Origin: a virus
Length of the DNA: 31,154 nt
IMG/VR virus record: IMGVR_UViG_3300017717_000038
Span: 1-31,154 of that record
Reading direction: 5' to 3' (one strand)
Part shown: one piece after another, positions 1-31,154 of the stretch
Layout of the letters: every line of letters starts with the position of its first letter
Numbering within the stretch: position 1 is the stretch's first letter
Position numbers and translations under genes: made by a program
Notes under the pieces: model-generated
The model's database searches: none
The model's input: only the letters and a program-made list of their open reading frames with translations
What the model was told of the DNA's origin: nothing

Positions 1-484
1 TACTGATGCTGTGGGAGATTCTGCTGGTATGTGGAATGATACAGCACCAACTACATCAGTATTTTCTGTTGGTTCAACTGGCGTAAGTAATGGTTCAGGT
101 GGAACTTTTGTAGCTTACTGCTTTGCAGAAAAAACTGGGTTCAGCAAGTTTGGTTCCTACACAGGAAACGGAAATGCAGACGGAGCATTTATTTACACAG
201 GATTTAAACCAGCTTTTGTTTTAATAAAAGCAACTGATGTTGATGAATGGAGAATTTATGATAATAAAAGAGCAAATCCTTTTAATGTTATTGATGTAAG
301 ATTGAAAGCAAATTCTTCTGATGCAGAAAGTTCAGGAAATAATGAGTGTGATTTTTTAAGCAACGGAGTAAAAATCAGGTCAAATAGTGGTGGGGTAGGT
401 TCAAGTGGTCAAACATACATTTACATGTGCTTTGCAGAAGCACCATTAGTTTCGTCAAATGGTGTACCAGCTACAGCAAGATAA
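1..484 (+). CDS. Tail fibre/receptor-binding protein, C-terminal part (5' end cut by window)
   Basis: The frame is open from base 2, so the start lies outside the window. The product is glycine-, serine- and asparagine-rich with aromatic beta-strand segments such as YCFAEKTGFSKFGSYTGNG, FIYTGFKPAFVLIK and YIYMCFAEAPL. I recognise this style from C-terminal domains of marine phage tail fibres (DUF7483-like), where it probably contacts the host surface. It ends 2 nt before the next gene. It may be the end of the fibre whose N-terminus begins at 30473, because the window starts and ends inside a fibre-like gene. The two frames do not join directly (see findings), so some sequence would be missing between them. 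Confidence 0.7.
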   Translation, partial: TDAVGDSAGMWNDTAPTTSVFSVGSTGVSNGSGGTFVAYCFAEKTGFSKFGSYTGNGNADGAFIYTGFKPAFVLIKATDVDEWRIYDNKRANPFNVIDVRLKANSSDAESSGNNECDFLSNGVKIRSNSGGVGSSGQTYIYMCFAEAPLVSSNGVPATAR

Positions 485-486
485 TT

Positions 487-813
487 ATGGCAAACAGTTA
501 TAAATTTAAAGGTGTTAGTTTAAGTACGCAAAGTGAAACATCTATTTTAACAGCTGGTGCTAAAGAAACTATTATTATTAAATCATTAAGAGTTACTAAT
601 AATACAGGCAATACACCTAATGTATCTTTTGATGTATTAGATAGCTCTAGTTCAGTTGAAGCAACAATTTTAAACACACAAAGTTTATCTGCTGATAATT
701 CTATTGAAGTTTTAACACAACCTTTAGTTCTTGAAGCAACAGATGTTCTTAAAGCAACAGTAAGTACAAACGACAACGTAAATATTGGAATCAGTTATTT
801 AACTATATCGTAA
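487..813 (+). CDS. Small beta-rich structural protein (hypothetical)
   Basis: This encodes 108 aa. The start ATG at 487 (MANSYKFKGVSL) lies 2 nt after the fibre stop, and an earlier in-frame ATG at 427 would sit inside the fibre gene, so I reject it. The protein is threonine-, serine- and valine-rich with alternating hydrophobic residues (KETIIIKSLRVTNNTGN, FDVLDSSSS, LKATVSTNDNVNIGISYL). It looks like a compact beta-sandwich with no signal peptide. Its place between the fibre and internal virion genes suggests a virion decoration or fibre-associated protein. It overlaps the next gene by one base (TAATG), which indicates translational coupling. No catalytic motif is visible. Confidence 0.75.
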   Translation: MANSYKFKGVSLSTQSETSILTAGAKETIIIKSLRVTNNTGNTPNVSFDVLDSSSSVEATILNTQSLSADNSIEVLTQPLVLEATDVLKATVSTNDNVNIGISYLTIS

Positions 814-1256
814 TGAAATTAGTAAGAATACCAACCGAACTTTTAGATAATGTTTGGGGATTGGTAGAACCATCTATTCAAGAAGCTTTAGTTTTTTCAG
901 GAAATCACACCGATAGTGATTTTGTTTTAGAAACATTAAAAGCAAATAAATATCAATTATGGATAGTTTGGGATATTTCTCAAAAGAGTACACAAGATAA
1001 ATTTAAAGGTGTTGTTGTTACAGAATTAATTAAAAAAAAATTAAAACAATCTTGTCATATATTTATTATGACAGGAAAAGGTAGACAACAATGGCAACAC
1101 TTACTTAGTGTTATCGAAGATTTTGCCGAACAACATGGATGCGATCAAATGGAATTAATTGCAAGGCCAGGTTGGGCAAGAATATTAAAACAATATAAAT
1201 ACAAAAGAACTCATGTAGTTCTTGAAAAGCAACTAAACAAACAGGAGAAAACATAA
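813..1256 (+). CDS. GNAT-like phage protein
   Basis: This encodes 147 aa. It starts with MKLVRIPTELLDNVWGLVEP and carries segments typical of a phage family with an acetyltransferase-like (GNAT) fold: LWIVWD, GVVVTEL, and a C-terminal region EQHGCDQMELIARPGWAR followed by a tyrosine-rich KQYKYKR. Members of this family sit among podovirus late structural genes. No clear acetyl-CoA loop (R/QxxGxG/A) is visible, so enzyme activity is uncertain. It is coupled to both neighbours by one-base overlaps (TAATG at each end). A structural or accessory virion role is equally possible. Confidence 0.7.
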   Translation: MKLVRIPTELLDNVWGLVEPSIQEALVFSGNHTDSDFVLETLKANKYQLWIVWDISQKSTQDKFKGVVVTELIKKKLKQSCHIFIMTGKGRQQWQHLLSVIEDFAEQHGCDQMELIARPGWARILKQYKYKRTHVVLEKQLNKQEKT

Positions 1257-1966
1257 TGTCATTTATAAGCGGTGGATCATCAGGTGGCGGATCAATAACA
1301 ACTCAAGGTGTAACACCATACAAACCAGCAGAACCAGTTCTTAATCAGATCTTATCTGAGTCAGGACAATTATATAATCAAGGTGTAAGTGCATCAGGGT
1401 ATGTATCTCCAAGCACACAAACACAAACTGGTTTAGCTCAACAAGAAGTTCTTGGAACAGCTGCTTACAATCAATTAAATAATACTTTAGCTGGTAATTA
1501 TACTAATCCATATTTATCTCCAATGTTGCAAAATGCTACAAGTGAAATTGCAAATAGTATTAATACAGAATTTAGTGGAGCTGGAAGAACACCTGGATCT
1601 CCATTAAACCAACAAGAAATCATAGCTGGTGTAGCTGACTATGCTTTACCCTTAGCTTTTGATCAATACAACAAAGAAAGACAAAACCAATTACAAGTTG
1701 CTTCAGCAGCACCATCGCTTACAGCAACAGGATCTCAATTAGAAGAACTTACTAGACAACAAAATCTTGCTCCATTTGCATCTTTACAACAATATGCTGG
1801 TTTAGTTACACCGATAGCTTCAGGATTTCCAACACAACAAAATCAAGTAAGAACACAAGCTAGTCCAGTTACTACTGCTTTAGGTGGAGCTTTGATAGGT
1901 TCTAAATTTGGTGGAATGGAAGCTGGTCTTGGTGCATTAGGCGGCTTGTTAGCTGGGTTACTATAA
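1256..1966 (+). CDS. Putative internal virion / DNA ejection protein
   Basis: This encodes 236 aa. The N-terminus is glycine/serine-rich (MSFISGGSSGGGS). The middle is glutamine- and asparagine-rich and helical, with the NPYLSPMLQNATSEI and YNKERQNQLQVASAAP signatures I associate with podovirus ejection or internal virion proteins. The last 35 residues are glycine/alanine/leucine-rich and hydrophobic (LGGALIGSKFGG, ALGGLLAGLL), so they could insert into a membrane. That fits a protein ejected to help DNA cross the host envelope. It overlaps the 36-codon gene downstream by one base. The role is inferred from composition and position. Confidence 0.65.
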   Translation: MSFISGGSSGGGSITTQGVTPYKPAEPVLNQILSESGQLYNQGVSASGYVSPSTQTQTGLAQQEVLGTAAYNQLNNTLAGNYTNPYLSPMLQNATSEIANSINTEFSGAGRTPGSPLNQQEIIAGVADYALPLAFDQYNKERQNQLQVASAAPSLTATGSQLEELTRQQNLAPFASLQQYAGLVTPIASGFPTQQNQVRTQASPVTTALGGALIGSKFGGMEAGLGALGGLLAGLL

Positions 1967-2076
1967 TGAATAAAATAAATAAAATAATATACAATTTAAA
2001 ACAAGACATAGATAAAAACACAACAAAATATATTATGATTGTTGGTGGTTTAGCTGTTCTTGGAATTATAATCTAA
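1966..2076 (+). CDS. 36-aa single-pass membrane miniprotein
   Basis: The ATG shares its A with the previous stop (TAATG), and the next gene starts 2 nt after this stop, so this small frame exactly fills the gap. The N-terminal half is polar and lysine-rich (MNKINKIIYNLKQDIDKN). The C-terminal half is one hydrophobic segment (YIMIVGGLAVLGIII) long enough to cross a membrane. It lies between two ejection-type genes, so a role as a membrane partner during DNA entry is possible. No family is recognised. Confidence 0.6.
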   Translation: MNKINKIIYNLKQDIDKNTTKYIMIVGGLAVLGIII

Positions 2077-2077
2077 T

Positions 2078-3316
2078 ATGAAAAGTTATAAAAAAGCGGT
2101 TGGCCTGTTAGAGAAAGATGCACCTGAAAATCACTTTCTTGCATATATAAATCCTACTGAAGCAAAAACATTAAAACAAATGGGTGGGTCAGGTAAAATG
2201 ACTCCACAAGGTATATTAAGTTTTGAACCAGCAGATGGTTATGAGGGTGAAGTTTCAAGTAGTTATGGTGGATATGGTAGCGGTGGTTTTAGCGACAATA
2301 CAGATTCAGAAGAAAATCAATCTTATAATAATCAAGGTTTTAATGATAGCGGTTCATCAGATGATGGTCGTTATGATGGTATGGATAATGAACAACAAAG
2401 AGAATTAGACATACAAATAGAAAACGATAAATATTTTGATTACGAAACTGAAGCTTACAAAGATATACCATCAAGAGCTGTACCTACTTTTGAACAAGGT
2501 AGTGGAAAATTTACTGGCACAAAAACTGTAGGTCAAGGTGTAGTAACAGCAGCAGATTATAATTTAGCAACTGCTAAAGGTATTTTACTAGACGACACAA
2601 TTAGCAAAGATGACAAAGTAGAATTTTTAAATACTATTCAATCTATTGTTAATTCAAAAAATGATAGCGGTAAACCTCAAGTAGATTTTGAGGGTAAAGA
2701 ATTTATTCAAGATAATTTAGAAAAAACTTTAGCTGAACTTAAGAATACATCTTTTTATGATACTTACACAAAAGATGAAAATTTTGATCCAAACTCACAA
2801 ACTTATAATGATGCGTTTAGAGATGCACCTTTTAAAACTGTTGGTGAAACAATAGCAACAAGACAAAATGCTATTAAAGGTCTTACAGGAACTTTATCTC
2901 CAATGAGTGCTTTAACTAATGTAATGTTTGCTTCTTTAAAAGATGCTTACGGAAACAAAAAAGCATTAGATATGATTGGGTATGATGGAACTAAATTAAA
3001 ACCTAATTATGCAGAAGTTGGTGATACTGGTGGTATTTTAACTGATAAAGAATATTTACTAGGCAATACTTTAGACAGACAACAAATTAATCAAGCTATA
3101 CCTAATTTAAGATCTGATGATAATGCTTTGCCTGACTCAATGGTAAACAAATATTTTTCAGAAGTAGGAAATAATGTTGGTGTTTCAGATGGACTTTTAA
3201 AAAGTTACAATGAAATTAAAGACAGATTAAACAAACAATTTGCTGCAAGTCAAAATGCAAAAGTAGATACAAACAATATATTTTACAAATATTTAAACGA
3301 ACAAGGATTAATATAA
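2078..3316 (+). CDS. Virion-associated protein with Gly/Ser/Asp-rich linker
   Basis: This encodes 412 aa. The N-terminal domain (residues 1-50) has MKSYKKAVGLLEKDAPENHFLAYINPTEAKTL in pieces and a GGSGKMTPQGILSF turn, a head module I have seen in marine phage late proteins. Residues about 57-105 are a low-complexity glycine/serine/tyrosine/aspartate linker with no predicted fold. The rest is a mostly helical domain rich in Asp, Asn and Lys, including DAYGNKKALDMIGYDG. There is no signal peptide. It sits between two other large late proteins and ends directly at the ATG of the next gene. An internal virion or ejection role is inferred from position. Confidence 0.6.
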   Translation: MKSYKKAVGLLEKDAPENHFLAYINPTEAKTLKQMGGSGKMTPQGILSFEPADGYEGEVSSSYGGYGSGGFSDNTDSEENQSYNNQGFNDSGSSDDGRYDGMDNEQQRELDIQIENDKYFDYETEAYKDIPSRAVPTFEQGSGKFTGTKTVGQGVVTAADYNLATAKGILLDDTISKDDKVEFLNTIQSIVNSKNDSGKPQVDFEGKEFIQDNLEKTLAELKNTSFYDTYTKDENFDPNSQTYNDAFRDAPFKTVGETIATRQNAIKGLTGTLSPMSALTNVMFASLKDAYGNKKALDMIGYDGTKLKPNYAEVGDTGGILTDKEYLLGNTLDRQQINQAIPNLRSDDNALPDSMVNKYFSEVGNNVGVSDGLLKSYNEIKDRLNKQFAASQNAKVDTNNIFYKYLNEQGLI

Positions 3317-4384
3317 ATGTCAGATCGAAATGGATTTAAAGGTTTATTATACAGCCCTGAAGTATTAGGTGGCTTATCAGTTTTAACTCAAGGTTTAGCT
3401 GGAAAAACTCCTGATGTAGTTATGCCAAGTCTTATTCAAGGTGTGCAAACTGCTAGTGCATTTTCTAAATTAGAAGATGAAGAAGAAAAAAGAAAATTTA
3501 TTGCATTGTACGAAAAAAATGTTCCTGATAGCGATAAAGCATTATTTAGATACAATCCTGAACTTTATATAAAAAATAAAGAATATGCTAAAAGAGAAAA
3601 AAATAGTTTTATAAATTTTAAAGATTTAAATAGTGGCGATGTTAAAATGTTTGATGTTTCTACAAGTATAGGCAGACAAAAATTAAAAATGTTTAGAAGT
3701 GAAGATGGTCGAAATGTTATACAAGTTCCAAGTCAAGATAAATCAACTGACTTAAGTAAAAAAGCCACAACTGATGCAGAGAAAAAAGTTTTAACTGCAA
3801 TAGAGATGGATGGTTTATTAGAAGTTATGGAAGTATTACATGATGATAAATTTTCTACTTATCTTGGTAAATCACAAGCAGTAGTTGGTGAGCTAGTTTC
3901 TAAATCAGGAATATTTACAAATCAAAAAGATATAGAAACTTTTATGATTAGGAGAGCAGAGTGGGAAGCAGCTGTTCAACAATACTTTAATGCTTATAGA
4001 AAAAATATTACTGGTGTAGCAGCTGGTGAAAAAGAAATTAAATTACTAGAAAATTCTGTACCTAATGTAAATGATCCACCAGCAGTATTTAAAGCTAAAG
4101 TCAAATTACAAAGACAATTGAATAATATGGCAATGCAAAGAAATAAAGAATTTTTAGATTTAGGTATTGGTAAAATTACTAGAGATAAAGATAATAAACC
4201 AACTGGCAAATACAAAGAATATTTACAAAAAAATAAATTAAAAATTACAGAAGATGTTGCTAGACCTTATGTAACAGATCTAGTTGCAACTGGTTATAGT
4301 GATGCTCAAATTAAATTAAAAATTAAACAAGCATTTGGTCAAGAAAATGTTGAAGAAATTTTAACTATGCTAGGTCTAAAATAA
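3317..4384 (+). CDS. Putative internal virion protein
   Basis: This encodes 355 aa and starts immediately after the preceding stop with no spacer. The N-terminus MSDRNGFKGLLYSPEVLGGLSV is followed by GLAGKTPDVVMPSLIQGV, a glycine- and valine-rich segment typical of internal core proteins of small podoviruses. The remainder is charged and helical (KLEDEEEKRKFIALYEK, VKLQRQLNNMAMQRNKEF). It ends 1 nt before the next start codon. No enzyme motif is visible. It is probably one of a set of three to four proteins packaged in the head and ejected with DNA. Confidence 0.6.
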   Translation: MSDRNGFKGLLYSPEVLGGLSVLTQGLAGKTPDVVMPSLIQGVQTASAFSKLEDEEEKRKFIALYEKNVPDSDKALFRYNPELYIKNKEYAKREKNSFINFKDLNSGDVKMFDVSTSIGRQKLKMFRSEDGRNVIQVPSQDKSTDLSKKATTDAEKKVLTAIEMDGLLEVMEVLHDDKFSTYLGKSQAVVGELVSKSGIFTNQKDIETFMIRRAEWEAAVQQYFNAYRKNITGVAAGEKEIKLLENSVPNVNDPPAVFKAKVKLQRQLNNMAMQRNKEFLDLGIGKITRDKDNKPTGKYKEYLQKNKLKITEDVARPYVTDLVATGYSDAQIKLKIKQAFGQENVEEILTMLGLK

Positions 4385-4385
4385 T

Positions 4386-6467
4386 ATGTCATCAACTTAT
4401 AATTTTAAAAAAATTTTAGAAGAATTTGAAAAAGATAAAGTAAATACAGGATCTACAGAAAATAAATTAGATAGATCAAGTTTTGAAAAAGATATAAAAA
4501 ATTCTGAAACTTTAAATGAATCTCCAAGTGTTACAAAAGATGTTGCTTTATCAACTCTTGATGGTGCTGGTGAGGGAGCTGCATTTTTACTTATTGATTT
4601 ACCTACATTAATTTCTAATGGATTTCTTTATAAAGATAAAATGGAAAAAGAAGTAGCAATGAGAGCTACAAAATTATTTCAAGATATAACAGGTGCAAGT
4701 GACGAAGAACTAGCTGAAACTGAAAAAAACATTTTAGCATTAAAAGATTATGAATATAAATCTACTGGATTAAAAAAATATTTAAAGAAAAATGTTTTAT
4801 CTTACGAACCTAAAACTCCTGCTGGAAAAATAGTTAATGAAGCTGCGGAGTTTGCTTTGCCATCATTTGTTTTATCTCCAGCTGGAGCTAGAACTGCGAT
4901 GACAGTTAATGCTGCTGCTGCTGGATCTTTCAGCGGTGCTGCTCAAACATTAGGAGCTTCTGAAGAAATTGCTGTACCTGTTGCTGCAACACTTAATTTA
5001 GCTGCTGATGTATTAGCTTTAAAAAAAGGTAATGCTTCAACAATTAGTAAAACAATAGTTGAGTCTATGAGTTCCAAACAATTAGATGAAGCAAAAAAAT
5101 TACAAACACTTGCAAAAAATTCAGGACTAGATTTAAAGGCTTCTGAAGTTATGAAAGGATCTGTTATAAATAGTGTTGAAAAAAATGTAACTACTATTCC
5201 TATAGCACAAAAAATTATTAATAAATTTTGGGAAAGCAGACCTGAAAAATTAAAAAATTATATTAACAAATGGGGAAAAGAATTAGGCATACTCAAAAAA
5301 AATAAATTTATAAGTCAATCAACTCAATCACAAACTTTAAAAAAAGTTGCAATAAATTTAGATAAAAGTAGATCTGATATTTGGTTAAAGTCAGGTGGTG
5401 CTGATGTAAAACTTCAAAAATTTAAACCTGTTCAAGTACAAAATATTGCTAATGATTTTAAAAGTTTAATTAAAGATGCTAACTCTAGCTTTGTACCTAC
5501 AATAAAAAATTTTCAAAAATTAGTTATGGCTTCAAAAGGTAACGGACAAGCTTTAATAAATATTTCGCATGACTTACAAGCAATGAAAAGTGCATCTATT
5601 TATAGAAAATCATTAGGTCAAGCAAAAGCTGGTGAAGCATTAGATCTTGCACAAATAACTAAGATGGATGCTGCAGTTACAAAACTTCTTGACACAATGC
5701 CTGGTTATGCAAAAGCTCAAAAAGCTTATTCTCAATTTACAAAAAAATGGGTTGAACCAATTGATAAAGTAAAACTTTTTAAAAATATTAAAGAAGCAAA
5801 TTTTTTAAAAAATGATGTAGAGGTTGGAAAGTTTTATAAATATATTGCTAGTGAAGATGTGAGTAAAATAGATATTAAAAATTTAGCTCAAGCATTTGAA
5901 AAGAGTGGAAGTAAAACTGAATTTAGAAAACTTCTATCTGCTTACTTTGAAACTAATATGAATAAAGCTTACATCAAAGGAATGGAAAATGGAATTTCTG
6001 ATGGAGCAAGTATTTATAAAGCCATGTTAGGAAGTGGAACACAAAGAGGTAACTTTGCTGAATTGCTTTATCAACTTGGTAAACAAAATAATAAAAATAT
6101 ATCAAGAAAAGATATTGGAAAAGTAGTAGATAATTTTGCACAAATTATAAAAGCATCAGGTAAAAAAGTTCCTGAGGGATCAGACACCGCAGCTAAACTT
6201 ATGGCACAAGGTGAGATAGGTAAAAATTGGGTGCAAAATCTTTTAGGTTTCAAAGATGGTTTACCTATTGCTGGTGGAATAGTTAGATCAGCAACAGAAG
6301 CTACAACTTCAAGAAATGCAAAAATATTAGCAGAAGCTTTAGTAAGTCCTAATGGTGTAGAAGAAATAATTAAGTTATCAAAAACAGGTTTAAAAGATCC
6401 TGATATGATAAAAGCAACTTTAATAAATATTCTTAAAACTCAAATAGAAACTGGTGATGAAGAATAA
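4386..6467 (+). CDS. Large internal virion / ejection protein
   Basis: At 693 aa this is the second longest gene in the window. The N-terminal 100 residues are charged, then a small-residue region (FALPSFVLSPAGARTAMTV, NAAAAGSFSGAAQTLG, VAATLNLAADVLALK; about 160-215) resembles membrane-active stretches of ejection proteins. The rest is lysine-rich alpha-helix with coiled-coil tendency. No lytic transglycosylase motif is visible. Its size, position and helical composition parallel the largest core protein of other podoviruses. The start ATG lies 1 nt after the previous stop. Confidence 0.6.
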   Translation: MSSTYNFKKILEEFEKDKVNTGSTENKLDRSSFEKDIKNSETLNESPSVTKDVALSTLDGAGEGAAFLLIDLPTLISNGFLYKDKMEKEVAMRATKLFQDITGASDEELAETEKNILALKDYEYKSTGLKKYLKKNVLSYEPKTPAGKIVNEAAEFALPSFVLSPAGARTAMTVNAAAAGSFSGAAQTLGASEEIAVPVAATLNLAADVLALKKGNASTISKTIVESMSSKQLDEAKKLQTLAKNSGLDLKASEVMKGSVINSVEKNVTTIPIAQKIINKFWESRPEKLKNYINKWGKELGILKKNKFISQSTQSQTLKKVAINLDKSRSDIWLKSGGADVKLQKFKPVQVQNIANDFKSLIKDANSSFVPTIKNFQKLVMASKGNGQALINISHDLQAMKSASIYRKSLGQAKAGEALDLAQITKMDAAVTKLLDTMPGYAKAQKAYSQFTKKWVEPIDKVKLFKNIKEANFLKNDVEVGKFYKYIASEDVSKIDIKNLAQAFEKSGSKTEFRKLLSAYFETNMNKAYIKGMENGISDGASIYKAMLGSGTQRGNFAELLYQLGKQNNKNISRKDIGKVVDNFAQIIKASGKKVPEGSDTAAKLMAQGEIGKNWVQNLLGFKDGLPIAGGIVRSATEATTSRNAKILAEALVSPNGVEEIIKLSKTGLKDPDMIKATLINILKTQIETGDEE

Positions 6468-6468
6468 A

Positions 6469-6675
6469 ATGAAATCTCAATCACAAAAAAACTCTGAAGA
6501 TATAATAAAACTACAAGGGCAATTACAGTTGCTTGACGTTAAAATTACAACAATAAAAGATAATCACCTGACACACATAGATGCAAAGGTGAATAGCATT
6601 TACAAATTTTTATGGGTAATAGCAACGATAAGTCTATCAAGCTTAATAAACTTTCTATTCAATCTAATAAATTAA
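6469..6675 (+). CDS. Small coiled-coil membrane protein
   Basis: This encodes 68 aa from the ATG at 6469, one base after the previous stop. Earlier in-frame ATGs at 6454 and 6457 would overlap the upstream gene and are less likely. Residues 1-45 form a charged heptad-like helix (IIKLQGQLQLLDVKITTI). The C-terminus is one hydrophobic segment (YKFLWVIATISLSSLINFLF). This is a tail-anchored topology with the coiled coil in the cytoplasm. It precedes the lysis region, so a holin accessory or membrane adaptor is conceivable. Its 3' end overlaps the next gene by 64 nt. Confidence 0.6.
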   Translation: MKSQSQKNSEDIIKLQGQLQLLDVKITTIKDNHLTHIDAKVNSIYKFLWVIATISLSSLINFLFNLIN

Positions 6676-6959
6676 CAACAGCAGATATAGGCACAATTTC
6701 AGAACATGAAGTTATTTGCCAATTAATACGACAAGGTTATTCTGTAGCCAGGTCTGTATCACCTCAATGTTTGTTTGATTTAGTAGCAGTTAGTCCATTA
6801 GGTAAAGTTAGACTCATAGATGTAAAAACATCTAGTTATAGAAAACTAAAAAGAAATGTAAATAAATCTAAATTTAAAAAAGGTTTATACAGAATAAATA
6901 GAGCTCCAACTGCTAAACAAAAAAAATTAAATATAGAAATTTATTATAACGAAAAATAA
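6612..6959 (+). CDS. PD-(D/E)XK nuclease-like protein
   Basis: This encodes 115 aa. The core matches a restriction-endonuclease-like fold: helix with E31/E33 (GTISEHEVICQLIRQGY), then D56 (CLFDLVAV), then D70-V-K72 (GKVRLIDVKTSS). This is the E...D...DxK pattern of small PD-(D/E)XK nucleases such as Holliday-junction resolvases and intron-type nucleases. The tail is basic (RKLKRNVNKSKFKKG), consistent with DNA binding. The gene starts inside the preceding membrane-protein gene (64-nt overlap) because no later start keeps the fold intact. In a late operon it could trim or resolve DNA during packaging, which is inference. Confidence 0.7.
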   Translation: MGNSNDKSIKLNKLSIQSNKLTTADIGTISEHEVICQLIRQGYSVARSVSPQCLFDLVAVSPLGKVRLIDVKTSSYRKLKRNVNKSKFKKGLYRINRAPTAKQKKLNIEIYYNEK

Positions 6960-6961
6960 TC

Positions 6962-7360
6962 ATGCGAATTAGAGAATCAAGCTCAATAGATTTAAGTATA
7001 AAAAATTTAGTTAGTATTGTTATAGCATTGGCTATGGGATTGTGGTTTGGTTTTGGAGTCATTGAAAGGCTTAATAAATTAGAGTCTAAAAATCAACTTA
7101 TAGAAAAAGATCTTGAGTCTGCAAATGAATTTATTATAGGTGTACCAAAAGGTCAGATGGTGTCGCCACAGATCCAGGAACTTTTTTTTCTTGTTGAGGA
7201 TCTTTATAAAACTGTAGAAAAGTTAGAAAAAAATCAAGAGCAAAATATGACAAACAAAGTCAATATTTCTTTTTTAAAAGAAACTATTATTAAAGCTCTT
7301 AAAGATATTGAAAAATTGAAAGATAAACAAAGAGAATTTGCAAATGGCAACGGACATTAA
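6962..7360 (+). CDS. Membrane-anchored coiled-coil protein
   Basis: This encodes 132 aa. The N-terminus MRIRESSSIDLSIKNLVSI leads into one transmembrane helix (LVSIVIALAMGLWFGFGVI, about residues 16-36) and then a long charged coiled coil (ERLNKLESKNQLIEKDLESA and LYKTVEKLEKNQEQ). This N-in, single-span design is common in a small membrane protein next to lysis genes of marine podoviruses and cyanophages, and may act as an inner-membrane spanin or a holin partner. The role is inferred from topology and neighbours only. Confidence 0.65.
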   Translation: MRIRESSSIDLSIKNLVSIVIALAMGLWFGFGVIERLNKLESKNQLIEKDLESANEFIIGVPKGQMVSPQIQELFFLVEDLYKTVEKLEKNQEQNMTNKVNISFLKETIIKALKDIEKLKDKQREFANGNGH

Positions 7361-7374
7361 AAAGGTGAAGTATT

Positions 7375-7599
7375 ATGATTGAATATCCTGTTGCAGTAAT
7401 TTTATTAATGTTTGTTGGTGGTGAGATAAAAGAACATCGTATTCAAGATACTATGTCGATCTGTATGAAACGTAAAAGAGAAGCTTCTAGAGTTCCTAAA
7501 GAAAATATTAGTTATAAATGTATAAAGAGTGAAGTTGAATTAGAAACAAATATTGATGGCAGCAAAAGTATTAAGAGCATTATTTTAAATAGTAAATAA
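7375..7599 (+). CDS. Small exported-like two-cysteine protein
   Basis: This encodes 74 aa, with AAGGTG 10 nt before the start as ribosome-binding site. A short hydrophobic N-terminus (MIEYPVAVILLMFVGGE) could be a signal or membrane segment. It is followed by CMKRKREASR and YKC, placing two cysteines about 20 residues apart. The same plan (hydrophobic start, early Cys, late aromatic-x-Cys) occurs in the proteins starting at 9050 and 17181, which suggests a small family. No function is recognised. Confidence 0.55.
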   Translation: MIEYPVAVILLMFVGGEIKEHRIQDTMSICMKRKREASRVPKENISYKCIKSEVELETNIDGSKSIKSIILNSK

Positions 7600-7600
7600 T

Positions 7601-7897
7601 ATGAGCTACAAACCTTTATCAATATTTTGTACAATTAAACCTAGTTTTATTGAGGGTCTTGGAATCTTTTCTACAAGAGAAATAAGAAAAAATACAGATC
7701 TAGGTATATCTCATATTGAATTGGACAATGAATTTATAAGAACACCGCTTGGTGGATTTTTAAATCATCAAGAAAAACCTAACTGCAAAAGAATTAAAAA
7801 AGGTAACAAATGGTTTCTTATAACTACCGAAGATATAATGCCGAACCAGGAATTAACTTTAAAATATAGTTTGTATATACCAAATGAAAAAATGTAA
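7601..7897 (+). CDS. SET-domain protein (lysine methyltransferase-like)
   Basis: This encodes 98 aa, a minimal SET domain. Visible SET motifs in order are GLGIFST (residues 19-25, cofactor-binding loop), FLNHQEKPNCKR (53-64, the NHS/PN pseudoknot motif) and EDIMPNQELTLKYS (77-90, the GEELTxxY motif with Tyr89). SET proteins transfer methyl groups from S-adenosylmethionine to lysine. The target here is unknown and could be a virion or host protein. It starts 1 nt after the previous stop and overlaps the next miniprotein gene by 14 nt. SET proteins are known in marine phages but their job is not settled. Confidence 0.85.
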   Translation: MSYKPLSIFCTIKPSFIEGLGIFSTREIRKNTDLGISHIELDNEFIRTPLGGFLNHQEKPNCKRIKKGNKWFLITTEDIMPNQELTLKYSLYIPNEKM

Positions 7898-8009
7898 AAA
7901 ATGTTATCACCCATGTCATTGCAAAGAGGATCTACATTCAGATGAATATGGTCTTTGTACTTGCGATAAATGTAAATGTAAATCGGAGAAAATATGTATA
8001 AAGAATTAA
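7884..8009 (+). CDS. 41-aa cysteine-rich zinc-binding-type miniprotein
   Basis: The frame begins at ATG 7884 inside the end of the SET gene and ends at TAA 8009 inside the lysozyme gene, so it bridges both by overlap. It has nine cysteines and three histidines in 41 residues, arranged as CKKCYHPCHC, then GLCTCDKCKCK, then a last Cys38. The paired CxxC and CxC motifs indicate metal binding, most likely zinc, in a rubredoxin-like knuckle or metallothionein-like cluster. I recall similar Cys-rich mini proteins beside SET and lysozyme genes in marine podoviruses. The function is unknown. Confidence 0.65.
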   Translation: MKKCKKCYHPCHCKEDLHSDEYGLCTCDKCKCKSEKICIKN

Positions 8010-8425
8010 AAGAAGAAATAAAGAAACATGAGGGTTGGTCGCCTAAGATCTATAAAGACCATCTAGGATTTGACACCATTTTTTATGGTCATCTAATTAC
8101 ACCTGAAGATACTTACGAACATGGCCAAGAGTATTCTAGGTCAGAGGGTTCAATAGTATTTGAAAAAGATTTTCAAAAAGCAGTTGAACAAGCTGAATCA
8201 TTAATAGGTGAAAGAGCAATTAATCATATTGCTAAGCAAGTTATTATACAAATGGTTTACCAACTAGGTGTAGGTGGTGTTTCTAAATTTAAAAAAATGT
8301 GGGCAGCTCTGGACACAGAGGATTATGAAACAGCTGGTAATGAAATGCTAGATAGTAAGTGGGCAGATCAGACTCCACATCGATGTGCAAAATTAAGTGT
8401 AACAATGAAAACAGCAAAACTATAA
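7994..8425 (+). CDS. Endolysin, T4-type lysozyme (GH24 muramidase)
   Basis: This encodes 143 aa. It hydrolyses the beta-1,4 bond between N-acetylmuramic acid and N-acetylglucosamine in peptidoglycan. The catalytic triad spacing matches T4 lysozyme: E13 in KHEGW, D22 in YKDHLG and T28 in FDTIFYGH. A C-terminal KMWAALDTEDYETAGNEML helix and a conserved-looking SKWADQTPHRC motif (Trp-x-x-Gln-x-x-x-Arg) are also typical. The length is normal for the family. There is no signal peptide, so export would depend on the holin encoded next. The ribosome-binding site is CGGAGAA before the ATG. Confidence 0.9.
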   Translation: MYKELKEEIKKHEGWSPKIYKDHLGFDTIFYGHLITPEDTYEHGQEYSRSEGSIVFEKDFQKAVEQAESLIGERAINHIAKQVIIQMVYQLGVGGVSKFKKMWAALDTEDYETAGNEMLDSKWADQTPHRCAKLSVTMKTAKL

Positions 8426-8432
8426 GGATTAT

Positions 8433-8822
8433 ATGTGGTTAAATATTGCAGCTAAATTAGTGCCAGGAATGATTAAGACAGGGATGTCTATTGCAGCTAA
8501 CAGAAGAAAAACAAAAGAATTAGAATCTGTTGCTGAACTTAAGTTAGCTGAGAAGATGGCTAATGGAGAAGTTGAATATAAAAAAGCAGTAATCGATTCT
8601 CATAGAGGAGATCTAAAAGATGAATTTTGCCTCATCCTTATCTCAATCCCTCTATTACTTTTAGCTTGGTCTGTATTTAGTGATGATCCTGATATACAAG
8701 CGAAAATAGATATTTTCTTCAATAAGTTTTCTAATTTACCAATGTTCTACCAAGCTCTTGTAGTTGGAGCTTTCAGTACAATACTTGGTATTAAAGGTGT
8801 TTCTACTTTTAAAAAAAAATAA
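8433..8822 (+). CDS. Putative holin (3TM GTA-type family)
   Basis: This encodes 129 aa. The N-terminal amphipathic region (PGMIKTGMSIAANRR) is followed by a charged helix (KELESVAELKLAEKMANGE), then DLKDEFCLILISIPLLLLAWSV and a second hydrophobic segment FYQALVVGAFSTILGIKGV. The KDEF-then-IPLLLL pattern and the last PxxYQ-hydrophobic segment match the holin family first described in gene transfer agents. It would form lesions in the inner membrane and release the lysozyme encoded just upstream. AGGATT lies before the start as ribosome-binding site. Confidence 0.75.
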   Translation: MWLNIAAKLVPGMIKTGMSIAANRRKTKELESVAELKLAEKMANGEVEYKKAVIDSHRGDLKDEFCLILISIPLLLLAWSVFSDDPDIQAKIDIFFNKFSNLPMFYQALVVGAFSTILGIKGVSTFKKK

Positions 8823-8825
8823 TCT

Positions 8826-9053
8826 ATGTCCGATACATCTAAAGAAATTATAACTGAATATAAAGATCAGGTTAGAATATTAAAGCAGCAGATTAACGAA
8901 TTAGAAGATGCTGGTAAAACCAAAGATGCTGCTAACAAAAGATGTTTGCAAAAACTTGAAAATACTAATGAGGATTTAGAGAGATCTAAAAACACAGTAA
9001 AAGAATTAGAACAAAAATTAAAAGAATTAAAACCCAAAGAAATTACTAAATGA
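8826..9053 (+). CDS. Coiled-coil protein in the lysis region
   Basis: This encodes 75 aa, almost entirely charged heptad-type helix (IITEYKDQVRILKQQINELE, NEDLERSKNTVKELEQKLKE). It has no signal peptide or membrane segment, so if it works with spanins it does so as a soluble partner. It follows the holin and overlaps the next gene by 4 nt (ATGA). No specific family is recognised. Confidence 0.55.
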   Translation: MSDTSKEIITEYKDQVRILKQQINELEDAGKTKDAANKRCLQKLENTNEDLERSKNTVKELEQKLKELKPKEITK

Positions 9054-9274
9054 AAGTAGCTTTAATAATGATCATGTGTAGTCAGATTGCTGGGGAATGT
9101 ATGAAACCTCACTTCTTAAGACACCATGATAGTTTTTCAGAGTGTTTAATTGGTGGCTATGAAGAGTCTATAAAAAAGATTAATGAGCTAGGTAGTAAAG
9201 AAGTTAATAAGCATGAGATTGTAATAAAATTTAAATGCTACTATGACACCTCTACTCAACATGAGGGTGCATAA
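9050..9274 (+). CDS. Small exported-like cysteine protein
   Basis: This encodes 74 aa. A short hydrophobic start (MKVALIMIMCSQIAGEC) resembles a signal peptide or lipobox-like region, although the residues after the Cys do not make a clear lipoprotein site. Four cysteines occur (C10, C17 and Cys in FSEC and FKCYYD). The layout resembles the proteins at 7375 and 17181. It sits directly after the holin and coiled-coil genes, where outer-membrane spanin components often lie, but a spanin role is only a guess. ATGA overlap on the left, one-base overlap on the right. Confidence 0.55.
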   Translation: MKVALIMIMCSQIAGECMKPHFLRHHDSFSECLIGGYEESIKKINELGSKEVNKHEIVIKFKCYYDTSTQHEGA

Positions 9275-9546
9275 TGAAAGGCTACAAACTAGGAGTACAT
9301 AAATCAAGATCAGGTGGATTAACTAAAAAAGGTGTTGCAAAATATCGTAGAGAAAATCCAGGCAGTAAACTTAAAACAGCGGTTACTACAAAACCATCTA
9401 AATTAAAAAAAGATTCAAAGGCAGCCAAGCGAAGAAAATCTTTTTGTGCCAGGATGCTTGGAATGAAGAAAAGAAGAACTTCAGCTAAAACAGCTAAAGA
9501 TCCAAATAGCAGAATTAATAAAGCTCTGCGAAAATGGAATTGTTAA
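9274..9546 (+). CDS. DUF6321-type basic protein
   Basis: This encodes 90 aa and is very lysine/arginine-rich. The segments GGLTKKGVAKYRRENPGSKL, KAAKRRKSFCARMLGMK and the end INKALRKWNC match a conserved small protein family of marine phages and large DNA viruses (DUF6321). The two cysteines (in FCARM and the C-terminal WNC) and the strong positive charge suggest nucleic-acid binding, perhaps DNA condensation inside the head. The function is not established. It overlaps the upstream stop by one base. Confidence 0.8.
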   Translation: MKGYKLGVHKSRSGGLTKKGVAKYRRENPGSKLKTAVTTKPSKLKKDSKAAKRRKSFCARMLGMKKRRTSAKTAKDPNSRINKALRKWNC

Positions 9547-9579
9547 TAACATCAACCAAAAACTAATAAGGAAAAAACT

Positions 9580-9681
9580 ATGCCAAAAGTAGGAAAGAAA
9601 AAGTTTAAGTATACAAAAGCTGGTATGAAAAAAGCAAAAGCTTTTGCTAAGAAAAAAGGTAAGAAAGTAAAGTACAGATAA
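9580..9681 (+). CDS. 33-aa lysine-rich miniprotein
   Basis: The ATG at 9580 follows AAGGAAAAAACT, a good ribosome-binding site, and the stop shares its last A with the next ATG. The product MPKVGKKKFKYTKAGMKKA plus KAFAKKKGKKVKYR is almost half lysine. Such short basic proteins are repeatedly seen in marine podovirus late operons and resemble packaged histone-like or protamine-like peptides. No structure beyond a helical KKAKAFAKKKG stretch can be proposed. Confidence 0.6.
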   Translation: MPKVGKKKFKYTKAGMKKAKAFAKKKGKKVKYR

Positions 9682-9836
9682 TGAAAAAAGGTTATCACAA
9701 AACTAAGTCAGGTAAGGTTGCCAAAAAGGGATTATGGTTCAACATTAACCAACGTAAAAAGAAAAACAAAAGTCGTACTAAAAAGAAATCAACGATAAGT
9801 CCTAAGGTATATGCCAAAGCAAAAAAAGGATTTTAA
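9681..9836 (+). CDS. 51-aa basic miniprotein
   Basis: The gene begins on the last base of the previous stop and overlaps the next zinc-type gene by 26 nt. It starts MKKGYHKTKSGKVAKKGLWF and continues with a run of Lys/Arg/Asn (NQRKKKNKSRTKKKS) and the end SPKVYAKAKKGF. Composition suggests nucleic-acid contact. The GYHKTKSGKVAKKG start resembles GYKLGVHKSRSGGLTKKG of the DUF6321 gene upstream, so the two may be distant relatives or share a binding motif. Confidence 0.55.
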   Translation: MKKGYHKTKSGKVAKKGLWFNINQRKKKNKSRTKKKSTISPKVYAKAKKGF

Positions 9837-9990
9837 TAATAAGAACTGTAAGTATTGTAATAAATTAATTGAACCTCAAGATAACTATGTTGCATATATG
9901 GATGACACATATTCTCATATAGGTTGTGATAGATTGCAATACTTTCAGACAATAAGAATTACAACTCAAAAGGAAATACATGGCAAATAG
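9811..9990 (+). CDS. 59-aa zinc-finger-type protein
   Basis: The ATG at 9811 lies inside the upstream basic gene and the TAG at 9990 lies inside the next one. Residues C13-x2-C16 (NCKYCNKLI) and H36-x2-C39 (YSHIGCDRL) form a classical four-ligand zinc site, with hydrophobic and aromatic residues between them as in LIM-like or treble-clef fingers. It could bind DNA, RNA or protein. Position in the same run as the basic miniproteins suggests a shared late-stage role. Confidence 0.6.
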   Translation: MPKQKKDFNNKNCKYCNKLIEPQDNYVAYMDDTYSHIGCDRLQYFQTIRITTQKEIHGK

Positions 9991-10174
9991 ATTTTATAAA
10001 AAATTTAAATCATTAACTACTTCTTCAAATATTGATGAAGAAAAAAAGAAAAGAGTTAAAGCTCTATCAACACAATCTGATACATCATTTAAAGAATTAG
10101 ATGGTGTACTTAAAGGCACAGTTGCAGATACTGAAATGGATTACTTAATGAAGTTAATTAAGGGTGTAAAATAA
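9980..10174 (+). CDS. 64-aa hypothetical protein, last gene of the late operon
   Basis: AGGAAATAC before the ATG is a good ribosome-binding site. The product is charged and helical (MANRFYKKFKSLTT, then EEKKKRVKALSTQSD, FKELDGVLKG and DYLMKLIKGVK) without cysteines or membrane segments. It is the last gene before a 514-nt non-coding region. No family is recognised. Confidence 0.6.
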   Translation: MANRFYKKFKSLTTSSNIDEEKKKRVKALSTQSDTSFKELDGVLKGTVADTEMDYLMKLIKGVK

Positions 10175-10188
10175 TTTTAAAGAATCGG

Positions 10189-10232
10189 ATTGATCTCATT
10201 TATTAAAGATCAATATTACTATGTTCATAGTA
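10189..10232. other. Two tandem hairpins after the late operon
   Basis: Two perfect inverted repeats follow one another. ATTGATCT (10189-10196) pairs with AGATCAAT (10207-10214) over a 10-nt loop. TACTATG (10217-10223) pairs with CATAGTA (10226-10232) over 2 nt. No T-run follows, so they are not intrinsic terminators by sequence. They could stabilise the 3' end of the late mRNA, or be part of the attachment-site architecture that begins just downstream. Confidence 0.55.
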
Positions 10233-10394
10233 GGGATTGAGGTGGGAGAATAAATTGGTATCGGTATTCACTTTGTGTTATCGTTTAGTTCACATAGGTT
10301 ATATGTTGTTTAACTAAACAAAAATGCAGAAAGATACTTTAAAGATACTATCAGTAAATAGTCGTTATTTAAGTAGTTTTAAAATAAAATATTT

Positions 10395-10437
10395 ATTGAT
10401 TACAAATCAATTGCTCTACCAATTGAGCTATGAGGGC
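10395..10437 (-). pseudogene. 5' half of tRNA-Thr(UGU), probable attP core
   Basis: Read on the minus strand, the sequence gives an acceptor strand GCCCTCA, a D arm (GCTC, AATTGGTA, GAGC) and an anticodon arm ATTGA-TTTGTAA-TCAAT with anticodon TGT (threonine). Directly after the anticodon stem the tRNA similarity stops: there is no variable loop, T arm (GGTTCGAATCC-like) or acceptor partner. A clean tRNA half next to an integrase gene is the usual signature of the identity segment between attP and a host tRNA gene. Most phages carry the 3' half, but this one carries the 5' half. Confidence 0.75.
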
Positions 10438-10449
10438 ATAAGACATATA

Positions 10450-10490
10450 GGCTTTTACAACAGTTTTGTTGTGAGAGCCAATTTTTTTTT
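10450..10490 (+). terminator. Strong intrinsic terminator (rightward)
   Basis: A 13-bp stem (10450-10462 GGCTTTTACAACA with 10467-10479 TGTTGTGAGAGCC, two G-U pairs) closes a GTTT loop and is followed by AATTTTTTTTT. This would end rightward late transcripts after 10174 and insulate the integrase operon, whose own promoter lies at 10619. It lies only 12 nt from the tRNA-like core. Confidence 0.85.
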
Positions 10491-10494
10491 GCCT

Positions 10495-10523
10495 GTTATA
10501 AAACTTATAATAGTATTTTTCAA
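10495..10523 (-). promoter_or_regulatory. Leftward sigma70-type promoter aimed at the tRNA half
   Basis: On the minus strand there is TTGAAA (10523-10518), a 17-nt spacer and TATAAC (10500-10495). Transcription would start near 10488 and run into the tRNA-Thr half, whose 5' end is at 10437. No protein gene lies downstream on this strand. The simplest reading is that it drives the hybrid tRNA gene formed after integration. Confidence 0.5.
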
Positions 10524-10618
10524 TCTACAAGATACCGAATCGATACCAAAAATTAGATACATCTCCTGTACTTTTATTGACCGCTGCATATTGATTGCTA
10601 ATAAAGGGCAATTGACTA

Positions 10619-10647
10619 TTGCTAACTTAGTTAAACTCAGCTATAAC
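10619..10647 (+). promoter_or_regulatory. Promoter of the lysogeny operon with shared operator word
   Basis: TTGCTA (10619-10624), 17 nt, TATAAC (10642-10647). The 15 nt before the -10 box read TTAGTTAAACTCAGC and match the word found before four other promoters in this window. Transcription would start near 10654 and give a leader of about 35 nt before the gene at 10689. Confidence 0.65.
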
Positions 10648-10666
10648 TTATGTATAAGTAAACGAT

Positions 10667-10684
10667 AACAAACATAGGAGAGAG
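10667..10684 (+). repeat. 18-bp leader repeat with ribosome-binding site, copy 1
   Basis: AACAAACATAGGAGAGAG occurs here and, identically, at 11171-11188. Each copy ends 5 to 4 nt before an ATG (10689 and 11192) and contains a strong Shine-Dalgarno core AGGAG. Two consecutive genes therefore share the same translation-initiation leader. Confidence 0.8.
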
Positions 10685-10688
10685 AAAA

Positions 10689-11144
10689 ATGGCAACAATA
10701 AACCTAAGCAAGAAAAAAACTTACGGAAGTATTATCAATAGAATAAGTGAAACAAGATGTATGTTTCCTGTTGATTATGAAGTTAAGGTAGGTTTAGGAG
10801 CAACTGAGTATAGTTATTCAGATCGTCATGCTTATTCAGTTTGTGTAGTTCATAAAAACTGGAGAAACAAAGGATATGAAATAATTGGTGTTCAAAGAGA
10901 TCATGCCAAAAGAGTTAATGTAAAAACTGGACATGAAATGAGTGAAAGCCAAGAATATGAATATACTCCAAATCTTGATGCACCTGTTCATTATTTAAAA
11001 TCAAAAATAGTTGAAACAAATAATGGAACTAGAAAAATGTATAATGGTTGTACTTGGAATCCAAAAACAAATAGATGGTCAGGAGTACATAGATATTCGC
11101 CTTTGCTTGGACACAGAGATGAATATTTTGATCACACATTTTAA
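10689..11144 (+). CDS. Hypothetical protein, first gene of the lysogeny operon
   Basis: This encodes 151 aa with an excellent ribosome-binding site (ATAGGAGAGAG). It begins MATINLSKKKTYGSIINRIS and is rich in Tyr, Asn and His with mixed beta-type patterning (YSVCVVHKNWRNKGYEIIGV, MYNGCTWNPKTNRWSGV, LLGHRDEYFDHTF). It has three cysteines and no membrane segment. I do not recognise the family. It lies under the operator-type promoter at 10619 and ahead of the integrase, so it may act in lysogeny, for example as a recombination directionality or host-interaction factor. That is only position-based. Confidence 0.6.
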   Translation: MATINLSKKKTYGSIINRISETRCMFPVDYEVKVGLGATEYSYSDRHAYSVCVVHKNWRNKGYEIIGVQRDHAKRVNVKTGHEMSESQEYEYTPNLDAPVHYLKSKIVETNNGTRKMYNGCTWNPKTNRWSGVHRYSPLLGHRDEYFDHTF

Positions 11145-11150
11145 CAATCA

Positions 11151-11170
11151 GGGTGGGGTAAAACCCACCC
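11151..11170 (+). other. GC-rich hairpin between operon genes
   Basis: GGGTGGG (11151-11157) pairs with CCCACCC (11164-11170) around GTAAAA. No T-run follows, so read-through into the next gene is expected. It stands directly in front of the second copy of the 18-bp leader and may protect or process the mRNA. Confidence 0.55.
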
Positions 11171-11188
11171 AACAAACATAGGAGAGAG
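11171..11188 (+). repeat. 18-bp leader repeat with ribosome-binding site, copy 2
   Basis: Identical to 10667-10684. It supplies the AGGAG for the 60-aa gene at 11192. An exact copy suggests duplication of a translation module or shared control of the two genes. Confidence 0.8.
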
Positions 11189-11191
11189 CAA

Positions 11192-11374
11192 ATGGCTAAA
11201 TTAAATAAAAAACAAATAGATCTAAAAAACTTTATGATCAAAAATGATTTGATCTTAGAGGATGTTGTAGAGGTAGTTGCTATTGATGCTAGGTTGATGA
11301 ACCCACCAGGCATATTTCAAATGACTACTAAACTTCAAAAAGATTTAATTAAAAAATGTACTGGGGGTCTGTAA
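11192..11374 (+). CDS. 60-aa hypothetical protein before the integrase
   Basis: Strong ribosome-binding site GGAGAGAG. The product is helical: MAKLNKKQIDLKNFMIKNDL, then ILEDVVEVVAIDARL and FQMTTKLQKDLIKK. A compact helix-turn-helix or excisionase-like fold is possible because such genes often sit beside integrases, but no diagnostic motif is visible. Its stop overlaps the best integrase start (TAATG). Confidence 0.55.
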   Translation: MAKLNKKQIDLKNFMIKNDLILEDVVEVVAIDARLMNPPGIFQMTTKLQKDLIKKCTGGL

Positions 11375-12507
11375 TGAATACATTTAATATTAGATCTGTA
11401 ATTAAGAATGGCAAAAAAGTTTATAGGTATAAGTATTATGGAACTGATGGTAAAATTAAGTTCTTGCATAACCCTATAAAAGCTATGCTTATTAAAAAGG
11501 TTATAGTCAAAACTGATGAGGTTGGCTTTATAAAAACAACTGCATCTGAGTTCTTATTTCCTGAAGCTTATGCTTTATGGACTAAACATTTGAACTACAA
11601 AAGATCTGAGGGCAAGATCTCTCAAAGTTCAATAGATGATTATGATAGCTTTTATCGTAATCACATATCTATATTTTTTAAAGATATAGATATAAGAAAT
11701 ATAACTAAAGATATGGTTAGTGAGTTTGTATCTACTTTAAGAAGTAAGTCGATAAACTCTCAAACATTATCTAAGGTTTTTAATACTCTGTCTGCAATGC
11801 TGCAATATGCTAAAGACTCAGATAAGATTATTAAAAATATCTGTAAAGAAAAAAACTACTTAGTTAATGTTATTATTTCTAAAGCAGAACCTGTAGAAAT
11901 AAATTTTGATAAACTGGATATAGACACAGTTATTAAAATTATTAAAAACATTAAAAGGCCTGAGATTAGTTTGTTGTGTTTGATCATGTTAGAAACAGCT
12001 TGTAGGCCAAGTGAAGCTCTAGCTTTATCTAAAGATGACCTGGACTTTAAATCTAATGTGCCATTAATCAAAATAACTAATGCTGTTAAAAGAGGAAAGA
12101 AACTTGGCAGCACAAAAACTAATACTGGTAAAAGAGTATTGGCCATATCTGCTGGACTTAAAGATAAGATCCAGGCACATATCGCTAAACTGCCGAACCA
12201 CCAGGAAAGTTTGTTTCTTAATAGGTTGGGCAAATATATATGTGTTGAACAGCTTATAAGAGGTCTAGAAAAGAGTTTAGACGAATTAGGTATCAAACTA
12301 CCTAGTAATCGTAAAAGCTATTTTTTCAGACACTACATGGCTACCTATTGGGCTAAGACTAATAAGTATAAGAACCCATTAGATCTTGCTAAAGCTCTTG
12401 GTCATAAAGATATAAACTTTACAATCAAAACATATATCAAACCTTTTGAAGATAAGAGTAAAGAGTTTGAAAAATCTGAGTATCAAAACGAACACTTTAA
12501 ATATTAA
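11374..12507 (+). CDS. int: Tyrosine recombinase / phage integrase
   Basis: This encodes 377 aa from ATG 11374, coupled to the previous stop with GGGGG upstream. An earlier ATG at 11356 lacks a site. It catalyses recombination between attP and the host tRNA gene. Order of domains: an N-terminal beta arm-binding-like region (KKVYRYKYYGTDGKIKF), a SAM-like core-binding region (about 60-155, WTKHLNYKRSEG...NTLSAMLQYAK), and a catalytic domain with R211 (ACRPSEAL), a beta-hairpin Lys region (KTNTGKRVLA), R319 (YFFRHYMAT), H344 (ALGHKD) and nucleophile Y354 (IKTYIK). The histidine before R319 in the usual HxxR box is replaced by an aromatic/serine context. It is the gene that justifies calling this phage temperate. 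Confidence 0.92.
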   Translation: MNTFNIRSVIKNGKKVYRYKYYGTDGKIKFLHNPIKAMLIKKVIVKTDEVGFIKTTASEFLFPEAYALWTKHLNYKRSEGKISQSSIDDYDSFYRNHISIFFKDIDIRNITKDMVSEFVSTLRSKSINSQTLSKVFNTLSAMLQYAKDSDKIIKNICKEKNYLVNVIISKAEPVEINFDKLDIDTVIKIIKNIKRPEISLLCLIMLETACRPSEALALSKDDLDFKSNVPLIKITNAVKRGKKLGSTKTNTGKRVLAISAGLKDKIQAHIAKLPNHQESLFLNRLGKYICVEQLIRGLEKSLDELGIKLPSNRKSYFFRHYMATYWAKTNKYKNPLDLAKALGHKDINFTIKTYIKPFEDKSKEFEKSEYQNEHFKY

Positions 12508-12680
12508 TGTATTGTATAATTTGGAAAAGAAACAACTCTTGGCAGCTATTTACTAATGAGGTTTGGCTGCTAAGAGATGAAGCTGTAGATTATGCAAAAA
12601 GAAATAAGTTTCCTAAAAAGGTTGAGTGGAAAATAGACGATTACAAAAAGTGGTTTCAAAAAGAAAAGGGCGATAAATAA
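12507..12680 (+). CDS. 57-aa tryptophan-rich hypothetical protein
   Basis: It starts on the last base of the integrase stop (TAATG) and ends at TAA 12680. The product MYCIIWKRNNSWQLFTNEVW then LLRDEAVDYAKRNKFPKKVE and WKIDDYKKWFQKEKGDK has six tryptophans in 57 residues, unusually many, in a compact alpha/beta pattern. It is probably co-translated with the integrase and could modulate it, but no family is recognised. Confidence 0.6.
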   Translation: MYCIIWKRNNSWQLFTNEVWLLRDEAVDYAKRNKFPKKVEWKIDDYKKWFQKEKGDK

Positions 12681-12737
12681 ATACCGCCCCATTCATCTTT
12701 ACAACAAAATAAAACAGCTGGGTTACAAAGCCAACTG
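12664..12737. terminator. Terminators between the convergent integrase and XRE units
   Basis: For the leftward XRE gene, CAGTTGG pairs with CCAGCTG (12731-12737 with 12715-12721, one G-U) around a 9-nt loop, followed on the minus strand by TTTTATTTTGTT (12714-12703). A second, weaker hairpin GGGCG/CGCCC (12668-12672 with 12685-12689) is followed on the minus strand by TTTT and, on the plus strand, by ATTCATCTTT. Together they can stop transcripts from both sides. Confidence 0.6.
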
Positions 12738-12750
12738 AGTACATACATTG

Positions 12751-13083
12751 TTAAACATTTTTTGAATCTTGCACATCTGTTTTTATACCTGAGGGATTAG
12801 ATGGCTTTGCAAGATTATCGCCAGGCAGTTTAACATAGCCTAACAATTCTGTTTCAGTAATAAAAAATAATATAGAAGTTTTAAACACTTCAGCTATTGT
12901 TACTAAGTCTATTACTGGAATACGGTTTACTCCTTTTTCATATTTTTGAACCTGTTGAAAGGTTTTACCAATATGCTCAGCAAGATCTGATTGAGTCATA
13001 CCTTTACTAATTCTCATTAGTTTTATTTTTCTGCCTAAGGTTTGGTAAAATTTTATTTCGTCAGGTTTATTATAGTTGTGCAT
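12751..13083 (-). CDS. XRE-family HTH transcriptional regulator
   Basis: This encodes 110 aa. Residues about 14-70 are a Cro/CI-type helix-turn-helix: GRKIKLMRISKGMTQSDLA then EHIGKTFQQVQKYEKGVNRI, with the recognition helix around FQQVQKYEKG. The remaining tail is short and has no peptidase domain. It is transcribed leftward with an AAGAGAGAG ribosome-binding stretch from its own promoter region at 13154-13174, which carries the shared operator word, so it may regulate itself. It could be the Cro-like or CI-like partner in the lysogeny decision. Convergent with the integrase unit. Confidence 0.88.
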   Translation of the reverse strand: MHNYNKPDEIKFYQTLGRKIKLMRISKGMTQSDLAEHIGKTFQQVQKYEKGVNRIPVIDLVTIAEVFKTSILFFITETELLGYVKLPGDNLAKPSNPSGIKTDVQDSKNV

Positions 13084-13153
13084 TTTCTCTCTCTTTCTTT
13101 TTTATAAAGCGACAAGTAGCCCATAAGTTTGTTACAACTTTCACACTAAAAAC

Positions 13154-13174
13154 AATTTAGCTTAGCTTACTTAA
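13154..13174 (-). promoter_or_regulatory. Operator/promoter word upstream of the XRE gene
   Basis: On the minus strand TTAAGTAAGCTAAGC is followed by TAAATT, matching the word-plus-(-10) layout of the other four sites (17 of 21 positions equal to the switch site). The -35 is poor. It overlaps the end of the 37-aa gene, so the early operon and the XRE unit touch here. Confidence 0.5.
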
Positions 13175-13284
13175 TTACCAGCTCTGCTGCTTAATCGTTT
13201 TTGTTCTTCTTCCATTTTGTTCAGACCTAACTTAAAAATAGAATGAGTTACTTTGTTCAATGATTGTTTTAATTTATTTTTCAT
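13171..13284 (-). CDS. 37-aa basic miniprotein, last gene of the leftward early operon
   Basis: ATG at 13284 overlaps the end of the 81-aa gene (ATGAAAAATAA carries both), and the stop is at 13171. Product: MKNKLKQSLNKVTHSIFKLG then LNKMEEEQKRLSSRAGN. The first residues MKNKL recur in the 46-aa gene at 19964-20104 and (MKNK) in the gene at 16970. AAGAAAG serves as ribosome-binding site. No function is recognised. Confidence 0.5.
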   Translation of the reverse strand: MKNKLKQSLNKVTHSIFKLGLNKMEEEQKRLSSRAGN

Positions 13285-13519
13285 TTGAACTTTCTTCTCT
13301 ATTTTCTGATTTAGCATCTGTACTTTCTTTGGGTCGTACATCGGCATCCTTTGTTGCTTTGTTTAACTTAATCCTAGAACTTGTTATTTTAGTTTCTAAG
13401 ACTTCAACCAAAGCTTTATCGCTTGGTCTATTTGAATCATGTGCTTCTTGCACAGTTTCAAAATTCTCTGTTGCTTTAACATTGCAATCTATAAATGTTT
13501 CTTTTAATACTGATCTCAA
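13274..13519 (-). CDS. 81-aa charged hypothetical protein with TTG start
   Basis: The frame has no ATG or GTG near its 5' end. TTG at 13519 sits just after GAGGA and overlaps the previous gene's stop, so TTG is the likely start. The product (MRSVLKETFIDCNVKATENF, then LVEVLETKITSSRIKLNKAT) ends with a very polar tail, ESTDAKSENREESSNEK, probably disordered. The opposite strand has a 92-codon open frame that I treat as a shadow, so this gene call is moderate. Confidence 0.45.
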   Translation of the reverse strand: MRSVLKETFIDCNVKATENFETVQEAHDSNRPSDKALVEVLETKITSSRIKLNKATKDADVRPKESTDAKSENREESSNEK

Positions 13520-13806
13520 TTCATCCTCATTTCTCTAGTTGAATATTCTTTATTAAAAGCCAAAGTTTTAATGTCTGAATGTTGCTTATCACTTAATCTA
13601 ATCTTACGATGAGCAGATCCACCTTTTTGTATTAGGCCTAACTCATAGAGCTCAGCACATATTGCACCGCTTCTTGCTCTTGAGAATTTGAACTTGCTGC
13701 CAATCTCTTTATAGGTAGGGCTGTATTTGTGTTGCTTGATAAAATTAGATATAAATTTTAAAACATCATATTTTATTTTACTTAAGTATATTGTTTCTTT
13801 AATCAT
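13516..13806 (-). CDS. LexA-type winged-helix DNA-binding protein
   Basis: This encodes 96 aa from ATG 13806 (a GTG lies one codon earlier). Residues about 8-70 match the LexA N-terminal DNA-binding domain: YDVLKFISNFIKQHKYSPTY with KEIGSKFKFSRARSGA and LYELGLIQKGGSAHRKIRL. The PTYKEI motif is characteristic. The autocatalytic S24 peptidase half is absent, so it cannot self-cleave. It may bind LexA-like operators or regulate early genes. It is embedded in the recombination operon by short overlaps on both sides. Confidence 0.75.
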   Translation of the reverse strand: MIKETIYLSKIKYDVLKFISNFIKQHKYSPTYKEIGSKFKFSRARSGAICAELYELGLIQKGGSAHRKIRLSDKQHSDIKTLAFNKEYSTREMRMN

Positions 13807-14101
13807 CACTTCCTTTAAATATATTGGTTATGTTATCTGCTGGTGTATGTTGAAATTTAGCTTTTTCTTTTTTTAAAGTTTTTAAAAAATCAATAAGCTT
13901 TCTGTTATACCAATCAGCTTTTTCACAATCCATTATTGCACTATCAACTGTAATTCCATGCTTAGCACCAAATCTACAAAGGTGCTTAAGAGCAGCACCT
14001 CTGAGATAACCTATACTTTCTTCATCCGACAACTGACTCATAATGGCATCAGCTGTTTGAATACTTTTTTGATAATGCTTTGGATCTTTACTTTCAGGCA
14101 T
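13799..14101 (-). CDS. DUF3310 protein (T7 gp1.7-like)
   Basis: This encodes 100 aa. DPKHYQ (residues 6-11), YLRGAALKHLCRFGAKHG (32-49) and DCEKADWYNRKL (58-69) are the three conserved blocks of DUF3310, whose T7 member gp1.7 is a nucleotide kinase acting on dTMP and dGMP. The short size is typical. The function in this phage could be nucleotide supply during replication, inferred from that member. Overlaps the next gene by 8 nt and the previous by 1 nt. Confidence 0.75.
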   Translation of the reverse strand: MPESKDPKHYQKSIQTADAIMSQLSDEESIGYLRGAALKHLCRFGAKHGITVDSAIMDCEKADWYNRKLIDFLKTLKKEKAKFQHTPADNITNIFKGSDD

Positions 14102-14337
14102 TATGAAAAATCTGCTTTCGTTTGGTTAGCATCTTTTTTATAAGGCTCACTAACTTTTATAGAAATATCAGGTTGAGTATCTTTTTTCTTATCTACATTT
14201 AACCATGAAGCTAGATCCCATTGCTTACCATTAGCATCAGTAAATTTACCGATGTAGTGAGGATATTTTACTCCTGGTTTATCATCTTCTTTAGGTTGTC
14301 TTTTCCATAACGCACCTGAATTATTATAATCAGCCAT
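14101..14337 (-). CDS. DUF736-like protein
   Basis: This encodes 78 aa. MADYNNSGALWKRQ, then HYIGKFTDANGKQWDLASWL and the SIKVSEPY block reproduce the pattern NNSGALWK...YxG...G...LaaW...slkv..p of DUF736 and related short phage proteins. These are small beta-barrel-like proteins found with recombination or plasmid genes and may bind single-stranded DNA. Here it lies directly downstream of the annealing-type protein, which supports that reading. Confidence 0.65.
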   Translation of the reverse strand: MADYNNSGALWKRQPKEDDKPGVKYPHYIGKFTDANGKQWDLASWLNVDKKKDTQPDISIKVSEPYKKDANQTKADFS

Positions 14338-14974
14338 TGTTGTTTTTCCTTTTTGTTTGATTGTTTTGTATTTGTATTTTTAGTTTGTCGTATTCTGTTG
14401 TAACTCTTAACTGTTGTATTGGATCAAGTGAGATCGATATAAGATCATCTTTGTATTCTGCTCTCATAGGATTTAATTTTTTTTCAAAATCATTTTGAGA
14501 TTTAGATAATGCAGCTACATTTCTTAATTGGCTAATCCAACCATCAGATAATTGTTCTTTATTAGATTCCAGAACTGCTGGTTTTTTTTGAGTAGTTGCT
14601 GGTTTTAAAAATTGCTCCATTTCTTCAGCAGTTGCAAGTTCATCTCCAAAAAATCCTAATATACTAAGTCCTCTACCAATACTCACAGTTTGTTGTTTCT
14701 CAAATTCCTTATCTGAATTTTTCATTTGTTTGCTTTCACCTACACTCACTAACTTGTCATCTAAATAAATAGATGCTTTAAATTTATGTGAACCATTAGA
14801 CAATTCTGTACTTGTAGTTTGAATAGACATTCTTTCTCCAAAATAATCTCTTACAAATTTTATACGATAAGGAACTGTTAGATATTTTCCTTTAGCTCCC
14901 AAGTTTGCATAATCATTATCATTTATATTTTTTCTAAATTCTTTTATTGCATCTACTAATGTTCGGTCTTTCAT
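14330..14974 (-). CDS. Putative single-strand annealing protein
   Basis: This encodes 214 aa. Residues 26-112 hold the pattern KGKYLTVPYRIKFVRDYFGE, then SIQTTSTELSNGSHKFKASI and EKQQTVSIGRGLSILGFFGDE. This is the 'rigid fold with ...aeTxAiGRaLa.lG' signature I associate with phage Rad52/Sak/Erf-type annealing proteins. Residues beyond 115 are a variable polar tail. It sits between DUF736 and, two genes away, a RecB-like nuclease, forming a Red-like recombination pair. Assignment rests on pattern and neighbours. Confidence 0.6.
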   Translation of the reverse strand: MKDRTLVDAIKEFRKNINDNDYANLGAKGKYLTVPYRIKFVRDYFGERMSIQTTSTELSNGSHKFKASIYLDDKLVSVGESKQMKNSDKEFEKQQTVSIGRGLSILGFFGDELATAEEMEQFLKPATTQKKPAVLESNKEQLSDGWISQLRNVAALSKSQNDFEKKLNPMRAEYKDDLISISLDPIQQLRVTTEYDKLKIQIQNNQTKRKNNNG

Positions 14975-15204
14975 ATAATTCCTTTAGTTCTTAGATCCTC
15001 AATTGGGTTTGTGTACTTTTCATCATTGTGTTGTAGTCCTAATTTTTCTTTTAAAATTTTTATTTGTTTATCTTTTTTTTCTATTTCTATTTTATTATTT
15101 TTTATCTCTACTCTAAGCATCCCATTTTTTTCCTGGTGTGCTTTTTCAAGAGCTTCTAAATCTTTAATTCTTTGTTGCAATGCAACCAGTATTCCCTCAC
15201 TCAT
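14971..15204 (-). CDS. Coiled-coil hypothetical protein
   Basis: This encodes 77 aa. Residues 5-57 form one long charged helix (VALQQRIKDLEALEKAHQEK, IEIEKKDKQIKILKEKLG). There is no other domain. It overlaps both neighbours by 4-8 nt inside the recombination operon, so it may bridge the nuclease and the annealing protein, which is speculation. Confidence 0.6.
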   Translation of the reverse strand: MSEGILVALQQRIKDLEALEKAHQEKNGMLRVEIKNNKIEIEKKDKQIKILKEKLGLQHNDEKYTNPIEDLRTKGII

Positions 15205-16072
15205 AATAACCTCTAAATCTTTTTACAATGTCAGGATCAACACCTTTCCACCAAAATCCACCCTTACGAATTTCAGAAAAATCAGGTCGTACTAAAAGAG
15301 CTAATGTTTTTAAATCACCATCTGCTAATTGTAATTTTTTCTCCCAGCATCTTTGATAAGTAATTAATTCATCATAATATTTTTTAATGCTGTCAGGCTG
15401 AAGTTCATTACAATTATCTGAAGTAAATAAAACTTTATCGCTATCACTAGCATAAGTTAAAAATGGTTTATGTTTTGGAAGCAGCTGATTATATAAAGCT
15501 ATTTGTAAACAATCAGAATGAAATGGAACTACAGGACATTTTTTCTTAGAATAAGAATGGCCATTTTTTGTTTTAGTTAATGTACCAAAAACATTTTTTA
15601 TATCTCCAAAATATTTAGATCCTACTAAATCTATATAAGCTAAAAAATAAGTTCCAATTCTACCTTGCTGATCCCAATGAGTATATTCTTTTTCATCTTC
15701 CCAGTTTTTATCTTTTACTGCTTTAATATTTTCTAAATGATTAGAAGAAATAGACTCTAAATTTTGTAGTATAAAATTAAACTTAAGTGAATCTTTTGTA
15801 TCAATACCTTTAAAGCTAACAAATTTTTTTTGATATTCAATTACAACATCTTTTAATTTTGCATTATGACATAAAACTTTTTGCACAACTTCATGTACTA
15901 TTGTTCCACCCTGAAATGAGCTTACTTTAGGTTGGTTCATTTTTTCTTTAGGAGTCATGACTAGATAATTTCTAAAACGAATATCGTCAGGAATAGTATT
16001 CTGTGATTTGGAAGTATGTTTTAATCCAAACTTTGTATAACAATCATCAATAATATTGATTCGTTTGTTCAT
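15197..16072 (-). CDS. RecB-like PD-(D/E)XK exonuclease
   Basis: This encodes 291 aa. The motifs of a RecB/Cas4-type nuclease appear in order: H60 (GGTIVHEVVQKV), D148 (FLAYIDLVGS), D157-I-K159 (YFGDIKNVFG) and Q190...Y194 (DCLQIALYNQL). It would degrade one strand of double-stranded DNA to feed the annealing protein. It is the first gene of the leftward early operon. Its promoter, with the shared operator word, lies at 16112-16132. No obvious Shine-Dalgarno precedes the ATG. Confidence 0.8.
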   Translation of the reverse strand: MNKRINIIDDCYTKFGLKHTSKSQNTIPDDIRFRNYLVMTPKEKMNQPKVSSFQGGTIVHEVVQKVLCHNAKLKDVVIEYQKKFVSFKGIDTKDSLKFNFILQNLESISSNHLENIKAVKDKNWEDEKEYTHWDQQGRIGTYFLAYIDLVGSKYFGDIKNVFGTLTKTKNGHSYSKKKCPVVPFHSDCLQIALYNQLLPKHKPFLTYASDSDKVLFTSDNCNELQPDSIKKYYDELITYQRCWEKKLQLADGDLKTLALLVRPDFSEIRKGGFWWKGVDPDIVKRFRGYYE

Positions 16073-16111
16073 GAATCATAATTAACAAATGTATAGCTCA
16101 AAGGCAACACA

Positions 16112-16132
16112 ATTATCACTCAACGTAATTAA
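16112..16132 (-). promoter_or_regulatory. Promoter/operator of the leftward recombination operon
   Basis: On the minus strand TTAATTACGTTGAGT is followed by GATAAT, a good -10. A start near 16105 would give a leader of about 33 nt. The region 16073-16186 otherwise holds nothing coding that I can support. The word matches that at 20124-20144 at most positions. Confidence 0.55.
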
Positions 16133-16186
16133 ATTATCTAGGCAAAACTAACTTGTAGGTTGGGTAAGCTTTATAATTTTTTAAAA

Positions 16187-16903
16187 TTAATAATCCCAAT
16201 AAGATGGATAAACAGTAGATAAAATTCTTGTACTCCACTTTAGTTTTATATCCTCAGCTAAAAACTTAATTGTTTTTCCTGTAGATATAGAAACATCTAA
16301 AATATCATAATTGCCATTGCTTTTAGGTTCAATTACACCAAGATAAATTATTTTACTTTTTAAATCCTGGCAAAAACCTAACCTGTTATCACAATTTATA
16401 TTTATTATATTTATAGGTTTAAAAATTCTAATCATACCATTTACAGCTGGTATTCTTGAAATGATACCCTCACAACCTAAATACCTTATTGGTATAGAGC
16501 ATTTTTTTATATTTTTTCTCTCAAATAATTTTATTTGACCATTGCCAAAACTTTCACCAATAATATCTACATAAGCTGAGTTACCTAAAAAAAAATTTAA
16601 AGCTATGTGAGGATCTCCATTAATTCTAAATTTATTGAAATAAGTTGATAAATCAGTTGCAAGTTCTACAATACCAAAATAACCTGGAGCATCTTTAGGT
16701 TTATTAATTAATCTTGAAATTTTTACCCTCATTGTTGCTTGTTCTTTTTTTGGGTAAGTATCTTTTATGAAATCATCTGTAGTTTTTTTATATCTTTTTT
16801 TTAAAAATTCTAATCCCTCTTTTCTAAAAATAGAATGTTTCATTTTAATTCCAATTGATTGAGTGTAACTTAAAAGACGTTTAGTTTCAATTGAGTTGCT
16901 CAT
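16187..16903 (-). CDS. Candidate phage repressor (CI-like position)
   Basis: This encodes 238 aa. Residues 25-75 could fold as a helical DNA-binding part (LEFLKKRYKKTTDDFIKDTY, then QATMRVKISRLINKPKDAP). The C-terminal 110 residues are beta-rich with IYLGVIEPKSNGNYDILDVS and end LKWSTRILSTVYPSYWDY, a style seen in the C-terminal domain of S24-like phage repressors. The catalytic Ser-Lys pair of S24 peptidases is not evident. It is the only leftward gene from the divergent switch at 16904-16969 and would be translated from a leader of only 2-3 nt, as lambda cI is from its maintenance promoter. Function is inferred mainly from position. Confidence 0.5.
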   Translation of the reverse strand: MSNSIETKRLLSYTQSIGIKMKHSIFRKEGLEFLKKRYKKTTDDFIKDTYPKKEQATMRVKISRLINKPKDAPGYFGIVELATDLSTYFNKFRINGDPHIALNFFLGNSAYVDIIGESFGNGQIKLFERKNIKKCSIPIRYLGCEGIISRIPAVNGMIRIFKPINIININCDNRLGFCQDLKSKIIYLGVIEPKSNGNYDILDVSISTGKTIKFLAEDIKLKWSTRILSTVYPSYWDY

Positions 16904-16969
16904 ATATTTACACAGTTAATTTAACTTATCTTGGTTGTCAAGTTAATTAAGCTGAGCTATAACTGATAT
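16904..16969. promoter_or_regulatory. Divergent genetic switch with overlapping -35 boxes and operators
   Basis: Rightward: TTGTCA (16935-16940), 17 nt, TATAAC (16958-16963), start near 16970, the ATG itself. Leftward: TTGACA (16941-16936), 17 nt, TAACTG (16918-16913), start near 16905, 2-3 nt before the ATG at 16903. The two -35 boxes share TTGTCAA, so polymerases exclude each other. A 13-bp palindrome AGTTAATTTAACT (16914-16926) covers the leftward -10, and AGTTAATTAAGCT (16941-16953), within the shared operator word, covers the rightward spacer. TTAACTT (16921) also pairs with AAGTTAA (16940). Confidence 0.65.
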
Positions 16970-17176
16970 ATGAAAAATAAAAATTTCTTTACAGGCAAAC
17001 TTATAAAATTACCTACAATAAAGTCTTTAAAAGAAAAAATTTGTAAAAAGATATTAAAAATCAATAAGAATTTCAATATTTGCTTAAAAAAAATTAATCA
17101 ATTTAAGGCTTATATTTTCTCTTATTTTAAAAAATTACATAAACTAAAACGAATCATTGCAACAAAAATACACTAA
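16970..17176 (+). CDS. 68-aa very basic protein, first gene of the rightward early operon
   Basis: Lysine makes up about a quarter of the product (MKNKNFFTGKLIKLPTIKSL, KEKICKKILKINKNFNICLK, YIFSYFKKLHKLKRI). No Shine-Dalgarno is present and transcription from the promoter above starts at or within 1-2 nt of the ATG, so the mRNA is probably leaderless. It occupies the position of cro in lambda, but I see no clear helix-turn-helix. The MKNK start resembles the miniproteins at 13171 and 19964. Confidence 0.5.
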   Translation: MKNKNFFTGKLIKLPTIKSLKEKICKKILKINKNFNICLKKINQFKAYIFSYFKKLHKLKRIIATKIH

Positions 17177-17180
17177 ATGA

Positions 17181-17384
17181 ATGAATTTAATTTTTATATT
17201 TTTAAGTTTTGCAAATGGTGAAATAGCAAAAATTCCAGTTACTTATGTAAGCAAACAGATTACCTGTCAGGTTGCATTACAAAAAACTGCTGTAATTGAG
17301 CAATCACCAAAAGGTGTTTCTTATAAAGGCAGAAAAGTTGCAGCTCATTATTGCAAAGACCCAAAAGGAAAATGGGTCGATTAA
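17181..17384 (+). CDS. Small exported-like two-cysteine protein
   Basis: This encodes 67 aa. A short signal-like start (MNLIFIFLSFANGEIA) is followed by ITCQVALQKTAVIEQ, a charged middle, and KVAAHYCKDPKGKW. Two cysteines about 35 residues apart suggest one disulfide outside the cytoplasm. It resembles the late proteins at 7375 and 9050 in plan. It is coupled to the next gene by a one-base overlap (TAATG). Confidence 0.55.
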   Translation: MNLIFIFLSFANGEIAKIPVTYVSKQITCQVALQKTAVIEQSPKGVSYKGRKVAAHYCKDPKGKWVD

Positions 17385-17884
17385 TGGAAGTAGAATTAGA
17401 TCTTTATGAAATGACTACTGCTGCTAACACAGGATTGTTGAGAGTTTTTGAATCAATAAAGCATAATCAAAGTTGGGGTTATAATTACTCAGGATCTTTA
17501 ACCGATCAAATGACTAAAAGTATTAGTGGCTGCCTTGCTGAAGTTGCAGTTGCTAAATATTTAAAAATACCATTTGAGTATCATTGCAATGTTGGTGGTG
17601 TTCCTGACATTATTTATAAAGATTTAAAGATCCAGGTCAGATCTCAGCTGCCAAAGAAAAATAATAGTTTAATTATTAGACCAAAAGCAGCAACTAATGA
17701 GATCTATGTATATGTATTAGATAGAGCTCCAAAATTTATTATTAAGGGTTTTATAAATAGTTCAGTAGTTTTAGGCAAAGATAAATATTTGACAGATTTT
17801 GGTTTAGATCGACCCAAATGTTTTTCTATACCATTACAAATTCTTACTCCCATTTTTTTATTAAAAGATAGCAACTGGAATTAA
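17384..17884 (+). CDS. PD-(D/E)XK-fold nuclease-like protein
   Basis: This encodes 166 aa from ATG 17384, which overlaps the previous stop. An ATG at 17351 would extend into it. The fold core is visible: E53 in SGCLAEVAVAKYLKI, D75 in GGVPDIIYK and Q84-V-R86 in LKIQVRSQL. The usual lysine of ExK is Arg here, so activity may be altered. It may recognise DNA in early infection. The second PD-(D/E)XK gene of the window (6612) is a different subfamily. Confidence 0.65.
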   Translation: MEVELDLYEMTTAANTGLLRVFESIKHNQSWGYNYSGSLTDQMTKSISGCLAEVAVAKYLKIPFEYHCNVGGVPDIIYKDLKIQVRSQLPKKNNSLIIRPKAATNEIYVYVLDRAPKFIIKGFINSSVVLGKDKYLTDFGLDRPKCFSIPLQILTPIFLLKDSNWN

Positions 17885-17886
17885 TT

Positions 17887-18195
17887 ATGAAACATCCTAA
17901 TATATATGGTGATTTTAAAACTTGCATGAAATGTGGTGGTCATGCAGATCTTATAGATAAATGTTTAAAGACAGAAAAAATCAGACATTTTTGTGCTGAT
18001 TGCTGGGCATTAAGATTTTTAAAACACTCAATAGCAGCTTATGGAAAATACTTAGATAAAAAAGAATTAAAAGAAGAACAGGAATGGCTTGGTGCTGAAC
18101 CAGTAAAAGAGGATCATGAATATTTAGGTGGTAAAGCTTATAAAGTGTTTTTATCATTTTTTCAGAAAGGAAATAATGATTCCATTTCCAAATAA
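17887..18195 (+). CDS. Zinc-finger-like hypothetical protein
   Basis: This encodes 102 aa. C13-x2-C16 (KTCMKCGGHADL) and a later C36/C39 pair (RHFCADCWALRF) make a four-cysteine zinc ribbon. The remainder is a charged helix (YGKYLDKKELKEEQEWLGAE). It overlaps the start of the methyltransferase gene by 20 nt, so the two are probably co-regulated. Function is not recognised. Confidence 0.65.
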   Translation: MKHPNIYGDFKTCMKCGGHADLIDKCLKTEKIRHFCADCWALRFLKHSIAAYGKYLDKKELKEEQEWLGAEPVKEDHEYLGGKAYKVFLSFFQKGNNDSISK

Positions 18196-18715
18196 AAAAT
18201 ATGAAATTATTTATGCAGATCCAGCCTGGAATTTTAAAAGTTATTCTAAAAAGGGTGACAAAAAAAATGCTAACCAACATTATGATTGCATGGGATTTAA
18301 CGATATATGCAATTTGCCTGTTTGTGATATTGCTGGTTTGGATTGTACACTTTTTATTTGGGTTACTGACCCATTTCTTGAGAGGTCTTTTGAAGTGATT
18401 AAAAAATGGGGTTTTACATATAAGACAGTTGCATTTACTTGGGCTAAAAGAAATAAAAAATCCGACTCCTATTTTACTGGTTTAGGTTATTACACAAGAG
18501 CAAATCCTGAAATGTGTTTATTAGCAACTAAGGGTAAGCCAAAAAGATATTCAAAATCGGTCAAGCAGCTGGTGGTTTCAAAACTTAGAGAACACTCTAG
18601 GAAGCCTGACAGAATTAGAAATGACATTGTAGAGCTAAGTGGTGATCTACCAAGAATAGAATTATTTGCCAGGCAAAAAGCTGATGGCTGGGATAGTTGG
18701 GGTAACGAAATATGA
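18176..18715 (+). CDS. MT-A70-family adenine methyltransferase
   Basis: This encodes 179 aa from ATG 18176, chosen because GAAAGGAAATA precedes it. The ATG at 18128 is less supported. The catalytic motif DPAW at residues 15-18 (YADPAWNFKSYS) is a variant of DPPW, and FIWVTDPFL, FTYKTVAFTWAKRN, GLGYYTRANPEMCLLATKGK and KPDRIRNDIVELSG follow in family order. It methylates N6 of adenine in DNA, likely to protect phage DNA or mark it. It overlaps the next gene by 4 nt (ATGA). Confidence 0.85.
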   Translation: MIPFPNKKYEIIYADPAWNFKSYSKKGDKKNANQHYDCMGFNDICNLPVCDIAGLDCTLFIWVTDPFLERSFEVIKKWGFTYKTVAFTWAKRNKKSDSYFTGLGYYTRANPEMCLLATKGKPKRYSKSVKQLVVSKLREHSRKPDRIRNDIVELSGDLPRIELFARQKADGWDSWGNEI

Positions 18716-19113
18716 TATTTTTTGAAAAATTTGACAAGGATCTATTAAATAACAAGAATCTTACTGCTAATGAAAAGGTCATATATATCATTTGCAAATC
18801 TTTTGAGAACGCACCAAATGGCTGCCGAATTTCACATCAATATTTATTAGATAGAACTGGAATTAAAACAAAGCACAAACTGATTAAATGCCTGGACAGA
18901 TTAACGATGTTTGGGATGTTGGCTAGAAAACAAATAGGTCAAGGTACTTGCCATTATGTTTTTGAGAAGAATCAGATGCAGCATTATATCAAACACAACT
19001 TAAATAAGAGAAGTAAAATATCTAGGTCAAAAAATCGTACCTCAAGAAAATTATCCAAAGCCTTGCTAGACCCAAAAGTTATTCAGATTCATAAAAAAGG
19101 GGGATCAGTTTGA
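18712..19113 (+). CDS. Replication-initiator-like winged-helix protein
   Basis: This encodes 133 aa. Residues 5-75 have the pattern KDLLNNKNLTANEKVIYIIC, then GCRISHQYLLDRTGIKTKH and LIKCLDRLTMFGMLAR, a HTH_36/O-like winged-helix domain of phage replication initiators. The tail is basic (KRSKISRSKNRTSRKL). Tandem repeats begin 2 nt before its stop and extend about 70 nt further, which strengthens an origin-binding role. No helicase loader is found beside it. Confidence 0.65.
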   Translation: MIFFEKFDKDLLNNKNLTANEKVIYIICKSFENAPNGCRISHQYLLDRTGIKTKHKLIKCLDRLTMFGMLARKQIGQGTCHYVFEKNQMQHYIKHNLNKRSKISRSKNRTSRKLSKALLDPKVIQIHKKGGSV

Positions 19114-19184
19114 AGTGTTGTTTTCTTCATTTCGAAGTGTTGTTTTCGACACTTAATATATACCTAAGATATATATACTTAAGA
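19112..19184. repeat. Iteron-like tandem repeats, candidate replication origin
   Basis: GAAGTGTTGTTTTC occurs at 19112-19125 and 19134-19147 (22-nt period). Immediately after, TATATACCTAAGA (19157-19169) and TATATACTTAAGA (19172-19184) repeat with a 15-nt period in an AT-only stretch. Arms AAGTGT and ACACTT around the second copy form a hairpin. Two repeat types followed by easily melted DNA, next to an initiator-like gene, is the layout of a phage origin. AAGTGTTG recurs at 20689. Confidence 0.5.
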
Positions 19185-19195
19185 GGGTTATTAAT

Positions 19196-19399
19196 ATGAG
19201 TAAGTTGATAACTTTTAATCCTGATAAGATTATTAAGGAAATAGCTAAACAAAAAAACATATTCTATGCCACCGCTAAAACCAAAAGAATGGCTAATAGA
19301 TCTAAATATGATCTTGAGAAGAAAATTAAAATAGCCAGGAAGAATTTAAGCAAAGACCGATTCAACCAATATATCAAGGAGATCTATGACACCGAATAA
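19196..19399 (+). CDS. 67-aa basic hypothetical protein
   Basis: The product is MSKLITFNPDKIIKEIAKQK, then FYATAKTKRMANRSKYDLEK and NLSKDRFNQYIKEIYDTE. It is helical and lysine-rich with no motif. GAGGGTTATTA lies before the start. It overlaps the next gene by 14 nt. Position just after the putative origin suggests an accessory to replication, nothing more. Confidence 0.5.
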   Translation: MSKLITFNPDKIIKEIAKQKNIFYATAKTKRMANRSKYDLEKKIKIARKNLSKDRFNQYIKEIYDTE

Positions 19400-19808
19400 A
19401 TTCACACCTGAGCAATTAGATAGATATTTACAAATAGCAGCTTTTGTAGATGATAAATTACCCAATCCTATTCCTAAGAATACACCAGCAATGTTTAAGA
19501 TCTTACAAATATTACCTGATAAAAATACCTATAAAGATTCCGACACCTCTACTGCCAAACCTAAAATAATTCCTACTTCAAGACAGATTGGTATATATGA
19601 TTTTATATTGCTGTTAATGCTCCGTACAAAGCCACAGACAAGAGAACTGGTCTATCTTAAGAACTTCCCTCACACTAAAAGTTACAGATCTTTAAAAAGG
19701 CTCTACTTAGATTGTAGTCATGAAAAATTAAGATATATGTATAAGAAAGCATTATTAGAAGCTTGTAAAATTGCTAACATACATTTTAAAGAATTTATAA
19801 ATTTATAA
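19386..19808 (+). CDS. Hypothetical protein, possibly DUF6362-like
   Basis: This encodes 140 aa. The C-terminal half RQIGIYDFILLLMLRTKPQT, RELVYLKNFPHTKSYRSL and LRYMYKKALLEACKIANIHF resembles a small helical protein family in alphaproteobacterial phages (DUF6362) that may bind DNA. The N-terminal half is poorly conserved in appearance. Weak assignment. It is the last gene of the rightward early operon. Confidence 0.5.
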   Translation: MTPNKFTPEQLDRYLQIAAFVDDKLPNPIPKNTPAMFKILQILPDKNTYKDSDTSTAKPKIIPTSRQIGIYDFILLLMLRTKPQTRELVYLKNFPHTKSYRSLKRLYLDCSHEKLRYMYKKALLEACKIANIHFKEFINL

Positions 19809-19853
19809 AATATTTATTTGACAAGTTTACGTTTTTAGAGGAGAAAAAAGATA

Positions 19854-19870
19854 CACTACAAATAGTAGTG
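19854..19870 (+). terminator. Weak hairpin terminator after the rightward early operon
   Basis: CACTAC (19854-19859) pairs with GTAGTG (19865-19870) around AAATA, followed by AATTTTATATTCTTT. This is a modest terminator for transcripts ending at 19808. Confidence 0.4.
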
Positions 19871-19907
19871 AATTTTATATTCTTTCTATTAGTAGTTTTT
19901 TTTCATT

Positions 19908-19960
19908 TTAGGGCAAATAATCTTATTTAAACTCTCTCTTTTTTAAGATTAATGCCCTAA
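19908..19960. other. Long stem-loop, possible terminator or small RNA element
   Basis: TTAGGGCA (19908-19915) pairs with TGCCCTAA (19953-19960), and TAATCTTA (19918-19925) pairs with TAAGATTA (19944-19951), with a small internal loop, giving 16 bp. The 18-nt loop on the plus strand is pyrimidine-rich and contains CTCTCTCTTTTTT. No T-run follows on either strand. It lies between two convergent units (19808 and 19964). Confidence 0.6.
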
Positions 19961-19963
19961 GTC

Positions 19964-20104
19964 CTAATTACACTCTATTGGCTTAAACTCTTGTATTTTG
20001 TGCTTTTTTTGAAGTTTAGGATCTTTTAATATTTGTTTTAGCTTATCTTTTCTCTGATAAACTTTCAAAATATTCAATTTAACAATATTTAACTTATTTT
20101 TCAT
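19964..20104 (-). CDS. 46-aa basic protein with its own operator-type promoter
   Basis: ATG at 20104 follows AGGAG at a good distance (TAGGAGATAATATG), and the stop TAG is at 19964. The product MKNKLNIVKLNILKVYQRKD, KLKQILKDPKLQKKHK and IQEFKPIECN is lysine-rich with one Cys near the end. It is the only leftward gene in this part of the genome. The promoter word at 20124-20144 is shared with the key regulatory units, so it may be a small regulator active with the lysogeny genes. No family is recognised. Confidence 0.55.
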   Translation of the reverse strand: MKNKLNIVKLNILKVYQRKDKLKQILKDPKLQKKHKIQEFKPIECN

Positions 20105-20123
20105 ATTATCTCCTATTGATTCG

Positions 20124-20144
20124 CTTATCACTCAGCTTAACTAA
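20124..20144 (-). promoter_or_regulatory. Promoter/operator of the 46-aa gene, near the late genes
   Basis: On the minus strand TTAGTTAAGCTGAGT is followed by GATAAG as -10. The same DNA lies 47-67 nt before the small terminase ATG on the plus strand, where TTATCA (20125-20130), 16 nt and TAATAT (20147-20152) give a weak late promoter. A protein bound here could repress both directions. Confidence 0.5.
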
Positions 20145-20190
20145 GATAATATTGAATGTAAACCAATTAACAACACAGAATTTAACGAAA

Positions 20191-20610
20191 ATGGCCAATA
20201 AAACCAAAAAAAACGATAAAATCATTAAAGAAATGTTCCAGGAACTAGCTCAAGGTAAATCTTTAAGATCTGTATTATCTCCACAGAATAAAGATCCAAA
20301 TAGACCATGTTGGGAAACACTCAGAACCTGGATGAAAAAAGATGATGATTTACGAAAAAATTATGAAACTGCAAAATCCGATTCAATGGAATTTGTTATG
20401 TCTGAAGCATCAGATTTATTAAAAAGTTCATTAGAGGATAGCAGACATACTGACAAGACAGATCTAGGTAAAACTCACTTGATTAAAAGTTTTGTAGATC
20501 TCAGTAAGTGGAAAGCAGAACGGATTCAGCCTAAATACTATGCTAAAAAGGATAGTTTACAGCTTTCAGGAAGTGATTCATCACCTCTTGTAGTGAAATG
20601 GGATAAGTAA
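20191..20610 (+). CDS. Terminase small subunit-like protein
   Basis: This encodes 139 aa from ATG 20191. An in-frame ATG at 20116 would start inside the promoter element, so I prefer the later one. The order KIIKEMFQELAQGKSLRSVL (HTH-like), WETLRTWMKKDDDLRKNYET, HTDKTDLGKTHLIKSFVDLS and KWKAERIQPKYYAKKDSLQL matches Sf6/P22-type small terminases, ending in the usual KWDK-type tail. It recognises the packaging site and feeds DNA to the large subunit encoded at 21146. Confidence 0.75.
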   Translation: MANKTKKNDKIIKEMFQELAQGKSLRSVLSPQNKDPNRPCWETLRTWMKKDDDLRKNYETAKSDSMEFVMSEASDLLKSSLEDSRHTDKTDLGKTHLIKSFVDLSKWKAERIQPKYYAKKDSLQLSGSDSSPLVVKWDK

Positions 20611-20941
20611 AAGGTTTAATTAGTTAATGTTTACTTGGATTCATCCAAAATTGACATGAAACTAGCACAGACCCACTTATAGAAAAAAAAGTGTTGCAAA
20701 AATACAACACTTAGAATGATTCTAAAGTAAATTTATGGATAAATAGATACATTATTAATACTTTTAACAATTTATTGTTGTTTTTATTAAGTTTTTAGGC
20801 ATTAGCAATTGATTACAGATCAATTAGGTTCGTTTTTCCCTATAAAAGCCATACGTCTTAAAAAAAGCGATACCCCAAAATTGATATGAAACGAAATTAA
20901 AAATTGAGGGATGTTACACACAAATAGATTAAGGAATTTAC
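20611..20941. other. 330-nt non-coding region between terminase genes
   Basis: No gene is supported. It contains two copies of CCAAAATTGAYATGAAAC (20645-20662 and 20875-20892; the first includes TTGACA), an intrinsic terminator on the minus strand, the palindrome TTAGAATGATTCTAA (20711-20725), and AATTGAT-TACAG-ATCAATT (20807-20825), whose 18 nt from 20808 differ at one base from the attP core at 10395-10412. A packaging site or a late control region are possible roles. Confidence 0.5.
20681..20712 (-). terminator. Leftward intrinsic terminator without an upstream leftward gene
   Basis: On the minus strand AAGTGTTG pairs with CAACACTT around TATTTTTG, and the stem is followed by TTTTTTT. This is a clean rho-independent terminator for leftward RNA, yet all genes to the right are rightward. 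It may end an antisense or small RNA. Confidence 0.6.
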
Positions 20942-21130
20942 ATGATTGAATTTGACGATAAAGAACAAGGCTATAGTGCCATAATTTACATTATGGAGTC
21001 TAGCAATAGTGTAGTTGTACACTTTGGTGGATTTGAGGATTTTAAAGAATGTAAAAACTTCTCATCTAGAATTATGGATGATTTAGGAATAGAAAATTTG
21101 GCAGTTCCAATGGGAGCAACAATACACTAG
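20942..21130 (+). CDS. 62-aa hypothetical protein before the large terminase
   Basis: AAGGA is 7 nt before the ATG. The product MIEFDDKEQGYSAIIYIMES, then SNSVVVHFGGFEDFKECKNF and RIMDDLGIENLAVPMGATIH has an alternating beta-alpha pattern and looks like a compact globular protein. Small acidic genes like this often precede terL in marine podoviruses. No domain is assigned. Confidence 0.6.
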   Translation: MIEFDDKEQGYSAIIYIMESSNSVVVHFGGFEDFKECKNFSSRIMDDLGIENLAVPMGATIH

Positions 21131-21145
21131 GGGTTTTGTTTTAAA

Positions 21146-22414
21146 ATGCCAAATATCGTTATTCCGTACAAACCAAGAGAATTACAAAATTTTTTACATA
21201 AAGAAATCGATAAGAAACGATTTAGTGTTTTAGTGCTGCATCGGAGAGCTGGTAAAACTGTTCTTTGCATAAATCACATGCTGAGAGCTGCTTTGACTAA
21301 TCCATTGCCGAACTCAAGATATGCTTTTATCTCACCTACCTTTAAACAGGGTAAGGCAACAGCTTGGGATTATATAAAAACATTTGCTGGTAAAATACCA
21401 GGTACAAAATTTAATGAGAGTGAGCTGCGGTGCGATTTACCTAATGGTTCAAGGATAACAATTCTTGGAGCAGAAAATGACCAAAGCTTAAGAGGAATTT
21501 TTTTAGATGGCTGCGTATTCGATGAAACGCAATCTATAAAACCTACTTTATTTCCTGAAGTTATAAGACCCAGTTTGGCCGATCGAAAAGGCTGGTGTGT
21601 TTTTATAGGTACACCAAAGGGAAGAAATTATTTTTACGAATTATACCAAAAGGCAAAAGAAAATAAAGATTGGTACTCTTGCGTATTTAAAGCTAGTGAA
21701 ACAAATATTTTAGATGCAGATGAATTAAAGGCTGCTCAAGATGTTATGTCTGAGGATCTTTATGAGCAAGAATTTGAATGTTCATTCCAGGCTGCGATTA
21801 CAGGATCTTATTATGGAGCTCTAATTGAGGATCTTGATAAAGCAAAAAGAATTAATACAAATCTTTATGACGATAATTTAGATGTAGAAACATGGTGGGA
21901 TTTGGGCATGAATGACCAAACCTCAATATGGTTTGCACAAAGATTTAAAGGTGAAATTAGATTAATTGACTACTATGAAAATAGTGGGTTCGGCATAGAT
22001 CATTATGCAGATGTAATTAATAAAAAAGGTTACGACTATTCCAGGCATATAGCTCCCCATGACGTTAATGTCAGAGAGCTTGGCAATTTTGGAAAAACAA
22101 GAAAACAAAGTGCTTTAGAATTAGGTATTGCTTTTGAAGTAGCACCAAAACTAAGTATTGAAGATGGCATAGAAGCTGTAAGAAAAGCTTTGGTAAATTG
22201 TTGGTTTGATAAAGAAAAATGTGCAACAGGCATTGAATATTTAAAAGCCTACCAAAAGCGGTGGGATGATAAACACCAATGTTTTAAAAATAAACCAATG
22301 CACAATTACGCATCACATTGTGCCGATAGTTTTAGAACTGGCATAACAAACGATGGTGCGGAAATTTCAAACTGGAAAAAAGAAGTTCCAGTAAATACAA
22401 ATTATATAATTTAA
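21146..22414 (+). CDS. terL: Terminase large subunit
   Basis: This encodes 422 aa, the ATP-driven DNA packaging motor with nuclease. Walker A is RRAGKT (33-38), Walker B with catalytic glutamate is VFDE (124-127), and GTPKG (155-159) is the coupling motif. The RNase H-like nuclease domain has D252 (WWDLGMND), a middle acidic site around APHDVNVRE, and D394 (HCADSFR). The length is typical of short terminases. It follows the small 62-aa gene and precedes the portal with a 1-nt gap. Confidence 0.95.
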   Translation: MPNIVIPYKPRELQNFLHKEIDKKRFSVLVLHRRAGKTVLCINHMLRAALTNPLPNSRYAFISPTFKQGKATAWDYIKTFAGKIPGTKFNESELRCDLPNGSRITILGAENDQSLRGIFLDGCVFDETQSIKPTLFPEVIRPSLADRKGWCVFIGTPKGRNYFYELYQKAKENKDWYSCVFKASETNILDADELKAAQDVMSEDLYEQEFECSFQAAITGSYYGALIEDLDKAKRINTNLYDDNLDVETWWDLGMNDQTSIWFAQRFKGEIRLIDYYENSGFGIDHYADVINKKGYDYSRHIAPHDVNVRELGNFGKTRKQSALELGIAFEVAPKLSIEDGIEAVRKALVNCWFDKEKCATGIEYLKAYQKRWDDKHQCFKNKPMHNYASHCADSFRTGITNDGAEISNWKKEVPVNTNYII

Positions 22415-22415
22415 A

Positions 22416-24605
22416 ATGGCTAAAAAAATTACAGATATAGAAATTAAATCAATCATAGATTCAGAGATAAGCAATTCGCTTGGATTTATGGGTGGAGAAT
22501 TATCCGCTGGTAGAAAAAAATCTCTCTCTTATTACATGGGAGATAAGCTAGGCACAGAAATAGATGGTAGATCTCAAGTGGTATCTACTGATGTTTCTGA
22601 CACTATTGAAACTATACTACCTAATATTTTAAGAGTTTTTACTTCTTCAAATAACATGGTCAAATGCGAACCTGTTAAACCTGAGGATGTTGCTATAGCT
22701 GAGCAAGTAACAAATTATATTAATTATATCTTTAATAAAGATAACGATGGTTTTTCAATTTTATATACCTGGTTCAAAGATGCTCTTTTAGAAAAAAATG
22801 GTTTAGTAAAAGTTTACTGGGATGAAACAGAAAAAGTTGAGCAAGAAACTTACAAAAATTTAAATGAAGAAGAATATCAATTATTAGTCGATGATGAAGA
22901 TGTTGAAATAGTTGAAAAAGATAGTTTTGAAGATGAAGCTGGTTTAGAAAAATTAGAACTTATAGCTGCTCTTGCTTTAAAACAAAATCAAATTGTACCT
23001 GAGTTCGAAACACCATTATTATATAATGTTGTTATTAAAAGAACTTCTAAAAATGGAAAAGTAAAAATCGACAATATTCCGCCTGAAGATTTTTTAATTC
23101 AAAGATCTGCAAAAACAATCGAAGATGCTGGATTTGTAGCTCATAGATTATCTAAAACTAGATCTGACTTAATTGAGATGGGTTATGATTATGATGAAGT
23201 TTATAATTTACCTACTTCAGATGATCTAACTTTAAACACAGAAAAATTACAAAGAAATTCTAATATAGACGAATACCCAGTAAGCGATACTCAAGACGCA
23301 TCAATTGAAGAAGTAGAAGTTTATGAGTGCTATCTAAAAGTAGATATGGATGGTGATGGTATTGCTGAGCTTAGAAAAATTATAGTTGCTGGAAGTAATG
23401 GCTATCAAATTTTATCAAATGAGAGCTGCGATAATATTCCTTTTTGTTCATTAACTCCGATCCCAATGCCACACAGATTTTATGGCAGATCAGTTTCAGA
23501 ATTAGTAGAAGATGTTCAATTAGTTAAATCAACTGTTATGAGACAGTTATTAGATAATATGTATTTAACTAATAATAATAGAGTGGCCATAATGGATGGT
23601 ATGGTTAATCTTGATGATCTTTTAACTTCAAGACCAGGTGGTGTTGTAAGAACAAAACAACCGCCAAGTCAAGTTATGATGCCGATGCAATCGCAAACGA
23701 TTTCGCAACAAGCATTTCCGTTATTAGAATATTTAGATACAGTAAGAGAATCTAGAACTGGTGTTACAAGATACAATCAAGGCCTGGATGCAGATGCTTT
23801 AAATAAAACTGCAACTGGTGTTAATGCTTTAATGAGCCAATCTCAAATGAGAATGGAATTAATAGCAAGAGTATTTTCTGAAACTGGTGTTAAAGATTTA
23901 TTTAAAAGAATTTTTGAATTAACTTGTAAATATCAAGACAAAGAAAGAATAGTTGAAATTAATAATCAATTTGTACCAGTAAGACCTACTGAGTGGAGAA
24001 ATAGATATAATATTTCTATTACAGTTGGTTTAGGTACTGGAAGTAGTGATCAACAAATTGCTATGATGAATAATATCCTGGAACGACAGCTCCAGGCATT
24101 TCAATTACAAGGTGGCCAGGAATATCCAATGGTTTCACTTAAAAATATTTATAATAGTTTGGCAAAAATTATAGAAAATGCTGGATTAAAAAATGTTGAG
24201 CAATACTTCATTAATCCTGAGCAAGGTGCTGCGTTAGTTAAACCACCAGTTCCGCCACAACCAACTCCAATAGAAAAAATTGAATTTACTAGAATAGCTT
24301 CTGAAGAAAAACGTAAAACAGCTAGTTTAGAATTACAATTCAAAGAGCTAAAGAGCCAAAACGCAAAAATGCTATTGGAAAATGAAATTAAAATGAAAGA
24401 GCTTGAATTGAAATACAATTCACAAATAGATTCAGCTCAATTAAAAGCAGATGCTGAATTAAACAAATTATTAGTATCTGAGTCTATTCAAGATTTTCGA
24501 AATGCAACAAATACACCAAAGTTACAAAAAGAAATAGATAAACTAGATGGACAACCAAGAAAAAACAAAGCTCTACCAGGAACAGAGCCAAGCGAACAAA
24601 GCTAA
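22416..24605 (+). CDS. Portal protein, P22-type
   Basis: This encodes 729 aa, the largest gene, forming the dodecameric portal through which DNA is packaged. It begins MAKKITDIEIKSIIDSEISN, with SYYMGDKLGTEIDGRSQVVS, IETILPNILRVFTSSNNMVK, LLDNMYLTNNNRVAIMDGMV and TRYNQGLDADALNKTATGVN, all typical of P22-like portals (family PF16510). The C-terminal part from about residue 620 is helical with coiled-coil character (ELQFKELKSQNAKMLLENEI), the barrel region. It ends within the next gene. Confidence 0.92.
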   Translation: MAKKITDIEIKSIIDSEISNSLGFMGGELSAGRKKSLSYYMGDKLGTEIDGRSQVVSTDVSDTIETILPNILRVFTSSNNMVKCEPVKPEDVAIAEQVTNYINYIFNKDNDGFSILYTWFKDALLEKNGLVKVYWDETEKVEQETYKNLNEEEYQLLVDDEDVEIVEKDSFEDEAGLEKLELIAALALKQNQIVPEFETPLLYNVVIKRTSKNGKVKIDNIPPEDFLIQRSAKTIEDAGFVAHRLSKTRSDLIEMGYDYDEVYNLPTSDDLTLNTEKLQRNSNIDEYPVSDTQDASIEEVEVYECYLKVDMDGDGIAELRKIIVAGSNGYQILSNESCDNIPFCSLTPIPMPHRFYGRSVSELVEDVQLVKSTVMRQLLDNMYLTNNNRVAIMDGMVNLDDLLTSRPGGVVRTKQPPSQVMMPMQSQTISQQAFPLLEYLDTVRESRTGVTRYNQGLDADALNKTATGVNALMSQSQMRMELIARVFSETGVKDLFKRIFELTCKYQDKERIVEINNQFVPVRPTEWRNRYNISITVGLGTGSSDQQIAMMNNILERQLQAFQLQGGQEYPMVSLKNIYNSLAKIIENAGLKNVEQYFINPEQGAALVKPPVPPQPTPIEKIEFTRIASEEKRKTASLELQFKELKSQNAKMLLENEIKMKELELKYNSQIDSAQLKADAELNKLLVSESIQDFRNATNTPKLQKEIDKLDGQPRKNKALPGTEPSEQS

Positions 24606-24840
24606 AAGCATTTTAGAAAACGAATTATTCCAGGAGTCGATAGACAAACTTAAAAAACTTTATTCTGAAAGTTTATTTAATACTGGAGCTGCTGAAACTA
24701 ACACTAGAGAGAAGCTATGGATGGCTTATCAAATAGTTGGAAAAGTAGAGCAGCATTTTAAAGAATTAGTTGAAACAGGAAAACTTGCTTCAAAGCAATT
24801 AGAGTCTTTCCGAAAAGATGATCAACAAAAGAAATTTTAA
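24547..24840 (+). CDS. Small helical protein overlapping the portal gene
   Basis: This encodes 97 aa, starting inside the portal gene with a 59-nt overlap. The pattern AKSILENELFQESIDKLKKL, TNTREKLWMAYQIVGKVEQH and FKELVETGKLASKQLESFRK is a conserved small protein placed between portal and scaffold in marine podoviruses. Probably helical and possibly an assembly factor. Family knowledge is limited. Confidence 0.7.
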   Translation: MDNQEKTKLYQEQSQANKAKSILENELFQESIDKLKKLYSESLFNTGAAETNTREKLWMAYQIVGKVEQHFKELVETGKLASKQLESFRKDDQQKKF

Positions 24841-24899
24841 TCACCTAAGATTAAAATAGGCCAACCCATATGGGAGCTTAAAATAAATAGGAGAAAACA

Positions 24900-25931
24900 A
24901 TGTCAGATATTTCGCCAAACCCTTTAAGGGAAGCAAAGAGCTCTGTAGAAAAAGCTGCTGATAGCATTTCAGGCTTACTTAACCCTCAAGAAGTTAAGAA
25001 GAAAGAAACTGCTCCAGCAAAAGAAGAACCTCAAGAACAACCAACTCAGGAATCTTCAAATGAAGAACAACCTGATGTTCAAGAGCCGCAAGGAGAAGAA
25101 ACAGAAGTAGAATCGCAAGAGGAAACTTCTGAAGAACAAGAAGTAGCATCTCAAGAAGAACAAGATGAGATTCCACAGGAACAGAATTCCACCTACAAGG
25201 TAAAAGTTGCTGGTCAAGAATTTGATGTTACCCTAGACGAATTAAAATCAGGTTATAGTAGAGATAGCGATTATCGTAGAAAGACAGAAGAATTATCTTT
25301 TGAAAAAAAGAATTTTTTGTCTGAAGCGGAAAAGCAAAGGCAAGACTATTCTAAGAAACTTAACGAAGTTAGTCAGTTAGCAATCGAAGCTAAAAAACAA
25401 ATTGATGCAGATTTAACTTCTGCTGATTTGGAACAGCTTTACGAAGATGACCCAACAGAAGCCGCTAGAGTTGAACATAGATTAAGACGTAAGCAAGAAA
25501 AACTTGCTGCTAATTTATCAAAACTCAAAGAGGAACAAACAAAACAATGGAACGATGTTTTAAGAGGTGAGCAAAGAAAGTTAATTAATAAATTACCTGA
25601 ATTTGCAGACGCAACTAAAGCAACGTCATTAAAACAAAATATGAGAACATATTTGAATGGCTATGGATTTAACGATACAGAAGTCGGTCAAATTTACGAT
25701 CATAGAATTGTTATGTTGGTAAACGATGCCATGAAGTATAGAAATCGTCAAAATTCAAAACCGAATTTGGCAAAAAAGATTTCTAAACCAGGTAAAGTTT
25801 TTTCATCAGGTGCTAAAAAAGAAAATTCTGATTATGCTTTGAAAAGTAGAAAAGAAAAGTTTAGCCGACTAAAGAAAAGTGGCAACATCAATGATGCAGC
25901 TTCTATTTTTTTAGATATGATAAACAAATAA
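24900..25931 (+). CDS. Scaffolding protein
   Basis: This encodes 343 aa with TAGGAGAAAACA before the start. Residues 30-100 are extremely rich in Glu, Gln, Pro and Ser (NEEQPDVQEPQGEETEVESQ), then a small folded part (TYKVKVAGQEFDVTLDELKSG) and a long charged helix, ending in basic residues. This order is typical of scaffolds that shape the procapsid and leave before DNA packaging. It precedes the capsid gene by 18 nt. Confidence 0.8.
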   Translation: MSDISPNPLREAKSSVEKAADSISGLLNPQEVKKKETAPAKEEPQEQPTQESSNEEQPDVQEPQGEETEVESQEETSEEQEVASQEEQDEIPQEQNSTYKVKVAGQEFDVTLDELKSGYSRDSDYRRKTEELSFEKKNFLSEAEKQRQDYSKKLNEVSQLAIEAKKQIDADLTSADLEQLYEDDPTEAARVEHRLRRKQEKLAANLSKLKEEQTKQWNDVLRGEQRKLINKLPEFADATKATSLKQNMRTYLNGYGFNDTEVGQIYDHRIVMLVNDAMKYRNRQNSKPNLAKKISKPGKVFSSGAKKENSDYALKSRKEKFSRLKKSGNINDAASIFLDMINK

Positions 25932-25949
25932 CCAAATAGGAAACAACAA

Positions 25950-26900
25950 ATGGCAGCAATAACAAATACCTACCAAAGGTATACTACAATTGGTGTTAGA
26001 GAAGATCTTTCTGACATCATTTACAACATAAGCCCAACTGACACTCCTTTTATGAGTGCAATTGGTAAATCTAAAGCTTCAAACACTTTACATGAATGGC
26101 AAACTGATGCGTTAGCAGCAGCGGTTACAAGTAACCACCAATCAGAGGGTGATGAAGTATCATTCCCAACACTAGCTCCGACAGTTAGACTAAATAACTT
26201 TACGCAGATCTCTACAAAGGCTGCTATCGTTTCAGGTACTAATGATGCGGTTAATAGTGCTGGTAGAGCAAATGAGTTAGCTTACCAAATCTCAAAATCA
26301 GCTAAAGAGCTAAAAAGAGATATGGAAAAAACTTTAACTCACAATCAAGCAAAAACTAATGGTGCAGCAGTAAATACACCTAGAAAACTTGGTTCAATTG
26401 ACTCTTGGATTCACACAAATACTAGCATTGGAACTGGTAATGCAGCTAACCCTACAGGGGATGGCTCTGATGTCAGAACTAATGGTACTCAAAGAGCTTT
26501 TGCTGAATCTCAGTTAAAAGAAGTTCTAAGAGAATGTTATGATTCAGGTGGAGATCCATCAATGATCATGTGTGGTGCTTTTAACAAACAAGTTCTTTCA
26601 GGCTTTACTGGTGGTTCAACTAGATTTGATCCAGCAGAAAACAAAAGACTTGTAGCATCAGTAGATGTTTATGAATCAGACTTTTCAACTTTGCAAGTTG
26701 TACCTAACAGATTACAACAACAGAGATCTGTTTATGTAATCCAACCTGATATGTGGGCAGTTTCTTACCTTAGAGACTTCCAACTTTCAGACTTAGCGAA
26801 AACTGGAGATGCAGAGAAGAAGTTCATGTTATGTGAGTACACTCTTGAAAGCAGAAACGAAGCTGCTTCAGGTGGTGTTTTTGACGTAACAACTGCGTAA
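25950..26900 (+). CDS. Major capsid protein (DUF5309 / SU10-like)
   Basis: This encodes 316 aa. MAAITNTYQRYTTIGVREDL, SDIIYNISPTDTPFMSAIGK and the ANELAYQISKSAKELKRDME helix are marks of the DUF5309 capsid family (HK97 fold). ATGGCAG follows TAGGAAACAACA, a strong site fitting high expression. It is followed by a terminator-like hairpin. Confidence 0.92.
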   Translation: MAAITNTYQRYTTIGVREDLSDIIYNISPTDTPFMSAIGKSKASNTLHEWQTDALAAAVTSNHQSEGDEVSFPTLAPTVRLNNFTQISTKAAIVSGTNDAVNSAGRANELAYQISKSAKELKRDMEKTLTHNQAKTNGAAVNTPRKLGSIDSWIHTNTSIGTGNAANPTGDGSDVRTNGTQRAFAESQLKEVLRECYDSGGDPSMIMCGAFNKQVLSGFTGGSTRFDPAENKRLVASVDVYESDFSTLQVVPNRLQQQRSVYVIQPDMWAVSYLRDFQLSDLAKTGDAEKKFMLCEYTLESRNEAASGGVFDVTTA

Positions 26901-26914
26901 TCAAAATAATTAAG

Positions 26915-26938
26915 TGGGGGGAATTTTCCCCCCATTTT
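26915..26938 (+). terminator. Strong intrinsic terminator after the capsid gene
   Basis: TGGGGGGAA (26915-26923) pairs with TTCCCCCCA (26926-26934) and TTTT follows. In phages a terminator after the capsid gene sets high relative capsid expression by partial termination. The 69 nt to the next gene contain no other clear feature. Confidence 0.75.
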
Positions 26939-27007
26939 AAATCAATCAACAATTTGTTTGGTCTTTGAAGTCAATGACGGAACGAAGCAAATAAAAAGGA
27001 AACAAAA

Positions 27008-27367
27008 ATGAGAACATTAAACGACTATTTTCTACAAACAACTATGCCTGATATATCTACAAGTGGTTCTACTACTTATGTAGCTGTACCTGACAAAGGT
27101 AGAATTATAAAAGTAATTGCAGTTCAAGAGGGTGCTATAACTGGTGCTAATGCTGCGGTAAATATTAAAACTTCACAATCAGGTTCATCAAATGTAACTG
27201 GCGGAACAATTACAATTCTTCATGCTAGTGATGCTGTAGGAGATGTAAATACATCTGCTCCAACTGCATTGAACGATGTAAACGATGGTGATTTTATACA
27301 AGTTATAACAGATAACGCATCAACAGGTGCTTGTGCTTTAAAAATAACTTTTGTTATAAGAAGATAA
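27008..27367 (+). CDS. Head decoration-like structural protein
   Basis: This encodes 119 aa. It is Thr-, Ser- and Val-rich with alternating beta pattern (TYVAVPDKGRIIKVIAVQEG, NVTGGTITILHASDAVGDVN, ACALKITFVIRR) and no cysteine motif. It lies directly after the capsid gene, where many phages carry a decoration or head-stabilising protein. AAGGAAACAAAA precedes the start. Function inferred. Confidence 0.65.
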   Translation: MRTLNDYFLQTTMPDISTSGSTTYVAVPDKGRIIKVIAVQEGAITGANAAVNIKTSQSGSSNVTGGTITILHASDAVGDVNTSAPTALNDVNDGDFIQVITDNASTGACALKITFVIRR

Positions 27368-27374
27368 TAAATTA

Positions 27375-27404
27375 TGGGGAAGCTAACCTAGCGGTGAATT
27401 TCCC
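27375..27404 (+). other. Two-part hairpin between structural genes
   Basis: GGGGAA (27375-27380) pairs with TTCCCC (27399-27404), and GCTA/TAGC (27381-27391) forms an inner stem. TAAAAATT follows, so any termination would be weak. It may tune expression of 27427 relative to 27008. Confidence 0.45.
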
Positions 27405-27426
27405 CTAAAAATTAAAAGGAAAAAAA

Positions 27427-27705
27427 ATGAGTTATAATTACGGATTAAGATTAGGTGCTACACAAAAATTAACTACAAATAACGCATCAGCAGCTTCAAG
27501 TGCTTTTGGTGTGGGTACAGAGTATATAAGAATAGTGGGCGATGCTAATTTTCATTTTGTTATAGATGGTACACCAACAGCTTCAGCTACAAGTGCTTTT
27601 ATGCCAGGCGATGAAGTAGAAATTGTTAAAGTTTCTCCTGGTCAGAAGATAGCTGTGTTTCATGGATCAGCTACAAATGTTTACGTTTCTGAAATGAGTG
27701 GCTAG
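27427..27705 (+). CDS. Small structural protein (hypothetical)
   Basis: This encodes 92 aa. MSYNYGLRLGATQKLTTNNA, then FGVGTEYIRIVGDANFHFVI, FMPGDEVEIVKVSPGQKIAV and HGSATNVYVSEMSG describe a compact beta-barrel-like fold. It could be a decoration or head-completion protein. Overlaps the next (GTG-start) gene by one base. Confidence 0.6.
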   Translation: MSYNYGLRLGATQKLTTNNASAASSAFGVGTEYIRIVGDANFHFVIDGTPTASATSAFMPGDEVEIVKVSPGQKIAVFHGSATNVYVSEMSG

Positions 27706-27842
27706 TGGCTAAGAAAAAAAAAGGTTTATACGGAGTAAATAATTACGTTAAACCTAAGCCTATTAAAAGGCCAGGTCGTATAGCAAAATCAGTCAATAAA
27801 AGAAAACCAAAAACTAAAAAATATATAGGTCAAGGTAGATGA
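27705..27842 (+). CDS. 45-aa basic miniprotein with GTG start
   Basis: GTG at 27705 shares a base with the previous TAG, and the stop TGA overlaps the ATG of the next gene. The product MAKKKKGLYGVNNYVKPKPI, then KRPGRIAKSVNKRKPKTKKY and IGQGR carries about 20 basic residues. MAKKKKGLY is a start I associate with tiny phage proteins near capsid genes. It is possibly a DNA-contacting virion peptide. Confidence 0.6.
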   Translation: MAKKKKGLYGVNNYVKPKPIKRPGRIAKSVNKRKPKTKKYIGQGR

Positions 27843-28174
27843 AAAAAATCTCAGAAGATAAAGAGGGTCTAATTTCTACTGCTTATCATGATGATCATGC
27901 AAATAAGAGCATTGTCATTGAACGAAAAGTAAATCATCAATCTATTTTAGATAATAATAAAAGACTTTATAATCTAAATGATGGTTATAATAAACGAAAA
28001 GATTTAAAAAGAGTAGCATCTATTCCTACTATTGTTTTAGAAATTTGGGCAAAAGAATATAACGGATCTAGCAATTGGTTTGGTTTACCTAGAGAAACTC
28101 AAAAATCAATAATGAAGAAAAAATTAAATAGTAATGAATTTAAATTATTCAGAACTGCTCATGGAAGAATATAA
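27839..28174 (+). CDS. Hypothetical structural-region protein
   Basis: This encodes 111 aa. The start overlaps the previous stop by 4 nt. The last half has LKRVASIPTIVLEIWAKEYN, LPRETQKSIMKKKLNSNEF and LFRTAHGRI, a pattern I have seen in head-completion-type genes just before the adaptor gene of podoviruses, with role not established. No enzyme motif. Confidence 0.6.
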   Translation: MKKISEDKEGLISTAYHDDHANKSIVIERKVNHQSILDNNKRLYNLNDGYNKRKDLKRVASIPTIVLEIWAKEYNGSSNWFGLPRETQKSIMKKKLNSNEFKLFRTAHGRI

Positions 28175-28848
28175 TGGCATTAAATACATACACAGCATTA
28201 AAAGCATCAATATCAAATTGGTTAAACAGATCTGATTTAACATCTGAAATATCAGATGATTTTTTAGCATTAGCTCATGCAGATATTAATTCTAAATTAA
28301 GAGTTAGAGCAATGATTACTCAAACTACTATTACAATTAATGCAGAAACTGAATCTTTACCAGCTGGATTTTTACAAATTAGAGATTTTTATATATTAAG
28401 TGGCAATACTAAATTTCCTTTAAGATACATGACTCCATCTCAAATGGATCAAGTAAAAGGTACTTCAACACTTGGTATGCCTAGCAGTTATACAATACTA
28501 GGAGATGATATAAGATTTTCTCCAAAACCTGACATTGCTTACTCAGGTGTCATTAATTATTACAAAAGTTTTGATGCTTTAAGTGATAGCAATACAACAA
28601 ATTATATTTTAACAAATCATCCAGCTATTTATTTATATGGATCTTTATTTCATGCTGCTAATTTTTTAGGTGGTATAAATCCTCAACAAGTTCAAGCTTG
28701 GCAAGGAATGTATGCTACAGCTTTAGAAAGATTAGAGCTTAATGATAGAGAAGATGAATTTAGTGGATCACCTTTACAAATAAGAAGCGAAGATACTGTT
28801 GCTAGTGCTTTTCAAAGCAATGATAAAGTTATCGCAACTAACACATAA
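28174..28848 (+). CDS. Head-to-tail adaptor protein
   Basis: This encodes 224 aa. MALNTYTALKASISNWLNRS, LALAHADINSKLRVRAMITQ, YMTPSQMDQVKGTSTLGMPS and YYKSFDALSDSNTTNYILTN are typical of phage adaptor (gp4-like/SU10-type) proteins that bind beneath the portal. Starts on the last base of the previous stop. The tail (EDEFSGSPLQIRSEDTVASA) is flexible. Confidence 0.8.
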   Translation: MALNTYTALKASISNWLNRSDLTSEISDDFLALAHADINSKLRVRAMITQTTITINAETESLPAGFLQIRDFYILSGNTKFPLRYMTPSQMDQVKGTSTLGMPSSYTILGDDIRFSPKPDIAYSGVINYYKSFDALSDSNTTNYILTNHPAIYLYGSLFHAANFLGGINPQQVQAWQGMYATALERLELNDREDEFSGSPLQIRSEDTVASAFQSNDKVIATNT

Positions 28849-28856
28849 GGATCTAA

Positions 28857-30323
28857 ATGCAATTACCTTTTGGAGAGTGGCTACCTGATCAACCTGAACA
28901 TTTAAATACAGGTGCTAATGTTGCACACAATGTTTATTACGCAGCTAAAAGTTACAAGCCTTTTCCATCATTAGTTTCTTATAGCAGCAATACAACAGCT
29001 AAAGATGCTAGAGGAGCTGGTTCATTTAGAGATAGTTCTTCAAATGTATTTAACTTTGTTGGAACTAACACAGATATTTTTCAATTAGCATCAGGTTCAT
29101 TTACTTCTAAACAAAGTGGTCTAAATGGAACTAATACTGATTACATGACATTTACACAATTTGGTGATCATGTGATTGCAAGTAATGGTGTTGATGCACC
29201 TAAATATTGGTTAATGGGAACTTCAAGTTCATTTGCAAATTTAAGTACAATAGCAAATGATGGTACACCACCTGTGTTTAGAGTAAGCGGTGTTATAAGA
29301 GATTTTTTAGTTACAGGTAACCAAGCTAATAATACAAACAGAATACAATGGTCAGGATTAAACGATATTGCGACTTGGACTCCAGGAAGCAAATCTGCTG
29401 ACTTACAAGATCTACCTGGAAGTGGTGGTAAAATAGTTCACATAACTTCAGGTGAGATTGGTTATGTATTTAGACAAAACCAAATAGTTCGAATGGACTT
29501 TGTTGGTGGTAGAACAATTTTTAGATTTTCAGTTATATCTCCAAACAGAGGTGCTGTTTATGGAAAAACAGTTTGCCAAGATGATCGTAGAGTTTTCTTT
29601 TTAGCTGACGATGGTTTTTTTGAAATAAGCGGAGATACTGTAAGTGCTATTGGTGCAGAAAAAGTAAATAGATTTTTTGAAAATGATGTCAATAAAGCAT
29701 TTATGGATAGAATTTGTGCAGCAGTAGATCCATTTAATACTTTAGCAATTTGGTTATATCCATCTAAAGATGATCCAAATAATACAACAGGTATTTGCGA
29801 CAAACTTTTAATTTACAATTATGTAACTAAAAAATGGAGTACGTCAGTTGCTAACGCAAGTATGATTTTCTCTCAGTTTGTAGGTCAATACACAGTTGAG
29901 TTAATGGATCTAATATCTGAGAATTTAGATGATATAAATATTTCATTAGACACAAACTTTTGGCAAGGTGGTCAATTATTTTTAGGTGGTATAGATAACA
30001 ATTTTAAATCAGCAATTTTTTCAGGCACAGGAAATGTAGCTGAAATAGAAACTGGTGAAGTAGAATTATTTCCAGGATTTATAACAAACGTAACAGGCAT
30101 TAGACCTATTGTTGATGCTACTGCAAGTGTAATATTAAAAACAAGAAATAGAGTTGCAGATACACCAACATCATCAGCTTCAAGCTCAATGGACTCCACA
30201 GGATTTAATGCTGTAAGACAAAGCGGAAGATATGTTAGAGCTAATGTTACCATACCAGCAAATTCAGTTTGGAATCATGCACAAGGAGTAGATTTTACAG
30301 CAACATCAGGCGGAGCAAGATAA
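28857..30323 (+). CDS. Tail nozzle / DNA-stabilisation protein (P22 gp10-like)
   Basis: This encodes 488 aa. GEWLPDQPEHLNTGANVAHN, YYAAKSYKPFPSLVSYSSNT, NDGTPPVFRVSGVIRDFLVT and RIQWSGLNDIATWTPGSKSA are typical of the large beta-propeller-like protein that forms the podovirus nozzle below the adaptor. GLQ/Asp-rich beta strands dominate. It ends with a coupled TAATG to the next small gene. Confidence 0.8.
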   Translation: MQLPFGEWLPDQPEHLNTGANVAHNVYYAAKSYKPFPSLVSYSSNTTAKDARGAGSFRDSSSNVFNFVGTNTDIFQLASGSFTSKQSGLNGTNTDYMTFTQFGDHVIASNGVDAPKYWLMGTSSSFANLSTIANDGTPPVFRVSGVIRDFLVTGNQANNTNRIQWSGLNDIATWTPGSKSADLQDLPGSGGKIVHITSGEIGYVFRQNQIVRMDFVGGRTIFRFSVISPNRGAVYGKTVCQDDRRVFFLADDGFFEISGDTVSAIGAEKVNRFFENDVNKAFMDRICAAVDPFNTLAIWLYPSKDDPNNTTGICDKLLIYNYVTKKWSTSVANASMIFSQFVGQYTVELMDLISENLDDINISLDTNFWQGGQLFLGGIDNNFKSAIFSGTGNVAEIETGEVELFPGFITNVTGIRPIVDATASVILKTRNRVADTPTSSASSSMDSTGFNAVRQSGRYVRANVTIPANSVWNHAQGVDFTATSGGAR

Positions 30324-30466
30324 TGGCTGATAAGGATATGGATAACGTACGTTATTCTTTTGAAACTCAAGAGTTTTTTCAAAGACAAATTGAAGAAGCT
30401 ATTAATACATTAATTAACAAGAACAATACTGAAAGCGACAAAGCTTTTAGTTGGTTTATGAACTAG
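30323..30466 (+). CDS. 47-aa hypothetical protein between nozzle and fibre
   Basis: The ATG overlaps the previous stop by one base. MADKDMDNVRYSFETQEFFQ, RQIEEAINTLINKNNTESD and KAFSWFMN form a charged helical peptide. It ends 6 nt before the fibre start, where GGAAAATATG supplies an initiation site. Possibly a fibre chaperone or attachment adaptor. Confidence 0.55.
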   Translation: MADKDMDNVRYSFETQEFFQRQIEEAINTLINKNNTESDKAFSWFMN

Positions 30467-30472
30467 GAAAAT

Positions 30473-31154
30473 ATGTCAGGAATAAAAGATTACTCAACAA
30501 CCAATTTAAATAACACATCATTAAATGGAATAAGTGTAGCAGAGGGAATGTTACCATCAAATCTTAATAATGCCATTAGAGCTTTAATGGTAAATACAAG
30601 AGAGTGGTATAACGATGCACAATGGGTTCAGTATGGAGATGGTGATGGAACTTACACACCAGCTTTTGCTGCAACAGGCCAATTTACAATTACAGCAACT
30701 GGTTTAGATTTAACACCATACTATCATGCTAATAGAAGAGTCAGAGCAACAGGAAGTTCAACAGGCGATATAGTTGGTACTATAACTTCATCAGCTTATT
30801 CTAATAATGTAACAACAGTTAATGTTACTTGGGATAGTGGTGGTGCATTATCAAGTGAAACTTTACAAATTTATTTAGCAATTTTAACAGCTACAAAAAA
30901 TTCAATACCTTTAGGTGTAATTGGTTCAACTAATTTTGCAGATGGTTCAGTAACAACTGCCAAGATAGCAGATGATGCAGTAACCAATGCAAAGATTGCA
31001 GACAATGCAGTTCAAGCATCACAAATAAATGCTAATGCAGTAACCGAAGCAAAAATTAATGCTAATGCTGTAACTACTACTAAAATTACAGATGCAAACA
31101 TAACTACTGCAAAGATTGCAGATAACAATGTTACAACTGCTAAAATTCCTGACA
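30473..31154 (+). CDS. Tail fibre, N-terminal part (3' end cut by window)
   Basis: The first 227 codons are open to the window end. The N-terminus MSGIKDYSTTNLNNTSLNGI and GMLPSNLNNAIRALMVNTRE is a known virion-attachment head in marine podovirus fibres. After a beta domain (about 60-155), from residue 160 a short repeat appears: VTTAKIADDAVTNAKIADN, then AVTEAKINANAVTTTKITD and ITTAKIADNNVTTAKIPD. Such TAKIAD repeats form long triple-stranded beta fibres. AGGAAAA precedes the start. Confidence 0.85.
   Translation, partial: MSGIKDYSTTNLNNTSLNGISVAEGMLPSNLNNAIRALMVNTREWYNDAQWVQYGDGDGTYTPAFAATGQFTITATGLDLTPYYHANRRVRATGSSTGDIVGTITSSAYSNNVTTVNVTWDSGGALSSETLQIYLAILTATKNSIPLGVIGSTNFADGSVTTAKIADDAVTNAKIADNAVQASQINANAVTEAKINANAVTTTKITDANITTAKIADNNVTTAKIPD

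Follow-up and report, generated by a model that had tools for sequence, protein, structure and literature searches.

Does a word that recurs at several promoters of a viral genome form one operator set, and which protein reads it? A preliminary description of a 31 kb viral record (31,154 nt, hereafter the window) reported such a word before five promoters and suggested that one regulator, the product of gene 16187 or that of gene 12751, controls them all. The window carries terminase, integrase, recombination and structural genes. The most likely host is SAR11, because the nearest cultured match of the terminase is Pelagibacter phage HTVC106P (58% identity), and a 38-nt piece of the 5′ half of tRNA-Thr(TGT) has exact matches in many Pelagibacteraceae genomes. 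This half of the tRNA gene (10395-10437, -) adjoins the integrase operon and is the probable attP core; ARAGORN calls a tRNA-Thr(tgt) at the corresponding place in a relative (L252). SAR11 bacteria are among the most abundant in the sea, and their lysogeny is poorly understood. Among the open-access papers searched, a set without the principal study of SAR11 lysogeny (Morris et al., 2020), none was found to describe operators of temperate pelagiphages.

Proposed operator sites in the window

All five 21-mers of the preliminary description match the window letter for letter at their coordinates and strands. A matrix trained on these five sites ranks them 1-5 in the window; under leave-one-out testing the 15-mers ranked 1-9 of 62,280 and the 21-mers 2-6. 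Such a matrix is circular, being trained on its own sites, so a matrix built from relatives only provides a useful independent test. This was made from 22 distinct, hand-aligned sites of a related clade (G2, see below), none from the window. Among ~62,000 window positions, the sites starting at 20144 (R4), 16132 (R3), 10627 (R1) and 16943 (R2) took ranks 1, 2, 3 and 9, respectively. These four are non-coding and are supported together as one operator set. The fifth word, which precedes the XRE gene (13160-13174, -), ranked 2257 with the relatives' matrix and was rejected as an operator; relatives show no counterpart before their XRE gene.

With the relatives' matrix, five coding matches rank between R1 and R2, all scoring lower than R1. 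When the R1 sites were left out of the training set, R3 and R4 kept the first two ranks and R1 and R2 moved to 132 and 315, so the R1/R2 word of the window is somewhat unlike the R2/R3 word of its relatives. The window version reads ..GAGCTATAA or ..CAGCTATAA; the relatives' R2/R3 version is ..GAGTGATAA, which is also carried by R3 and R4 of the window. The top coding match of the self-trained 21-mer matrix (17.9) lies at 9515-9529 (+), inside the 9274-9546 gene. Consensus promoter scans gave counts no higher than in shuffles, and an exact-pattern scan of viral contigs found a single near-identical contig and no others.

At R1, the operator TTAAACTCAGCTATAA (10631-10646, +) sits in the integrase-operon promoter, which is made up of a -35 box TTGCTA (10619-10624), 17 nt and a -10 box TATAAC (10642-10647). 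At R2, TTAAGCTGAGCTATAA (16947-16962, +) lies in the promoter for rightward early transcription, which runs divergently from the repressor gene; its boxes are TTGTCA (16935-16940) and TATAAC (16958-16963), again 17 nt apart. In both cases the word occupies the spacer and extends into the -10 box, and the claim that it stands directly 5′ of the -10 box is correct here. It fails at R3, where the operator TTACGTTGAGTGATAA (16113-16128, -) lies about 60 nt behind the repressor gene, between it and an exonuclease-like gene, and a short way before the -35 box TTGCCT (16107-16102; -10 about 16084-16079). The exonuclease-like gene (15197-16072, -) is the first of the leftward recombination operon; it is assigned by position and weak matches only, among them a weak tblastn match of its product to a pelagiphage "putative nuclease." The GATAAT taken earlier for the R3 -10 box is instead the right arm of the operator, because relatives have a conserved order of operator, 5 nt, TTGC or TTGA (-35), 16-18 nt, -10 box, exonuclease-like start codon, with the start codon 34-39 nt beyond TTGC/TTGA. 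The start of the operator in these relatives falls within 6 nt of the end of the repressor stop codon, on either side. Transcripts from R3 of the relatives, and those of the window genes starting at 16072 and 16970, are probably leaderless because only ~5-10 nt separate the -10 box from the ATG.

The R4 operator TTAAGCTGAGTGATAA (20125-20140, -) lies in the interval between the small terminase gene and a 46-aa gene (20104-19964, -), upstream of the latter. Relatives have their R4 operator within the spacer of a promoter farther upstream, a place taken in the window by a probable second site, TAATATTGAATGTAAA (20147-20162, +), which three of the relatives' matrices rank 14, 6 and 3. The word originally reported lies just downstream of it.

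Clade-specific words in related phages

Searching viral contigs with the repressor and terminase recovered 94 loci at which the repressor had a match, or 55 after removal of near-copies, the window included. Their gene order is that of the window. Three clades comprising 46 phages were defined, and training sites chosen, after inspection of the loci, on contigs that are fragments: G2 (n = 18), G5 (n = 15) and G6 (n = 13), whose repressors are about 60%, 30% and 40% identical to that of the window, respectively. The homologous promoters of these 46 contigs carry a clade-specific word of the form TTA-N10/11-TAA. At R3, this is TTATCATTGAGTGATAA or TTAACATTGAGTGCTAA in G2, TTAGCGATAGATTATAA or TTATAGATAATTTATAA in G5 and TTAACACCAGATTAA in G6.

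A matrix derived from the R3 sites of one clade finds its matches at R2 and R4 there, and not in the other clades. Mean R2 scores are 10.1, 12.1 and 11.2 within the three clades vs. 0.4-3.8 for other clades, and once the R3 region is masked, R2 has a median genome-wide rank of 2, 2 and 3, against 31-50 by chance. A phage is fitted best by the matrix of its own repressor clade in 45 of 46 cases at R2 and in 17 of 21 at R4. R2 and R3 flank the repressor gene and their co-variation with it is in part linkage, so R4 provides the cleaner evidence. At R1, the promoter and its word are kept by alignment in six distinct G2-type relatives (L193, L199, L195, L186, L191, and L183). A clade-matrix test of R1, covering up to 1,500 nt upstream of the integrase, found the own clade best in only 7 of 16 phages. 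Support for R1 comes from the alignment and from the relatives'-matrix rank; the clade-matrix test adds none.

Three contigs have no repressor match at this place. In one (L110), the exonuclease promoter is kept and the operator is gone (best score 8.3, vs. 18.4-22.9 in its clade). In L156, the repressor is absent and a hybrid site stands where the switch region joins the exonuclease promoter; here (L156:3880-4340) the right-hand portion of the switch region directly adjoins the exonuclease promoter region, as though the repressor had been deleted naturally. The third (L158) has no clear site. The repressor frame of a further contig, L207, stops at 176 aa, compared with 236 aa in its near relative L206, and appears truncated.

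The 16187 product and other candidate readers

If the word varies by clade, so must its reader. This fits the 16187 product (16187-16903, -; 238 aa), whose predicted recognition helix is 0.90 identical within clades and 0.42 between them. The protein is predicted to have an N-terminal helix-turn-helix and a C-terminal LexA/CI-like domain, as in CI/LexA-type phage repressors. Its AlphaFold2 model (pLDDT 83.5, pTM 0.65) finds lambda CI in Foldseek with an E-value of 1.4e-3 and a probability of 1.00, and nothing below 1e-3; residues ~110-235 of the model give Z-scores of 8-9.5 to LexA, lambda CI and 186 CI. No match was found in Pfam or PHROGs at E 0.1, libraries that cover described families only, and no relatives were found among 50,697 phage records or in bacterial genomes. 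Self-cleavage seems unlikely to be a trait of the family because residue 118, the likely LexA serine position in an alignment that did not locate the lysine of the dyad, is serine in the window and part of G2 and isoleucine, leucine or phenylalanine in others.

Could the XRE protein (12751-13083, -; Pfam HTH_3, 3.3e-12) read the word, alone or in Cro-like competition with the 16187 product? In its favour, it has an HTH_3 domain and is encoded in the lysogeny region of this very phage, and in lambda Cro and CI use common operators. However, its recognition helix (TFQQ[IV]QKYEKG) is almost identical across clades whose words are completely different (0.82 identity within clades, 0.80 between), and the window XRE protein is nearest to clade G5 whereas the window word is G2-like. 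Nor is the site in front of its own gene kept in relatives. The XRE tree partly conflicts with the repressor clades, although agreement between them is not significantly rejected (p-AU 0.14 for G2), and this conflict was dropped as proof against the XRE protein. Of the two regulators named in the preliminary description, 16187 is the likely one, and a part for 12751 in reading the word seems improbable.

A different possibility is that no phage regulator reads the word, which would instead be a promoter element for a host sigma factor, as part of the spacer or as an extended -10 motif. The word does abut the -10 box at R1 and R2, and its TAA arm resembles one. A host element would be uniform across clades, whereas these words are clade-specific, and the R3 word lies outside the promoter, at a fixed 5 nt from TTGC/A; a sigma-factor element is therefore very hard to credit. 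Chance likeness of promoter-near DNA deserves thought in a genome of 69% A+T, where ungapped 16-mer match counts between R2 and R3 are hardly above background (13.25 within phages vs. 12.43 between), a measure too weak for such AT-rich DNA, and where the fifth site looks like chance. The independent matrix ranks, the genome-wide ranks in relatives and the clade specificity nevertheless make chance the most remote of these readings.

Comparative data give good support to a single regulator that reads one word at four promoters, those of the switch, the integrase operon, the recombination operon and the small gene. From the sites, their clade-specific recurrence, their co-variation with the repressor and its predicted fold, we infer binding, repression and a role in lysogeny: the word is most likely the operator of a CI-like lysogeny repressor, the 16187 product.

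Proposed regulon and comparison with known systems

The 16187 product would bind a pseudo-palindrome TTA-N10-TAA, in the window about TTAARCTSAGYKATAA, at the early rightward promoter (R2), the integrase operon (R1), the small gene (R4) and the point where its own gene gives way to the recombination operon (R3). Bound repressor would cover the spacer and the -10 box of the R1 and R2 promoters and so exclude RNA polymerase. The blocking of promoter spacers envisaged earlier fits these two promoters, and R4 in relatives; it does not fit R3, whose operator precedes the -35 box and is near the 3′ end of the repressor gene.

How might a repressor act at R3? Bound upstream of the -35 box, and in relatives close behind its own gene, it may block the promoter of the recombination operon, and perhaps also read-through from the repressor transcript. 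The latter is proposed because no terminator-like site was found between the repressor and exonuclease-like genes in the window or in L195; a block to elongation at R3 may exist, as a conjecture from gene layout. It is a tentative and rather doubtful suggestion that the bound repressor has a double duty here, silencing the recombination-operon promoter and halting the entry of its own transcript in place of the missing terminator.

In lambda and 186, the CI repressor gene is divergent from the early lytic promoter and operators overlap promoters. The window shares this arrangement, and its repressor the (here predicted) helix-turn-helix and LexA/CI-type C-terminal fold. It differs in that the repressor has no sequence-family match and in that single sites are dispersed over four promoters, in contrast to the clustered operator set of lambda and 186. 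The stoperators of cluster A mycobacteriophages such as L5 and Bxb1 also lie away from a single switch, and their motifs drift with the repressor and decide immunity (PMC6550527). Cluster A phages, however, have up to 30 sites, whereas the window has about four or five, pseudo-palindromic and mostly at promoters; the many one-orientation sites of L5-like stoperators were not seen, and only promoter-linked sites stand out. Pelagibacter phages such as HTVC106P, the source of the closest cultured terminase, have the SAR11 host that is likely for the window, but no relative of the 16187 repressor was found among the phage records searched.

These sites probably form a genuine immunity regulon, of a type already known, in phages that have been little studied. 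Its logic would be that of classic phage immunity, with proteins, words and a host group that are new to us. If this is correct, repressor-operator pairs are predicted for several clades of temperate SAR11 phages, and immunity groups could therefore be predicted from metagenomes and put to the test.

Two further small genes of this region were noted. A 97-aa protein (13516-13809), kept in relatives, matches LexA_DNA_bind barely over the Pfam cut-off (24.8 vs. 23.7 bits). In many relatives the early operon opens with a small putative metalloprotease containing an HExxH (HEIAHxIA-like) motif. Its gene is the first rightward gene beside the repressor in L116, L129, L143, L112 and L012, and is also present at L110:3633-3956 and L158:5240-5569; the window has a 68-aa gene at this position instead.
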